Shown here: positions 1 to 64,000 of the stretch, in pieces
How positions within the stretch are numbered: position 1 is the first letter of the stretch
How the letters are laid out: each line of letters begins with the position of its first letter
Assembly (NCBI GenBank): GCA_000227505.4
Contig: AGIF02000001.1
Coordinates: 1,632,035 to 1,696,034 of the forward strand
Source: a gamma proteobacterium HIMB55
GTDB lineage: Bacteria; Pseudomonadota; Gammaproteobacteria; Pseudomonadales; Halieaceae
DNA: 64,000 bases
Reading direction: 5' to 3'
Notes under the pieces: generated by a model
Databases searched by the model: none
Seen by the model: only the letters and a program-made list of their open reading frames with translations
Told to the model about the DNA's origin: nothing
Position numbers and translations under genes: made by a program

Positions 1-52
1 AGCACGAGACAATAATCGAAGTAACCGCTCGTAATCGCAAAGATGCCAACAT
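1..52 (-). CDS. N-terminus of a secreted protein, probably DsbC (partial)
   Basis: An ATG three bases after the xerD stop codon opens a frame that runs off the window edge. The 17 visible residues begin Met-Leu-Ala-Ser-Leu-Arg and then become hydrophobic (AVTSIIVS) with a cysteine at the edge, as in a signal peptide or lipoprotein signal. In many gammaproteobacteria xerD is followed directly by dsbC, the periplasmic disulfide isomerase, which needs such a signal. The dsbC assignment rests on synteny alone; too little coding sequence is visible to confirm it. Confidence 0.45.
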   Translation of the reverse strand, partial: MLASLRLRAVTSIIVSC

Positions 53-55
53 GTT

Positions 56-946
56 CTAACCCCTAGGGTGATGTTTTTCGTGAAGCGCTTGCATTCGACT
101 GCGTGCCACATGGGTGTAAATCTGGGTCGTCGTTAAATCGCTGTGTCCCAGTAACATCTGGACAACGCGCAAATCGGCGCCGTGATTGATAAGGTGCGTG
201 GCAAACGCATGCCGCAAAGTATGTGGAGACAAGCTGTCCTTAATACCCGCGCGCTGAGCGTAGAGTTTAATACGATACCAAAAGGTCTGGCGAGTCATTG
301 CCACACCTCGATTTGATGGAAAAAGCACATCACTTTGTTTGGCTCCCAGTAAATCAAGCCGGGAAGACCGCATGTAATCCGTGAGGCTTTGAATTGCCGC
401 CTCGCCCATGGGCACTAACCGCTCTTTGCCCCCCTTGCCCAGAACACGAACAACCCCCTGGTTAAGACTCAGTTGGGGGATGGTTAGCGAGACCAACTCT
501 GAAACCCGCAAACCGCATGCGTAAAGCACCTCGAGCATGGCGGAATCACGGTGCTCCACTGCAACACCCACATCAGGCGCGTTTAGCAACGCCTCCACTT
601 GTCCTTCGGAAAGCGACTTGGGTAGTGGTCTAGAGGGTTTGGGTCGATCCAAATGCTGGGTCGGATCCAAGGGCACCTCGCCCTCGCGAACGAGGAACTG
701 ATAGAAGCTTCGTAAACTAGATAAAAGACGAGAGATCGACCGGTGAGAGCTACCCGTCGCTAGACGGGCCCCAAGATAGGCCTGCACATCGGACTCATCC
801 GCTTTCAGTGCGGTGCAGTTCTTGTGCTCTATAAGCCAACGATCCAAGCCCTCGACATCGCGTCTATAGGCTTGGCAGGTGTTATCACTGAGACCGCGCT
901 CAAGCCAGAGGGCTGTCGTAAAACGCTCCAGCTCCGACTTGATAAT
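56..946 (-). CDS. xerD: Tyrosine recombinase XerD (non-canonical start)
   Basis: Site-specific recombinase that, with XerC, resolves chromosome dimers at dif. The catalytic set is complete: Arg in GLRVSEL, Lys in GKGGKER, His and Arg in HTLRHAF, His in LLGHSD and the Tyr nucleophile in QIYTH. Counted from an ATT at 944-946 these fall at about R147, K171, H242, R245, H268 and Y277, within two residues of E. coli XerD, in a 296-residue protein. The first ATG/GTG/TTG-type codon in frame is a TTG at 845-847, but 33 conserved-looking residues (ALWLERGLSDNT, QAYRRD) lie upstream of it in frame, so translation must begin earlier. A TAA at 974-976 closes the frame, and only ATT, ATC or CTG codons lie between. 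AGGAAG at 956-961 sits nine bases before the ATT, which favours ATT. Same frame as rplS. Confidence 0.9.
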   Translation of the reverse strand: MIKSELERFTTALWLERGLSDNTCQAYRRDVEGLDRWLIEHKNCTALKADESDVQAYLGARLATGSSHRSISRLLSSLRSFYQFLVREGEVPLDPTQHLDRPKPSRPLPKSLSEGQVEALLNAPDVGVAVEHRDSAMLEVLYACGLRVSELVSLTIPQLSLNQGVVRVLGKGGKERLVPMGEAAIQSLTDYMRSSRLDLLGAKQSDVLFPSNRGVAMTRQTFWYRIKLYAQRAGIKDSLSPHTLRHAFATHLINHGADLRVVQMLLGHSDLTTTQIYTHVARSRMQALHEKHHPRG

Positions 947-958
947 GCAATGCAGCTT

Positions 959-984
959 CCTAAAGCTAAAGCCTTAGCTTTAGG
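959..984 (-). promoter_or_regulatory. Perfect 11-bp hairpin spanning the rplS stop and the xerD Shine-Dalgarno
   Basis: CCTAAAGCTAA and TTAGCTTTAGG form a perfect inverted repeat around a four-base loop. On the minus-strand transcript the 5' arm contains the rplS stop codon (980-982) and a second in-frame TAA (974-976). The 3' arm ends in the AGG that begins the AGGAAG upstream of xerD. No U-tract follows, so it is not a typical intrinsic terminator. Translational coupling (ribosomes finishing rplS open the stem) or mRNA 3'-end protection are possible; both are inference. Confidence 0.6.
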
Positions 985-1333
985 AGAGCTTTTCCTTGAT
1001 GCGTGCTGCCTTACCAGAGAGCTCGCGCAAGTAGTAAAGCTTTGCCTGACGGACATCACCACGGCGCTTAACCGAAATTGAATCAACCAGCGGGCTATAC
1101 GTTTGGAATGTGCGCTCAACACCCACGCCGTGAGAGATCTTGCGAACAGTGAAAGCAGAGTTCACGCCACGATTGCGCTTACCAATGCAAACACCCTCGA
1201 AGGCCTGAAGGCGCTCACGGTTGCCTTCCTTTACCTTTACCTGAACAACAACAGTATCGCCTGGCGCAAAGGCAGGGACTTCTTTCGACATTTGCTCCGC
1301 GTCGAGCTCGGCAATAATTTTGTTGGCACTCAT
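980..1333 (-). CDS. rplS: 50S ribosomal protein L19
   Basis: Structural protein of the large subunit near the subunit interface. The 117-residue length and the segments [34 protein letters not shown] and [17 protein letters not shown] are typical of bacterial L19. It is the last gene of the rpsP-rimM-trmD-rplS operon and lies 89 bases after trmD. The stop is TAA followed one codon later by another in-frame TAA, both inside the downstream hairpin. Confidence 0.98.
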
Positions 1334-1422
1334 GGCTTTCTCCTCAGTCGGCCGCTTTTTTCAAGCAACCCCGTTTCAATCTCGTATCGAGCGTCCCCGC
1401 TCGCGTTCCTGTAACCAGATAA

Positions 1423-2187
1423 TCAGTTTTGGGCGTCTAAATCCCAACGCGAGAGCAGAGCCCTCTGGTCATCTGTCAAATCAGCCCAATCTAATAAATC
1501 TGGCCGACGGTCGAGAGTCCTCTTTAGGGCCTGCGCAGCTCGCCAATCGGCGATGCGAGCATGGTCTCCACTGAGCAGCACCTCAGGCACCGCTCGACCC
1601 TCAAAAATCTCAGGGCGCGTATAGTGAGGACAGTCGAGCAATCCGTCAACAAAAGAGTCCTGTTCTGCGGACATTTCGTCGCCTAAAACACCCGGAATGC
1701 GACGAATTAACGAATCCATTACCAACATGGCGGGCATTTCACCCCCACTGACCACCATATCGCCGACCGACAACTCAAGATCAACTTCGCTCTCGAGGAA
1801 TCGCTCATCGAATCCTTCATACCGACCAGCGACAAAAATGATCGCCTCATGCGCCACTAAACGAGAGATCATAGTCTCATCAACAGCAACACCTTGTGGA
1901 CTCATCGCGATGACTAATGCGTCTTCACCCAGTAAGGCTTTTGCCTTTTTCACCGACTGACTCAGTATTGGCGCTTTCATGACCATTCCGGGCCCACCAC
2001 CGTACGGACGATCGTCAACAGTACCGTGCTTATCGGTTGCGAATTCGCGTGGGTCGATGGCTTCTACCGTGTAGAGCTCATCGCGTGCAGCACGGCCTGT
2101 CACTCCCCACTCGGTTAGTCCGGAAAGCATCTCAGGAAAAATGCTGATAAAAGCCAGTTTACGAAGTGTGACCGATTGATCAGTCAT
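1423..2187 (-). CDS. trmD: tRNA (guanine-37-N1)-methyltransferase TrmD
   Basis: SPOUT-family enzyme that uses S-adenosylmethionine to make m1G37 in tRNAs reading CNN codons, preventing +1 frameshifts. The ATG at 2185-2187 (MTDQSVTLRKLAFISIFPEM) gives 254 residues, the usual family length; a longer frame reaches 2229 but would lie inside rimM. Family hallmarks visible are the FPEM start, DDRPYGGGPGM, the trefoil-knot cofactor region VAGRYEGFDERF and SVGDMVVSGGEMPAM, and the C-terminal helical domain with CPHYTRPEIFEG. The start overlaps the rimM stop by 8 bases, so translation is probably coupled. Confidence 0.97.
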   Translation of the reverse strand: MTDQSVTLRKLAFISIFPEMLSGLTEWGVTGRAARDELYTVEAIDPREFATDKHGTVDDRPYGGGPGMVMKAPILSQSVKKAKALLGEDALVIAMSPQGVAVDETMISRLVAHEAIIFVAGRYEGFDERFLESEVDLELSVGDMVVSGGEMPAMLVMDSLIRRIPGVLGDEMSAEQDSFVDGLLDCPHYTRPEIFEGRAVPEVLLSGDHARIADWRAAQALKRTLDRRPDLLDWADLTDDQRALLSRWDLDAQN

Positions 2188-2740
2188 CGGGATGCCAATT
2201 GACGTCAATAATCGCATTAGCGAGATCAACGCTTACGACAACGTCGTCTTCGATGTAGGGAATCAGACGCTCGCGGTCGTCGATACTGGTCTCAGAGGCG
2301 CGCACCACGAGCACATCGTTCGCACCTGTTTCTAAAAGGTAATTGACCGTACCCAAGTCGAGAGCGTTGCCTTCCTCATCCTGCGCCCTGACAGTGCAGC
2401 CCACTAGGTCATCCCAGTAGAACTCTCCATCATCAAGTGCGGGTAAGGCCGACTTAGGCACCATGATGTCGTGACCGCGCAGTAGCTCCGCCGCGTTCCG
2501 ATCCTCTACCCCCTCTAACGATGCTATGTAACCCTTTCCCTGTGCACGAACGTTGAGCACACGGATAGGACGACGCGACTGCTGCCGTGAGTCAATCAAA
2601 AATTGGGGATTGAGAGAGGTTAGCGAGGCTGGGTTCTCAAGATTAACTTTGAGTTTCACCCAGCCCTTGATGCCGTATACGCCTACAATTTTGGCGGCGG
2701 CGATGTCAGGGTTTGTGGCGTCAGAGTGCGCCACAGACAA
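2180..2740 (-). CDS. rimM: Ribosome maturation factor RimM
   Basis: 30S assembly factor that binds S19 during maturation of the head. The N-terminal RimM beta-barrel is recognisable from KIVGVYGIKGWVKLKV, and the C-terminal PRC-barrel-like domain from DGEFYWDDLVGCTV and LIPYIEDDVVVSVDL, with the typical late ID-W ending. At 186 residues it is normal length. It starts 4 bases after the rpsP stop and overlaps trmD. A short extra N-terminal segment (MSVAHSDATNPD) precedes the conserved core, so a start a few codons later is possible. Confidence 0.97.
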   Translation of the reverse strand: MSVAHSDATNPDIAAAKIVGVYGIKGWVKLKVNLENPASLTSLNPQFLIDSRQQSRRPIRVLNVRAQGKGYIASLEGVEDRNAAELLRGHDIMVPKSALPALDDGEFYWDDLVGCTVRAQDEEGNALDLGTVNYLLETGANDVLVVRASETSIDDRERLIPYIEDDVVVSVDLANAIIDVNWHPDD

Positions 2741-2744
2741 CCGA

Positions 2745-3005
2745 TTAAGCTGCTGCGGCTGCTTGGCTCGCCGCTTCTTTGACTAGGCTAGCAACGCGAG
2801 GTGACAACTGTGCACCCTTTGCTACCCATGCATCAATACGATCGGTATCAATACGCAGACGCTCTTCCTGACCACGTGCGATGGGGTTGAAGAAACCTAC
2901 GCGCTCAATGAAACGACCGTCACGTGAGTTACGGCTATCGGTAACTGTCACGTGATAAAAAGGACGCTTCTTTGCGCCGCCGCGTGAAAGACGAATTGTG
3001 ACCAT
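2745..3005 (-). CDS. rpsP: 30S ribosomal protein S16
   Basis: Small-subunit protein needed for 30S assembly. [38 protein letters not shown] and the [14 protein letters not shown] segment are diagnostic. It has 86 residues with an alanine-rich C-terminus ([10 protein letters not shown]). It is the first gene of the rpsP-rimM-trmD-rplS operon. The 106 bases between its start and ffh hold a 7-bp hairpin (3027-3045) on the minus strand and presumably a promoter, though no clear -35/-10 pair could be fixed. Confidence 0.98.
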
Positions 3006-3111
3006 TGCTTTGTCCTAAACGTTAACCCTCAGGATTTTCCCGAGGCAAAATTTGAGGTCGCGAAGAGTACAGGAAGTCTCCCTGTGTTTAAAGTCCCACC
3101 GACAAGAATAA

Positions 3112-4509
3112 TTACCGACGCGGGAAGCCCGGTGGCATGCCACCGCCGGGAGGCATACCGCCACCGCCCCCCATCATGCCGCCCATGCCACGCATCATTC
3201 GCTGCATGCCACCGCCTTTCATCTTTTTCATCATCTTCTGCATCTGCTTATGCTGCTTCAGAAGTCGATTTAAATCGGGGACAGCTGTACCCGAACCTGC
3301 GGTAATGCGACGCTTGCGCGATGGGTTAATGAGATCAGGGTTTTTGCGTTCCTTGGGCGTCATGGAATTGATCATGGCTTCCATGCGGTCGAACTGTTTT
3401 GTATCCAGCTGGGCTTGAGCCGCCTGCGCCATACCACCCATGCCAGGCATCTTATCGAGCATGGCACCGATGCCACCCATGTTTTTCATCTGTTGCAGCT
3501 GATCGCGGAAATCTTCGAGATCGAAGCGCCCGCCTTTCTCTACCTTCTTGGCAAGCTTCTGCGCCTTCTTTTTGTCGACCTTGCGCTCAGCGTCTTCGAT
3601 AAGCGATAACAGATCGCCCATGCCAAGAATGCGCGACGCGAGTCGGTCAGGGAAGAACGGCTCGAGGGCCTCGGTTTTCTCACCAACACCCATGAACTTA
3701 ATCGGCTTACCAGTGACCTGACGGACAGAGAGCGCAGCACCACCGCGGGTATCCGCGTCTACCTTGGTCAGAATGACGCCGGTGAGCGCAAGCGCGCGAT
3801 TGAAGGCTGTTGCGGTGTGAACCGCGTCTTGACCGGTCATTGCGTCGATGACAAAGAGCGTTTCAACGGGGTTGATGGCTTTGTGGAGATCCGAGATCTC
3901 TTCCATCATTTCGTTGTCAATTGCGAGGCGTCCCGCGGTATCCACCAATAGAACGTCGCTAAAAGCAGTCTTCGCATTTTTCAGAGCGCGATTAACGATA
4001 TCGACAGGCCGCTCATCCACCGAGGAAGGCTCGAACCGCGCGCCAACCTCTTCCGAGAGCGTCTCGAGTTGCTTGATAGCGGCAGGTCGATATACATCAG
4101 CACTGACAACCGTAACTTTCTTCTTCTCACGCTCCATGAGATAGCGCGCGAGTTTTGCAACAGACGTGGTTTTACCCGCACCCTGAAGACCGGCAACCAT
4201 GACAACCGCGGGCGGCTGCGCAGCCAAATTTAGCTCTTCATTAGCCTCACCCATGACGCTCTGGAGTTCGGCTTGAACGATTTTCAGGAAGACCTGACCG
4301 GGTGTGAGGCTCGACGTAACCTCTGTACCAACCGCGCGCTCTTTGACGCGATCAGTAAATTCTTTGACGACTGATAGCGCGACATCGGCCTCCAACAGCG
4401 CCATACGTACTTCGCGCAACGTATCCTTGATGTTGTCTTCAGTGAGGCGTGACTTGCCCGCCATTGCTCTCAAACTGGCGGATAAACGTTCGCTTAAGCT
4501 TTCAAACAT
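3112..4509 (-). CDS. ffh: Signal recognition particle protein Ffh
   Basis: GTPase that, with 4.5S RNA, binds hydrophobic signal sequences on the ribosome and delivers nascent membrane proteins to FtsY. The order is an N domain (MFESLSERLSASLRAMAGKSRLTEDNIKDTL), a G domain with GLQGAGKTTSVAKLA, VSADVYRPAAIKQLE, LVDTAGRL and a TKVDADTRGGAALS G4/G5 segment, then a Met-rich M domain. The C-terminus is very Met/Gly rich (repeated MGGM, MPPG), as expected for the signal-binding and tail region. 465 residues is normal. The gene opens toward ypjD on the opposite strand, as in E. coli. Confidence 0.98.
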   Translation of the reverse strand: MFESLSERLSASLRAMAGKSRLTEDNIKDTLREVRMALLEADVALSVVKEFTDRVKERAVGTEVTSSLTPGQVFLKIVQAELQSVMGEANEELNLAAQPPAVVMVAGLQGAGKTTSVAKLARYLMEREKKKVTVVSADVYRPAAIKQLETLSEEVGARFEPSSVDERPVDIVNRALKNAKTAFSDVLLVDTAGRLAIDNEMMEEISDLHKAINPVETLFVIDAMTGQDAVHTATAFNRALALTGVILTKVDADTRGGAALSVRQVTGKPIKFMGVGEKTEALEPFFPDRLASRILGMGDLLSLIEDAERKVDKKKAQKLAKKVEKGGRFDLEDFRDQLQQMKNMGGIGAMLDKMPGMGGMAQAAQAQLDTKQFDRMEAMINSMTPKERKNPDLINPSRKRRITAGSGTAVPDLNRLLKQHKQMQKMMKKMKGGGMQRMMRGMGGMMGGGGGMPPGGGMPPGFPRR

Positions 4510-4556
4510 GTTCTTTCCTGTGTCGATTTACAGTGCCGCAGGCGCTGGAAGCGCGT

Positions 4557-4562
4557 AGTATA
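4557..4562 (-). promoter_or_regulatory. Candidate -10 element for ffh
   Basis: TATACT on the minus strand, 48 bases before the ffh start, within the 95-base divergent spacer to ypjD. The 17-base-upstream hexamer TGATTA is a weak -35. The same GTATAC core recurs upstream of the acidic repeat gene and upstream of the Trm112-like gene, consistent with a housekeeping sigma factor. Confidence 0.4.
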
Positions 4563-4604
4563 CGCTGACGATAGAAAAATAATCAGGGGAGTTCTGCGAT
4601 AACC

Positions 4605-5420
4605 ATGGCAGGATTTGCGACCAATGAAGTGCTTGCAGTGGCAGCGACCTTAGCGGCTGCGCTTTATCTCTACACAGCGGTGCAACAGCTTTTGAGACTT
4701 GAGCGACGCGAGGAAAATCTCCCTCGCGCCATATTGATTCCTGCCGTTGTGGCGCTTCTACTCCATGGCTTCGTGATCTTCGACAGCTCCGCGACGGTTG
4801 GGGGTAATTTTGGCTTCTACCGCGTGGCCTCGCTGACATTCTGGCTGATGGGCGTCCTCAGCCTACTCATTCTCGCCGTCCGACCGCTGCAAACCCTGTT
4901 GATGGCTATTTTCCCCCTGGCAGCGATAGCGATATTGGTAGCTACGCTGACGCCAGAGACCGCGAGACCGATGACCGATACCCCGCGTGGCTTACTGCTC
5001 CATATCTCAACATCGATTATCGGCTACGCGCTACTAGGATTGGCAACGCTACAGGGCTTATTGGTACTGCAGCAAAGCCGATTACTCAGGCAACACAAGA
5101 CTCGTGGCCTGATTCGCCTCCTGCCTCCGCTCGATCGTACCGAGCAGGTCATGCACGAACTCATTGCCATGGGCACACTGGTCATGGCGGTGTCTATCGT
5201 CGCGGGCTTCTACTACGTCGACGATTTATTTGCACAACACCTCATCCATAAAACGGTACTCACCATAATTGCGTGGGTTCTGTTCGCAGTCGTCTCCGTG
5301 CGGCACATCCGCTACGGCTGGCGAGTCAATACGGCGGTGATGCTTTGCTGCAGCGGGTTTGCACTTCTGACGATAGGGTTCTATGGCTCGAAACTTGTCC
5401 TCGAGCTGGTTCTCACCTAA
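4605..5420 (+). CDS. ypjD: Inner-membrane CcsA/YpjD-family protein (CorE)
   Basis: Polytopic membrane protein of 271 residues with about eight hydrophobic segments, including VLAVAATLAAALYLYTAV, ISTSIIGYALLGLATLQG and the C-terminal ALLTIGFYGSKLVLELVL. It belongs to the cytochrome c assembly (CcsA-like) fold. In E. coli the homologue sits between ffh and yfjD/corB in the same order and has been linked to Mg2+/Co2+ handling (CorE). A role in haem handling is possible from the fold but not shown. The best purine-rich stretch (AGGGGAG) ends 13 bases before the ATG, longer than ideal, so the exact start is slightly uncertain. Confidence 0.88.
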   Translation: MAGFATNEVLAVAATLAAALYLYTAVQQLLRLERREENLPRAILIPAVVALLLHGFVIFDSSATVGGNFGFYRVASLTFWLMGVLSLLILAVRPLQTLLMAIFPLAAIAILVATLTPETARPMTDTPRGLLLHISTSIIGYALLGLATLQGLLVLQQSRLLRQHKTRGLIRLLPPLDRTEQVMHELIAMGTLVMAVSIVAGFYYVDDLFAQHLIHKTVLTIIAWVLFAVVSVRHIRYGWRVNTAVMLCCSGFALLTIGFYGSKLVLELVLT

Positions 5421-5493
5421 TTGAAATCTGGGGTTGCGAGCGCGCGCGTTTTTCTCAACAATTACGGTTCATTTTGACGTTTGCGCATAAAGT

Positions 5494-6771
5494 TTGAACG
5501 ACGCCCCGCTGGGACTCCTCTTTGCCATTCTGGCAGCACTCATACTCTTATCCGGATTTTTTTCGAGCTCAGAAACTGGAATGATGGCGCTCAACCGTTA
5601 CCGGTTGAAACACCTCCAGCAGCAGGGGCATAAAGGCGCGCTGCGCGCAGGAAAGCTGCTCGCCCGGCCGGATCGTCTCATCGGGCTGATTCTGATCGGA
5701 AACAACCTCGTCAACATTCTCGCGTCCTCCATAGCAACAGTTGTTGCTATTCAACTTTACGGAGATGCGGGCATTGCCATCGCCACCATTTTATTGACGA
5801 TCGTGATTTTGATCTTTGCCGAAATCACACCCAAAACGATTGCGGCTATTCACCCCGAAAAAGTTGCGTTCCCGGCGAGCATCATTCTGCTGCCACTGAT
5901 GAAATTGGCGATGCCCCTGGTTTGGTCGATCAATGCCATCACCAATGGACTCCTATCGCTTCTTGGCTTCAAGGCAGACGCGACGAGCGAGGACGCACTT
6001 ACTCAAGAAGAACTCCGAACGATTGTGAGCGAATCGGGCGGCCTGATTCCTCGACGTCACCGGAATATGTTGGTCAATATTCTCGACCTTGAGCAGGTGT
6101 CAGTTAATGACATCATGGTTCCCAGGAATGAGATCTACGGTATCGATCTCGAAGATGACGACGCAACCATTCTCAGTCGACTGAAATCCAGCACGCATAC
6201 ACTGGTGCCCGTCTTCCGGGGCGATATCAACAAAATCGAGGGCATTCTCCACTTACGGAATCTTGGCAAATGCCTAGAGGGTGAAGGTCTGAACCGAACA
6301 TCGCTTCTGCGCGAACTCCAAGAGCCCTACTTCACACCCGAGAATACCGCGCTTCATATCCAACTTCGCCACTTTCAGCAGCGCAAGCTACGCTTGGGCA
6401 TGATCGTCGATGAATACGGCGACATCATGGGCCTCGTTGCGCTTGAGGATATTCTCGAGGAAATCGTGGGTAACTTTACTTCCAATCTCGTTGAGGATCA
6501 GGAAGAAATAGCAACTATGGCCGACGGTGGCGCTTCATGCACAGGTAGCATTCCTATCAGAGACATCAATCGGCAATTTGGCTGGTCACTGCCAACTGAT
6601 GGGCCCAAAACAATCAGTGGCCTCGCCCTTGAGGCACTAGAGGCGTTCCCAGTGGGCCAAGCGTCTGTGCGTATTGGCGACTATCAACTCGATATCGAGT
6701 GCATCGAAGGGAATGCGATTACGCAGGTTCGTGTCACGCCACTGGCGACGCTAGAAGCAAAGGAAGCGTGA
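5494..6771 (+). CDS. corB: CNNM/CorB-type transporter with CBS pair
   Basis: 425-residue member of the HlyC/CorC (CNNM) family, associated with Mg2+ and Co2+ resistance or efflux. An N-terminal DUF21 membrane domain (LSGFFSSSETGMMALNRYRLKHL, then hydrophobic segments to about residue 150) is followed by a CBS pair (from VSVNDIMVPRNEIYGIDLEDD to LRLGMIVDEYGDIMGLVALEDILEEIVGNF) and a C-terminal CorC_HlyC domain. It starts with TTG at 5494-5496. It lies downstream of ypjD, as in E. coli (ypjD-yfjD), 73 bases away. It converges on the DUF1289 gene. Confidence 0.93.
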   Translation: MNDAPLGLLFAILAALILLSGFFSSSETGMMALNRYRLKHLQQQGHKGALRAGKLLARPDRLIGLILIGNNLVNILASSIATVVAIQLYGDAGIAIATILLTIVILIFAEITPKTIAAIHPEKVAFPASIILLPLMKLAMPLVWSINAITNGLLSLLGFKADATSEDALTQEELRTIVSESGGLIPRRHRNMLVNILDLEQVSVNDIMVPRNEIYGIDLEDDDATILSRLKSSTHTLVPVFRGDINKIEGILHLRNLGKCLEGEGLNRTSLLRELQEPYFTPENTALHIQLRHFQQRKLRLGMIVDEYGDIMGLVALEDILEEIVGNFTSNLVEDQEEIATMADGGASCTGSIPIRDINRQFGWSLPTDGPKTISGLALEALEAFPVGQASVRIGDYQLDIECIEGNAITQVRVTPLATLEAKEA

Positions 6772-6825
6772 GGCACAACCTTGTGTAGCGTTATCAGATG
6801 ATGGCTCTGGATTCGCTCCAAATCA

Positions 6826-8125
<1,300 letters not shown>

Positions 8126-9187
8126 TCAAGATTTGCGGGTGATGAACATGGCATCACCGTAACTGAAAAAACGATATTCCTTACGCACGGCTTCGTCATA
8201 AGCGGCCATAGTCTCTTCATAGCCGGCAAATGCTGACACCAGCATGATGAGCGTGCTTTCTGGTAAGTGGAAATTCGTCACCATTGCATCGACAACGTTA
8301 AATTCGCAGCCAGGGTAGAGAAAGATATCACTGTCGCCCTCGAAGACCTGGGGGCAGCGCTCTGACTCGAGTCCAGCAGCTGCGGCACTTTCGAGTGACC
8401 TCACCGAGGTGGTACCCACTGCGACCACCCGGCCGCCCCGCTCGCGACACGCACGAATGGCGTCAACACAGGTCTGATCAACCTCGATCCATTCGCTGTG
8501 CATTTTGTGATGGGTAATATCGTCAACGCGCACAGGTTGAAACGTGCCTGCACCCACGTGCAGCGTAACAAATGCCGTCTCCACACCCATCCGCCTGAGG
8601 CGAGACAAGAGAACTTCGTCAAAATGCAGTCCGGCGGTAGGTGCTGCAACAGCGCCCTCGCGCTTTGCATAAACCGTTTGGTAGCGCTCGCGATCTTCAG
8701 CGGTATCAGCACGGTCGATGTAAGGTGGCAGCGGCATGTGACCAAACAACCGCATCATTTGCGACACCGTACCGGTCTCTGCCTCTAACTCGAACAAAGC
8801 GCCATCGCGACCACGGACTCGCAAAGTGAAATCTGAAATATCCGAGTCCTGATCTGCAGTGACAAAAATCAGCGAACCCTCTTTCGGACTTTTGCTCGCT
8901 CTGACATGCGCCAGCACAGAACCATCACCGCGCAAACGCTCGATGAGAATCTCGACGCGCCCCCCGGTTTGTTTTTGACCGTAGAGCCTTGCAGGGATTA
9001 CCCGCGTGTTGTTGAACACAAGCAGGTCATTGGGCGTTAACAGGGATTCAATATCTAAAAACTGGCGATGATCGAGATTACCCGTGGGAGCATCGAGAAC
9101 AAGAAGACGCGAGCTCGTTCGCTCCTCGAGAGGTGACTGAGCAATCAAGTGCTCAGGAAGGTCAAAGTGGAAGTCAGCGGTCTTCAT
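8126..9187 (-). CDS. queA: S-adenosylmethionine:tRNA ribosyltransferase-isomerase QueA
   Basis: Transfers the ribosyl group of SAM to preQ1-tRNA to give epoxyqueuosine. From the ATG at 9185-9187 ([20 protein letters not shown]) it is 353 residues, the family norm; an upstream ATG at 9209-9211 lies within the preceding terminator's trailing region and is unlikely. Conserved segments are [41 protein letters not shown] and [12 protein letters not shown], ending in [15 protein letters not shown]. First gene of queA-tgt-DUF1289. Confidence 0.97.
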
Positions 9188-9215
9188 GGTTTTCGATGGT
9201 CTGTCACGCATTCAT

Positions 9216-9240
9216 AAAAAAGCCGGCATACGCCGGCTTT
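9216..9240 (-). terminator. Rho-independent terminator after the acidic repeat gene
   Basis: Nine-base stem AAAGCCGGC / GCCGGCTTT with a four-base loop, followed on the minus strand by a run of T (TTTTTTAT). It lies 21 bases after the stop of the acidic repeat gene and only about 28 bases before the queA start, so queA expression needs readthrough or a promoter placed very close by. Confidence 0.9.
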
Positions 9241-9261
9241 AAATTCTTAACACGGCGACAA

Positions 9262-9687
9262 TCAGTCTTCGCTTGACTCTTCATCCGCTGGCGCTTCGTC
9301 AGCTGCAGGTGCTTCCTCTTCAGCAGCAGGCTCTTCTGCAGGTGCTTCCTCTTCAGCAGCAGGTTCTTCTGCAGGTGCTTCCTCTTCCGCCGCAGGTTCT
9401 TCCTCTTCCGTAGCAGGCTCTTCTGCAGGCGCCTCCTCTTCGACAGCTTCTTCTGCTGGCGCCTCTTCAGCCGCTGCCTCTTCGGCAACCACCTCTTCTT
9501 CAGTCTCTACAACCTCGGGTTCAGGTGTAGGTGGCGCTGCAACAGTGACCAGCTCCTCCGCAATCAGAATGTTTACTTTCTCTTCGCCGTTTACTGGCTT
9601 GCCAGCGGCGTTTTGAACCGCGTAACGGTTATCACCACGCAAGAAAATTTTGTAGTCAGCGGTCTTACGGACAAGCTTCATCGCCAT
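9262..9687 (-). CDS. Conserved small protein with a long acidic Ala/Glu/Pro repeat tail
   Basis: 141 residues. The first ~47 form a compact basic-to-mixed domain (KLVRKTADYKIFLRGDNRYA, then NGEEKVNILIAEELV) resembling uncharacterised small gammaproteobacterial proteins. The rest is low-complexity acidic sequence, with 11-residue units of the AEEEAPAEEPA type and an all-acidic end (ADEESSED). No signal peptide or membrane segment is visible, so it should be soluble and strongly negatively charged. GGGAG lies 7 bases before the ATG at 9685-9687; a second ATG two codons later is an alternative. It has its own promoter-like element and terminator, so it is probably monocistronic. Function unknown. 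Confidence 0.8.
   Translation of the reverse strand: MAMKLVRKTADYKIFLRGDNRYAVQNAAGKPVNGEEKVNILIAEELVTVAAPPTPEPEVVETEEEVVAEEAAAEEAPAEEAVEEEAPAEEPATEEEEPAAEEEAPAEEPAAEEEAPAEEPAAEEEAPAADEAPADEESSED
9305..9480 (-). repeat. 33-bp in-frame tandem repeat within the acidic tail
   Basis: Near-identical 33-base units begin at 9305, 9338 and 9371 (each starting GCAGGTGCTTCCTCTTC on the plus strand), followed by more diverged copies to about 9480. A 33-base period keeps the frame and gives an 11-residue Glu/Ala/Pro unit. Such repeats change copy number by slippage without breaking the gene. Confidence 0.85.
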
Positions 9688-9753
9688 GTCTTTTCTCCCT
9701 CAAGATACTCAGCAACAGCACAAAGCGATGGGCTCTGCGCCAAATTGCGGCGT

Positions 9754-9759
9754 AGTATA
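9754..9759 (-). promoter_or_regulatory. Candidate -10 element for the acidic repeat gene
   Basis: TATACT on the minus strand, about 66 bases before the start codon, in the divergent spacer to tRNA-Leu. No strong -35 is visible at 16-18 bases upstream. Assigned from position and similarity to the other TATACT boxes in the window. Confidence 0.35.
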
Positions 9760-9790
9760 CGCACAACTCAGAATTATAGCGATGCTTAGA

Positions 9791-9818
9791 TTGCTGATTC
9801 AGTGCGACCTGATATACT
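9791..9818 (+). promoter_or_regulatory. Promoter of tRNA-Leu(CAA)
   Basis: -35 TTGCTG (9791-9796), a 16-base spacer, and -10 TATACT (9813-9818), followed by a GC-rich discriminator (CCGCCGCC). The expected start lies near 9825, about 19 bases before the mature tRNA. The GC-rich discriminator is typical of stringently controlled stable-RNA promoters. Confidence 0.75.
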
Positions 9819-9843
9819 CCGCCGCCTGCAGTAAGCCGCACAT

Positions 9844-9930
9844 GCCAGAGTGGTGAAATTGGTAGACACAGGGGATTCAAAATCCCCCGCCCTTAAAAGC
9901 GTGCCGGTTCGAGTCCGGCCTCTGGTACCA
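9844..9930 (+). tRNA. tRNA-Leu(CAA)
   Basis: 87-nt type II tRNA. The acceptor stem GCCAGAG pairs with CTCTGGT, followed by discriminator A and an encoded CCA. The anticodon stem GGGGA/TCCCC encloses the loop TTCAAAA with anticodon CAA, which reads UUG. A long variable arm follows (CGCCCTTAAAAGCG), and the T arm is GCCGGTTCGAGTCCGGC. A T-run (9933-9938) just after the gene may help termination. Confidence 0.97.
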
Positions 9931-10024
9931 ACCTTTTTTAGCAATTCCTTTATCGACGCCGCGTAGCAAATTGCGTGTTTTAACGTTAGCGTAATGACTT
10001 CCTTAACTTGGAAGGCATAGCGAC

Positions 10025-10519
10025 ATGTTCTCGGAAATTTGCAACTCGATTGCTTCCCAACTGACAGCCAACAGACACACGGTCTCTATCGCAGAGTCGT
10101 CCACTGGCGGCCTGATTGCCGCGAACCTATTATCGGTTTCTGGTGCGTCGAGCTACTTCAAAGGTGGCAGCGTTATTTACACGCGGGAATCCCGACACGC
10201 CTTCCTAGATCTTGATTTAAGAAAGGTAAAAGCACTCAAGCCTCTCACCGAGCCCATGGCGGCTGAGTTCGCCCACGCTGCACGCTTAAAATTGGATGCA
10301 ACCTGGGGTATTGCGGAGCTTGGTGCCGCAGGACCTACGGGCACTCCCTACGGCCATGCAGCTGGAACAAGTGTCATCGGCATCAGCGGGCCGGTAAACG
10401 CTACGCTGACGGTGGAAACGTCAATAGCGGAGCGCGAGGAGAATATGCATCGGTTCACAGAAGCGGCACTCGAGCTTTTTAATCTGACCTTACTGAAGTT
10501 TTTGGAGAATGAGCCCTAG
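10025..10519 (+). CDS. CinA C-terminal-domain protein (nicotinamide-nucleotide amidohydrolase-like)
   Basis: 164-residue stand-alone CinA_C domain, the PncC type that deamidates nicotinamide mononucleotide to nicotinic acid mononucleotide in pyridine-nucleotide salvage. Visible motifs are IAESSTGGLIA (residues 22-32) around the catalytic serine region, GGSVIYTRESR with the conserved Tyr, and ELGAAGPTG. The family more often shows ESCTGG; here Cys is replaced by Ser, leaving two adjacent serines. It stands alone between tRNA-Leu and a convergent sensor gene, 18 bases from the latter's stop. It lacks the N-terminal molybdopterin-binding-like domain of full CinA. Confidence 0.8.
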   Translation: MFSEICNSIASQLTANRHTVSIAESSTGGLIAANLLSVSGASSYFKGGSVIYTRESRHAFLDLDLRKVKALKPLTEPMAAEFAHAARLKLDATWGIAELGAAGPTGTPYGHAAGTSVIGISGPVNATLTVETSIAEREENMHRFTEAALELFNLTLLKFLENEP

Positions 10520-10537
10520 CCTTCAGGAGAAAACAAC

Positions 10538-12211
10538 TTAGGCTGCTGGATTGCCGTTACACAGTCGCAGTTGGTACTCATTCTGCTCGTCACCCTCATC
10601 TTGTGATATCAACTCTGTTCCCGAGTGATTCAAGCACGCAATCATTGCCTTGCGAGCGGCGCCAAGGTCTGAGTCCGGAAGACCGGCCGTTGCTTCGTCG
10701 AGCGCAAGCCCCCAGCCAAGGCCACTATCAATGATTCGAAGATAGAGGCAGTCAAAACCCTCAACCTCTTCAGTCCAGAGCGAGACCTCAATACGCCCAT
10801 CATCGGTCGTCTCAGCAGACACGCTGATGGCCGCTACCAGGGCGGTTTGGACACTATAGCTATAACCAAGAATTGTCTCTGGCAACTCATCCGAATTCAA
10901 AAACTTGGCATCAACCGGCGTATCTATGGTCGATACCTCCAGCACCATTTGCCCCAGAGATGCGAGCTGCTTCAGATCGATCTTTTCGATAGCAGGCCGC
11001 TGGTTAACCGACGTCGGAGGACTCTCCAACCTCAAGGTGTTGAGACTCAAAGTTGCCTGCATGAACTCGCTGATCGCGATATCAAAATATCGACGTTCGC
11101 TCTCAGGAATATCACCATCACGCATTGCAAAAGCAAACTGACTCATCCTTTCGAGCTGACGGCTCAACACGTCATGGATCGATGAATTGACGGAGTCCTT
11201 CACAAGCAGCGAGTCAGCAAACGATCTCAAAGTATCAGTGCTGGTTGCGCGGTAGCGCATGTAAGCCGCGGTAGTGATCAGGAGAAAAAGCGCCAATACC
11301 AAAGGAATCGCCGTTCTCCACTGCGATGCCGACTCGGAAACAGGCATCTTCAGTGCGTTATATGCATCATTAGGCTGATAGACGCTGTAGGTCATCGCTC
11401 TTGAAACTTCAGTATCGAAGGCCGTTTCGTAACTTAAGCCTCGATCAAGGTCGACTCCCTCGCAATCAAGCACACCGATCGAAACATCCCAAACCAGCTG
11501 GCAATTTCCAGTCCGGGCATCCACGTTGACGATGCGCATCGGGGTCGTGCCGCCCACCATCTGCTGACCAATCAAATCGATACTCTTGTGGGTATCAGCA
11601 ATCCCGACACGATGGACCATAAACCAGCGTGATAAACCCGTGTCGTCCTCAAAGATCAATCTTGTGCTGATCAGCACGGGTTGCGGTGACGTTATTTTGA
11701 GTAATGCGCTTTCCTCGACCTGATAGATCTCGTTGCTACTCGCAAAGAGCTCAACTGCCGCGAGGTCAACGTGATCGAATAAGGGTGTATTTGCTACGGA
11801 TACCCCTTCTATCGCCGCTTTGCTTGGGTAGCGACCTCTGAGCAACAGCTGCCCGTCTGGGGTTTCTTGTACTAAGTAGGTCTCAAAAAAATCGTAGCGA
11901 GAATTCCTAAGTGCGAACCCAATACTCGAAAACGCATCTTTTAAGATCTCCGCCCGCGCTTCATCCGTATCGACCTCGTTGAGTTCTGAGAGACTGTAAA
12001 GTGCGAGTTGCGTTGCGCTTTGTACGTCTCGCGCCAAAAGATCACGCATACCCTCTCGCCGAGACGCGTCCTTCTGAAATGTAGCTTCGTATTGCTGCGT
12101 AATGATCGCTCGAGAATCTGTGAGGCGAGAGGTGATATCCCACATCAACAACCCCAACAGCACTATCAGTGCAGTAATGTATAAGCGACCAGTGGCTGTG
12201 AACGTGCTCAT
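10538..12211 (-). CDS. Membrane sensor with a degenerate histidine-kinase-like cytoplasmic region
   Basis: 557 residues. A first transmembrane segment at about 10-25, a ~275-residue periplasmic region, a second transmembrane segment at about 300-318, then a cytoplasmic helical region and an ATPase-like C-terminus. SIHDVLSRQL (H346) lies where an H-box would be, and IIDSGLGWG (D495-x-G-x-G) resembles a G1 box. However, the N-box position reads LVAAISVSAE with no Asn, and no clear G2 box is seen. The HK architecture therefore looks real but ATP binding is doubtful; it may act as a non-catalytic sensor or be very diverged. No response regulator lies next to it. Convergent with the PncC-like gene. 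Confidence 0.7.
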   Translation of the reverse strand: MSTFTATGRLYITALIVLLGLLMWDITSRLTDSRAIITQQYEATFQKDASRREGMRDLLARDVQSATQLALYSLSELNEVDTDEARAEILKDAFSSIGFALRNSRYDFFETYLVQETPDGQLLLRGRYPSKAAIEGVSVANTPLFDHVDLAAVELFASSNEIYQVEESALLKITSPQPVLISTRLIFEDDTGLSRWFMVHRVGIADTHKSIDLIGQQMVGGTTPMRIVNVDARTGNCQLVWDVSIGVLDCEGVDLDRGLSYETAFDTEVSRAMTYSVYQPNDAYNALKMPVSESASQWRTAIPLVLALFLLITTAAYMRYRATSTDTLRSFADSLLVKDSVNSSIHDVLSRQLERMSQFAFAMRDGDIPESERRYFDIAISEFMQATLSLNTLRLESPPTSVNQRPAIEKIDLKQLASLGQMVLEVSTIDTPVDAKFLNSDELPETILGYSYSVQTALVAAISVSAETTDDGRIEVSLWTEEVEGFDCLYLRIIDSGLGWGLALDEATAGLPDSDLGAARKAMIACLNHSGTELISQDEGDEQNEYQLRLCNGNPAA

Positions 12212-12263
12212 GCCCTAGATTCCATCACTCAAAGCGGGGTCTTCACAATTCACACTAGGCCTT

Positions 12264-12503
12264 TCACTTCGCGAAATCAATGCTCCACAAGGAGTATGCA
12301 CTCATACCGACCGCTTCACTCAGTTCAGTTAAGTACAACCCAGCCATCCAGTATTTGCGTCTGCCCATACCGATGAGATATTTCCTAAAAAACCCCAAGT
12401 TTTGAAATCCCAAGGTGCTGTTAATAGACAGCCAGCCCGATGCTACTAGCGATTGGGTTAAAGTAAGTTGCGAGCAATAACAACCGATGAAAGACCAATC
12501 CAC
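12264..12503 (-). CDS. Doubtful 79-residue ORF
   Basis: A possible reading frame overlapping the end of the neighbouring 130-residue membrane protein by 46 bases in another frame. Its product has aromatic/hydrophobic stretches (YWMAGLYLTELSEAVGMSAY) but no motif I recognise. It could be a small membrane protein, a frameshifted remnant of a longer ancestor of the upstream gene, or non-coding. Without it, 12212-12457 would be a 246-base spacer with no other visible content. Confidence 0.25.
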   Translation of the reverse strand: MDWSFIGCYCSQLTLTQSLVASGWLSINSTLGFQNLGFFRKYLIGMGRRKYWMAGLYLTELSEAVGMSAYSLWSIDFAK

Positions 12504-12850
12504 AGCGTATTAAAAGCCACCATTGTCGGCAGCAATTTTCGCTCCGAGACCCAAATCAGTAGCGCTGATGTTAGTAGCGTAACCACGTGCAATTGCCAGA
12601 TTTCCCGCTGCCACACTAAGCCCGGAATAATCACCGCCGCCTTTGCGACCCAAGCGACTGCCTCAACTACGTTGTAGTTAACCCAATAGCCATCTTCGAA
12701 CCACATACGGTAACTTTTCAGGATGTTGTCGAACCCAACATGGGCGTACACGAGCACTGTTAACGTGAGGAATAAAAACAGCGCAAGAGCTATCTCAGTC
12801 ATGAGCATGTCCAAGGATTGGCGTAGGGGTCGTAATGGTAGACTGGACAC
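12458..12850 (-). CDS. Hypothetical four-helix membrane protein
   Basis: 130 residues with about four transmembrane segments, including IALALFLFLTLTVLVYAHV, AVAWVAKAAVIIPGLVW, LHVVTLLTSALLIWV and NTLWIGLSSVVIA. The likely start is one of the two ATGs at 12806-12808 or 12800-12802 (MLMTEIALAL), just before the first helix. No family is recognised. Divergent from the cupin gene. Confidence 0.6.
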   Translation of the reverse strand: MSSLPLRPLRQSLDMLMTEIALALFLFLTLTVLVYAHVGFDNILKSYRMWFEDGYWVNYNVVEAVAWVAKAAVIIPGLVWQREIWQLHVVTLLTSALLIWVSERKLLPTMVAFNTLWIGLSSVVIARNLL

Positions 12851-12985
12851 CTCAATGAGATGGTTACTGCCTATACTTCGTCCTTGTTTCCTGTGCCTGA
12901 ATACCGATTTACACTCGTCACTATGGCGCAGGGCGGCATTGCCCCTGAAGAAACATCACACCTCACTACAACCGAGAACACTTCA

Positions 12986-13378
12986 ATGACCGACGTGAAT
13001 GTTGTTTTAAAACGCTTTGATAACCCTGACGAACTTCGTGAATTCGAAAAGGGAAAGTTTGAATTGGTAACCCTCGGCGGAATGACTATCGGAAGAGCAA
13101 CCTATCAACCAGGCTGGAAGTGGTCAGAGGACGTTGGCTCCGCCATGAACGAGGCCTACTGCCATGTTGAACATGTCGGGATGGTGGTCTCAGGCTCGGC
13201 TACAGCAGCCATGGCAAATGGTGAGATCGTCGAGATGACGCCCGGCGATCTGTTCTATGTACCACCCTCGCCCCATGACAGCTGGGTGATCGGTAACGAG
13301 CCCTACGTCTCATTGCACTTTATGGGTGCTGCTGGGTATGCGAAAAAAGGTACACAAGACTGCGATACGTCAGGCTAA
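12986..13378 (+). CDS. Cupin-domain protein
   Basis: 130-residue single-domain cupin from the ATG at 12986 (MTDVNVVLKRFDNPDEL). The domain has GRATYQPGWKWSEDVG, CHVEHVGMVVSG and MTPGDLFYVPPSPHDSWV. The His pair (CHVEH) and the later PHDSW contain the residues that usually bind metal in cupins. The frame is open upstream to 12860, but homologues of this type begin near the chosen ATG and the upstream stretch has no domain-like character. Family members of this kind are often uncharacterised small-molecule or signalling proteins; substrate unknown. Confidence 0.75.
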   Translation: MTDVNVVLKRFDNPDELREFEKGKFELVTLGGMTIGRATYQPGWKWSEDVGSAMNEAYCHVEHVGMVVSGSATAAMANGEIVEMTPGDLFYVPPSPHDSWVIGNEPYVSLHFMGAAGYAKKGTQDCDTSG

Positions 13379-13409
13379 GAACCGACAGGTAGAAGACTGA
13401 TCAGTGTCC

Positions 13410-13679
13410 TCAACGCTTTTTTAAACGGGCTCGCCAAGGAAAAATCATTAATCGATCTGACGAATAACGAATTCCTGCTAGCACCAATACCCAAACCAGA
13501 AAAATCCAATGTGTGTCAGAGATAAGGTCCAAAGACCATCGCCATGCGACCGTTGAGTTTGCACCCAATGTCGACTGCAGCGCGACGAAACCCAGGGGGA
13601 TAAACTTCAGAACACCTGCGAGCCCTAATAAGAAATTAGCCCACGCGAGGCTGAAAATAATCCGATCACGTGCCGTCAT
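13410..13679 (-). CDS. Hypothetical small membrane protein
   Basis: 89 residues with two hydrophobic segments: IIFSLAWANFLLGLAGVLKF near the N-terminus and HWIFLVWVLVLAGIRY near the C-terminus. It ends in a basic tail (PWRARLKKR), so the C-terminus is probably cytoplasmic. GGAGGCAG precedes the ATG, a good ribosome-binding site. No family recognised. Confidence 0.55.
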   Translation of the reverse strand: MTARDRIIFSLAWANFLLGLAGVLKFIPLGFVALQSTLGANSTVAWRWSLDLISDTHWIFLVWVLVLAGIRYSSDRLMIFPWRARLKKR

Positions 13680-13857
13680 CCACTGCCTCCTGTGTCGCTC
13701 ACGTTAGACAACTCATGTGTTCGTTCCCGCCTTAACGCAGATCTCATCGAAAATGTCAGTTCGTCAATGTAGAAACTTGACTCCAATAGGCGAGCACCTC
13801 AAGGTAACAGCGCTCTGGAAGTAAAGACAAATAACAAAACAGCTATCGACATCGGGT

Positions 13858-14010
13858 ATGGAAGACAAAAAAGCAAAGCGTCCGCAGGGACTCTCACTTG
13901 GACTAGGACTGGTGTTCGGTGCTGTTATGTACGTGCTCACCCGAGAGGTTTTCTGGATACCTGTGGGCATTGCCTTGGGTGCCGCAAGAGAAATGCGGGC
14001 ACAAAAGTAA
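13858..14010 (+). CDS. 50-residue glycine-rich membrane protein
   Basis: ATG at 13858-13860 to TAA at 14008-14010. The product begins with a charged MEDKKAKRPQ, then has a glycine-zipper-like hydrophobic stretch (GLSLGLGLVFGAVMYVL), a short polar turn (TREVF), a second hydrophobic stretch (WIPVGIALGAA) and a basic end (REMRAQK). This hairpin-like two-helix pattern is common in small bacterial membrane proteins of unknown function. It precedes the AGCS symporter on the same strand by 94 bases, but a functional link is not shown. Confidence 0.6.
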   Translation: MEDKKAKRPQGLSLGLGLVFGAVMYVLTREVFWIPVGIALGAAREMRAQK

Positions 14011-14040
14011 ATCGCACGCTACAACTTTTTGCTCGTCTAA

Positions 14041-14071
14041 CTTGATCATGTGTCGGTAAACGCCGATCAAG
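14041..14071. repeat. Inverted repeat upstream of the AGCS symporter
   Basis: CTTGATC (14041-14047) and GATCAAG (14065-14071) are perfect inverted copies 17 bases apart; an inner TCGG/CCGA pair gives an alternative, mutually exclusive fold. It lies 34 bases before the symporter start and could be an operator or leader hairpin. No assignment beyond that. Confidence 0.35.
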
Positions 14072-14104
14072 GCTAGCTACACACAAAAAGATAAGGATTC
14101 ATAC

Positions 14105-15538
14105 ATGGACGCGCTGGCTGCAGCTATCGAAAGTTTTTTATCTCCGCTCGCTGCAGCGTTATCAAAGGTAGTGTTCTTTTCGGTCAGCCTTTTCGGAGTC
14201 AGCGTTCCTCTTGTAGTTGCATGGCTAGCTGCCGGCGCCCTCTTCTTCACGGTGTACCTTGGCTTCGTCAATATCCGTGGCTTTTGGTTAGCCGTAAGGC
14301 ACGTCCGAGGCGACTTCGCGGACCCAAAAGCGAAAGGTGAAATCAGCCATTTCCGAGCGCTAGCAACGGCAGTATCCGGCACGGTCGGTGTTGGCAATAT
14401 TGGCGGTGTCGCCATCGCAATAAGTATCGGCGGTGCAGGCGCGGCTTTCTGGCTGTTTGTCGCTGGGTTCTTGTCGATGTCGACAAAAGCCATCGAGTGC
14501 ACGCTTGGCGTCAAATATCGACGCATAACCGAAGAGGGCCGTGTACTAGGTGGCCCCATGTTCTATTTGGACTCCTACTTCAGCGACCGAAAGATGCCCA
14601 AGATCGGACGATCAATGGGAATGTTTTATGCAGCAGCACTTGTCATCGGATGTCTCGGTACGGGCAACATGTTTCAATCAAACCAGGCCTACTCGCAAAT
14701 GGTGGTTGTAACAGGTGGGAGCGAGGGCTTTATCGGCGCAAATCCGATGATCTTCGGCTTCATTCTCGCTGCGATTGTTGGTGCTGTGGTCATTGGCGGT
14801 GTTAAGTCCATTGCGCGAGTAGCAGGGGTTATCGTTCCTGTCATGGCGAGCGTTTACATTATTGGCTGCCTCTACGTGATCAGCATGAGCTGGGAGCACA
14901 TCCCTTTTGCCATCCAATCTACTGTCGCAAACGCCTTCGGTCTCGATGCAATGGCCGGCGGTGGTATTGGGGCCATGATCTACGGCTTCCAGCGCGCCAT
15001 TTTTTCCAACGAAGCAGGCCTTGGTACGGCGTCGATTGCACACTCAGCGGTGCAGACTGACAAGCCCGCTTCAGAGGGCTTGGTGGCCTTGTTAGAGCCA
15101 TTCATCGATACCGTGGTGGTGCTCACTTTAAGCTCTCTCGTCATACTTACCACAGCGATTCCAAACGGGATGATGGGTGGCGAGCTTGCAGGTATCGAGC
15201 TTACTTCTGCAGCGTTCTCTCACCACATCGCTTGGTCGCCATACCTAATCGCCTTCGCCGCTGTCCTCTTTGCCTTCTCAACGGCCCTAGCCTGGTCCTA
15301 CTACGGACTCACTGCATGGAATTATTTGGTCGGGGTGGGTCGCAAACGGACCTTATTCTTCCAATTACTTTTCTTGGCGTGTCTGGTACTCGGCTGCATC
15401 CTTGAGTTGCGTGCTGTGCTCGATTTCTCGGACGCGATGGTTTTCGTAGTCGCGGTACCGAACCTTATTGCGCTCTATTTATTTGCGCCAATGGTTAAGC
15501 GGGAGCTCAACGACTACCTCGCTGCACACAAGTCGTAA
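14105..15538 (+). CDS. AGCS-family sodium:alanine/glycine symporter
   Basis: 477-residue polytopic transporter of the alanine-or-glycine:cation symporter family. The core signature VSGTVGVGNIGGVAIAISI and GGPMFYL are clear, as are the FSNEAGLGTASIAHSA segment and a Trp/Tyr-rich late helix (ALAWSYYGLTAWNYLVG). About ten or eleven hydrophobic segments. It imports a small neutral amino acid with Na+; exact substrate cannot be told from sequence. It stands alone, convergent with the TauD gene, with 115 bases between. Confidence 0.93.
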   Translation: MDALAAAIESFLSPLAAALSKVVFFSVSLFGVSVPLVVAWLAAGALFFTVYLGFVNIRGFWLAVRHVRGDFADPKAKGEISHFRALATAVSGTVGVGNIGGVAIAISIGGAGAAFWLFVAGFLSMSTKAIECTLGVKYRRITEEGRVLGGPMFYLDSYFSDRKMPKIGRSMGMFYAAALVIGCLGTGNMFQSNQAYSQMVVVTGGSEGFIGANPMIFGFILAAIVGAVVIGGVKSIARVAGVIVPVMASVYIIGCLYVISMSWEHIPFAIQSTVANAFGLDAMAGGGIGAMIYGFQRAIFSNEAGLGTASIAHSAVQTDKPASEGLVALLEPFIDTVVVLTLSSLVILTTAIPNGMMGGELAGIELTSAAFSHHIAWSPYLIAFAAVLFAFSTALAWSYYGLTAWNYLVGVGRKRTLFFQLLFLACLVLGCILELRAVLDFSDAMVFVVAVPNLIALYLFAPMVKRELNDYLAAHKS

Positions 15539-15653
15539 ACCGCGGACCACTTTGGTTTCCAAAAGCATAAGGCGTTTCAGGATCGCTCGCCGGCAGTTAG
15601 CCCATATTTGGACCGAAGACGCCCAATAAAGACGCCAACCCCACAGCGTCTGT

Positions 15654-16475
15654 TTAGTAAGGCTTGTCGCCCTCACTCACAACCCGGTGCAAGGCGCGAC
15701 GCGCAGGCAAGAAGTCGTTTACCGGTTTATGCTGCGTGCTTCGGTTATCCCACAAGACAAGACTATCGACTGCCCAATTGAATCGACAGGTGTATTCAGG
15801 TAGCACGGCGTGCTGGTACAGAAAACTAAGAACTTCAGCAGACTCGAGCGGCGAGACGCCCTCAATATGCGAGGTAAATAGTGCGTTTACAAAAATCACT
15901 TTCTTCCCGGTCTCAGGATGGGTCTGAATGACTTTATGACGAACGGGTGGATTGTCTGCCAGCGCGCCAGCCAGTCGTTCACGACCACCGGGCTCAGCAA
16001 GACTTTCTTTAAAACCTTGCGAAAAATCATGTACGGCCACAAGAGGCTCTAAGTAGCGTTTCATACCCTCGGATAAACCGTCGTAAGCCGAGGTCATGCT
16101 GGCGAATAGCGTATCGCCACCTACTTGAGGGATGGTGACTCCTTTCAAAACAGTAACCGAGGGTGGATGCTGACGGAACGTCATATCCGAGTGCCAGACT
16201 TCAATTTTTGAGGGATTCTCGGGTGTGCTCTCGAGCAGCATCACCTCGGGAATGTTATCTACGGTGCCGTAAGCGGGATGTGTTTGAAGCGGACCAAACA
16301 GCGCCGCAACATCGCGCTGTTCACTGGGTTTGAGTTGTTGATCACGAAAAAACAGCACCTCGTGCTCGTTCAAAAGCGCTCGAATTTTGTGCCCCTCGCC
16401 ACTAGCTAGCGCAGCACTCACATTAAAGCCCGTTACCTCTGCGCCCAATGCGCCGGCCACTCGCGATAGTTCCAT
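15654..16475 (-). CDS. TauD/TfdA-family 2-oxoglutarate dioxygenase (copy 1)
   Basis: Fe(II)/2-oxoglutarate-dependent oxygenase. From the ATG at 16473-16475 (preceded by GGGGGAAGAC) it is 273 residues. The facial triad is H95-x-D97 (VWHSD) and H248 (STQH), with R263 (LHRV) for 2-oxoglutarate and T121 (GGDT). H66 (LQTHP) corresponds to the His that contacts the sulfonate in E. coli TauD. Substrate could be taurine, another sulfonate or a carboxylate ether; the TauE/SafE permease 0.7 kb upstream would fit sulfite release but is not proof. About 40% similar by eye to the second copy at 30.8 kb. Confidence 0.88.
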   Translation of the reverse strand: MELSRVAGALGAEVTGFNVSAALASGEGHKIRALLNEHEVLFFRDQQLKPSEQRDVAALFGPLQTHPAYGTVDNIPEVMLLESTPENPSKIEVWHSDMTFRQHPPSVTVLKGVTIPQVGGDTLFASMTSAYDGLSEGMKRYLEPLVAVHDFSQGFKESLAEPGGRERLAGALADNPPVRHKVIQTHPETGKKVIFVNALFTSHIEGVSPLESAEVLSFLYQHAVLPEYTCRFNWAVDSLVLWDNRSTQHKPVNDFLPARRALHRVVSEGDKPY

Positions 16476-16636
16476 GTCTTCCCCCAACGCCTCTGGTGCT
16501 GCTGGGACGCTTTAAATCATCCTCAGCCGGCTAGAACCGTTAAATACTCTTCGTCTTCAATCGGCGCGAGGTTATCAGCAGACTTGCGAGAAGCGCCATC
16601 CTCCAAAACGGTTAAAAGTTGGCTCGAAACGAGGCC

Positions 16637-17026
16637 TCAGACCAAGTCCATGGCGTAGGGCTTAAGCACCTCTAGCGGGATAGCCCTCAACGTGACAATG
16701 TTAGTTGATCGCAGGAAAAGTTTGGGGGCCTTACCCGCCTGGTGCGCCTGCTCCCACCTGAGTGCACACAAGCACCACTTATTACCCTCAACTAACCCGG
16801 GAAATCCAAACTCGGGACGGGGGGTACTCAAGTCATTACCCACAGACGCTGAAAATTCGAGAAACTCCTCGGTCATCAAGGCACACACAGTGTGGGTCCC
16901 TAAATCATTGGGGCCAGTGTTGCAGTGACCGTCTCGGTAAAAACCTGTCAGCGGGTCCTCACAGCAGAGCTCGATAGGCTCTCCAAAAACATTCTGCTGT
17001 GACTTAGGCATGCGTTCAGCCTTCAT
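16637..17026 (-). CDS. DUF2237 family protein
   Basis: 129 residues from the ATG at 17024-17026, with AGGAG eight bases upstream; a TTG two codons earlier is also open. The family signature is clear: NVFGEPIELC, DPLTGFYRDGHCNTG, DLGTHTVCALMTEEFLEFS, GNDLSTPRPEFGFPGLVEG and WCLCALRWEQA. Multiple conserved cysteines and the GHCNTGPND motif suggest a metal or redox site, but the family function is unknown. It may share a transcript with the TauD gene downstream. Confidence 0.9.
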   Translation of the reverse strand: MKAERMPKSQQNVFGEPIELCCEDPLTGFYRDGHCNTGPNDLGTHTVCALMTEEFLEFSASVGNDLSTPRPEFGFPGLVEGNKWCLCALRWEQAHQAGKAPKLFLRSTNIVTLRAIPLEVLKPYAMDLV

Positions 17027-17160
17027 TGGCAAGACTCCTATAAGCCTCTCTAAATTGACTGGAGGTAGGCGAAATATTGCTAGTCCTCCCTATTTAAATT
17101 GTCACGAAGATCTCTGTTAGTTCAACGGGCGGCTCGTTAATGAGCAAGAAACCTTCTCGG

Positions 17161-17913
17161 TCACCCCTGTATATAAGATGTCCACGCCCATAAAATTCTT
17201 ATACCGACTGCGAGCACAAGCAGACCCGTAAGCTGAGCAACCCGCTGATGCGCTACGCCCTCGATTACAAAGCGGGCACCGATGACACCACCCAAAACGA
17301 CTGCAGCAAATAATGGCAGCCCGTAGGTCAGTTGCATAATAGCTTGATCGACGCCTGTTTTGAGAAGCTGACCGGCTAGCCCACTGATAGAATTAATCAA
17401 GATGAAGAAACTGCAAAGCGCAGCAATGGTCTTACTCGACGCCCAGCGCAAATGATGCAGGATTGGTGCGAGAAAGATTCCCCCACCAATGCCGACCATA
17501 CCTGACAGCAACCCAAGGCTTCCGCCAACACATGTTGCAAGGGCCCACGATCTTTCAGCAACTACAGAACCGTCAGGCGCCCGCCGGACACACAAGCTGA
17601 CGCCGGCAAGCGAAAGGCTCAAGCCCAAAAGTAAGAAATAGATACTAGCGTCTATAGGAACAATGCCACCTAAAAACGCCATCGGCACTGATGATAGAAA
17701 AAAGGGAACCGCCATCCGCCAATCAAAATCCCGGCGACTGACCGCAAAGTAGCTACCCAGAGTCACCACAAGGATGTTGCAGGGCAACGCCACCAACGGT
17801 ATCAGCTCCGCCGGCTGATCGCTGAGCGCTAGCAGCGCTATATAGGTCGAACCACCACCAAAGCCAACGGCGGAGTAAATAGCAGCGACAAAGAAAAAAA
17901 CGACGGGGAGCAT
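17161..17913 (-). CDS. TauE/SafE-family anion permease
   Basis: 250-residue membrane protein of the TauE/SafE (TSUP) family. It begins MLPVVFFFVAAIYSAVGFGGGSTYIALL, with the typical GFGGG repeat motif, and has the second GMVGIGGGIFLAPIL copy midway. About seven to eight hydrophobic segments. Family members export sulfite, sulfoacetate or related C2/S anions. Its place upstream of a TauD-type gene on the same strand suggests removal of sulfite released from a sulfonate; that link is inference. Confidence 0.88.
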   Translation of the reverse strand: MLPVVFFFVAAIYSAVGFGGGSTYIALLALSDQPAELIPLVALPCNILVVTLGSYFAVSRRDFDWRMAVPFFLSSVPMAFLGGIVPIDASIYFLLLGLSLSLAGVSLCVRRAPDGSVVAERSWALATCVGGSLGLLSGMVGIGGGIFLAPILHHLRWASSKTIAALCSFFILINSISGLAGQLLKTGVDQAIMQLTYGLPLFAAVVLGGVIGARFVIEGVAHQRVAQLTGLLVLAVGIRILWAWTSYIQG

Positions 17914-18103
17914 GCGCGAATCATCACACAGATTGTCACAAGTCGACCATATGAACGCTATCTGCGTGACAAAAAATTATCACCTTGTAGAGGCCAATAC
18001 GGTTGGATTTCGGCGGAGGCCGTTACGCAGCCATTCGATCAGCGAGTGGACGAAAACGAAGTCTTACCGTTGAGGGAGACACTGTTGATACCTGCCTAAT
18101 CAG

Positions 18104-19915
18104 CTAGCTACTTAATTCTCCGTAGGTCCCTCCATCCAGATTACTTAGCCATATTGCTTGGTAGGGTGCCATTGGTAGGTCAACGAGTTCCATTGGATGA
18201 GCCTTTCCCGTAATTAAATCGACCCAAACATCACCACCAATCAGATTAAGCGTGCTGAGTGGAACCGACGTACCATCGCCGCTGATATTGTAGAGACAAA
18301 AGATACTCTGACGCCGATCCTGGCTCTGGCGCCAGAAAGCGAAAATTGCGCGCCCACAGTTAAGGGTAAATTGCGTCGCGTTTGGATGAAAAGCGGGCTG
18401 GCTGCGACGAATCTTGACGAGCGATTTGATTTGATCAAGACACTGGCTGTGTGTGCTATCAGGGTCCTCTAACTCTGTGCTTAATAGATCGAGATCCCAT
18501 TGATGGCGGTTGATCGCCCGGTTGTGACCTGTGTGGAGGACACGCTGCTCATCGTTGCGTGTCCCAAGAAAGCTGTGAAGGTAGATAGCCGGAACACCCT
18601 CTAATCCCAATAAGATTGCGTGCGCGAGTGTCATTCGGTCTACGGATTCTCCCTCCTCTCCGGATGGGGCTCGCAAAGCGTCGAATAAGGAAACATTGAC
18701 CTCGTAAATGCTCTTTTCACCACTTGCGAGCTCTCGCCATGACAGCAAAGCGCCATTAGCTTGCAGCTTGTCACGCATGGATTCGAGCTCAGCTTCACTG
18801 AGCAGACCCTCGACCGGTCGTAAACCAATACCGTCGTGAGAGGCTATGAAATTGAAATAGGTCGTCCCCAATACAGCCGGCGGCATACTCATTAGCCAAC
18901 GCGTCATGCGCGAGGAATCGCCCTCCAACAACGTATGGATCAGTAGCGGAGGTAGAGCAAAGTTGTAGATACAATGGGCCTCGTCACGCTGACCAAAATA
19001 AGCCAAGTTTTCAATGTTCGGTACATTGGTTTCAGTGATGATGACAGCATCCGATTGCACCGATTCAATGAGCGCTCGCAGGAGACGAACCAAGTCATGC
19101 GCCTCCGGTAAATTGATGCAGGTAGTCCCAGAGCGCTTCCAAGTAAACGCAACCGCATCCAAGCGGAATACGCGCACACCTCGATCGAGGTATAAGCGAA
19201 TGATTCGGACGAATTCGATTAACACCTCGGGATTTGAGAAATCAAAATCGACCTGATCATGACTGAAGGTGCACCAAACATTGACTTCACCCTCGCTCGT
19301 TTTGATGGGCTGAAGTAACTCGCTCGTTCTTGGTCGAACGACTTGCGATACATCGAAGTTGTCGTCGGCAATAAAGAAAAAATCCTTCCCCGGCTGCACG
19401 CCTTGCTTGAAGTTCTCAAACCATACTGACCGGCTTGAACAATGGTTGAGCACAAGGTCCGCCATGAGTTTGAAGTCTTTCCCGATCGCCTCGATATCCT
19501 CCCATCCGCCGAGTGCCTGGTTGACCGTCGAGTAGTCCAATACAGAAAAACCGTCATCTGATGTCCAGGGAAAAAACGGCAGGATGTGGACCCAAGAAAT
19601 GTAATCGGTGAAGTGCTTATGACAGAACTGATGGAGAACACTCAGAGGCTTATCGCCCTCGGACAGTATGGAGTCTCCGTATGTAATAAGCGCAATATCG
19701 GACTCATCCCAAAGCATTGATTCGCCTTGACCCGCGCTGTCGGGCTTCTCTGTATTTTGTATCGCATCGTGCAAGCGGTAACAGAGGTTATCGATTTCGA
19801 AACTTTCACCCTCAGCTTCCCGCCCACCCTTGAGCTGACCGTACAGCGCCCGAGTGAGGTGCTTAATTTTTGATTGAGACCGACTGATCGAGGGATTCAC
19901 AGCATCCGTCTTCAT
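18104..19915 (-). CDS. GH13 sugar phosphorylase, probably glucosylglycerate phosphorylase
   Basis: 603-residue GH13_18-type enzyme of the sucrose-phosphorylase group. Visible landmarks are DLVLNHCS (153-160), the nucleophile D253 in FRLDAVAF, the acid/base E295 in ITETNVPN and the transition-state Asp D361 in ASHDG. Sucrose phosphorylases are usually ~500 residues; the longer N-terminus here is like the YcjM / glucosylglycerate phosphorylase branch. In an operon with glycerate kinase, an NDP-sugar glycosyltransferase and an MPGP-like phosphatase, glucosylglycerate is the likely substrate (giving glucose-1-phosphate and D-glycerate). Sucrose or glucosylglycerol remain possible. Last gene of the operon, 29 bases after the glycosyltransferase. 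Confidence 0.82.
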   Translation of the reverse strand: MKTDAVNPSISRSQSKIKHLTRALYGQLKGGREAEGESFEIDNLCYRLHDAIQNTEKPDSAGQGESMLWDESDIALITYGDSILSEGDKPLSVLHQFCHKHFTDYISWVHILPFFPWTSDDGFSVLDYSTVNQALGGWEDIEAIGKDFKLMADLVLNHCSSRSVWFENFKQGVQPGKDFFFIADDNFDVSQVVRPRTSELLQPIKTSEGEVNVWCTFSHDQVDFDFSNPEVLIEFVRIIRLYLDRGVRVFRLDAVAFTWKRSGTTCINLPEAHDLVRLLRALIESVQSDAVIITETNVPNIENLAYFGQRDEAHCIYNFALPPLLIHTLLEGDSSRMTRWLMSMPPAVLGTTYFNFIASHDGIGLRPVEGLLSEAELESMRDKLQANGALLSWRELASGEKSIYEVNVSLFDALRAPSGEEGESVDRMTLAHAILLGLEGVPAIYLHSFLGTRNDEQRVLHTGHNRAINRHQWDLDLLSTELEDPDSTHSQCLDQIKSLVKIRRSQPAFHPNATQFTLNCGRAIFAFWRQSQDRRQSIFCLYNISGDGTSVPLSTLNLIGGDVWVDLITGKAHPMELVDLPMAPYQAIWLSNLDGGTYGELSS

Positions 19916-19944
19916 TTGATCTGCCTTAACTCCATTCGTTTTAA

Positions 19945-21174
19945 CTAGATTCCAGAAGAGAACTCCCGGTGGTCTTCTTCGACGGCATCGATAAGTTGCT
20001 CAAAAATATCCGGCACCGCACTAATCACTCGCGACCATGTCGGCATGAAAGGTGCATCCAGAGGACGCTCGAGAAACTGTTTCCCCGCCTCGAGAATGTT
20101 GGTTGCAAACAACTCAACCGCCTGCTCCTCAGCGTGAGTATCAAAGTCGAGCCCATTCATGATGGCGTCACGCCGATAACTCTCGACGTAATCCAGTGCG
20201 ACCCGATAGTAAGTGGCTTTAAGTGTTCTAAAGGTCTCTTGGTTGAACACCGTTCCCTGTATTGCCAATTTACGAATCAGCGACTTGGTTATGTCGAGTG
20301 ACATTCGAGAAAGTCCGTGCGCGGCATCATTCGCCGACAGCTCCTGATGTTTATGATCGTAGTTGTCAGTAAGCTCGACCTGGCAAATGCGATTGGTGCT
20401 GTTGTTCCGATACATCTCGGATGCCACTCCCATCTCCAAACCCCAATCGCTCGGCACGCGCATATCATTTAGAAGTTCTTTACGGAAGGCGAACTCGCCG
20501 GCGAGCAGGTAGCGAAAACTGTCGAGATAATTGAGAAAATCATTTTCGCCCAGCACGCGCTTCGTCGCATGAATCAAAGGCCCTACCAATAGCCGACACG
20601 CTCGGCCATTCAATTTCGCATCAGCAACACGCGCGTAATAGCCTTTGCAGAACTCAAAGCTAAACTGCGGGTGTGCCACCGGGTATATCAATCTCGCGAG
20701 AAGGCTACGGTCATAGGTGAGAATATCGCAGTCATGGAGCGCTACCGCATCGACGCGCGAGGTCGCCAACACATACCCCATGCAATACCAGACATTTCGC
20801 CCTTTCCCCGGTTCAGAAGGTGCCAGCCCACGGATAGCAAGCTCTGAGTGTATTGCTCGCAGACGGGGTCCGTCATGCCACAAGACGCGGTGCTGCTGCG
20901 GTAATGTCTTGAAGAAAGCGAGTGCCGACTCGTACTGGTCGCGATCGGCACGATCGAGTCCAACAACCACCTGCGAAAGGTAAGGCACTTTTTCGAGCTC
21001 TGAGCGAATTAGCGGCATCGCTGGCGTCTCAAGTTCTGAATACAGTGAGGGCAGGATCAGACCCAACGGCCGTGTCGTGGAGAAGTTAACCAGCTGCGCT
21101 TCCAACTCCTCAACCGCCCGGCTACGCAGGTTGTGCAACGTAGCGATATGTGGACTTTGATAAAAATCAGCCAT
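19945..21174 (-). CDS. Glycosyltransferase, probable glucosyl-3-phosphoglycerate synthase
   Basis: 409 residues from the ATG at 21172-21174, which overlaps the phosphatase stop by one base (TGATG). A GT-A-type fold is indicated by the LGLILPSLYSEL start, GKGRNVWYCMGYVLA (123-137) and the DxD-like HDCDI (D148/D150) that binds NDP-sugar and metal. The C-terminal region is mostly helical, as in GT81/GpgS enzymes. Expected reaction: NDP-glucose plus 3-phosphoglycerate to glucosyl-3-phosphoglycerate. The donor (glucose versus mannose) is inferred from the phosphorylase neighbour. An alternative ATG four codons upstream lies inside the previous gene. Confidence 0.78.
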   Translation of the reverse strand: MADFYQSPHIATLHNLRSRAVEELEAQLVNFSTTRPLGLILPSLYSELETPAMPLIRSELEKVPYLSQVVVGLDRADRDQYESALAFFKTLPQQHRVLWHDGPRLRAIHSELAIRGLAPSEPGKGRNVWYCMGYVLATSRVDAVALHDCDILTYDRSLLARLIYPVAHPQFSFEFCKGYYARVADAKLNGRACRLLVGPLIHATKRVLGENDFLNYLDSFRYLLAGEFAFRKELLNDMRVPSDWGLEMGVASEMYRNNSTNRICQVELTDNYDHKHQELSANDAAHGLSRMSLDITKSLIRKLAIQGTVFNQETFRTLKATYYRVALDYVESYRRDAIMNGLDFDTHAEEQAVELFATNILEAGKQFLERPLDAPFMPTWSRVISAVPDIFEQLIDAVEEDHREFSSGI

Positions 21175-22004
21175 CAGATCTCCCATCCATTGGATTCAAA
21201 AATTTCTTGGATTCCCGCAGACCAGGCACTAGGACCAGAGCCTTGTGAAATATAAGTGGGCCCCGTGCGCTCGAGTGAGAGTGGTGTACCTCGGTCGTTG
21301 CGCATAACCAGCGCGAAGTCAGCGTTTTCAAGCATCTCTCGATCGTTGGGCGCATCGCCCGCGGCAATAGAGGCAAGGTCGGGTGTCCACTCCCGCTTGA
21401 GCAAGTTGTGAAACCAAAGCGCCGCTATACCTTTGTGGTTGGGTCCCATTAAATGAACAAACCGACCACCTTGAGATACGGCAAAACCGATGTCCGTGAG
21501 TACCCTCGAAAATTCTCCTAGCGACTCAGCTGAATCGCGCCAATCAATCGTTTCCGAGTAGAGCCGTATTTGAGCCCGCTTGGCTGACTCGATATCGAGC
21601 CCCGTAATTTCTGCCACCTCCGATGGACGCATTTCGTTGAGCGATTTGAAACTGTGACGGCTGGGCATATCCAGTGCTTCAATCACATCGCACAGCGCTT
21701 GGCGTCGCACGCCAAATTCCCGAACCCAGTAATTTTCAAAAATTTTGCTGCCAATAGGGCATCGGATATTGAGATCCATTGGGACATAAACAGCCGCACC
21801 GTTCTCTACGATAAAGGCGTGATCCATGCTCATCTGATCACGAAAGTGAGCAACCTCAGCGAAAGTCTTACTCGTCGCCGGGATCACAGGCACCTTTCGA
21901 GCTGCCAAGTCACTGAGAACCTCCCTCGCCTCGTCCGCAGAGTAGGTGTCGTGATCGAGTAAGGTGCCGTCAAGGTCGGTGTAAATAACAGGCGACTTCA
22001 GCAT
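21174..22004 (-). CDS. HAD phosphatase, mannosyl-/glucosyl-3-phosphoglycerate phosphatase-like
   Basis: 276-residue Cof-type HAD hydrolase. The nucleophile motif is YTDLDGTLLD (D10 and D12), PATSKTFAEV is the second motif, and the AAGDAPNDREML segment supplies the metal-binding Asp pair. The order and length match the MPGP/YedP group, which dephosphorylates mannosyl- or glucosyl-3-phosphoglycerate. It sits between glycerate kinase (TAATG overlap) and the glycosyltransferase (TGATG overlap), fixing its role as the second step in solute synthesis. Confidence 0.82.
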   Translation of the reverse strand: MLKSPVIYTDLDGTLLDHDTYSADEAREVLSDLAARKVPVIPATSKTFAEVAHFRDQMSMDHAFIVENGAAVYVPMDLNIRCPIGSKIFENYWVREFGVRRQALCDVIEALDMPSRHSFKSLNEMRPSEVAEITGLDIESAKRAQIRLYSETIDWRDSAESLGEFSRVLTDIGFAVSQGGRFVHLMGPNHKGIAALWFHNLLKREWTPDLASIAAGDAPNDREMLENADFALVMRNDRGTPLSLERTGPTYISQGSGPSAWSAGIQEIFESNGWEI

Positions 22005-22921
22005 TAAGACTTCACCTCTGCGAGAATCCGTCTATCCGCCTGAAGTTCCCACGTTTCATTCGCCATGGCCGGTAAAACTGCCATCGCATGACAGGTTAGC
22101 CTTCTGAAATTTTCGACAAACTCGGCCACTTGTTTGACGTTCATGCCTTTTATCGAGTCATCGCCGCTCGCCGTCCGACGCTTTGCAATTAGACGAACCT
22201 CTTGCTCGACGCGCCAATCGAGCACCGCCTCGAAGCAGGGAGGCTTGAGCATGCTCAAATAGTCGAGGCTGGCAAAAAGCTCCGCGTAGGATGTTGCAAG
22301 TTGTTCATTGACGTAATTCCGCCAGGTGCCAACGTTATCGTTTGAAAACTCAAAGCTGCTAGCCGGCACGGCAAGATCCAAGGATGTCTGCGCGGGAATA
22401 CCCACGCACCAGCCCTCTAACAAAACGACCGTCGGCTTTGCACCAATCTTGATCTTGCGCACCTTTCTGGTGCGATCGTCTATTAATTTATCGAAGATCG
22501 GCAGTGAGATCTCGCCAGATGAATAAACAGAACAGCTATCCAACGCCTCTTTCAAACGCGCACAGTCATGTGTGCCGGGCACACCGCGTGTTGCCAGAAG
22601 CGGGTGAATCGCAGCGCCCAATTTTCGGCGCTGTGCTTTTGATAAGTAAAAATCGTCGATCGATAAAACATGACAATCAACGCCGAAAAAAGCAGGTAAA
22701 ACCTCTGCTAGCAACTCACTAAGTGTTGATTTCCCTGAGCCCTGCGCGCCATTTAAGCCAACGATGATGGGCCTGTCTGCGGCTTCTGCGCGTTGACTCA
22801 GCCGAGATGCATAATCCAAAAAATAGGATTCCACGTTGCGCATGAAAATCCCGTTGAGCTCTCTGGCTTCGCAGAATTTATCCAAAAAACTGCGAGTAGC
22901 TGTGTCTAGCGTTGACGACAT
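22004..22921 (-). CDS. D-glycerate 3-kinase (GLYK-type P-loop)
   Basis: 305 residues with a P-loop GLNGAQGSGKST (55-66), then LSIDDFYLSKAQR and EGWCVG, characteristic of the GLYK / E. coli YggC family of P-loop kinases rather than the GarK type. It phosphorylates D-glycerate to 3-phosphoglycerate. In this operon that connects phosphorolysis of glucosylglycerate to synthesis or glycolysis: it recovers the acceptor. First gene of the four-gene operon, divergent from the amidohydrolase. Confidence 0.85.
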   Translation of the reverse strand: MSSTLDTATRSFLDKFCEARELNGIFMRNVESYFLDYASRLSQRAEAADRPIIVGLNGAQGSGKSTLSELLAEVLPAFFGVDCHVLSIDDFYLSKAQRRKLGAAIHPLLATRGVPGTHDCARLKEALDSCSVYSSGEISLPIFDKLIDDRTRKVRKIKIGAKPTVVLLEGWCVGIPAQTSLDLAVPASSFEFSNDNVGTWRNYVNEQLATSYAELFASLDYLSMLKPPCFEAVLDWRVEQEVRLIAKRRTASGDDSIKGMNVKQVAEFVENFRRLTCHAMAVLPAMANETWELQADRRILAEVKS

Positions 22922-23003
22922 TTATTTCTCAAAAACTACAACTGTGCATTTATTGTCCTTAGTCTTGCAAACGGCGTGCCGATTTTTGAATTACTTCGAT
23001 CGA

Positions 23004-23009
23004 TATAAT
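23004..23009 (+). promoter_or_regulatory. Consensus -10 box in the glycerate-kinase/amidohydrolase spacer
   Basis: TATAAT on the plus strand, 61 bases before the amidohydrolase ATG, inside a partly palindromic stretch (CGATCGATATAATCG). No good -35 is seen 17 bases upstream, so an activator may be needed. The palindrome could serve as an operator for both divergent units. Confidence 0.45.
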
Positions 23010-23069
23010 CGGACGTAAGGATGTGATATCCATAACAACCAACAAGCACCCATTTTTGGAGTGAGCTCC

Positions 23070-24071
23070 ATGTTCAACAACTCAGCTTGGCTCGCGCAGG
23101 TAAAAGAGCCGGTTTTAGATCCTGACCGGGATATTGTCGATCCTCACCACCATCTTTGGCCACAGCCCAGCATGGGCTACAACTTGGCGGAATTGCTGGC
23201 AGATACGACCGACGGTCACCACGTGTCGCAAACCGTGTACATGGAGTGTGGCGCTGCATACCACAGAGAGGGTCCCGAACATTTAAAGTGTGTCGGTGAG
23301 ACTGAGTTCATCGCCAACGCGGCAAGACTCGCAAAGGAGCAAGGTAGCCCGGCGCAAATAGCAGGCCTAGTCGCACGCGCGGATCTTAGAGATGAAAAGT
23401 TAGACAGCACCTTGGAGGCCCACGAAGCTGCTGCGGAGGGGCTCTTCAGAGGCATTAGGCAGGCAGGGGCATGCTCAGAAGGCATTGAGGGACTTGTCAT
23501 CCCGGGGGGCGCGGAAGCACACCTGTTTGAACAAGAGGAGTTCCGGCGCGGCTTAGAACATTTAGGCACACTAGGACTCACCTACGATACATGGCTCTAC
23601 CACTTCCAGCTCCCCGAATTCATTGAACTAGCCCGTGCGGTGCCTGAGACCACAATGATTCTCGACCATTTTGGAACACCACTGGGTGTCGGCCCTTTTG
23701 CAGGCCAGCGACAAGCCATTTTTGAAAAATGGAAATCTGACGTTGTAGCCCTTGCTGAGTGTCCAAATGTCTTCATGAAAGTTGGTGGTTTGGCGATGCC
23801 CGATAACGGTTTTGGTTGGTACGGACGCGAGATGCCACCGACTTCAGACGAGTTTGTCGAAGCGCAGTTGCCCTACTACGAGCATACGATCGCCTGTTTT
23901 GGTCCCGAGCGCTGTATGTTTGAGAGCAACTTCCCGGTAGATCGCTTATCGGTCGGATATCGAGTGCTCTGGAACGCGTTCAAAAAGATGACCTCGCATT
24001 TTTCAGAAACCGATAAAAACCTTATGTTTTCGGGGGTTGCAAGAGAGGTTTATCGACTGGAAGCGCCATGA
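23070..24071 (+). CDS. Amidohydrolase-2 family TIM-barrel hydrolase
   Basis: 333 residues from the ATG at 23070, preceded by GGAG at 8 bases; a GTG three codons earlier is also open. The metal site begins with DPHHHLW (H26-H28), followed by TVYMECGAAY, TMILDHFGTP and the late FESNFPVDRLS, typical of the 2-pyrone-4,6-dicarboxylate lactonase/L-fuconolactonase-like group. Such enzymes hydrolyse lactones or amides. Nothing nearby fixes the substrate. The 3' end overlaps the convergent serine-hydrolase gene by 50 bases. Confidence 0.85.
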   Translation: MFNNSAWLAQVKEPVLDPDRDIVDPHHHLWPQPSMGYNLAELLADTTDGHHVSQTVYMECGAAYHREGPEHLKCVGETEFIANAARLAKEQGSPAQIAGLVARADLRDEKLDSTLEAHEAAAEGLFRGIRQAGACSEGIEGLVIPGGAEAHLFEQEEFRRGLEHLGTLGLTYDTWLYHFQLPEFIELARAVPETTMILDHFGTPLGVGPFAGQRQAIFEKWKSDVVALAECPNVFMKVGGLAMPDNGFGWYGREMPPTSDEFVEAQLPYYEHTIACFGPERCMFESNFPVDRLSVGYRVLWNAFKKMTSHFSETDKNLMFSGVAREVYRLEAP

Positions 24072-25416
24072 CCTTTGGCTGAGTAACCTCCTTGCCACCG
24101 CTTTCACGGTGGTTAATCCACCAGTGCAAGAGCTCTTCCTCGAGGCGGTACAGCGGACTATGGCCAGCATTCGCGTCAGGCTTATCACCCGTACCACCCA
24201 CGATCGTCACAATGCCATCACCTGAGACAGGGTCAAATAGCGCGTGACTCAGAACGCCGTAAGCCTGTCCCAGATGTCCCACTAAGTATCTTGGACCTTT
24301 TTGGAAACCCCAAGCCCGCATATCGATGCGATGTACGGAGAGGCCGTAACTTGTCATTAAACCATCAGAATCTCCGCCTGGCTGAGCCTCTCCCGCGCTC
24401 AACCCATTATCTGATGAGGAAGAAAGCTGCCAGACAGGTTTCAACATTGCATCGACTGAGGTCGGTGTCAGCAACTGCCTACCGTTGAGGGAGCCCTTGT
24501 TGATAAGCAGCTGCATAATGATGGCCAAGTCATCTGCACTTGCCCGCAACCCACCCTGAGGAGAGAACAACGTCGCGTTGCTGCCTAACTCGTAGCCCGC
24601 TAGAAATAAGGCTGGGTCATCAAGCATCGCATCACCGTAGAAGCAGACGCGTTGCGCGCCATCCACCTGTGTCATCCACGATTGCTCGGGATGCCATTCA
24701 TAGCCTTCAAAACGCTTGCTGAGCGCGCCCCCGAGTTCAGCACGAGGCACTTCGCAGGCGTTAAAGTCAGCCGCCAATCCTAGCGGCCTCAACACTTCTT
24801 CACGCATAAATTGATCGAATCGTCGTGCTGAGACACGCTCGATAACCTCTGCTATCGCACCAAAATTTAGATTGGCGTATTCGAAGTAGACTCCGGGCGC
24901 CTCGGCCTGAGGTGCCCAATGAGCACCATTACTCCAAAGCGTTGAATCCGAGTCGAAAAAATCTCTCAGCTCACCTTGCCCTGCCGCAATGAAATATTTG
25001 CCTGCATCCCGTACCGATGACGTATGAGATAGCAGTTGACGAAGCGTAATTATTTGCTTCGGATGATTTGGATTACGCAGTGTCCATCCCAGATATCCAG
25101 ATACGTCTGCATCCAGATCTACCTCTTCCTTCTCTACCAGCCGCATCACACCGATTGCAACGACCAATTTTGAGATCGAAGCCACCCGCATCTTGTGGTT
25201 ATGATTGAGTCTTGTGGGACGACCATTACGGTCTCCAACCAGCCCCATAGCGAACCGCCGGGAGACTTCCCCATCTTCGATAACCGTGATTTGCAGGCCA
25301 CTGACAGGCGGTGTCACGTCTGTCCCGTTGACTAAGGCGTCGAGTCGAACGTCGGCAGGACTAGGAGGCGAGAGAAATAAACATACTGCCGCAGCCAGAC
25401 AGTGAACTATGCGCAA
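24022..25416 (-). CDS. Serine beta-lactamase-like hydrolase (secreted)
   Basis: Class C beta-lactamase / penicillin-binding-protein-like hydrolase. With a TTG start at 25414-25416 it is 464 residues and opens on a signal peptide (RIVHCLAAAVCLFL). The frame continues to 25593, so the start is uncertain; an ATG at 25555-25557 would add 47 residues and slightly overlap the acyl-CoA synthetase gene. S80-x-x-K83 (RVASISK) and Y180-A-N182 are the catalytic motifs, and a C-terminal HLGQAYG replaces the usual KTG-like box. Likely an esterase, amidase or D-peptide hydrolase in the periplasm; substrate unknown. Confidence 0.8.
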   Translation of the reverse strand: MRIVHCLAAAVCLFLSPPSPADVRLDALVNGTDVTPPVSGLQITVIEDGEVSRRFAMGLVGDRNGRPTRLNHNHKMRVASISKLVVAIGVMRLVEKEEVDLDADVSGYLGWTLRNPNHPKQIITLRQLLSHTSSVRDAGKYFIAAGQGELRDFFDSDSTLWSNGAHWAPQAEAPGVYFEYANLNFGAIAEVIERVSARRFDQFMREEVLRPLGLAADFNACEVPRAELGGALSKRFEGYEWHPEQSWMTQVDGAQRVCFYGDAMLDDPALFLAGYELGSNATLFSPQGGLRASADDLAIIMQLLINKGSLNGRQLLTPTSVDAMLKPVWQLSSSSDNGLSAGEAQPGGDSDGLMTSYGLSVHRIDMRAWGFQKGPRYLVGHLGQAYGVLSHALFDPVSGDGIVTIVGGTGDKPDANAGHSPLYRLEEELLHWWINHRESGGKEVTQPKVMALPVDKPLLQPPKT

Positions 25417-25546
25417 ATTAGATTGCAAACGCGTGTGCGACGAGCACCGTGCCCCCCCCGTCACAGCAGTACCCGCTCTCAGATAATTCAGTGAAATCAA
25501 AGAGCCTCGCACCAGGTATTTACGCAGGCTTGATCGAAGCAAGGTA

Positions 25547-27229
25547 TCAGCCAGCATCCGACAGCAAAGCAAGCATCTCATCGCGCATGACAAACTTCTG
25601 GATCTTTCCCGTCACTGTCATCGGGTACTCACTTACAAACCGAATATGTCGAGGCACCTTAAAGTGGGTAATCTGGTCCTTGCAGTAGGCCTTCACATCA
25701 TCCGCAGTGAGGTCGGCGCCCTCGTTGAGTTGGATCCAAGCACAGACCTCCTCGCCCATTTTCTCGTCCGGAATACCAAACACCTGAACCTCAGTAATTG
25801 CTGGATGCTGGTAAAGAAACTCCTCAACCTCGCGAGGGTAGATATTTTCACCACCGCGAATAATCATGTCTTTAATGCGACCGACAATGCGCACATAACC
25901 CGACGCATCCATGGTCGCAATGTCACCCGAGTGCAGCCAACCCGAGGCATCAATCGTCTCGGCAGTCTTCTCGGGGTCGTTCCAGTAGCCTTGCATCACC
26001 GAGTAACCTCGGGTGCATATCTCCCCCTTTTGTCCGACAGGAACAACGTGCCCTGCTTCATCGATAATTTTTATCTCGACCCACGGCATGGCGCGCCCAA
26101 CCGTCTCAGTTCGGCGTTTAAGCGAGTCATCGGGCAAAGTCATGTTATTAATCGGACTCAACTCGGTTTGCCCGTAGGCAATCAAAATGTCCTGCATGTG
26201 CATTTCCGAGATCACGCGTTTCATAACTTCTACTGGGCAAGGCGCACCAGCCATGATGCCTGTTCGAAGACTTGAAAGATCAAAATGCCCAAAGTTGGGA
26301 TGATCGAGTTCAGTGATGAACATGGTGGGGACACCGTGAAGTGCGGTGCATTGCTCATCTTGAACAGTCTGTAGGGTCTGCTCTGGGTCAAACGCCTCCC
26401 CTGGGAAAACCATCGTCGAGCCGTGAGATATGCAGGCGAGAACAGCCAACACCATGCCAAAGCAGTGATACAGCGGAACAGGGATGCATAACTTATCGGC
26501 GGGCGTCAGGCGCATGGCCTCGCCTGTGAGGTACCCATTATTCAAAATGTTGCAGTGCGAGAGTGTTGCGCCCTTGGGGTTGCCCGTCGTGCCACTTGTG
26601 AACTGAATATTGATCGCATCGTCCGGCTTTAACTTACTTTGAAGATCTGCCAAGGCGCTAAGGTCACCGTCCGAAGCATCGGCACAAACCTCATCAAAGT
26701 TATACATGCCGGGGCTCTTACCCGACCCCATACGGATTATATGCTTAAGGTGCGGAAGCTTGGCTGCTTCGAGTTGACCCGGAGCACATTGCTCGAGCTC
26801 GGGCGCAAGCGTATGCAACATGCCTAAGTAATCGCTTGTCTTAAACTGCTCGTCGGTTATTAGCGCTTTACACTCGACTTTATTCAGCGCGTACTCAAGC
26901 TCATAGAGTCGATAGGCCGGGTTAATACACACCATGATGGCGCCCATCTTCGCAGTGGCTAATTGCGTTAGCACCCATTCAGCACTGTTTGGACCCCAGA
27001 TGCCGACACGATCACCGGGTTCAATACCTAGCGAGATCAAACCCGCAGCAAGCTGATCAACACGCCGCTGTAACTCCGAGTAGGTCCAATCAACATTTTG
27101 ATGCCTAAGCACCAACGCGGGATTATCGGGATGCTCATTGGCAACACGATCAAAGTATCCACCAATGGTCTCGTAGATAATTTGCGTTGTGGAAGCGCCG
27201 CAGTAATAACTCTTTGCAAGAGCAGTCAT
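25547..27229 (-). CDS. AMP-forming acyl-CoA synthetase
   Basis: 560-residue ANL-superfamily enzyme that activates a carboxylic acid with ATP and CoA. Core motifs are [11 protein letters not shown] (210-220), [33 protein letters not shown], the [19 protein letters not shown] hinge and the late TGKIQKF containing the adenylation Lys. Overall it resembles medium/long-chain fatty-acyl-CoA ligases (FadD/FadK-like, RPA-type). Fatty acid or an aromatic/short-chain acid cannot be distinguished. It stands upstream of the serine hydrolase. Confidence 0.9.
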
Positions 27230-27442
27230 ATGCGTATCTCCTCGTTGGGCTCAAATAAGTTCATCCGTCTAGACGGCACGCTAGCACAGTCAGCAACAGA
27301 AACACTAAATACGCAAAGCAGCCCATCTCAGTTACCGTATCCAAGCGGCACTAGCACCAGCGGCAGTAGCAAAAATAACGAGAATAGCGAAGGCGCCTTT
27401 TCCTAACATCCGCCCGCTGGCTGGGTCTACACAGCGATCGGT

Positions 27443-28129
27443 TCAGCTCTGGCGTTCATGACTACGTCTTCTCACAACCAACCAAGAAATCCACAAAAAA
27501 GACATAAGTCCGATGGCCGCAAAAATAGCGGGCTGCGGGTTATCGAGACTACTAATGGAGCCCGCGTAAGCCGCTATGACTGCATAGGGAACACTACTCG
27601 CTAACCACAAGACAAAGAACTTACCCAAGGGCATACCCGTCATCCCAGCCATACACGCAGAAACCTCGGGTAAAATAGGAGACGCACGTGATAACAAAAT
27701 CACGACGGCTCCGTGCTCCTGAAAAGTCGCAACCGCGTCCATGCGTTTTGTTTCGTCTTTAACAACAAGCTTCAAAAGCAAATCGCCGTAACGACGACTG
27801 ACGGTGTAGCCTCCCAGCCCCGCCATCACCAAACCCACTATGCCTGCGAGCGCGCCAATGACCGGCCCGAGAAAATAGCCGCTCAAGGTGATCGTAGCGA
27901 GCGTGGGAACCGAGATGATAAGATCAACAAAAAGTAGCAAAGCAATTATCGGGGCAACCCAAAGTGGGTCAGCATCCCTGGCGAGCGTTAACCAGGTCTC
28001 GATCTTCGCCACTGTGACGACGCCCGTGGCGTTAAGTAGCAAAAAGGTCGTTGCAAACGCCAAGCCTAAAGTGAGCATTAATTTGATAAGTGGTTTCAAA
28101 GGGTGCTCGATCCTTGAGTAGTTATTCAC
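27443..28129 (-). CDS. TVP38/TMEM64 (VTT-domain) membrane protein
   Basis: 228 residues, about five to six hydrophobic segments. Diagnostic middle region GYFLGPVIGALAGIVGLVMAG leading to RRYGDLLLKLV and the SRASPILPEVSACMAGMTGMPLGKF motif, where the Arg and the G-x-x-x-M pattern are conserved. VTT proteins of this kind are probable lipid scramblases or flippases in the inner membrane. Function not predicted further. Between the acyl-CoA synthetase (213 bases of spacer with nothing visible in it) and the oxygenase. Confidence 0.85.
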   Translation of the reverse strand: MNNYSRIEHPLKPLIKLMLTLGLAFATTFLLLNATGVVTVAKIETWLTLARDADPLWVAPIIALLLFVDLIISVPTLATITLSGYFLGPVIGALAGIVGLVMAGLGGYTVSRRYGDLLLKLVVKDETKRMDAVATFQEHGAVVILLSRASPILPEVSACMAGMTGMPLGKFFVLWLASSVPYAVIAAYAGSISSLDNPQPAIFAAIGLMSFLWISWLVVRRRSHERQS

Positions 28130-28200
28130 ATAGAGAGGAAACGGTTCTAAACGATCGTTACGTACGCCCGCGTCCGTCAGTCTTGTGGAGCACTTAATTT

Positions 28201-29403
28201 TTACTTTTCGGCCGCGGTACGGTCCTGATAGCGTTTGCCGCGCTCAGCCGCAAGCTCGAACGCGGCTTGCGTTTCCGCCTCAACCTCTCGTCGTTGTTGC
28301 TCGCTTAACGCCTTGAATTCCTCCACCCACCAGCGACGAGTGACCTGTGGAAATGTGCCCATGCGATTAACACAGGCGTTTGCGCCTCTGTCGCGACCAG
28401 CTTCATATCCCGCAACACCTTGCGCTTCCGCGGCTTCTTTCCCAAAGGGCACCAAATCGCCTTCCATTTTAGGTAGCAAAAAATAGGGCATTGAGACGCG
28501 GGTTTCACCCTCAGGAATTAACAGCGTATTCACCCGGTGTAATGTCGCGGAATACCGTCCCTCGCTCAGGTGCATCAGAGTGCCGCCTGTATTGACGATC
28601 ACTGACCCGGGAATAACGGGTACATTGTAGTCCCCCGGTGCCGTTCGGCAGGTCACGGGCGCATTCACCCAATTGCCTTCCCCTGCCACCACCTGCAGCC
28701 CGGGACGATCGTTGATTAACAGCGCTACGAAAGGGGGGCCATCGATATGCGCACCTACATTTTTCGCATCGAATTTGGCGTATGAATCCCGGACTCCCTG
28801 CTTTGCCCCCTCAGAAAAGACATCGAGGCTGTAATTGTGATTCAGACTTGCTGCAAGGTACGGCTCATCAAAGTCAAAGTAGCGTCGAAACTCTGTTGGA
28901 TCCTCTCCAAGGGATTCCACAATAAGCTCTCCAAGCTTATGTGTCAGCTCGTGATATACGTCAGTTAAACGCTCAATCAGCGGCCTGAAGCCCGGCATTG
29001 TGTCCGTTTTCGGCCATGTATTCGGACCCGTGAAAAGCCGCCTATGAATTGGTTGCGACGTGTCGTCGTAGTCACAAACAGGCTCCTGTTCAAATCCATA
29101 TTGGAAATTTTCGATCACCTGACCTTGGCCTCGATCGGCCGGCGTGGGCAATGTGTAGCCTCGGAAGTATGGCGTATTAGATATATGGGCGGTTTTCTTA
29201 ACGTCCATCGGCGCATCAAAAAACTGCCGAACCTCACGAAAAGCTTCCTGCTGAAACGCATCAGTTAATCCGGGCGCATTCAAAAGAACCAAGAAGCCAC
29301 ATTCAGAGAGTGCGAATCTGAGATCACTCATGAATTTTTCGCGATTGTTATCTAGATCACGCCAATCAACCGTGGGGATCTCACTCAGCTGCTGTGATTT
29401 CAT
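28201..29403 (-). CDS. Isopenicillin-N-synthase-like 2-oxoglutarate/Fe(II) oxygenase
   Basis: 400-residue oxygenase of the 2OG-FeII_Oxy (DIOX_N) group. The N-terminal domain starts IPTVDWRDLDNN, and the C-terminal jelly roll holds H219-x-D221 (HIDGPPF), H289 (ATLHRV) and R302-x-S304 (TRVSMPYF), the full iron and 2-oxoglutarate site. It is about 60 residues longer than typical (usually 310-340), mainly at a charged C-terminal tail (EFKALSEQQRREVEAETQAA). Substrate unknown. The third such oxygenase in the window, and structurally unrelated to the two TauD copies. Confidence 0.88.
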   Translation of the reverse strand: MKSQQLSEIPTVDWRDLDNNREKFMSDLRFALSECGFLVLLNAPGLTDAFQQEAFREVRQFFDAPMDVKKTAHISNTPYFRGYTLPTPADRGQGQVIENFQYGFEQEPVCDYDDTSQPIHRRLFTGPNTWPKTDTMPGFRPLIERLTDVYHELTHKLGELIVESLGEDPTEFRRYFDFDEPYLAASLNHNYSLDVFSEGAKQGVRDSYAKFDAKNVGAHIDGPPFVALLINDRPGLQVVAGEGNWVNAPVTCRTAPGDYNVPVIPGSVIVNTGGTLMHLSEGRYSATLHRVNTLLIPEGETRVSMPYFLLPKMEGDLVPFGKEAAEAQGVAGYEAGRDRGANACVNRMGTFPQVTRRWWVEEFKALSEQQRREVEAETQAAFELAAERGKRYQDRTAAEK

Positions 29404-29496
29404 GCCAGTGCCTTTAATTGCGTTTTTAATATGTGCTTACGCACCTACAAATCTCTGCTGCGAACAACCTGATTAATGACAAAAAGCACCTTATAG

Positions 29497-30201
29497 CTAC
29501 GAATCCTGCTTCGCCGCTTTTTTCATCGCCTCTTCCACCATACGTTGCTCGGATCCATCCAAACGCGCTTTGAGCCCACGATCCATCTCGGAAATAATTT
29601 TCGCTGCGTGCTCGTTTTTCTGAACGCGCGACCAGTACCTCTCGGTTTTCTCCAGCCCTATTATCGGATTGCTCACACCCAACCGCGGAAGTGTACGATC
29701 ACACATATACAGGGCGGGCACTAAACTACAGTCAGCACGGGACAACTCCGGACCGCCTGCCGCGTAACCATTTGCGGAAAGGTGCTCATCCAATGCCGTA
29801 ATCCCACGCACAGCTTGAGCTACCAGGAGATCAATTACGCCTTGGTTGGGTTCGGGCGTCCTTAACTGAGAAAGCGCTAGAAAAATATTATCCATAAGGT
29901 AGGTGTCCGCAATGCGACTCAAAACCCGGACATTGACTCGCTCCAGTATTGTTTTTCCACCCAGTGCCCGTTGCGGATATAGCTCGTCAATATACTCAGC
30001 AATCACCTCGGACTCAGGAATGATCGCCTCGCTGGTTTTCAGTATGGGGATCCGCCCAATGGGCGAAGTTTCCTTCAGCTTTCCCGAGAAAAACTGGACC
30101 ACTGGCAGTTCGAAACTGAAGTCGCCAGCGATGCCCATGGCATAGATTTGCATGCGCACTTTTGCGCTGTAGGGACTTAAATCTCCGCTGTAAAGTATCA
30201 T
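29497..30201 (-). CDS. Glutathione S-transferase/SspA-like protein
   Basis: 234 residues from the ATG at 30199-30201 (MILYSGDLSPYSAKVRMQIY). The thioredoxin-like N-domain has the SPYSAKVR active-site region (S in place of a Cys), GRIPILK with the cis-Pro and ESEVIAEYIDELYP; an alpha-helical C-domain follows. Similarity to SspA/RNA-polymerase-associated GSTs is seen in overall shape but not decisively. A charged, Lys-rich C-terminal tail (EEAMKKAAKQDS) is present. An alternative longer start reaches 30276 but lies over the divergent gene. Confidence 0.8.
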   Translation of the reverse strand: MILYSGDLSPYSAKVRMQIYAMGIAGDFSFELPVVQFFSGKLKETSPIGRIPILKTSEAIIPESEVIAEYIDELYPQRALGGKTILERVNVRVLSRIADTYLMDNIFLALSQLRTPEPNQGVIDLLVAQAVRGITALDEHLSANGYAAGGPELSRADCSLVPALYMCDRTLPRLGVSNPIIGLEKTERYWSRVQKNEHAAKIISEMDRGLKARLDGSEQRMVEEAMKKAAKQDS

Positions 30202-30267
30202 TACTGCGCTCGTTGCTTTTATAGTAATCCCACCATAGCAGAGGAAGTCCGCCAGAGTGAGTAGTTG

Positions 30268-30519
30268 ATGGGGCAACTTAAACGGTTAGCAACAATCTTA
30301 GGGTACGTCCTTGGCACAGCTCTTTTGCTCGGCACCACAGGATTCATCATCGGCTTTTTCGGGCCAATCCTCATTGGGGTGCTAGCCGGCTCTCAAGCAA
30401 ATCTAGGCCCGCTCTGGGGCATCTTTTTTTTGGGGCCAGTTGGCGTGCTTCTAGGTGCTGTTACTGGGTTGATTCTTGGATTAAAGAAGACTCGAAACAA
30501 ACCTGAACGTTTACTTTAG
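30268..30519 (+). CDS. Small two-helix membrane protein
   Basis: 83 residues from the ATG at 30268 (a TTG one codon before is also open). It contains VLGTALLLGTTGFIIGFFGPILIGV and LWGIFFLGPVGVLLGAVTGLILG, glycine-rich hydrophobic segments, and a Lys/Arg C-terminal end (LKKTRNKPERLL). No family recognised. It overlaps nothing on the minus strand once the GST start at 30201 is used, and ends in front of a bidirectional terminator. Confidence 0.6.
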   Translation: MGQLKRLATILGYVLGTALLLGTTGFIIGFFGPILIGVLAGSQANLGPLWGIFFLGPVGVLLGAVTGLILGLKKTRNKPERLL

Positions 30520-30588
30520 GAGGTTGTGAGCTGCAGCGAGGCCATGCCTTTTGCGCAACACTTATGGGGACTGTGGATTCTGCAACAC

Positions 30589-30617
30589 AAAAAAAGGGAC
30601 CACTAGGTCCCTTTTTT
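30589..30617. terminator. Bidirectional terminator between the small membrane gene and tRNA-Ser
   Basis: AAAAAGGGACC / GGTCCCTTTTT stem around loop ACTA, with A-runs on one side and T-runs on the other, so it works on both strands. It is placed 6 bases beyond the tRNA-Ser 3' end on the minus strand and about 70 bases after the plus-strand gene. Confidence 0.9.
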
Positions 30618-30622
30618 AATAA

Positions 30623-30713
30623 TGGCGGAGAAGGAGGGATTCGAACCCTCGATACGCGATTAACGTATACTCCCTTAGCAGGGGAGCGCCTTCAGCCACT
30701 CGGCCACTTCTCC
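30623..30713 (-). tRNA. tRNA-Ser(GCT)
   Basis: 91 nt including an encoded CCA. Acceptor GGAGAAG pairs with CTTCTCC; anticodon loop CTGCTAA with anticodon GCT, reading AGC/AGU. The long variable arm (TATACGTTAATCGCGTATC region) and the T arm AGGGTTCGAATCCCT are typical of tRNA-Ser. In Pseudomonas and relatives it follows csrA; here a TauD gene lies between. Confidence 0.96.
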
Positions 30714-30752
30714 AAGATTCGTCGATTTTTTGCGCCAATCAACGAGCGCGCG

Positions 30753-30758
30753 AGAATA
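30753..30758 (-). promoter_or_regulatory. Candidate promoter of tRNA-Ser(GCT)
   Basis: TATTCT on the minus strand with an upstream TG one base away (TGATATTCT), an extended -10, followed by a GC-rich discriminator (CGCGCGC), as in stringently controlled stable-RNA promoters. The -35 region is weak. Some 40 bases before the tRNA. Confidence 0.55.
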
Positions 30759-30827
30759 TCACAACCGACACGAATTGCGATATCTGTACATTACAAATTG
30801 AAGGTTTATAGAAGACTTGTTGGATTG

Positions 30828-31655
30828 TCAGGCTGCACGCCAGTACGGTCGATCACCCGCAATCGTCACACGCTCCATCTTTCTGACCTGGGGGAAGTAG
30901 TCAGAGCTCGCAAAATGCTGTGAAGCTCTGTTATCCCAAAACGCCAAAGATCCTGGCTGCCATCTGAATCGACATTGGATTTCTGGATTTGCTGCCGTGC
31001 GATAAAGCTTTCGCAACAGCCTAGCGCTATCGCCCTCCTCCATATCTTTGATATGGCTGGTGAAGGCAGTGTTTACGTATAGAACGGATTCACCCGTTTC
31101 GGGGTGTGTCCTCACAATCGGGTGCTCCATGGGCGGATAACGCTCACGCAACTCTTCTGTGCTTTTGTTCAACCGACCCGCAAAGACACGGGCGATATCG
31201 TGGACTGCCACTTGGCCCGTGATCGCCTCCTTTATATCGTCAGGCAGTAACTCGTAAGCCATTACCATATTGGCAAAAAGGGTATCACCGCCGACTGCTG
31301 GCACTTCTACGGCTTTGAGAATCGAACCCAGTGAAGGTTTTTCGCGCCAAGTCACATCGGAGTGCCAAAAGTTTTCTTTCCCCTTGGATTCAGGCCCGTG
31401 GGCGATGTGGAGTACTTCTGGGTTGCTCTGCGACTTGGGTGTTGCTGGATGAATCTCAAGGTCACCAAATTCACGCGCGAACGAAATGTGCTCTGCCTGC
31501 GTTAGGGTCTGATCCCTGAAAAAAACGACTTTGTATTCGAGTAATGCCGCTCGGATGTCTGCAATCTCGTCGCTACTGACCTGCCGTAGATCGATATTCC
31601 CAATTTCGGCACCGATCGCAGGAGTCAGCGGGGATACGGTTATGTTTGAGGCCAT
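30828..31655 (-). CDS. TauD/TfdA-family 2-oxoglutarate dioxygenase (copy 2)
   Basis: 275 residues. Iron site H98-x-D100 (FWHSD) and H247 (ASQH), T125 (GGDT) and R262 (MERV), all as in TauD. H69 (LEIHP) corresponds to the sulfonate-contacting His. It is similar to copy 1 over its whole length (both have VFFRDQ- or LFFRDQ-type starts and HPETG-V-VN segments), so they are paralogues. It lies between csrA and tRNA-Ser on the same strand, a place where other species have no gene. Substrate unknown. Confidence 0.88.
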   Translation of the reverse strand: MASNITVSPLTPAIGAEIGNIDLRQVSSDEIADIRAALLEYKVVFFRDQTLTQAEHISFAREFGDLEIHPATPKSQSNPEVLHIAHGPESKGKENFWHSDVTWREKPSLGSILKAVEVPAVGGDTLFANMVMAYELLPDDIKEAITGQVAVHDIARVFAGRLNKSTEELRERYPPMEHPIVRTHPETGESVLYVNTAFTSHIKDMEEGDSARLLRKLYRTAANPEIQCRFRWQPGSLAFWDNRASQHFASSDYFPQVRKMERVTIAGDRPYWRAA

Positions 31656-31699
31656 GGTCTTTCTTATTCTTTTAAACGAAGACGCTCAAAAAAAACATC

Positions 31700-31894
31700 T
31701 CAGTCGTCTCGATTAAGGGATAGTTTTTGCTCTAACGAGTCCTGCTTTTGCGCTAGCTCTTCACGATGAACGGTGACATCCCTCGGCGCATCGACACCAA
31801 TACGCACCTGGTTACCTTTAACGCCAAGTATCGTCACGGTTACGTTGTCGCCAATGACCAACGACTCGTCGACTCTGCGGGTTAATATCAGCAT
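31700..31894 (-). CDS. csrA: Carbon storage regulator CsrA (RsmA)
   Basis: 64-residue RNA-binding post-transcriptional regulator that binds GGA motifs in leaders of target mRNAs. [20 protein letters not shown], the [14 protein letters not shown] strand and VHREEL (with the Arg needed for RNA binding) are classic. The first helix-tail region ([11 protein letters not shown]) is slightly long and Gln-rich. Located after lysC, as in pseudomonads. Confidence 0.98.
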
Positions 31895-31936
31895 AACTAA
31901 CGTCCTTGTTTGCCTAACCTGTGGTCAGACTACACG

Positions 31937-33181
31937 TCAGCTTTCAGTATCACCAGCCTCTTCAGCGTCCAAGCCAAACGCCGAGTGCAGTGCACGAACA
32001 GCAAGCTCTAGGAATTTCTCTTCGATGATCACCGAGATCTTTATCTCAGACGTACTAATCATCTGAATATTAACGCCGACTTCAGACAATGCTCGGAACA
32101 TCGTTGCAGCGACGCCAGAATGTGATCGCATGCCCACACCAACTACTGAGACCTTGGCAATTCTGCTGTCTGAGCGCCATTCCATGGCCCCTAACTCGGA
32201 AATATGTCTATCGAGTATCGCCTCTGCACGAGTCAGGTCGTTGCGAGAGACGGTAAAGGTAAAGTCGGTTTTACCCTCGTCACCCACATTCTGAAGGATG
32301 ACATCAACTTCGATATTTGCATCGCCAATGGGTCCCAAAATTTGGTAAGCGATTCCAGGCGTATCCGGGACGCCAACGATAGTGAGTTTTGCCTCGTCAC
32401 GATTGAATGCAATGCCCGCAATGGTTGGCGCTTCCATAAGACTTTCCTCGTTATCCACGGAGATGAGTGTTCCGGGACCATCTTTAAAACTACTTAATAC
32501 CCTCAGCGGTATTCCGTACTTCCCAGCGACTTCTACAGAGCGCAGGTGAAGTACCTTCGAACCCATGCTTGCCATCTCAAGCATTTCCTCAAAAGTAATG
32601 CTATCGAGGCGCTGGGCGCCGTCCACGACGCGCGGATCTGTTGTATAAACACCATCAACGTCGGTATAAATTTGGCACTCTGCGGCTTTTACTGCGGCTG
32701 CAAGCGCAACTGCCGAGGTATCCGAACCACCTCGCCCGAGCGTTGTTGTTTCGCCCTGCTCGTCGACGCCCTGAAACCCCGCGACAATAACGACCTTGCC
32801 ATCAGCGAGCTCAGTGTGAAGCCGTGTCGCGTCAATATCCTTAATGCGTGCTTTGCTGTGGAAACTATCGGTCTTAATCGCAACCTGACTTCCCTTCAAA
32901 GAGATTGCACCAATTCCCCGCTTGTGAAGCGCCATGGCAAGCAATGCCATCGATACCTGCTCGCCCGTCGATACCAGCATATCGAGCTCTCGAGGATCGG
33001 GTGTATTGGAGATTTCACCTGCTAAGCCCAGCAGGCGATTGGTTTCTCCGGACATAGCTGAGACGACCACAATGAGTTGGTCGCCGGCAGCGTGGTGCTT
33101 CTCCACGCGCTCAGCAACGGCTTCAATGCGCTCGATAGAACCTACTGAAGTACCACCGTATTTTTGGACGATAAGTGCCAT
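31937..33181 (-). CDS. lysC: Aspartate kinase
   Basis: 414-residue monofunctional aspartokinase, first step of lysine, threonine and methionine synthesis (and DAP for the cell wall). [19 protein letters not shown] start, [22 protein letters not shown] and [16 protein letters not shown] are the kinase core; two C-terminal ACT domains ([15 protein letters not shown] and [14 protein letters not shown]) are the feedback site, probably for lysine and/or threonine. Position after alaS and before csrA is standard. The start codon is ATG at 33179-33181. Confidence 0.97.
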
Positions 33182-33239
33182 GGGAAATATAAGGGCCGTC
33201 GAAAAGTCGCGTATTAAACACGGTTTGGAGCATCACTTA

Positions 33240-33276
33240 AAGGTGATACGAGCGTGCAAAGTGCTCATATCACCTT
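33240..33276 (-). promoter_or_regulatory. 14-bp hairpin between alaS and lysC
   Basis: AAGGTGATACGAGC and GCTCATATCACCTT form a 14-base stem (one G-U pair in the minus-strand RNA) around a nine-base loop. It lies 24 bases after the alaS stop and 58 bases before lysC. A weak T-stretch follows (CCTTTAAG), so it may be a partial terminator, attenuator or processing site. No leader peptide is evident. Confidence 0.5.
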
Positions 33277-33300
33277 GTTTCGTACTGCCAAACGAGGGTG

Positions 33301-35901
33301 CTATGCGAGTCGATCAGACACCCACGGGGGAAGATCGGCGAGCGCTGGCTCGAGTGCACCGACGTCTGTCCCACCGCCTTGAGCCATATCCGGTCTTCCA
33401 CCGCCTTTACCACCCACGCGACCTGCAAACTCTTTCATCACATCACCTGCGCGCACCTTGTCGGTTAGGTCTTTGGTAACACCTGCGACCAGTGATATCT
33501 TGTCGCCATCTACGGCCGCAAGTAACACCACGCCTGAGCCCAGCTTGTTCTTGCAATGGTCTAGGGTGTCTCGGAGTGTCGATGCGTCTGCGCCATCAAC
33601 AACAGTGGCTAGAACTTTGATATCGCCTACTGCCACAGCGTCAGCCGTGAGGTCTGAGCCTGCACCCGTGGCGAGTTTTTGCTTGAGCTGCGTGATTTGC
33701 TTCTCAAGTTCTCTGACCTCTTTACGCAGGTTTGAAACTTTCTCTGCTGCTGACGCAGGCGACGCTTTAACCACATCACAAACCTCGGCAAGCGCCTGGT
33801 CCGTTTTTGCAATATCGGCCAAGGCTCCAACCCCGGTTACCGCCTCAATGCGCCGCACGCCCGACGCAACACCGGCCTCGCTTTGGATACGAAAAACGCC
33901 GATATCACCTGTTCGAGTGACATGGGTACCGCCGCAAAGTTCTACAGAAAAGCGATCAGTGCCCATCGTCAGTACGCGCACTTCGTCACCGTATTTCTCA
34001 CCGAAAAGAGCGGTAGCACCTGCCGCAATCGCAGACTCCATATCCATCTCTTGTGTGAGGACGTCAGCATTACCGCGCACCTGGTCGTTTACGATAGCTG
34101 CAACCCGCGCCAACTCCTCAGTGGTCATTGCCTCGGTATGCGAGAAGTCAAAACGCAATTTATCGGCGTCTACCAAAGAGCCCTTCTGTTGAACGTGCTC
34201 CCCTAGCACCTGCCTAAGTGCTTCGTGCATCAAGTGCGTCGCCGAGTGATTCGCTTTGATTCGCGTCCGCAGCGACGCGTCGATAACAGCTTTAACGTGA
34301 TCACCTGTATTCAGCGCACCCTCAATAACGACTACGTGATGCAGATGGTGCCCCTGGGCTTTGGTCGTATCACGGACCTCAAGCCTCGCAGAGTCAGTGC
34401 TTATGTAGCCTGTATCACCAACCTGACCACCGCTTTCACCGTAAAAAGGCGTTCTATCGAGAATAACCACCGCAGATTCGCCCGCGGTAATTACGTCACG
34501 CGCCTCACTATCCACAAATAAGCCGCGCACAGAGGCAGTTGATTCGACGTCGGCGTAACCCAAAAACTCGGTTTCACCCTCAACATTGATCATGCTGTTG
34601 TAGTCGACCTGGAAGGAACCACTCTCTTGCGAGCGCTTACGTTGGGCTTGCATGGCTGCCTCGTAGCCCTCGATATCGAGTTCAAGGCCTCGTTCACGCG
34701 CAATATCGTTTGTGAGGTCAACAGGGAAGCCAAAGGTGTCATACAGCCGAAAAACCACATCGCCCGGTATTTGATTGCCCTCGAGTGAAGCAAGTGCTTG
34801 TTCAAGAATATCCATACCTTTGTCGAGGGTGCGAGCAAACTGCTCCTCCTCAGACGCCAGCGCTTTAATGATGGCATCCTGCTGCTTCAGCAACTCTGGG
34901 TAAGCATCTCCCATCTCCTTTGCGAGCGCAGGTACCAGCTTAGCGAAGAAGGGCTCGGTTGCACCGAGCTTGTTACCGTGACGGATAGCACGACGTAAAA
35001 TACGACGCAGAACGTAACCACGACCTTCGTTACTCGGGAGGACACCATCAGTGATTAGGAATGCACAAGAGCGTAAGTGGTCGGCTACGACACGAAGCGA
35101 GGTATGACTGTGATCCTCGACACCCAACTGCTGAGCAGCAGCGGCAACCAAGGCTTTAAAAAGATCAATGTCGTAGTTGTTGTGAACGCCCTGTAGCACT
35201 GCGGCGATGCGCTCAAGACCCATCCCAGTATCGACCGAGGGTGCAGGGAGTGGATGTAGTTCACCCGCGCTATCGCGGTTGTACTGCATGAATACGAGGT
35301 TCCAGATCTCGATGTAGCGATCTAGATCATCGTCTGGCGACCCAGGTGGCCCACCTGGCACCTCTGGCCCATGATCGAAGAAAATCTCTGACGAGGGCCC
35401 GCAAGGACCGGTGTCGCCCATTTGCCAAAAATTATCTTCGTCGAGACGGGATAGCCGATTAGGGTCGACACCAATTTCATCCACCCAAATTTGAGCAGCT
35501 TCGTCATCGGAAATATGAACTGTAACCCAGAGCTTTTCCTTGGGAAGCTTCAGATCCTCGGTCAGGAAAGTCCACGCAAAATTGATCGCCTCACGCTTGA
35601 AGTAATCGCCAAAGCTGAAGTTACCCAGCATTTCAAAAAACGTGTGGTGCCGAGCGGTGTAGCCCACGTTCTCTAAATCGTTATGTTTACCCCCGGCACG
35701 AACACAGCGCTGACTCGATACGGCACGGTTGTAGTCACGCACCTCCAATCCGAGGAAGGTATCTTTGAATTGATTCATTCCAGCGTTGGTAAAGAGCAAG
35801 GTTGGATCGTCGTGGGGAACCAGTGAACTGGAAGCCACACGTGTATGTCCTTGGCGCTCAAAGTAGGAAAGAAACGCCTCTCTTATATCAGCGGTTTTCA
35901 T
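33301..35901 (-). CDS. alaS: Alanyl-tRNA synthetase
   Basis: 866 residues, normal length. Class II catalytic core ([40 protein letters not shown]), the editing domain with [14 protein letters not shown] and [14 protein letters not shown] zinc/editing residues, and the C-Ala domain ending in [20 protein letters not shown]. Charges tRNA-Ala and deacylates mischarged Ser/Gly. Followed downstream by lysC and csrA. Confidence 0.98.
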
Positions 35902-35939
35902 GGTCAGATCTCTAAATAAGGGGTTTCAGGGAACGTCGA

Positions 35940-36299
35940 CTATTGGCTCAAGCCTTGAGCGAGTTCGCCCTCTTTCATGTCGCGTCCCGCGAGGATGTGT
36001 AAATGAAGATGGAAAACGGTTTGGCCACCGCCCTCGCCGTTATTGATGACAAGACGAAAAGCGTCATCCACACCCAATTGCTTTGCCACTTTTCCCGCGA
36101 CGACAAGTAAGTGACCTAGAAGTGCCTGATCTTCCTCATCAGCCGCCGCCAGCATAGGTATGGGCTTTCGCGGAATAATCAGCACGTGTGTTGGCGCCTG
36201 CGGATAGATATCCTTGATGACGACACACTGCTCGTCTTGGTAGAGAAAATCGGTCGGGATTTCACCACGCGTTATTTTCCCAAAGATCGTATCTTCCAT
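35940..36299 (-). CDS. HIT-family nucleotide hydrolase (HinT-like)
   Basis: 119 residues. MEDTIFGKITRGEIPTDFLY start and the histidine triad FHLHLHIL near the C-terminus define the HIT/HinT family of purine nucleoside phosphoramidases. Normal length, with conserved VLIIPRKPI and GQTVFHLH. It precedes the Trm112-like gene on the same strand by spacing of 5 bases upstream of it, probably one transcript with it. Confidence 0.92.
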   Translation of the reverse strand: MEDTIFGKITRGEIPTDFLYQDEQCVVIKDIYPQAPTHVLIIPRKPIPMLAAADEEDQALLGHLLVVAGKVAKQLGVDDAFRLVINNGEGGGQTVFHLHLHILAGRDMKEGELAQGLSQ

Positions 36300-36304
36300 C
36301 TGAC

Positions 36305-36490
36305 TTACCCTAGCTTTTCATCCGCTGTGAGTACTCTCGCTTCACCCTCCAAGAGCACGGGGATACCATCGCGGACAGGATAGGCGAGCCCACTCGCCTT
36401 GCACACGAGTTCTTGCGCCGACTCATCATAATCCAGCGGCGCTTTTGTCACGGGGCAAACCAATATCTGAAGTAATTTTTTATCGAGCAC
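36305..36490 (-). CDS. Trm112-family zinc-ribbon-like protein (YcaR-type)
   Basis: 61 residues. [38 protein letters not shown] and the acidic end are typical of bacterial Trm112/YcaR proteins. In bacteria the metal-binding Cys set is reduced to two or three, as here (CPVTK, VCK). Eukaryotic Trm112 activates methyltransferases; bacterial function is not settled. TATACT at 36515-36520 on the minus strand, 25 bases before the start, may be its -10 element. Confidence 0.88.
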
Positions 36491-36534
36491 GTTTTTCTCC
36501 TTTGACGCGCGCTGAGTATACGCCCTAAACGGTC

Positions 36535-37410
36535 TCAGGGCATTGGCGGGACGAGTAATTGGGGATCAATTCGTTGATTAAACCAACTCATTCGCCAATC
36601 CAGATGAGGGCCCGTCGCGCGGCCCGTTGCTCCGATAGCACCAATAGGATCCCCCGTCTGCACTTCGTCACCCACACTGACATCGATGCGACTCATGTGA
36701 AGGAAAGAAGAGCTCAAACCGTATCCGTGATCCAAAATAACGGTACCACCTGAGTAAAATAGGTCTGGCTCAGCAAGTGTTATCACACCTGGTCCCGGGG
36801 ACAGCACCGGCGTACCGGTCGGGCGTGCGACATCAACACCATAATGAGGATTACCAGGCTTGCCATTGTAAAAGCGCTGGCTGCCATAAACCCCACTTAT
36901 TCTCCCTGTGACTGGCCAAGCCAATCCGGCTTTGACCGCTCCCAAGAAATCTTGCCGTTGCACACGCTTCGCTTTTGCTGAGCGTACGCGCTGTCTCTCC
37001 GACCGAATGCGCGCGAGCTGCTCCTCCGGCGGCGTTACGGTTCTCTGAGGAACACCCTCCACGCGTGAGATACGATATTGCCGACTCTTTATATCGATAG
37101 CGCACCCGACCACATCATCAATCTCGAGCTCAAGTGTTGCAGGCGCATCGCGTCCAAGGCCCAAAACAAAGCCCCCATCTGCTAGAACGGGCACGTTGAC
37201 GCCGTTGAACACCAGAGAAGTCTTGGGTTTTACGCGTCCCCAAAGTAAACCACCTGGCTGAAAATCCCCTTCCAGTTTAGGGCAGGCAGACTCTGCGCCA
37301 AAGGCAGGTGGGATGCTAGTCGCGACCAAGCCCCCGAAAAGAGCAAAGGCAAGGGCTCGGGAAAAACGACCAGGCTTCTGAATAGTTTCTTTGTGTCCTT
37401 TGTCTCTCAT
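36535..37410 (-). CDS. M23-family peptidoglycan hydrolase-like protein with altered zinc site
   Basis: 291 residues with an N-terminal signal sequence ([21 protein letters not shown]), a beta-rich domain, a charged coiled segment (about 126-152) and a C-terminal LytM/M23 domain. H189 and D193 (HYGVD), H238 (SFLHM) and H269 are present, but the usual HxH reads H269-L-D271 (GPHLDW), so one of the three zinc ligands is Asp. Some M23 relatives use this form. It is probably a periplasmic endopeptidase or a regulator of one. Confidence 0.85.
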
Positions 37411-37674
37411 TTTTTATGCGTCCGTAATTTTTCTGCTCGTGCGCTACTTGTCTACTTCCAGAGTTGACGCATTAGCCCACCCGATACTCACTGCCTACTC
37501 TGCATACTATACTCACCGCGAAGACCACGCGGGAAGATACTCCCTGGCGCAGCGTTCAGTTGCTATTAACTTATTGCCACTGACCTGTCTCAGAGACGAG
37601 GCTTTGAAGGATCTGTCTCGACGCTTCTGTTTTGCAAACCCTATTTTTGTGGGTCATACGGTTAAGGATTAAGA

Positions 37675-38172
37675 ATGTCACGGTATCGGCCACCCCGTGC
37701 CAAAGGCTCGCCCTACATTACGCCAGAGGGCGCTCAACGGCTTCGAGACGAGCTCACCACGCTGTGGAAAGATGAACGCCCCAAAGTCACTGCAGTGGTG
37801 CATGCAGCAGCCCTCAACGGCGACAGATCAGAGAACGGCGATTACATCTATGGCAAAAAACGATTGCGTGAAATCGACTCTCGCATACGTTTCCTGCAAA
37901 AACGCTTAGACGAGCTCAATGTCGTGGACTCAAAACCCAGTGACCCAAGCAAAGTCTACTTCGGTGCCTACATCACCCTCGAGGATATTGACGGAGCGTC
38001 TCACCAATTTCGGATTGTAGGGCCAGATGAGTTCGATCTCTCTCAGGGCCTTTTAAGCTGTGACTCGCCGCTTGGACGGGCACTGCTCGGTAAGTCCATT
38101 GGCGATACTGCTGTGGTGCAGACACCCGAGCAAGCAGCCGAGTGGTTTATTGACGCTATCGAATATCGATAA
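37675..38172 (+). CDS. greB: Transcription elongation factor GreB
   Basis: 165 residues. MSRYRPPRAKGSPYITPEGAQRL, the coiled-coil hairpin with acidic tip (GDRSENGDYIYGKKRL) and the C-terminal FKBP-like domain ending in ALLGKSIGDTAVVQTPEQ identify GreB rather than GreA. It stimulates transcript cleavage by backtracked RNA polymerase. AAGGATTAAGA precedes the ATG. The 264-base spacer upstream has no confident gene; a 93-codon open frame there (37391-37672) has no domain character. Confidence 0.95.
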   Translation: MSRYRPPRAKGSPYITPEGAQRLRDELTTLWKDERPKVTAVVHAAALNGDRSENGDYIYGKKRLREIDSRIRFLQKRLDELNVVDSKPSDPSKVYFGAYITLEDIDGASHQFRIVGPDEFDLSQGLLSCDSPLGRALLGKSIGDTAVVQTPEQAAEWFIDAIEYR

Positions 38173-38291
38173 GTCAAAATAGACTATTTGGAAACATGAC
38201 AAATCCTATCTTCACTGACTACGGATTCGGCCAGTAGGTGTTATTCTTTTTACTCACTTGAATGCGCGGTTTGCCAACGGGAGATAGAGCT

Positions 38292-41144
38292 TTGAGTCAG
38301 GGCGTCACGGATCATTTTCAACAGCGTCACATCGGAACAACAGCAGCCCAACAACAGGAAATGGCATCGACTATAGGGTTCGAAAGTGTCGATCACCTTA
38401 TCGACACAGCTATCCCTGACAACATCAAATTGGGAGAAAGCCTCTCTCTACCAACCGCACTCAGCGAAGCCGAAGCACTCAAAAAACTTCGCGCGCACGC
38501 AGAGCAAAATAAGGTTCTCCGAAGCTGTATCGGCATGGGGTACTACGACACCCTGACACCCCCAGTATTGCTGCGTAACGTTTTTGAAAATCCTGGCTGG
38601 TACACCGCCTACACCCCTTATCAACCTGAGATTTCACAAGGGCGACTTGAGACCCTACTTACATTCCAACAAGTGATAATCGATCTCACGGGAATGCCAC
38701 TTGCGAATGCCTCACTGCTCGACGAAGCGACGGCAGCTGCCGAAGCCATGACACTGATGCATCGAATGAATCGACGCTCAAAGTCCTCAACCTTTGTTGT
38801 TTCAGACGATTGTCACCCACAAACCATATCGCTCATTCAGACCCGAGCAGAGCCGCTGGGTATTCGAGTCTCTTTGGTCAGCCCTGACTCTCTGACACAG
38901 GTTGATGAGGCCTTTGGCATGCTGGTGCAATACCCGGGTACCTATGGGCATGTAAGAGATTTGAGCGAGGTAATCGCAAGCGCGCATGACAAAAACATCT
39001 TAGTGGGCGTTGCCTCTGACTTACTCGCTCTGACGCTATTAAAATCTCCCGGCTCAATGGGCGCGGATGTGGTTATCGGTAGCTCGCAGCGCTTTGGCGT
39101 GCCCATGGGGTTCGGTGGCCCTCATGCTGCATTCTTCGCCACCCGTGACGAATACAAACGATCAATGCCAGGGCGTGTGATTGGCGTATCAATCGATAGC
39201 AACGGACGGCAAGCACTTCGTATGGCGATGCAGACTCGCGAGCAGCATATTCGTCGAGAAAAGGCGACAAGTAACATATGCACCGCGCAAGCACTGCTCG
39301 CGATTATGGCTGGGCTTTACGCCATGCATCACGGTCCTGAAGGCCTTCGTGCAATGGCCAGTCGAGTACATCAATTTACTTCTCAGCTAGCAGCGTCAAT
39401 AAGCGCATCAGAGCACGAGTTGGTCAATGACAGCTGGTTCGATACCCTCACCATCAAAGTTGAATCCGCTGAGACTTTGCTAGCAAAAGCTGAGGCGACT
39501 GGGTTCAATCTGCGCCATGTAGACGCCACCCATGTCGGGGTCGCAGTCGATGAGACCACCACTGAAGAGGAGCTCGCAGCGCTTATCGAGATTTTCGGCG
39601 GCATTACTGATCTATCAGGCGACAAAACACCCTCGCCAATAGCACCCACGCTTCGCCGCGAGATGGATTATCTCCAGCACCCGCTCTTTCATGATTATCG
39701 AACAGAAACAGAGATGCTTCGGTACCTCAAGCGCTTAGAGAACAAAGACATTTCGCTGACTCGCGCGATGATTCCTCTCGGTAGCTGTACGATGAAACTC
39801 AACGCCGCGGCGGAAATGATGCCTGTTTCTTGGCCCGAGTTTGCGCGCATGCACCCTTTCGCGCCTTCACATCAAGCAAGCGGCTATCTCGCTATGCTGG
39901 AAGAATTATCGGAGTGGTTAACAGAGTGTACTGGCTACGACGCTATGTCGCTCCAACCAAACTCGGGCGCGCAGGGAGAATACGCGGGCCTCATGGCGAT
40001 TCGACGTTACCACCGCGCGCGCGGCGAATCACACCGACACATCTGCCTTATACCGACGTCAGCGCACGGAACAAATCCCGCGAGTGCGGTGATGGCTGGC
40101 ATGAAAGTGGTGCTCGTTAGCTGTGACGAGAACGGCAACGTCGATATGCAAGACCTCAAGGAAAAGGTCGAGACCCATTCGTCTGACCTTGCCGCGATCA
40201 TGGTGACGTATCCATCGACACACGGTGTGTTTGAAGCATCCATTGTCGAGCTCTGCGCTCTGATTCACGAGCACGGCGGGCAAGTTTACGTCGATGGAGC
40301 GAACCTCAATGCCCTAGTGGGTTTAGCCGGACCGGGTAAATTTGGTGCCGATGTTTCTCACCTAAACCTACACAAGACCTTTTGCATTCCCCACGGTGGT
40401 GGTGGGCCTGGCATGGGGCCAATCGGTGTTGGACAGCACCTTGCGCCTCACTTGGCCTCTTCAGTTGTCGTACCGCAAGAGGGCTTGGACGCAACGAATA
40501 ACGTGATTTCCGCAACGCCTTTTGGCAGCGCCTCGATCCTTCCAATTTCGTGGATGTACATCGCGATGATGGGGCCCGATGGCGTGACGGAGGCAAGTCG
40601 TGTTGCGATTGTTCACGCTAACTACATCGCTAAGCGACTGCGCGGTCATTTTGATGTTCTCTATACGGGGCGCAAAGATACAGTGGCGCACGAGTGTATT
40701 ATCGATATCCGGCCGCTAAAAGAGCGGACCGGCATTACCGAAGAAGACGTTGCAAAGCGATTAATTGATTATGGATTCCACGCGCCCACAATGTCCTTTC
40801 CTGTTGCGGGAACATTGATGATCGAGCCAACGGAATCAGAATCCCTCGCTGAAATTGATCGCTTCTGCGATGCAATGCTATCCATAAGAGATGAGATTAG
40901 GGCGGTTGAGGACGGTCGATTCGACCCCGTGAACAACCCACTAAAAAATGCGCCGCACACATTGGATGAGGTGACAGCGACAAATTGGGATCGGCCCTAT
41001 TCGCGCGAACAGGCCGTATGGCCCGTTGATTCGCTGAGAGCAGATAAGTACTGGCCGCCTGTAAATCGTGTGGACAACGTCTATGGGGACAGAAACCTCA
41101 TTTGCTCCTGTCCCAGCATCGAGTCTTACCTCGAAACAGCTTAG
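38292..41144 (+). CDS. gcvP: Glycine dehydrogenase (decarboxylating), P protein
   Basis: 950 residues, the full-length fused form (P1+P2) of the glycine cleavage PLP enzyme. The PLP lysine is about K695 in [21 protein letters not shown]. The start is probably TTG at 38292-38294, which has GGGAGA eight bases before it and gives a protein beginning [15 protein letters not shown]; the ATG at 38262 has no ribosome-binding site. gcvT and gcvH are not next to it. No glycine riboswitch is visible in the 119-base upstream spacer. Confidence 0.95.
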
Positions 41145-41186
41145 ATAAATTTGATCCAGTAACCCTTGGATCTAAAGCGACGCCTC

Positions 41187-41435
41187 TCAGTCGTTCCGTG
41201 GCGTCTGAAACTTTGTCTTCCACTCGTCGTAAGGCATCCCGTATACGAGTTCGCGGGCGGCTTCCTTGGTCATGGGCTCGCCGGCCTCAGCAGCAGCCTC
41301 GGCATACCACTTTGATAAGCAGTTTCTGCAAAAGCCCGCGAGTTCCATAAGGTCGATATTCTGAATGTCGGTGCGCTCCTGAAGGTGGCCGACCAAGCGA
41401 CGAAAAACGGCTGCCTGTAATTCTGTCTCTGTCAT
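41187..41435 (-). CDS. DUF1244 family protein
   Basis: 82 residues: TELQAAVFRRLVGHLQERTD, then DLMELAGFCRNCLSKWY, ending GMPYDEWKTKFQ. This small helical family is widespread in proteobacteria; its function is unknown. The FCRNC pair of cysteines could bind metal. It overlaps the Nudix lipoprotein stop by four bases (ATGA), so it is translated from that transcript. A short 6-bp hairpin (41153-41172) lies between it and gcvP, which converges. Confidence 0.88.
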   Translation of the reverse strand: MTETELQAAVFRRLVGHLQERTDIQNIDLMELAGFCRNCLSKWYAEAAAEAGEPMTKEAARELVYGMPYDEWKTKFQTPRND

Positions 41436-41893
41436 GATGAACTGCCCTGAATAAGTGAGTAAATCGTGGCGCCCTGATTAGGATAACGCCAGCGTAACTG
41501 CAGAAACTCCTCACTACTAAACCAATTCGCATCTTTAATTTCTATCGGTCGGGTAATGTCGATCTCACGCCCTGAAACTGATTCACACCAGTAGAGATGG
41601 AAACCATTATCAAATCGCTTTGCCAACTCTCCGGCATGCGCGACGACACCAGTCTCCTCGTAGGTCTCTCGCTCTGCCGCGCATTGTGCAGATTCGCGTC
41701 TATCGACTGAGCCACCTGGAGGTCCGTAAGTCCCTCCCATGATCTTCACAAGTAATACCTCGCCCTGATCAACCACTAAGCAGCCTGCGCTGGGTGCAGC
41801 CATGTTGCCCCCCTCAACTGAGCAAGCGGGTTCGGTTGAACATGCCGACAAAACCATTGCGACGACAAGAATGAAAAGAATTCGCAATCTCAT
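41432..41893 (-). CDS. Lipoprotein carrying a Nudix hydrolase domain
   Basis: 153 residues from the ATG at 41891-41893, with GGAGG six bases upstream. The N-terminus MRLRILFILVVAMVLSACST is a lipoprotein signal with lipobox LSAC (Cys18); Ser at +2 suggests outer-membrane sorting. A complete Nudix box follows at G61 to V83: G-x5-E67-x7-R75E76-x2-E79E80-x-G82-V. All metal-binding glutamates are present. Most Nudix enzymes are cytoplasmic, so a lipid-anchored periplasmic one is unusual; substrates could be periplasmic nucleotide-sugars or pyrophosphates. A longer open frame reaches 41989 but lacks the signal at its start. Confidence 0.85.
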   Translation of the reverse strand: MRLRILFILVVAMVLSACSTEPACSVEGGNMAAPSAGCLVVDQGEVLLVKIMGGTYGPPGGSVDRRESAQCAAERETYEETGVVAHAGELAKRFDNGFHLYWCESVSGREIDITRPIEIKDANWFSSEEFLQLRWRYPNQGATIYSLIQGSSS

Positions 41894-41993
41894 GACATTC
41901 CTCCGATAATTTGGCTCTAACTCTGACACCAAAGTCTTTGCGGTCGATATCTTAGACATCTGACGGGAAAAGTGACGGAAATGTGACATTTTC

Positions 41994-42044
41994 GTGAACT
42001 ATGCACTAAATCCGTGCAAAAAACATCTGATCAACATAGTTCAC
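41994..42044. repeat. 10-bp perfect inverted repeat between dnaE and the Nudix gene
   Basis: GTGAACTATG (41994-42003) and CATAGTTCAC (42035-42044) with a 31-base loop that itself holds GCAC/GTGC. On the plus strand a T-run (TTTTTT at 42050-42055) follows within a few bases. It may be the dnaE terminator region, an operator or a small RNA; the function is undetermined. A short palindrome AAATGTGACATTT lies just before it (41979-41991). Confidence 0.45.
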
Positions 42045-42096
42045 AGTGCTTTTTTACAAATTCACGCGGAAATAGGTTGCATCAGTGCCAAGGCTG

Positions 42097-45000
42097 TTAA
42101 CGCTCGTAGACGAGCTCCACAGCATCATGGCCTACCAGCTCCTTTAGCTGATCGAGTAAGGTGTCAGTGGGCTTAATCCGATAGCGGTCCCCAAACCTCA
42201 CCATGGCAGATCCTGCCGATTGCTTATACTCCACAACGATGGGGCAATCGCCTGTGTGCGCTGAGAATGCACGTTTCAGCTCGGCAGACACACCTCGTTC
42301 AATTGCCTCAGAATTTAGTCCCAGCTTCAGCTCGCGTACGCGAGAACTCCGAGCAGCCTCAAGCGTCGTGAAGGACTTGGCACGGAGTGACAGCTGACCT
42401 CGAAAATCATCCATTTGTAGGCGACCATCTGCCAATACAATTTGATCCTTCACCAGCAAATCGCGGTTCTGCTCGTAAACCTCGCTATACGCCGTGGCCT
42501 CAATTTGCCCGGTCCCGTCGTCGAGCTGAAGCACAGCCATCGTGCCCCGTTGAGTCTTCACGAGACGCACATCGACAATAAGGCCAGCCACCCACTGTTT
42601 GCTTCCCGCGGTAAGTTCACGAATCGAGCGAGGTGAAAACTTCCGAACCTCCTGCTGGAACTCATCCATTGGGTGTCCGCTTAAAAAGCTACCTAAGCTC
42701 TCCTTTTCGCCCGCAAGAATATCTCGGAGTGTCCAACTACGGGCCCGACGGTGATCTCGATAGGGATCTCCTGTCCCTGCGGTAGGGACCACTTCCCCAA
42801 ACAAATCACCCATGCCAGCGGCCTCATTGGCGGCCGATTGCTCGGCGGCTCGGAGCGCATCATCCAAGGCAGACATCAGCACCGATCGTTCCGCACCGAG
42901 CTCATCAAGAGCGCCGCTCTTTATAAGGGCCTCAAGCGCGCGTCGATTCACTTTTCTTGGGTCTGTCCTGCTGCACATGTCAAAGAGATCTGTGAAGGCT
43001 GAGTCACCTCGCGCTTCGAGTAGGTCACCGATTGGCCCCCCGCCAAGCCCCTTAATCCCGCCCAGCCCATAGATGATCTGGCCTTCGCGATTAACAGAAA
43101 AGTGGTGCTTTCCCTCGAGAATATTGGGCGCCTTAACCACCAAACCCATGCGCTTACACTCGTCACGCAAGCTCAGTAGTTTGTCCGTATTATCAATTTC
43201 CGAGCTCATTACCGCCGCCATAAACTCAGCTGGGTAGTGTCGCTTCAGCCATGCTGTTTGATAACTGACAAGGGCATAGGCAGCCGAGTGCGACTTGTTA
43301 AAACCATAGCCTGCAAATTTCTCCACAAGATCGAAAATCTTCATGGCAAGCGTTGGATCGACGCCTTTTTCCTTCGCGCCCTCCTCGAATACCGAGCGTT
43401 GTTTTGCCATTTCCTCTGGCTTTTTCTTGCCCATGGCACGGCGCAATAGATCAGCACCACCCAGGGTATAGCCAGCGAGCTCCTGTGCGATCTGCATCAC
43501 CTGTTCCTGATACAGGATGATGCCGTAAGTTGGCTCGAGGATCGGTTGCAGCCACTCGTGCTGATACTGAGCATCCGGGTAGGAGACCTGCTCTCGACCG
43601 TGCTTTCGATCGATAAAGTTCTCGACCATGCCCGACTGGAGTGGACCCGGCCGGAATAAGGCCACCAAGGCGATAATGTCCTCGAAGCAGTCGGGACGAA
43701 GACTCTTAATCAGCTCTTTCATACCCCTACTTTCAAGCTGAAAAACAGCTGTTGTCTCCGCGCTTTGGAGCAGGCTGTAAACCGCGCCGTCGTCTAAGGG
43801 TATGTGATTGATGTCGACCGGTTCTTGGATGTCGTCGCGCTCATTAATCATCGCGACAGCCCAATCAATGATCGTGAGCGTCCTAAGGCCTAAGAAGTCG
43901 AACTTAACGAGGCCAGCGTCTTCGACATCGTTCTTGTCGTATTGAGTAACGAGTCCATGCCCCTCCTCATCGCAAAAAAGCGGCGAGAAATCGGTAAGCT
44001 GGGAGGGCGCGATAACCACACCGCCCGCGTGCTTACCTGCATTTCGAGTGAGACCCTCGAGCTGAACCGCCATGTCCCAAATTTCTTGCGCGGCACTGTC
44101 CTCGTTAAGAAGGTTGACCAGCTGCTCTTCCTGCTCGAGCGCCTTTTCTAAGGTCATCCCAACTTCGAAAGGAATGAGCTTGGACATCTTATCGGCAAGG
44201 GCATACGGCTTATCCTGGACTCGAGCCACGTCTCTCACCACGGCCTTGGCCGCCATCGTTCCAAAGGTGATGATCTGTGAGACCGCGTTACGCCCGTAGG
44301 TTTCCGCAACATACTCAATAACTTCGTCTCTGCGATCCATACAAAAATCGACGTCGAAGTCAGGCATGGAGACCCGTTGGGGATTCAAGAACCGTTCAAA
44401 CAGCAGGTCGTATTCGATGGGGTCTAAATCAGTGATCTCCAGCGCATAGGCGACCAGCGAGCCCGCACCGGAGCCTCGACCGGGACCAACGGGTATACCA
44501 TTGGCCTTGCCCCATCGGATGAAGTCCATAACAACCAAAAAGTAACCGGGAAACCCCATCTGGTTAATGATGTCGAGTTCAAACTTGAGGCGATCTTGAT
44601 AAACTTGAACGTCGTCGACGTTCAATACGGCTAGCCGCTTATCCAAACCCTCGTTCGATAGGTTTTCGAGGTGCTGCTCAATGCTCACCCCGTCGGGCGT
44701 TGGGAAGTCCGGCAGGTAGGCTTTGCCCAGCTCTATTTCTGTCGAGCATCTCGCCGCAATATGAAACGTGTTTTCAATCGCCTCGGGAATATCTTCAAAT
44801 AAGGCAGCCATCTCGTCAGGAGTTCTAAGGTACTGCTGCTCAGAGAAATGACGCGGGCGGCGGGGGTCGTTAAGCGTTCGGCCATCGCCAATACATACTC
44901 GCGCTTCGTGTGCGTCGTATTCATCCGGCGAAAGAAAACAAACTTCATTAGTCGCAACAACAGGACAGTTTTCCGCGGAGGCCAGCTCGACTGCCGAGTG

Positions 45001-45537
45001 CAGATAGTCTTCTTCGTTTTCTCGCCCTGTTCGCTGGAGCTCCAGATAGTAACGATCGGGGAACAGTGACATCCACCACCGAAGGGCCGTTAATGCTTCC
45101 TGAGGCCGCCCAGCAATGAGATGCTGACCAACCTCCCCGTTACGACCTCCTGATAGCGCAATCAAGCCCTGACTTTTCGCCTGAATCCAATCTCGACGTA
45201 GTAGTGGCCGGCCAAGAATTTGGCCTTCTTGGTACGCTTGGGAGATGAGAACTGTCAGGTTCCGATATCCCTCAGTCGACTGCGCGAGGAAGGTCACCTG
45301 GTGACGCCGCTCATCCTCTTCTAATACCTCAAAATCGGCTCCGATGATGAGTTTCACACCCTCGCGTTCAGCCGCTTTGTAGGCCTTGATGAGCCCAAAG
45401 AAATTGTTTCTGTCGGTGACTGCAACTGCAGGCATTCCCGCTGCCGCAACCGACTTCATCAGCGGCCCAACGCGCACTAAGCCATCGGTGAGCGAAAACT
45501 CCGAGTGGACGCGAAGATGAACGAATGTGGGTTCCAT
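42097..45537 (-). CDS. dnaE: DNA polymerase III alpha subunit
   Basis: 1146 residues, the replicative polymerase. PHP domain (FVHLRVHSEFSLTDG, residues 5-19), polymerase active site PDFDVDFCMDRR around residue 390-402, GRGSGAGSLVAYAL, and the C-terminal OB domain (WVAGLIVDVRLVKTQRGTM). Slightly shorter than E. coli (1160). Last gene in the lpx-rnhB supercluster. The usual following accA/tilS genes are absent; the Nudix lipoprotein follows. Confidence 0.98.
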   Translation of the reverse strand: MEPTFVHLRVHSEFSLTDGLVRVGPLMKSVAAAGMPAVAVTDRNNFFGLIKAYKAAEREGVKLIIGADFEVLEEDERRHQVTFLAQSTEGYRNLTVLISQAYQEGQILGRPLLRRDWIQAKSQGLIALSGGRNGEVGQHLIAGRPQEALTALRWWMSLFPDRYYLELQRTGRENEEDYLHSAVELASAENCPVVATNEVCFLSPDEYDAHEARVCIGDGRTLNDPRRPRHFSEQQYLRTPDEMAALFEDIPEAIENTFHIAARCSTEIELGKAYLPDFPTPDGVSIEQHLENLSNEGLDKRLAVLNVDDVQVYQDRLKFELDIINQMGFPGYFLVVMDFIRWGKANGIPVGPGRGSGAGSLVAYALEITDLDPIEYDLLFERFLNPQRVSMPDFDVDFCMDRRDEVIEYVAETYGRNAVSQIITFGTMAAKAVVRDVARVQDKPYALADKMSKLIPFEVGMTLEKALEQEEQLVNLLNEDSAAQEIWDMAVQLEGLTRNAGKHAGGVVIAPSQLTDFSPLFCDEEGHGLVTQYDKNDVEDAGLVKFDFLGLRTLTIIDWAVAMINERDDIQEPVDINHIPLDDGAVYSLLQSAETTAVFQLESRGMKELIKSLRPDCFEDIIALVALFRPGPLQSGMVENFIDRKHGREQVSYPDAQYQHEWLQPILEPTYGIILYQEQVMQIAQELAGYTLGGADLLRRAMGKKKPEEMAKQRSVFEEGAKEKGVDPTLAMKIFDLVEKFAGYGFNKSHSAAYALVSYQTAWLKRHYPAEFMAAVMSSEIDNTDKLLSLRDECKRMGLVVKAPNILEGKHHFSVNREGQIIYGLGGIKGLGGGPIGDLLEARGDSAFTDLFDMCSRTDPRKVNRRALEALIKSGALDELGAERSVLMSALDDALRAAEQSAANEAAGMGDLFGEVVPTAGTGDPYRDHRRARSWTLRDILAGEKESLGSFLSGHPMDEFQQEVRKFSPRSIRELTAGSKQWVAGLIVDVRLVKTQRGTMAVLQLDDGTGQIEATAYSEVYEQNRDLLVKDQIVLADGRLQMDDFRGQLSLRAKSFTTLEAARSSRVRELKLGLNSEAIERGVSAELKRAFSAHTGDCPIVVEYKQSAGSAMVRFGDRYRIKPTDTLLDQLKELVGHDAVELVYER

Positions 45538-45557
45538 AGCCTCTATTAAAACCCGAA

Positions 45558-46118
45558 TTAGGCGTTCAGCAAACGGGCAATGGGGCCAAAACTTCGTCGG
45601 TGAATGGGCAGAATGCCGTGCGCCTTAATTGCCGCCATGTGTTGGGACGTGGGATAGCCTTTGTGCTTGGCGAACCCGTACTCAGGATACTGTGCATCTA
45701 GTGCAATCAACTCCTGATCACGCGTTACCTTCGCCAATATCGACGCAGCGCTAATCGCAGGTACTGTGCCGTCACCACCCACCACTGCCTCGGCGCTATA
45801 GTCCCAAGTGGGCAATTTATTACCGTCCACCAAGACATGATCGGGTCTCACAGTTAACGCCTCCACAGCGCGTTTCATTGCCAACAGCGATGCGTTCAAA
45901 ATATTGAGCTCATCGATTTCATTAACGCTCGCGCGACCAATGGCGAAGGCCACTGCGTGACTTTGGATTTCGGGGAACAAACGCTCTCTTTTTTTCTCCG
46001 ACAGCTTTTTCGAGTCGGCTAAACCCTGGGGAATGTAGTCACCCAGAATCACCGCCGCCGCGACAACATCACCCGCAAGTGGACCTCGACCAACCTCGTC
46101 ACAGCCAGCAACAACCAT
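45558..46118 (-). CDS. rnhB: Ribonuclease HII
   Basis: 186 residues. [21 protein letters not shown] carries the first catalytic Asp-Glu, [11 protein letters not shown] follows, and the later ILVD- and [11 protein letters not shown]- segments carry the remaining metal ligands. It removes misincorporated ribonucleotides and RNA primers. The start overlaps the lpxB stop by one base (TAATG). Confidence 0.96.
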
Positions 46119-47260
46119 TACATCTCGCCTCGCGCCATGAGTTCTTCTAGCGCATCAGCCGAACGCACCGCGTAATCATCGCCAATCGTTTGCCGGAGCT
46201 CAGTAAAAATAGCTTTTTGCTGATCGCCACTCGCGGAGAAACTGTCTAGGACTGACTGGTAAAGATTTTCGACGTTGGCATCGCCTTGGAGGAATTCCGG
46301 TGCTACATCACGACCAGCAATCACATTTGGCAACCCCACGTAAGGCGACGTGACCATTCGGCTCAGTAGTTGCCAGGACAACCACGCCATCTTGTAGGCA
46401 ATGGTCATTGGCTTGCCGATCAGCATGGCTTCCAGCGTCGTTGTGCCTGAAGCACAGAGGACAGCATCCGATGCCATCATAGCCAAACGGCTCTGTCCCT
46501 CAATCACCATAAATCGGTCATCCTCTATGGGCATAAGACGATTAATTTGATCCAACCTCTCCTCCGATGCCGCCGGTAAAACAACCCGCATATCTTTATC
46601 GGTGGCAAGCAAGCGCATAATGACTTGCGTGAAAGTAGGGCCTATATACTCAATCTCGCCAGCACGACTACCAGGTAGACAAGCAAGCACAGGGGCGCCT
46701 TGCGGCAGTCCCAAATAAGTTCTAGCCGTTGCCTGATCCGGAAGCGCTGAGAATTCCTCAATCAGCGGGTGGCCAACGCAGACAGCATCGACACCGTGCT
46801 GCTCATAAAAGTCCTTCTCAAACGGCAGCAAGCAGAGCATTAGATCGACCGCTTTTTTGATCTTTTTAATGCGCCCGGGGCGCCACGCCCAAACAGAAGG
46901 GCTTACGAGGTGGGCCGTTTTTATACCCCGAGCACGCAGCTGCTGTTCTAGTGTTAAGTTGAAATCAGGGCTATCAACGCCAAGAAATACATTAGGTCGC
47001 TCGGTCAACATATGCTGCCTGACAGCACCACGAATCGATAAGAGTTCCGGCAGCCGCTTGAGTGGCTCGACAAAACCGAAGACAGCAAGCCGATCCATAT
47101 CATAAAGGCTATCCAGCCCGTGGAGCGCAGTCGCTTCGCCACCAATACCCGTGACGCGCAGAGCCTCATTACGCCGCTTGAGCTCACGTAAAACAGATCC
47201 GGCTAGGATATCGCCGCTCTTTTCACCTGCTAAGACACCAAAATGTGGCGCGTTCGACAT
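46118..47260 (-). CDS. lpxB: Lipid-A-disaccharide synthase LpxB
   Basis: 380 residues, GT19. Condenses UDP-2,3-diacylglucosamine and lipid [19 protein letters not shown] start, then [40 protein letters not shown] and LPGSRAGEI; the segment [12 protein letters not shown] is the sugar-nucleotide site. Overlaps lpxA by one base (TGATG). Confidence 0.97.
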
Positions 47261-48030
47261 CAGCGGACAATACCGCGCTCAGACGCCTTGAGTGATTCGA
47301 TCAATGGAAGAATTTCAGGCGTCTCTGCCGACATGGTCTCAAGTCTTTCCATCGCGACATCGAGTGTCAGGCCCTGACGATATACCAGTTTAAATGCGCG
47401 GCGAAGCTCGGACAGTGTTGTATCTGAGAATCCTCTGCGGCGTAGGCCTTCAGTATTGATGGTTCTCGCTTCAGCGGGACTACCTGATACGGTGACATAA
47501 GCGGGCACATCCTTACCAATCGCTGTGCCCATACCGCTGAAGCTGTGTGCGCCGATTTTGCAAAATTGATGCACGAGCGTGTAGCCAGACAGAATCGCCC
47601 AGTCGTCAACGATGACATGACCTGCCAGGGCCGTATTGTTGACGAGAATCGTGTTATTCCTGACGACGCTGTCATGCCCGATATGGACGTAACACATAAT
47701 CAAGTTGCTGTTGCCGATGAAAGTATCCCCGCGATCTTGAACTGTGCCACGGTGTATCGTGACACTTTCACGAATGACATTATCATCGCCAATTGTCAGG
47801 GTTGTCGGCTCTCCCCGGTATTTCAAATCAGGGGTTGCTTCACCAATCGAGCTAAATTGAAAAATATGATTCCGGGCACCAATAGTGGTAGGACCCTTGA
47901 TGACGACGTGCGACTCGACAATCGTGTCTTCACCTATGACGACACCTGGACCAATGATCGCGTAAGGACCAACACTGACAGATGAGTGCAGGTCAGCTTG
48001 AGGATCGACAATGGCTGTTGGGTGAATCAT
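47260..48030 (-). CDS. lpxA: UDP-N-acetylglucosamine acyltransferase LpxA
   Basis: 256 residues with left-handed beta-helix hexapeptide repeats (IHPTAIVDPQADLHSSVSVG to the HIGHDSVVRNNTILVNN region) and the catalytic His in the QFSSIGEATPD / MCYVHIGHDS region. It transfers R-3-hydroxyacyl to UDP-GlcNAc, the first step of lipid A synthesis. Four bases after fabZ. Confidence 0.97.
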   Translation of the reverse strand: MIHPTAIVDPQADLHSSVSVGPYAIIGPGVVIGEDTIVESHVVIKGPTTIGARNHIFQFSSIGEATPDLKYRGEPTTLTIGDDNVIRESVTIHRGTVQDRGDTFIGNSNLIMCYVHIGHDSVVRNNTILVNNTALAGHVIVDDWAILSGYTLVHQFCKIGAHSFSGMGTAIGKDVPAYVTVSGSPAEARTINTEGLRRRGFSDTTLSELRRAFKLVYRQGLTLDVAMERLETMSAETPEILPLIESLKASERGIVR

Positions 48031-48033
48031 TGC

Positions 48034-48465
48034 TTAGCGGTCGGCACACAGGATCGTGGCTGAGGCCGCTGTTTGCCCATCTACTGAGGCACGCACATCA
48101 AACTTCCAGATACCGCGCTTCTCACTGACGATCGAGGCTTCGAGCTTGACACAGTCGCCTGGTACACATGGCCGCTTGAAACGCAGTTTATCAGTGCCGA
48201 CCAAGTAATAGATCGAACCATCTTCAGGGGTTTTTCCCATAGTCACGAAACCAAGTATTCCAGCGGCCTGTGCCATCGCCTCAACCAGAAGCACCCCAGG
48301 AAATACCGGGTTACCCGGGAAGTGGCCGTCGAAATAAGGCTCGTTAATACTCAAGTTCTTGTAAGCCTCGATAGATACACCAGGCTCCAGCGCTACCACT
48401 CGATCTACAAATAGAAAGGGATAACGGTGAGGTAAGTGCTTTCTAATCCCCTCAATGTCCATCAT
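48034..48465 (-). CDS. fabZ: (3R)-hydroxyacyl-ACP dehydratase FabZ
   Basis: 143 residues from the ATG at 48463-48465, preceded by [19 protein letters not shown], then [27 protein letters not shown] contains the catalytic His-Glu set (H in GHFPG, E in VEAMAQ). Typical of FabZ in the lpxD-fabZ-lpxA-lpxB order. An open frame extends back to 48570 but overlaps lpxD and has no start signal. Confidence 0.97.
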
Positions 48466-48478
48466 ATCTTGCTCTTCC

Positions 48479-49510
48479 CTATTGGGTTTTACCGTCCTTT
48501 TCCGGCAATAACTTTTCAAGCGCCTCGATTCGCTTTGCCATATCCGACAATTTCTCGTAGCGCGCTGCATTGCGAGCCCAGTCTCGGACAGGCATTAATG
48601 AGGTGCCCGACGCGTAGTGGCCCGCTTCATGTACGTCCCTGGATACTCGCCCTTGCCCCCCGATGTGAACGTCGTCGGCAATTTTTAAATGCCCGGCGAA
48701 ACCCGCTTGGCCTCCAACCGTGCATCGCTCGCCCAGCTCGGTCCCACCCGCAAAGCCCACTTGCCCCGCAATTGCTGATCTTTGGCCAACCTTTACCCCG
48801 TGGGCAATATGGACCAAGTTATCAATAATCACATCGTCGGCAATGTGTGTATCTTCAAGCGCGCCTCGGTCAATGGCACACCCAGCACCAATTTCCACTC
48901 GATCACCGATGGTGACGCTGCCTAGCTGAAGAATTTTCTCCCATCCGGCGCTTGTCGGTGCAAAACCAAACCCATCTGAGCCGACAACCGTGTTTGCATG
49001 TATGAGACAGTCTTTGCCGACTACGACATCGTGGTATATCGCCACACCCGCGCGCAATTGCGTGCCTGACCCAATTTTCGCTCGATCACCTACCCAAACG
49101 TTTGGGCCCACCCATGTGTTGTCGCCGATGCTAGCGCCCTCTGCAATCACTGCACCAGCATCGACTGTCACATTAGCGCCAAGCTGGGCTGACTCTGCGA
49201 TAACAGCGCTGCTATCTACTCGCCCAGTCGAAGCAGGTCGATTATCAAAAAGCCGAGTAGCGCGCGCGAAATCTGCGTAGGGGTCATCGCTAAAAAGAAC
49301 TGCACCAGAAAATTCCCCCGCCCAAGCGTCGGGGCAGATAACGGCTGTCGCCTTAGAGGCCACCAAAGATTTAGCGAATTTCTTTTGTGCGATAAAGGAG
49401 AGATCGCCCACCCCTGCTTGAGAGATGGGCGCTAAGCGATCCAACGTCAATGATGGGTCACCTCGGAAGGCTAGACCCAGCGCCTCGGCTGCATCGCCCA
49501 GAGTCGGCAT
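48479..49510 (-). CDS. lpxD: UDP-3-O-acylglucosamine N-acyltransferase LpxD
   Basis: 343 residues, third step of lipid A synthesis. An N-terminal UDP-GlcNAc-like binding domain ([19 protein letters not shown]) precedes a long hexapeptide-repeat beta-helix ([20 protein letters not shown] and similar), with the catalytic His in [13 protein letters not shown], and a short C-terminal helix. Starts two bases after the Skp stop. Confidence 0.96.
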
Positions 49511-49511
49511 A

Positions 49512-50024
49512 TTACTCTTGTGGCAACTGGTTGAGCTTGTCAGTTACTTTCGCCGTGATGTTGTAGCCGAGATCAGCGTGAATCACTGACTGCGCTTGAA
49601 GCAGAAGACCGATCTGATCTGTCTCGATAACTTCGCCTAATACTTGGCGAGCGGCGGGCACTAGCTCTTGGAAAACACGCTGAGCGTTCTGCTGCTGCAA
49701 CGACTGGAGTTTCTTGGCTACATATTCAAGGTCAGCGTTCTTGCTCGCCATTTTCTGGCGTGCTGCAACTTGATCATCATCGCTCATCGCAGCCTGATCG
49801 CGCTGAAAATCCTGAACTAATTTATCGAGTTCAGCTTTTAAGTTATCGAACTCGGCCTTGTCCTCTGCAAATGCTTCACCGGCCTCAAAATCACGCAACC
49901 GCTGCTGCGCGTAGTCGGTCTGCAAAATTGCCTCCTCCAAATTCACAACAGCAATCCGACCTTGAGCGTGTGCTACGGTCGATGCAACCAACAGTGCCAA
50001 TACGGCGACGAAGCGGAACAACAT
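49512..50024 (-). CDS. skp: OmpH/Skp periplasmic chaperone
   Basis: 170 residues: signal peptide LFRFVAVLALLVASTVAHAQ (cleavage after AHA), then GRIAVVNLEEAILQTDYAQQ, a long coiled-coil arm (KAELDKLVQDFQRDQAAMSD) and the beta-strand VLGEVIETDQIGLLLQ. It holds outer-membrane proteins in transit to BamA, its upstream neighbour. Typical Skp size. Confidence 0.94.
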   Translation of the reverse strand: MLFRFVAVLALLVASTVAHAQGRIAVVNLEEAILQTDYAQQRLRDFEAGEAFAEDKAEFDNLKAELDKLVQDFQRDQAAMSDDDQVAARQKMASKNADLEYVAKKLQSLQQQNAQRVFQELVPAARQVLGEVIETDQIGLLLQAQSVIHADLGYNITAKVTDKLNQLPQE

Positions 50025-50048
50025 TTGGGTTAACCTCCTGGTTAGTTA

Positions 50049-52721
50049 TTAGAATCCACGCCCCAGCGTGAACTGGAATACCTCTGTACGGTCAGTGTCG
50101 CTAGCATTGAGCGGCTTAGCAAGTGCAAATGTCAGAGGCCCGAAGCCGCTTAACCATGTCACACCTATACCAACCGAGTAGCGCAACTCGTTGGCGTCCA
50201 CACCAAAGCAGTTGAGCTGGTTTTGCCGGCAATTTGTATTGAACACATTGCCTGCGTCTAAGAAGAACGCGGATCTTATAGAACTACGATCCTTGACGAA
50301 AGGCATCGGGAAAAGAACCTCTGCCGAACCCTCTATCACCACGTTGCCACCAAATGGGTCAGCACGGCGGCGGCCTGTAAAGACCTGCTGAGTTTCGATA
50401 CGCCCTGTTTCAGGATTGACGATATAACCGAAGCCAAGACCATCAGGTCCGCCAATTTCGGTCGGCAAACCCTCTTCATCAACACCCGTGGTCGCAAGAC
50501 CTGTTTGGTAGAGAATAGGTGGCGTACTTCGGGGGCCCAAAGTGTTTGCCTCGAACCCTCGCACACTGCCGAAGCCACCGGAGAAGAAGTGCTCGTAAAA
50601 TGGTAGCTCGGTTGTATCGCCGTAGCCGTCACCATAGCCGACCTCTCCGCGCAGGTGGAAAGTGAACTCACCGTAAATTGGCACATACATCTCACCACGG
50701 TAATTCACCTTGAAAAACTCAAGATCAGAACCTGGCATCGATAACTGCGCCGACAGTGAATTTGATACGCCGCGCGTTGCGAGCTGACCTCGGTTCAGTG
50801 TCGACTGAATCCAGGAGCCCGTGATCGACCAGTTAGTAAACCGTGTGCCGTTCTGATCCAAGAAGCCGTCATTATTGAGGTTTACAAATGCCTCTGGCGG
50901 CAGGTCAGTAATCGGGAACAGTTCCTCAGGCCCCGAGAAAGTACCGTCTGGCTGACGCGTAGACACGTAATACTGTTCGATACCTTCGATCAATCTAGGG
51001 CTGGTACGAATCTCCTGTACGGCAAATCGGCCAGACGTGATATCGGTGTCGGTAATACCCACATTAAAGCCCAAGCGCTGCGTCTCGCTAATTGGGTATC
51101 CAAATGACATGGTCGCACCCACGGTATTCGTCGTATAGCTAGCGACGTTGATTTCCGAGAGATCAGACTTCCTGTAAAAGAGGCTGAAGCCGCGACTCAC
51201 ACCGTCTTCGGTGAAGTAGGGGTTGTTGTAGTTGATACTCGCGACACTTTGCCATCGAGATGAGTTCAAATTGAGACCAACCTGTCGTCCGGTACCCAAG
51301 AAGTTGTTCTGCTGAAGGTTGAGGCCCACGATAAGCCCCGCGAACTGAGAATAACCGAGGCTTCCACCAATAGATCCAAAGCTCTGTTCCTCGACAGAGA
51401 AATCGATGTCGACAAGGTCGTCGTAACCCGGCAGCTCTACCGTCTCCACCTCGGCAGAACTGAAGAAACCAAGTCGCTGAAGACGAATGCGCGACTGCTC
51501 GATCGCCGCAGCGGAAGCGGGTGCCGCTTCCATCTGTCGCATCTCACGTCGTAGCACCTCGTCGGCAGTTCGTGAATTACCTTTAAAGTTGATACGTCGA
51601 ACGTAGGTTCGCCTGCCCGGATCGATAAAGAATTTGATCGCAACCTCGGCCTCACCCTCGCCTTCGACCACCTCGGGTATGCCTGTAACCTTTGCAAAGT
51701 TATAGCCCTCGTTACCCAGTCTTCGCGTGAGGTATTCCTCGGTGCTCGTCACGAGCTGCTGGGAGAAGATTTGACCAGGACCTACCAAAAGGAATCGCGA
51801 TAGGTCCTCTTCTGGCAGGACTAGATCTCCTGAAAGATCGACATCGGTAACTGTGAACAGATCACCTTCAGAGACATTAGCCGTGATGTATACAGAGTCC
51901 TTAGTGGGCGATACGGCCACCTGTGTCGACTCAATTTCAAACTGCAAATAACCTCGGTCTTGGTAGTAACTGGTCAGTGTTTCTAAGTCTGACTCGAGTT
52001 TTTCCTTGCTGTATTTATCTGCGCTTGAGAAAAACGAGAACATGCCACCCAGCTGCAATTCGAAAAGCTCGAGAAGCGTCTCGTCATTAAAGACTTCATT
52101 GCCAACGATATTGATGTGCTTGATCTTCGAAACCGTACCCTCGTCGATCTCAATAGCGATCGACACGCGATTTCTGGGTTCTGGTATGACTTCGGTATCG
52201 ATCGAAGAGTCGTAGCGACCCTGAATAACGTACTGTCTGCGCAATTCGCCTTGCATGCCCTCGAGAGTTGAGCGCTGGAAAACCTGCCCCACAGCAAGTC
52301 CAGCGCCCTTCAGTCCATCGAGAAGCGCTTCGGTCTCGATGGCTTTGTTACCCTCAATCGTGATTTCGCTGATACTGGGTCGCTCGGCGACGGTGAGAAC
52401 GAGCACGTTGCCGTCACGTCCCACCGAAATGTCATCAAAATTGCCCGTGTAAAAAAGGTTGCGCGAGATGCTTCGAATAGCGAGTTCGTCGACCACGTCG
52501 CCAACGCTGACTGGCAATGCCGCAAACACACTACCAGGGGCAATACGCTGCAAACCCTCAACCCGAATGTCCGCCACAACGAACGGTTCTGTTTGTGCAT
52601 AAGCGCCTGGCACAATACCGCCAACGAAGCTCGCACTAAACACGGCCAATACGGCGGCAACTCTGATGTTAATGAACCGACAGCGAATCCGATCGCTTAT
52701 TTTTTTGAGGACTAATTTCAC
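50049..52721 (-). CDS. bamA: Outer-membrane assembly factor BamA
   Basis: 890 residues, about 80 more than E. coli. Signal peptide ends at AYAQ (about residue 43). Five POTRA domains (VADIRVEGLQRIAPGSVF, SEITIEGNKAIETEALLDG and others) precede a 16-stranded barrel with C-terminal FQFTLGRGF. The VRGF motif (720-723, extracellular loop 6) is followed by a loop of about 60 residues before GGN, somewhat longer than in E. coli; other loops are also long and there are two Cys in a late loop (NTNCRQNQLNC). Inserts and folds outer-membrane proteins. Confidence 0.97.
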   Translation of the reverse strand: MKLVLKKISDRIRCRFINIRVAAVLAVFSASFVGGIVPGAYAQTEPFVVADIRVEGLQRIAPGSVFAALPVSVGDVVDELAIRSISRNLFYTGNFDDISVGRDGNVLVLTVAERPSISEITIEGNKAIETEALLDGLKGAGLAVGQVFQRSTLEGMQGELRRQYVIQGRYDSSIDTEVIPEPRNRVSIAIEIDEGTVSKIKHINIVGNEVFNDETLLELFELQLGGMFSFFSSADKYSKEKLESDLETLTSYYQDRGYLQFEIESTQVAVSPTKDSVYITANVSEGDLFTVTDVDLSGDLVLPEEDLSRFLLVGPGQIFSQQLVTSTEEYLTRRLGNEGYNFAKVTGIPEVVEGEGEAEVAIKFFIDPGRRTYVRRINFKGNSRTADEVLRREMRQMEAAPASAAAIEQSRIRLQRLGFFSSAEVETVELPGYDDLVDIDFSVEEQSFGSIGGSLGYSQFAGLIVGLNLQQNNFLGTGRQVGLNLNSSRWQSVASINYNNPYFTEDGVSRGFSLFYRKSDLSEINVASYTTNTVGATMSFGYPISETQRLGFNVGITDTDITSGRFAVQEIRTSPRLIEGIEQYYVSTRQPDGTFSGPEELFPITDLPPEAFVNLNNDGFLDQNGTRFTNWSITGSWIQSTLNRGQLATRGVSNSLSAQLSMPGSDLEFFKVNYRGEMYVPIYGEFTFHLRGEVGYGDGYGDTTELPFYEHFFSGGFGSVRGFEANTLGPRSTPPILYQTGLATTGVDEEGLPTEIGGPDGLGFGYIVNPETGRIETQQVFTGRRRADPFGGNVVIEGSAEVLFPMPFVKDRSSIRSAFFLDAGNVFNTNCRQNQLNCFGVDANELRYSVGIGVTWLSGFGPLTFALAKPLNASDTDRTEVFQFTLGRGF

Positions 52722-52771
52722 GTCTTTTATCTTTGCTTACATTAGGTTGCCGATGAGCGCGCGGGAGTATC

Positions 52772-54118
52772 TCACAGTCGAGCCACATCGTTATAGATGG
52801 CGAACATCATTAGTGTGAAAACTGCTACTAAACCGACCTGAAAACTCACCATCTGAACCTGTTCAGGCACTGGTCTACCCAAAATACCCTCGAGTGCGTG
52901 GAAAACAATGTGGCCCCCGTCGAGAACGGGTATCGGCAGTAAATTGATCGCTCCAAGCGAAATGGACAGTAGCGCGAGAAATGAAAGCCAAGTAGTAAAA
53001 CCACTCTCAGCTGTGCTCGCCGCGACCTGCGCAATAGAGATGGGACCAGACAGGTTCTTAGTTGAGATAAGCCCCTGCACCATTTTCCACATTGACTCAA
53101 ACGTAAAAACAGTCAGCGAATACGTTCGTTCGACAGCAGCGGTTAATGCTTCCAAGGGGCCGCGGCTCTGTCGGCGGATCCGACTCTCTGGGATCTCAGG
53201 GACAGCAACGCCCATACCCACAGTACCGATTGAATCGCGATTCTCTGGCATCACACTTAATGCTACCTGACCACCCGATCGGCTAACCACGACGTCGAAT
53301 CGCTCGTCTGGGCGCGCTCGCACAAAATCAACCCACTGCGTCCATTGATCAATCCGCTCTCCAGCAGCCTCGATAATGACGTCTCCCACCTGAAACCCTG
53401 CTTGGGTCGCGGCACCATCCTCGGATAAAGAACCAACCTCGGGCTTCACGGGCAGAACTCCAAGTGTTAGCCCGAGTGCTCCGACGGGGTCTGGCGCTTC
53501 TTCAGTGCCGAGCCAAGTAGTAATGGGCAGCGAATATCGTTGATTAATGTCACTGAGCGCGTTACCAACGGTTAACTCGATCCGACCCGAGTCGCCCAAG
53601 CGCTTGAGTAACTCAAACCTGACAGCTGAGACCGTCTTCGTCGATTCGCCATCGACAGCGATAATTTCCTGTCCGACGACCAAGCCACTTTGCTCAGCAA
53701 TAGAGCCCTCGGAGACGGCTTCAACAACGGGTGCCAAACCAGTTTCACCGCGCAAAAAGAGCCCAAACAGCACGAGAATCGCCAACAAAAAATTCGCCGC
53801 AGGCCCTGCCGCCACGATGGCGAGTTTGTTTCTAACGGGCTGAGCGTTGAAGGATTCAAAACGGTTGGCATTGGTAACAACAACCTCGTTATCGCGCTCA
53901 TCGAGCATCTTTACGTAGCCACCAAGAGGGATGGCACAAAGCGCAAATTCAGTCCCGTCTTTTCCCTCCCACTTTGCGAGTGGACGCCCGAAGCCAATCG
54001 CAAACCGGAGCACCCGAACACCGCATCGCCGCGCAACCCAGTAATGGCCATACTCGTGGATAGTCACAAGGACACCTAGGGTCACCAAGGCCATGAGGAT
54101 AGAGAATAAAATTTGCAT
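52772..54118 (-). CDS. rseP: Site-2 protease RseP
   Basis: 448-residue inner-membrane zinc protease that cuts RseA to release sigma-E. HEYGH at 21-25 is the zinc site; two PDZ domains lie between (LVVGQEIIAVDGEST and FQVGDVIIEAAGERI); LLPIPVLDGGHIVF near the C-terminus supplies the third metal ligand (D in LDGGH). Located between dxr and bamA, as in most proteobacteria. Confidence 0.97.
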   Translation of the reverse strand: MQILFSILMALVTLGVLVTIHEYGHYWVARRCGVRVLRFAIGFGRPLAKWEGKDGTEFALCAIPLGGYVKMLDERDNEVVVTNANRFESFNAQPVRNKLAIVAAGPAANFLLAILVLFGLFLRGETGLAPVVEAVSEGSIAEQSGLVVGQEIIAVDGESTKTVSAVRFELLKRLGDSGRIELTVGNALSDINQRYSLPITTWLGTEEAPDPVGALGLTLGVLPVKPEVGSLSEDGAATQAGFQVGDVIIEAAGERIDQWTQWVDFVRARPDERFDVVVSRSGGQVALSVMPENRDSIGTVGMGVAVPEIPESRIRRQSRGPLEALTAAVERTYSLTVFTFESMWKMVQGLISTKNLSGPISIAQVAASTAESGFTTWLSFLALLSISLGAINLLPIPVLDGGHIVFHALEGILGRPVPEQVQMVSFQVGLVAVFTLMMFAIYNDVARL

Positions 54119-54131
54119 GCTTTTGTGGTTA

Positions 54132-55310
54132 TTACCCGAGCGAAATATCTGAAATGAATGCAGCCGCAGCTTCTCGCGCCGACCGATCTAAGGCTTGGAC
54201 CTCAAGTAGCGTATTTGGTTCCGCCAAACTGATCGCTCCGAGTGTCGTCTCTATCGTCCTATCGATATCGGTAAATCTAATCGCCTCGGACAAGAACGCA
54301 TCGACCGCGATTTCATTTGCGGCACTGAAGGCACACATACCACCAGGGATGTTTATAGCCTCATAAGCGAGACGCAAACACGGAAACGCATCAAGATCCG
54401 GTGACTCAAAGTCCAGTCGACCCGTTCTTACTAAGTCCAAGACATCGACACCCGCTTCCACGCGATCGGGCCATGACAGACTGTAAGCAATCGGCGTTCG
54501 CATATCGGGTTGACCAAGCTGCGCTAGAACTGAGCCATCTACGTATCTGATCAGCGAATGGATAATCGATTGTGGGTGAACCACCACCTCGATCTGAGAC
54601 GGTTTTCGATCAAACAACCAGCACGCTTCAGCCAGCTCGAGCCCCTTGTTGACGAGCGATGCAGAGTCGACAGAGATCTTTCGACCCATCGACCAGTTTG
54701 GATGCGCGCAGGCCTGATCAGGCGTCACATTGTGTAGCGACTCTCGCGACCGCCCCCTAAAAGGCCCACCCGATGCGGTAAGTAATATTTTTTCGACCCG
54801 CTCCATTTGTGGTTTAGCTTGTTCGTCGCTCGGTAAGCACTGAAACATCGCATTGTGCTCACTATCGACGGGTAGAAGTAAGGCGCCACCCTCGCGGACG
54901 GCGTTCATGAATAGACCACCCGCGCTCACCAGCGCTTCTTTATTGGCGAGCAACAGCCTTTTACCCGCTTTCGCTGCCGCCAGCGCAGCGGACAGTCCGG
55001 CAAATCCAACGATAGCAGCCATCACCGTATCAATCTCGTCGCTCTGCGCAAAATCGACCATGGGTTGATCGCCTGCATGAACGAGCGTGTCTACCCTTCC
55101 CTTCAAACGAATCTCTAGTTCGGCAGCCGCGTCATCAGAGAACATCACTGCATGTGCAGGCTTGTGCTCAAGGCAAAGCGCCTCCATCTGATCGACCGAG
55201 CGATTTGCCGCGAGGACCTGCGCTCGATATTTATCAGGATGTCTGCCTATGACATCGAGCGTACTGAGCCCAATCGACCCTGTAGCACCGAGCACCATGA
55301 CACGTTGCAT
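54132..55310 (-). CDS. dxr: 1-deoxy-D-xylulose-5-phosphate reductoisomerase
   Basis: 392 residues. VLGATGSIGLSTLDVIGRH is the NADPH-binding motif, LLLANKEALVSAGGL and LLPVDSEHNAMFQCL hold catalytic residues, and the SGGPFRG loop closes over the substrate. Makes MEP in the isoprenoid pathway, which supplies undecaprenyl diphosphate made by the neighbouring uppS. Overlaps cdsA by one base. Confidence 0.97.
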   Translation of the reverse strand: MQRVMVLGATGSIGLSTLDVIGRHPDKYRAQVLAANRSVDQMEALCLEHKPAHAVMFSDDAAAELEIRLKGRVDTLVHAGDQPMVDFAQSDEIDTVMAAIVGFAGLSAALAAAKAGKRLLLANKEALVSAGGLFMNAVREGGALLLPVDSEHNAMFQCLPSDEQAKPQMERVEKILLTASGGPFRGRSRESLHNVTPDQACAHPNWSMGRKISVDSASLVNKGLELAEACWLFDRKPSQIEVVVHPQSIIHSLIRYVDGSVLAQLGQPDMRTPIAYSLSWPDRVEAGVDVLDLVRTGRLDFESPDLDAFPCLRLAYEAINIPGGMCAFSAANEIAVDAFLSEAIRFTDIDRTIETTLGAISLAEPNTLLEVQALDRSAREAAAAFISDISLG

Positions 55311-56149
55311 CAGGCGTAACCCACCAATATCAGCGAAAGCGCAAAAAACGGAGCCGCACCGCAGATAGAATCCAGACGATCGAGAAGCCCGCCATGACCT
55401 GGCAACAAGGTGCCGGAGTCTTTACACCCACTCTCGCGCTTAAACATGCTGATAGTGAGGTCACCCAGCACTGAAGCACCGCAGCAGAAAATGCCGATTA
55501 AAAAGATTTCGACAGGATGAATATGGGCATATTCAGGCGGTAAAAGCCACCAGACCAGAGCGGCAAGCCCTAATACAACAAGTAGGCCGCCCCAGAACCC
55601 TTCTATAGTTTTCTTGGGACTCACGTCAGGCGCTAATGGATTTCGCCCCAGGGTGCTGCCAACGAAATAGGCGCCGACGTCGGACGCAGCAACGATAATG
55701 ATAAACAAGGTGGTCAGCACCCAGCCATTAGGCAAACCCACCATATAAGACAGCGATAACCAGCCAGCCCCCAAAACAAACAACCCAATCAACGCGCGAG
55801 TCACTGACGCTCGCCAGAGAAATGACAGCTTGGGATAACTATCGACAAGCAACGCATTGGCTAGCCATGCAAAACAAGCAACGCCTAATACAGGCCTAAT
55901 AGCCGTCGAGCTCGAGATCAGATCCTGGTGGTAGGTCAAAATGAATCCACCGCATAGGCCGACGAATACCAGAGAGAACACCATTCGCACCCAGCGCGTA
56001 TCCCACCCTGCCAAACCGGCCCACTCCCAAGCACCCGCAGCAAACACAACAGCAACTAGGACAGACATGGCAAGCGGAGGCAGCTGCGTCACTGCCACGA
56101 GAAAAACTGCCAGCATTATGAGTGCCGTATAGATACGCTTAACTAACAC
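55310..56149 (-). CDS. cdsA: Phosphatidate cytidylyltransferase CdsA
   Basis: 279-residue polytopic membrane enzyme making CDP-diacylglycerol. The CdsA signature is SPKKTIEGFWGG and, near the C-terminus, SMFKRESGCKDSGTLLPGHGGLLDRLDS. GTG start at 56147-56149 overlaps the uppS stop (TAGTG). Between uppS and dxr, standard order. Confidence 0.97.
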   Translation of the reverse strand: MLVKRIYTALIMLAVFLVAVTQLPPLAMSVLVAVVFAAGAWEWAGLAGWDTRWVRMVFSLVFVGLCGGFILTYHQDLISSSTAIRPVLGVACFAWLANALLVDSYPKLSFLWRASVTRALIGLFVLGAGWLSLSYMVGLPNGWVLTTLFIIIVAASDVGAYFVGSTLGRNPLAPDVSPKKTIEGFWGGLLVVLGLAALVWWLLPPEYAHIHPVEIFLIGIFCCGASVLGDLTISMFKRESGCKDSGTLLPGHGGLLDRLDSICGAAPFFALSLILVGYA

Positions 56150-56889
56150 TAGACACTCTCCCCCGCTGGCCGTGCACCGTATCGACGGTCTCTGCCGCGA
56201 AAGTGCTCAATAGCCACGTCTAGTTCTTCAACGTTAAAGTCCGGCCAGAGCGTATCAGTGAACCAAAGTTCAGCATAGGCAAAGTGCCATAAGAGAAAGT
56301 TGGAAAGCCGCCATTCACCACCTGTACGAATACAAAGATCAGGTGCTGGCTTGTCAGCAAGTGACATTCGTGAGCTGAGCATATTCTCATCGATATCGTC
56401 TGCAGAGAGGAGGCCTGCCGCGACATCTCGGGCTAGCGAGGATGCAGCTGCGCTCAAGTCCCATCTGCCGCCATAATCAAGCGCCAAAACCAGAGTGGAC
56501 TCGGTGTTGTGACTTGTTGCTCGCTCTGAGTCTTCGAGCAGCTTCGCAATTCGAGGACTCAAACGGTCTCGTCGACCGATAAATTGAACACGGACACCGT
56601 CAGCGGCGAGCTCTTTAATTTCTCGTCGCAGGTAGCGTGAAAGTAGCGCCATTAGTGCACGAACTTCAGCCTCTGGTCGCTGCCAATTCTCGCTCGAAAA
56701 CGCGAAGAGCGTTAGCGTTTTAATGCCACGATCGCGGCAGGCGTACATAAGTGGTTTAACAACATCAGCCCCAGCTCGATGGCCTATCGGCCCGGGAACG
56801 CCACGTTTTTTTGCCCAGCGATTATTGCCATCCATGATGATGGCAATGTGCTCGGGGACAGCCCCTGTGGTGCTGGCAGGAAGATTCAC
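56149..56889 (-). CDS. uppS: Undecaprenyl diphosphate synthase UppS
   Basis: 246 residues, cis-prenyltransferase. IAIIMDGNNRWAKKRGVPG (catalytic D20), GHRAGADVV, TLFAFSSENWQRP and the C-terminal DLCIRTGGEWRLSNFLLW with FTDTLWPDF are diagnostic. Supplies the carrier lipid for peptidoglycan and LPS. Confidence 0.98.
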   Translation of the reverse strand: MNLPASTTGAVPEHIAIIMDGNNRWAKKRGVPGPIGHRAGADVVKPLMYACRDRGIKTLTLFAFSSENWQRPEAEVRALMALLSRYLRREIKELAADGVRVQFIGRRDRLSPRIAKLLEDSERATSHNTESTLVLALDYGGRWDLSAAASSLARDVAAGLLSADDIDENMLSSRMSLADKPAPDLCIRTGGEWRLSNFLLWHFAYAELWFTDTLWPDFNVEELDVAIEHFRGRDRRYGARPAGESV

Positions 56890-56907
56890 CGCGCCATCAA
56901 CTCGCTA

Positions 56908-57465
56908 TCAAATTTCCATCAAGTCGGCTTCTTTGACACCAAGAGCCGCGTCGACCTTGGCGACAAACGCATCGGTAAGCTTTTGAATCTGATCTTGGCC
57001 TCGGCGTTCCTCGTCCTCTGAAATCTCTTTTTCTTTCACAAGATCTTTCAACATGCCATTTGCATCACGCCGTGCATTTCGAATAGAAACACGTGCAGAC
57101 TCAGCCTCAGCGCGGGCCTGTTTGATATACCCCTTACGCGTTTCTTCTGTAAGCATCGGCATTGGGATTCGGATTACATCGCCCGCCGTTGAAGGATTCA
57201 AACCCAGATCACTCTTCATGATCGCTTTTTCAACGTCTGGGGTTATCGATTTGTCAAACACGCTCACCGCCAGTGTTCTCGCATCTTCTACATTGATGCT
57301 TGCCATCTGCTTGAGCGGTGTTTCCGCTCCGTAGTAATCAATTCGTATACCGTCGAGGATACTGGGGTGGGCGCGACCCGTGCGGATCTTATTAAAGTTC
57401 TGCCCCAAGGCCTCGAGCGACTTTTCCATACGCTCTTCAGCATCGCTCTGTATATCGTCAATCAT
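56908..57465 (-). CDS. frr: Ribosome recycling factor
   Basis: 185 residues. [20 protein letters not shown] is the classic RRF segment, and [21 protein letters not shown] is the second hallmark; the [18 protein letters not shown] helix ends it. Splits post-termination ribosomes with EF-G. Follows pyrH, as in E. coli. Confidence 0.98.
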
Positions 57466-57511
57466 GTATTCGATCTCCCCAGCAGTAGTGCGTTTAACTC
57501 TCTGGCTCCGC

Positions 57512-58228
57512 CTACTGAATCAGTGTCCCCTCAGAACCGCCTCGTACAATACTCAATAAAGCGCCTTTCATCGACATATTAAAGACACGTACCGGCATTT
57601 GATGGTCCCGGACCAAACATATCGCAGTGAGATCCATGACACCCAGCTTCTTGTCGAGCACCTCATCGTAGGTCAGTGACTCGTACTTGACCGCCGTTGC
57701 GTCTTTCATTGGGTCTGTATTGTAAACGCCGTCGACCTTGGTGGCCTTCAGGACAACGTCCGCCTCGACTTCGATACCGCGAAGGCAGGCCGAAGAATCT
57801 GTGGTGAAGAATGGATTGCCGGTTCCGGCTGAGAAAATCACCACGTCACCCTGTGACATGGCACGAATCGCCTTTCTTCGGTCGTAGTGATCAACAACGC
57901 CGCTCATGGGGATGGCTGACATTACCTGGGTGGCGATATTTGACCGTTCAAGCGCATCGCGAAGTGCCAATGCGTTCATGACAGTCGCTAGCATACCCAT
58001 GTGATCACCGGTTACGCGATCGAGTCCCGCTGACTGCAAAGCCGCGCCTCTGAAGAGGTTGCCACCACCGACCACTAAGCCGACTTGGACGCCAATACCA
58101 ACCAGTTGGCCAATTTCTAACGCCATTTGATCAAGCACCTTCGGGTCGATACCAAAGGATTCGTCGCCAGTAAGGGCCTCACCACTGAGTTTGAGTAAGA
58201 TGCGCTTGTAGACTTTTTCGGTTGCCAT
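57512..58228 (-). CDS. pyrH: Uridylate kinase
   Basis: 238 residues from the ATG at 58226-58228, with GGGAGA upstream. [42 protein letters not shown] and the [26 protein letters not shown] region mark bacterial UMP kinase. It makes UDP and is regulated by GTP and UTP. Between tsf and frr. Confidence 0.98.
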
Positions 58229-58393
58229 ACTTATCTCCCAGAGCTCGACCGCTATCATAGCAACAGCGATGCTTTTATTAACCCGCTAGCAACTACCAAC
58301 CTGTCATTACGAGCCAGCGGCCTTAGCTCGTTCTCAGCTACACGTTACTTCCAACAGTTTCAACGTCACTGAGCATCCAACACCTAGACCATA

Positions 58394-58421
58394 AAAAGGC
58401 AGGACATTTGAACCCGCCTTT
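58394..58421 (-). terminator. Terminator after tsf
   Basis: On the minus strand AAAGGCGGG ... TCCTGCCTTT forms a stem of about nine pairs (one G-U) with a short loop, followed by a T-run (TTTTTAT). It lies about 75 bases after the tsf stop and separates rpsB-tsf from pyrH. The 165 bases from it to the pyrH start presumably hold a pyrH promoter that I cannot pin down. Confidence 0.75.
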
Positions 58422-58495
58422 GTTGTTCTAAAGCCCCCAAGTCCCTGATCACTGTTTAACCAGCGACTTGGAGGTATTTCTGGTGTCTCGCGTTA

Positions 58496-59353
58496 TTAAT
58501 TACCGAGCTGCGCAGCAACCTCAGCAGCAAAGTCGACCTTCTCGACTTCGATGCCTTCGCCGACTTCGAAGCGTGTAAACCCTGCAATGCTCGCGCCCGC
58601 AGCCTTTACTAACTTACCGACAGTGACATCTGGATCTTTCACGAACGCCTGCTCGGTCAAACTATTCTCCGAGAGATATTTGCGAATACGACCTTCAATC
58701 ATCTTCTCAACGATCTCTGGCGGCTTACCAGAATCAGCAGCCTGCGCCGTGTAGATCTCTCGCTCTTTCTGCAACTGGTCCTCTGGCATATCAGCAGGAG
58801 CTACAACCGCAGGGTTAACAGCGGCCACGTGCATAGCAACATCTTTCGCCAATTCTTCATCGCCGCCTGCAAGCTCTACGAGCACGGCGATTCGGTTATT
58901 ACCGTGGACGTATCCACCGACAACGCCATCAGCTGCAGACACAACGCCGATACGACGTACAGAGATGTTCTCACCGATTTTCTGAACCAACGCCTGACGT
59001 GCATCTTCGATATCACCACCGGCGATAGCCGCAACATCATCAGTTTGAAGTTCAACTGCTTTGTCCATGACCTGAGAAACAAAGCCAGCAAAATTCTCAT
59101 CGCGAGCTACAAAGTCTGTTTCGCTGTTTACTTCGCCAATGACGCCGGACTTACCATCTTCAGCAATTCTTATTGCAACAACACCATCAGCTGCAGTACG
59201 ACCGGCTTTTTTCGCAGCCTTCATACCACTTGATTTACGAAGCTCTTCGATCGCAACTTCGATATCCCCACCTGCAGCTGCGAGTGCTTTTTTACACTCA
59301 AGCAAACCCAAGCCTGTTCGTTCGCGCAATTCTTTTACTAATGCAGCAGACAT
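58496..59353 (-). CDS. tsf: Elongation factor Ts
   Basis: 285 residues from the ATG at 59351-59353 (AAAGGG upstream). [23 protein letters not shown] and [10 protein letters not shown] are the EF-Ts signatures. Recharges EF-Tu with GTP. Second gene after rpsB, separated from it by the attenuator. An open frame runs back to 59407 but its start lies in the attenuator. Confidence 0.98.
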
Positions 59354-59409
59354 TTTTTTACCCTTTTTACGACTTAAAACAGTCCCGCTATAACTGCGGA
59401 ACAACACTT

Positions 59410-59434
59410 AAAAAAAAGCCGCGCTAGGCGCGGC
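59410..59434 (-). terminator. Attenuator/intrinsic terminator between rpsB and tsf
   Basis: Seven-base GC stem GCCGCGC/GCGCGGC with loop TAG/CTA, followed on the minus strand by TTTTTTTTAAG, a standard intrinsic terminator. It lies 11 bases after the rpsB stop and 57 bases before tsf. In E. coli a similar element lowers tsf relative to rpsB. Confidence 0.9.
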
Positions 59435-59444
59435 CTATCAATAT

Positions 59445-60218
59445 TTACTCGGCGTCGCCAGTGGCCTCGGCGGGCGCCTCAGCTTCTTCTGTCTCAACAA
59501 CTTCCATGAACTCGTCAACGACAGGCGCTTCAGAGCTAGCACCTTTACCGGCCATGACCGCATCTGCGACTGCTGTCACGTAAAGCTTGATAGCGCGGAT
59601 CGCATCATCGTTACCTGGAATGATGTAATCAACACCATCGGGGTCACTGTTTGTATCCACGATGCCAATAACGGGGATACCAAGCTTGTTTGCCTCAGTG
59701 ATCGCGATACGCTCGTGATCAACGTCAACGACGAACAAAGCGTCAGGCAAACCGCCCATGTCCTTGATACCACCAATAGAACGGTCAAGTTTGTCTTTGC
59801 TACGCGAGCGCATCAGAGCTTCTTTCTTTGTCAGCTTGTCGAATGTGCCGTCCTGCTCCTGCGTCTCAAGATCACGAAGACGCTTGATAGAAGAGCGAAT
59901 GGTTTTGTAATTGGTCAACATGCCGCCTAACCATCGGTGGCTGACGTAGGGCATACCGCAACGCTCGGCCTGCTCCTGAATAATTTTACCTGCGGCACGC
60001 TTAGTACCAACAAACATAATTTGGTTCTTGTTCTCTGCTAATCGCTGGATAAATCCAAGCGCATCATTGAACGCAGGAACAGTGTGCTCGAGGTTGATAA
60101 TGTGGATCTTGTTTCTCGCGCCAAAGATGTATTGATCCATCTTTGGGTTCCAGAAACGGGTTTGGTGGCCAAAGTGCGCGCCGGCCTGCAGCAACTCGCG
60201 CATGCTTACTTGTGTCAT
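59445..60218 (-). CDS. rpsB: 30S ribosomal protein S2
   Basis: 257 residues. [48 protein letters not shown] and [18 protein letters not shown] are diagnostic. An acidic C-terminal tail ([19 protein letters not shown]) extends it beyond the E. coli length (241). First gene of the rpsB-tsf pair. Confidence 0.98.
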
Positions 60219-60304
60219 AACTTTTCTCTAAGTTGGGTTTCACTTCCGTTTACGCAAAGTGTCCAACCGACAGAGCGGCACCCGGCACTTTGTTGAGTGT
60301 AAAC
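60219..60304 (-). promoter_or_regulatory. rpsB leader with nested stem, probable S2-responsive element
   Basis: On the minus strand GTTTAC ... GTAAAC (60299-60304 with 60248-60253) encloses CAAAGTG ... CACTTTG (60086-type pairing: 60086 is not used; 60286-60292 with 60055 is not used), i.e. 60286-60292 pairs with 60255-60261. The two helices stack around a 24-base internal loop. S2 represses its own operon through the rpsB 5' leader in gammaproteobacteria, and this structured leader directly before the start fits. Structure by eye only. Confidence 0.55.
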
Positions 60305-60341
60305 GTGCTATTAATTACCGGCATTCCCGATAACGGCGCGC

Positions 60342-60347
60342 TTTATA
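60342..60347 (-). promoter_or_regulatory. rpsB promoter -10 element
   Basis: TATAAA on the minus strand with TG one base upstream (TGGTATAAA) is an extended -10. The GCGCGCC that follows is a GC-rich discriminator typical of stringent ribosomal-protein promoters. -35 region weak. Divergent from map. Confidence 0.6.
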
Positions 60348-60454
60348 CCACACGCTCGCTAAGTCCAGAACCCTTAACCTGTAATATTCACCGCTCCTTG
60401 CGGTAAACTACCGGTATTAGTGAACTTCAATTAAAAAGTCTTGGAAATGAGTAC

Positions 60455-61237
60455 GTGAGCAATATAGCGATCAAAACCGATGAAGATATCGCAGGTATGC
60501 GAGAGGCCGGCCGTCTAGCAGCTGAAGTGCTGGAGATGATTGAGCCGCATGTCGTCCCTGGGATCTCCACCGCTGAGCTAGATCGAATATGCCACGACCA
60601 TATCGTGAACGTTCAGAATGCAATCCCGGCGCCACTCAATTATAAGGGATTCCCAAAATCTATCTGCACCTCGGTCAACGAGGTGATCTGCCATGGCATC
60701 CCCTCAGAAACAAAAATTCTGAAACAGGGCGACATCATCAACATTGACGTCACCGTGATTAAAAACGGGTGGCATGGCGACACGAGCATTATGGTTCCTG
60801 TTGGCAAGGTTGCGCCGCACGCAGAACGATTGATGCGCGTAACGCAGGAATGTCTTTATAAAGGCCTGGCGTTGGTAAAACCTGGCGCACGGTTGGGCGA
60901 CATTGGCCAAGTCATTCAGCAGTATGCGGAATCCTCGTATTACTCTGTGGTGAGAGAATACTGCGGCCATGGCATTGGAAAAGTCTTCCACGAAGAACCT
61001 CAGGTACTGCACTACGGGCGCGCGGGAACAGGACTGGTTCTTGAAAAAGGAATGACCTTTACCGTGGAGCCCATGATCAATGCAGGCAAGCGACATACGA
61101 AGTTGAACACGCGCGATGGCTGGACAGTTACAACGCGCGATGGTCGTCTGTCTGCACAGTGGGAACACACTATTGCTGTCACTGACGACGGGTGCGAAGT
61201 CCTCACAAAACGCAGTAGAGAAACGCTTCCCTTCTAA
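60455..61237 (+). CDS. map: Methionine aminopeptidase type I
   Basis: 260 residues from GTG at 60455. AIKTDEDIAGMREAGRLAAEVL start, DIINIDVTVIKNGWHGDTS (two Asp ligands), CGHGIGKVFHEEPQVLHYG (His ligand) and MTFTVEPMINAG (Glu ligand), then SAQWEHTIAVT. Removes N-terminal Met from nascent proteins, with the ribosomal and elongation genes divergently adjacent as usual. Confidence 0.97.
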   Translation: MSNIAIKTDEDIAGMREAGRLAAEVLEMIEPHVVPGISTAELDRICHDHIVNVQNAIPAPLNYKGFPKSICTSVNEVICHGIPSETKILKQGDIINIDVTVIKNGWHGDTSIMVPVGKVAPHAERLMRVTQECLYKGLALVKPGARLGDIGQVIQQYAESSYYSVVREYCGHGIGKVFHEEPQVLHYGRAGTGLVLEKGMTFTVEPMINAGKRHTKLNTRDGWTVTTRDGRLSAQWEHTIAVTDDGCEVLTKRSRETLPF

Positions 61238-61363
61238 GTGCAGCACTGACGGATGGATCACAGGTGCTAGTTGATGCCATGGTGATCGGCGGTGTTCTCA
61301 CCATCGACTGCTCTGATCCCATGCTTAATTCGTAATTAATGAGAATCGTCAATATACGACCCT

Positions 61364-63973
61364 ATGGTGACACCAACACTGACAGTGCTAATCGCAGAAT
61401 TGAGAGACGGTCTTAAGGCACGCAATGCTGAACTGTCTGATCAGTTTTCTCCTGACAAGTCAGTCAGCGACTTATTAACGGCGCGGTGCGCTGCCGTTGA
61501 TGACGCATTAGACCAGCTGTGGGCGCACTTTAACCTTGACGAGGCTAATGCAACGCTTGCGGCGGTTGGCGGCTACGGTCGGGGTGAGTTATACCCGCAA
61601 TCTGACGTAGACGTGCTCATCCTGATACCCGATGAGGCAAAGGTCGATAACACTTCGTTATCGGGCTTTGTTGGCGCCCTTTGGGATCTAGGCCTCAAAA
61701 TTGGCCATAGTGTTCGAACGCCCGACGAATGCATCTCGCTCGCCTCCACTGACATCACGGTAATGACCACCCTGATAGAAACTCGCTTGTTAGCAGGTGA
61801 AGGAGCGTTACTCGATGAGGTCACGAAACGACTGGACGAGGAGCGTGTTTGGCCATCAGCGGAGTTTTTCAACGCAAAGATCGAAGAACAAAGCACTCGC
61901 CATGAAAAATTTGGTCTCACAGGCTACAGCTTGGAACCCAACGTCAAGTCCTCACCCGGGGGCCTTCGCGACATTCAAGTCATAGGCTGGATTGCTCGCC
62001 GTCACTTCGGGATCAGTCTTGACGAGCTCCCAACAGGCGAATTCCTCTCGGAGGAGGAGCTCGGGCTGTTAAAGGAAGGACACGACTATTTGAGTCGCGT
62101 GCGTTTTGCCTTGCACACACAAACAGGCAGAGAGGAGGATCGACTCCTTTTTGAGCACCAGCAGACCTTATCCAAGCAGTGGGGCTTTGAGGATCACGGA
62201 AAGTTAGCCGTCGAGCAGTTTATGCAGGCTTACTTCCGTAACGTGCAAGCGGTCTCTCATACCACGGCTCTTTTAATCGATATTTTCCAAAAGACGCTGT
62301 TGCATAGCGAATCATCAAAAGCCGTCATTATCGATGAGGACTTCGAACTCATTGATGATCGTATCTCGGCGCGACACGAGAAGGTATTTTCGGAGAAGCC
62401 GTCTAATCTTTTGAGAATTTTTTCAGTTATTGCACGCGACGACCGAGTAAAGCGCATTGATCCTGAAACCACGCGACTTTTGCGCGCCTCGGCACCGATT
62501 ATTGACGACGCGTTTAAAAGCGATCCTGTCAACCGACGCGCATTCCTCGAGATTATTGCTGCACCCCACAACATGACGAAGCAGTTGCGCAGAATGCTGC
62601 GTCACGGGGTGCTTGCACGTTATCTCCCAGCGTTTGGTGCCATCGTAGGGCAGATGCAATTTGACATGTTCCACACTTACACCGTTGATGCGCATACCAT
62701 GCAGGTGATTGCCAATTGCCGCAGATTTCTTCGCGCCGACTATACCGATCGTTTTCCTGTCACCACGCGAATTGCACAGCGCCTTCGAAACCCGTCCCTG
62801 CTCTTTCTAGCCGCGCTTTTTCACGACATCGGTAAGGGGAGAGGTGGCGACCACTCGGAGCTCGGCGCGGTTGATGCCCGTGAATTTTGTGAGCAGCACT
62901 TTTTCGATGAGCCCGATACTGAGCTCATTGTCTGGCTGGTTCGCAACCATCTATTCATGAGTTCGTTTTCGCAAAAGCGGGATATATCTGACCCTGAAGA
63001 GATCCAGCGCTTCGCGGAACATGTATCCACCGAGGAGCGACTCGATTACCTTTTCACGTTAACTGTCGCAGATATAAACGGCACTAACCCAGAGCTTTGG
63101 AATGCGTGGCGCAGCTCCTTATTGAGGCATTTGTATACGGAAACTCGTCGAGCGCTGCGGCGCGGTCTCGCCAATCCGATAGCGCGTGAAGACGTTATAA
63201 CCGCCACAAAAAAAGCGGCAGCGCATCTCCTCGAATTCAGAGGCTTCTTGGACGACGAGCTATCCGATATTTGGGCGAATCGAGGCGACGATTACTTCCT
63301 TCGCGAGCGTCCAGAGGACGTAGCTTGGCACACCGAGGCAATTGCCGACTTTGACGGCAGTAGTGAGCCTCTGGTATTGATCAAGCAATCCTCAGAGTCA
63401 CTAATAGCCAACGCAACACAAATATTCGTGCACACCCATGACACGGAGAACGTCTTTTCCAAAGTGTGTTCAGCCCTGGAACTTCTGGACCTGAGCATTA
63501 ATGACGCGCGAATTTATAGCGGCACAGACGGCGCCACGCTCGACACTTTCTTTGTATTGAAAGCTGACGGTTCGCCGATAGACAGTGCTCCAGAGACTTT
63601 GACCTTGATCGAGCGCTCCATTGTCGAGGCGCTCAGCGCTTCTTCTGTTAGCCAAGGTAATCAGCGTATGAACCGGACATTGCGGTCCTTCCTGTCGCCT
63701 ACCGAAGTAACCTTTATCGAGGATCAGAACCGCAACCTCACTATCATGGAGCTGAGCTCACCTGACAGACCGGGTCTGCTTGCACGCGTAGGGCAAATCA
63801 TGGCGGACAATCAAATCAGCATTCAAGGCGCTAAAATTCAGACTTTGGGCGAGCGCGTGGAGGATGTATTTTTCCTCACAACCGACCAGGGTGACCGGCT
63901 TGCTGACGACACGATTTGCGAGCGACTACGCGAGCAAGTATGCACAGCTCTAGATCAAGGACTAGCGGCATGA
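61364..63973 (+). CDS. glnD: Bifunctional uridylyltransferase/uridylyl-removing enzyme GlnD
   Basis: 869 residues. The nucleotidyltransferase core is GGYGRGELYPQSDVDVLIL (D81, D83), the HD domain holds HDIGKGRGGDHSE near residue 487, and two C-terminal ACT domains (from about 690, ending LSSPDRPGLLARVGQIMADN) sense glutamine. It modifies PII to control nitrogen metabolism. Stop TGA overlaps the dapC ATG by ATGA. Confidence 0.97.
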   Translation: MVTPTLTVLIAELRDGLKARNAELSDQFSPDKSVSDLLTARCAAVDDALDQLWAHFNLDEANATLAAVGGYGRGELYPQSDVDVLILIPDEAKVDNTSLSGFVGALWDLGLKIGHSVRTPDECISLASTDITVMTTLIETRLLAGEGALLDEVTKRLDEERVWPSAEFFNAKIEEQSTRHEKFGLTGYSLEPNVKSSPGGLRDIQVIGWIARRHFGISLDELPTGEFLSEEELGLLKEGHDYLSRVRFALHTQTGREEDRLLFEHQQTLSKQWGFEDHGKLAVEQFMQAYFRNVQAVSHTTALLIDIFQKTLLHSESSKAVIIDEDFELIDDRISARHEKVFSEKPSNLLRIFSVIARDDRVKRIDPETTRLLRASAPIIDDAFKSDPVNRRAFLEIIAAPHNMTKQLRRMLRHGVLARYLPAFGAIVGQMQFDMFHTYTVDAHTMQVIANCRRFLRADYTDRFPVTTRIAQRLRNPSLLFLAALFHDIGKGRGGDHSELGAVDAREFCEQHFFDEPDTELIVWLVRNHLFMSSFSQKRDISDPEEIQRFAEHVSTEERLDYLFTLTVADINGTNPELWNAWRSSLLRHLYTETRRALRRGLANPIAREDVITATKKAAAHLLEFRGFLDDELSDIWANRGDDYFLRERPEDVAWHTEAIADFDGSSEPLVLIKQSSESLIANATQIFVHTHDTENVFSKVCSALELLDLSINDARIYSGTDGATLDTFFVLKADGSPIDSAPETLTLIERSIVEALSASSVSQGNQRMNRTLRSFLSPTEVTFIEDQNRNLTIMELSSPDRPGLLARVGQIMADNQISIQGAKIQTLGERVEDVFFLTTDQGDRLADDTICERLREQVCTALDQGLAA

Positions 63974-64000
63974 ATCCGGGTATGAATACGCTCCACCCCT
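63970..64000 (+). CDS. dapC: N-terminus of succinyldiaminopimelate transaminase DapC (partial)
   Basis: ATG at 63970-63972 overlapping the glnD stop (ATGA) reads MNPGMNTLHP to the window edge, matching the DapC start (M-N-..-L-P-YPF). A second ATG at 63982 is an alternative. dapC follows glnD in pseudomonads. PLP aminotransferase in the lysine/DAP pathway; only ten codons are visible. Confidence 0.7.
   Translation, partial: MNPGMNTLHP

Follow-up and report, generated by a model that had tools for sequence, protein, structure and literature searches.

In Escherichia coli, infC and pcnB start at AUU, and the choice of start in infC is widely conserved and feeds back through IF3. The gene described here, xerD of the gamma proteobacterium HIMB55 (genome G000), resembles both in being an essential-type housekeeping gene that has a near-cognate start and whose product perhaps needs to be scarce; unlike in the case of infC, only two close relatives are without a canonical start. 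In infC of HIMB55 and of its relative G002 an ATC start is apparent, with GGAG at a spacing of 7 (loci L128 and L127, about 1450-1520), and just 5' of this Shine-Dalgarno sequence stands an in-frame GTG or TTG that would lead a gene caller astray.

Other bacterial genes, too, have documented AUU and AUA starts, and, according to excerpts of PMC13009471, cvfC1 (AUU) and ccpN (AUA) of S. aureus combine, like xerD, a non-canonical start with Shine-Dalgarno support, their yield being reduced. In these two genes the Shine-Dalgarno sequence is extended and strong and the start was shown by ribosome profiling and reporters (same excerpts), whereas the putative one of xerD comprises four bases. In RNA-unfolding coupled gene pairs, as in rplS-xerD, a hairpin covers the stop of the first gene and the Shine-Dalgarno sequence of the second (excerpts of PMC12548453); what distinguishes rplS-xerD is the combination of a predicted hairpin with a near-cognate start. 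In genes 38 and 25 of phage T4, a helix between the Shine-Dalgarno sequence and the start brings both close (excerpts of PMC3014915). The same is possible in xerD, where, unlike in the T4 genes, the would-be upstream Shine-Dalgarno sequence is conserved rplS coding sequence and a second one lies within the helix. The arrangement at xerD is uncommon but of a known type, and it would keep XerD scarce if the proposal made below is true.

The window, i.e. the whole stretch of 64,000 nucleotides analysed, is part of a single-contig genome of 2,736,988 bases, and we call the genus Luminiphilus because named relatives at the locus come from records of Halieaceae and Luminiphilus. The minus-strand gene order is rpsP, rimM, trmD, rplS, xerD, and past the window edge comes dsbC; xerD alone was named by family search, the other five names being presumptive. 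Compared with a second Luminiphilus species (G047; GenBank contig CAJXZI010000202.1, locus L047; 92% protein identity), rplS has 41 synonymous codons and no amino acid change. The xerD protein, read from ATT, scores 376.4 bits against TIGR02225 (curated cut-off 329.6) and aligns to E. coli XerD (1a0p) from residue 5 onward (E 4e-97). It contains R147, K171, H242, R245, H268 and Y277, which we take to be the catalytic R, K, H, R, H, Y set, at positions no more than two off those of E. coli XerD. A second Xer-type protein of the genome (289 bits, in a 340-codon open frame at G000:C1:2045022) may be the XerC partner. No relative was found among viral contigs. Elsewhere in the window, a 141-residue protein (9262-9687, minus strand) bears a long Ala/Glu/Pro repeat tail, for which tandem repeats at 9303-9487 code.

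Table 1. Features of the rplS-xerD junction, in positions of the window
Feature	Position	Strand	Basis or remark
rplS, presumed ribosomal protein L19, 117 aa	980..1333	minus	stop TAA 982-980; 117-codon orthologues in relatives
AAGGA, putative upstream Shine-Dalgarno sequence if the helix is bridged (speculative)	993..997	minus	in rplS codons AAG GAA
Extended helix of 16 bp, one C bulged; AGGA (Shine-Dalgarno) and, within CTG, C and T are paired	954..990	minus	predicted fold
Perfect 11-bp hairpin, loop GGCT; holds the rplS stop	959..984	minus	present in G000 and G047
Second in-frame TAA, closing the xerD frame upstream	974..976	minus	
Shine-Dalgarno-like AGGA	958..961	minus	16S tail read as CACCUCCUUA
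CTG, rival candidate start codon	953..955	minus	homologous to ATG/GTG/TTG starts in 13 relatives
ATT (ATC in G047), favoured candidate start codon	944..946	minus	
TTG, first canonical in-frame start (263 aa; would drop 33 conserved residues)	845..847	minus	
xerD coding sequence read from ATT, 296 aa	56..946	minus	TIGR02225 and 1a0p matches

After the second TAA the minus strand reads GGC TTT AGC TTT AGG AAG CTG CAT TGC ATT ATC AAG, and no in-frame ATG, GTG or TTG occurs from this TAA down to the TTG at 847-845. The 33 codons from ATT to that TTG nonetheless evolve as coding sequence: they differ from G047 by 10 synonymous changes and 1 amino acid change and from G002 by 10 and 2, the remainder of xerD having 91 synonymous against 23 amino-acid-changed codons among 263 in the comparison with G047. 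With a coding N-terminus and no canonical start, a near-cognate codon must serve, either CTG or ATT/ATC, each of them a weak start. As far as sequence comparison can tell, xerD is thus a rare-start gene without a canonical start in two sister species, and its start appears to be narrowed to these two candidate codons. Much of this agrees with the initial annotation, which had reported XerD residues conserved upstream of the TTG (as the mostly synonymous substitutions and the 1a0p alignment bear out), a region free of ATG, GTG and TTG (as our reading confirms), an ATT with AGGAAG (961-956) ending nine bases 5' of it and yielding the 296-residue protein with its near-matching catalytic positions, and an rplS end of the form TAA-AGC-TAA, in the same frame as xerD and within the perfect hairpin. 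It had also allowed for an assembly error. Sequencing or assembly error is excluded by G047, which has the same gap and its own substitutions nearby.

In G047, which shares both TAA codons and the hairpin, the codons from CTG onward are CTG AAT CGC ATC ATC AAG. The intergenic bases of the two species are identical at 24 of 24 positions, as against 311 of 354 in rplS and 752 of 900 in xerD; from the rate at fourfold sites (106 of 188 identical in rplS and in xerD after codon 33, a count that excludes the N-terminal part of xerD with its 15 sites, 4 of them different) such identity would be improbable, at 1e-6, if the sites were neutral. This should not be overread, as the 48-nt identical run spanning the hairpin is exceeded by one of 65 nt within xerD of the same pair. 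The start of 13 close relatives lies three codons 5' of the ATT position and is ATG in eight, GTG in three and TTG in the sister pair G001 and G002; the window and G047 have CTG as the homologous codon, a single transition from TTG. A TrmD+RplS tree of 37 tips (L015, L019 and L031 were dropped, their sequence being missing) unites the two TTG and the two CTG species in one clade with a support of 0.967; the CTG pair alone has a support of 0.49, yet its nucleotide identity is above that to the TTG pair. The simplest history suggested by these sequences would lead from a canonical start to TTG and thence by one transition to CTG. The check suggested by the initial annotation, whether relatives keep ATT/ATC and the hairpin, comes out positive for G047, with ATC and the same hairpin, and negative both for the 13 relatives that start further upstream and for the hairpin in the sister pair. 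The rare start that it reported is real, and present in G047 too, while its choice of ATT had overlooked the CTG that aligns with the starts of those relatives.

Within genes, runs of 33 codons without ATG, GTG or TTG are not rare (12.6% of coding windows, 10,954 of 87,258); the rare feature is that a start present in the orthologue is absent. In a census of 400 kb of the window's genome (2.74 Mb) against 400 kb of G002, covering 266 gene pairs, xerD is the sole clear case. The first census filter, with 100 matches, mostly caught alignments extending upstream of real starts and was replaced by an orthologue-start filter, which returned 29 rows over both directions; the other 28 were judged from the table by length, identity and substitution pattern, and one of them also aligns TTG with CTG, over 5 codons. 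Among XerD loci (L004-L125, n=122), 90 were left after removal of 30 duplicates, one 35%-identical paralogue and one cut locus. Five of the 90 have no ATG, GTG or TTG in the range between 12 codons 5' and 10 codons 3' of the ATT position. Two of the five have an in-frame ATG just past that range, which leaves the window, G047 and L110 from Gilvimarinus sp. 2_MG-2023. The last (1979-2885) reads TAAGGA, 7 nt, ATC and is like xerD of the window in being without a canonical start, but differs in its strong Shine-Dalgarno sequence at a spacing of 4, in a terminator-like hairpin that separates it from rplS, and in being found in one of eight genomes of its genus, the other seven having ATG 7-12 codons before the first codon of the query. 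Its rare start is apparently independent of the Luminiphilus one; as it comes from one genome only, a sequence error might also account for it. The open-access literature searched gave no report on the xerD start codon or its translational coupling, nor on Luminiphilus xerD.

The hairpin, CCTAAAGCTAA-GGCT-TTAGCTTTAGG (984..959), is predicted to be stable and to extend to the 16-bp helix of Table 1, at -20.9 kcal/mol, with z scores of -3.1 in a 56-nt and -4.1 in a 43-nt stretch and none of 200 shuffles as good in either. The rplS TAA falls in the 5' arm of this helix and AGGA in the 3' arm. Allowing up to 3 mismatches, the hairpin sequence occurs at this single place in G000 and in G047, which dismisses a repeat element, and was not found in G001 or G002. 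In the sister pair, inspection by eye suggests a stem of 8 bp that has one compensatory change, but the homologous region (L005) folds no better than shuffles (z 0.59), and we therefore do not claim conservation of the hairpin there. A function as rplS terminator was rejected, the minus strand of 1-1500 being without a terminator-like site in a consensus scan; on the plus strand the scan gave two such sites, one of them the hairpin read in reverse. The same scan found no promoter-like site in 1-1500, and no Rfam family matched in 1-6000. The frame that rplS shares with xerD is not kept in every relative and may be due to chance.

As to the codon that serves, we give about an even chance to xerD in the window and in G047 being translated from a near-cognate codon that is most likely the ATT, or ATC in G047. 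At this codon AGGA has an aligned spacing of 8, and the canonical starts of the 19 scored relatives have 5-10. A crude start-score model, which uses generic parameters and ignores mRNA structure, totals -5.6 for ATT and -3.1 for CTG; this gap of 2.5 kcal is weak, as the model rates the certain TTG of the sister region L005 (-6.3) nearly equal to the ATT there (-5.9) and gives the certain ATG of L013 just -4.4. Codons -2 and -1, between CTG and ATT, both changed amino acid between the window and G047, compared with 1 of the 33 codons that follow (Fisher p 0.005) and 24 of 296 in all (p 0.007), a test that comprises two codons only, of which codon -2 varies among relatives anyway. By the usual ribosome footprints, the space behind a terminating ribosome would be just enough for a 30S subunit on ATT but too small for one on CTG. 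Against ATT stands the use of the CTG position by 13 of 13 relatives with a canonical start.

That homology is the main strength of the foremost rival, a start at CTG, which is possible though at less than an even chance. The ancestral site would have been retained there, weakened by the TTG-to-CTG transition, to yield 299 residues from weak and perhaps coupled initiation. It is favoured by the retention of CTG in both species opposite the TTG, ATG and GTG of their relatives, by the single clade of TTG and CTG species, and by the Arg at codon -1 of 13 of 13 relatives and of G047, in place of which the window has Cys. It is opposed by the position of the nearest AGGA just two bases away (aligned spacing -1), the other candidate being a TAAGG at spacing 12 within the hairpin, by the predicted pairing of its C and T in the extended helix, and by the amino acid changes in both codons that follow it. 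In excerpts of PMC11497404 (citing Hecht 2017), moreover, CUG initiates in E. coli at 0.86% of AUG, as against 29.8% for UUG, and makes up 0.024% of bacterial starts, and excerpts of PMC5622118 give a UUG-to-CUG switch in 1 of 2,468 reconstructed UUG starts. A relaxed initiation machinery was rejected as an explanation of the rare start, as the anticodon arm of the initiator tRNA, including its three G-C pairs, matched exactly in 4 of 4 genomes.

Returning to the favoured ATT/ATC, we propose that the stem-loop holding the rplS stop would also pair the AGGA that serves this start, so that initiation at xerD would occur chiefly when ribosomes at the end of rplS keep the 5' arm open, with a low XerD level linked to rplS translation as the outcome. 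Such coupling through ribosomal unfolding of the hairpin, and a low dosage of XerD, are plausible, and an RNA-unfolding model of coupling is described in excerpts of PMC12548453; counting against the proposal, the same excerpts find that structure directly after a stop codon lowers coupling. The gap from the rplS stop is 24 nt to CTG and 33 nt to ATT. In excerpts of PMC10666635, reinitiation drops steeply with distance and almost no coupling is left at about 20 nt, a dependence that would speak against simple reinitiation across 24-33 nt. A bolder form, which we regard as unlikely, is a conditional switch in which AUU/AUC (or CUG) would act as a start only when a ribosome on the rplS stop opens the stem burying the Shine-Dalgarno sequence. 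The dose of XerD would then follow ribosomal-protein synthesis, and the erosion of the start from ATG/GTG through TTG to CTG or ATT would mark a lowering of xerD expression in one branch of the genus, another branch of which would have discarded XerCD altogether. As it stands, the genus offers a natural series of starts in one gene (ATG/GTG, TTG, CTG or ATT/ATC), through which one can directly test what start erosion does to a low-dose recombinase.

In a quite improbable alternative, the ribosome-binding site would be split, the AAGGA within rplS acting as Shine-Dalgarno sequence and the helix, now helping initiation, bringing CTG or ATT near. Bridging 12 bp of the helix would place AAGGA 9 nt from CTG and bridging 16 bp would place it 9 nt from ATT, and precedents in T4 shorten the distance from 22 to 5 nt in gene 38 and from 27 to 11 nt in gene 25 (excerpts of PMC3014915). 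Ribosomes translating rplS would, however, pass over AAGGA, whose presence is no evidence since it is fixed by conserved rplS codons, and the fit discriminates poorly because it suits CTG and ATT alike. That xerD is in early decay, barely translated and heading for loss as in a sister clade, is very improbable: a clade of the same genus is without xerD at the locus (8 of 8 loci), so that the gene can be lost in the genus, but purifying selection acts on the remaining protein, the reading frame is open and encodes the catalytic residues. Least probable of all is a start at the TTG at 847, which as the first canonical in-frame start is the standard output of an ORF caller and would give a XerD of 263 residues that is 33 residues short at its N-terminus, since the 33 upstream codons evolve as coding sequence with almost exclusively synonymous changes, align to E. 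coli XerD and are included in 13 of 13 relatives that start canonically where the window has CTG. Gene callers usually overlook near-cognate starts, and here they would cut these 33 residues.

The case of xerD also draws attention to the Luminiphilus clade without it. There the gene after rplS is dsbC at 8 of 8 loci, none of which gave a XerD match (L211-L218; genomes G037, G030, G029, G025, G024, G010, G038 and G040), and these genomes form one clade in the TrmD+RplS tree (0.95). Across the genus search, 29 of 57 genomes have a XerD match below E 1e-60. In a XerD profile search, 10 such genomes without xerD, drafts that are 83-97% complete, gave no XerC- or XerD-like match above 110 bits; six of the ten have a 325-residue tyrosine recombinase (about 101-107 bits), and four have no match. 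This recombinase (L206:1369-2346, L207:1459-2436, L208:1462-2439) is nearly identical across species, has neighbours that partly agree in L206 and L207 and are different in L208, and occurs in two copies in G010; it may be mobile and not a substitute Xer protein.
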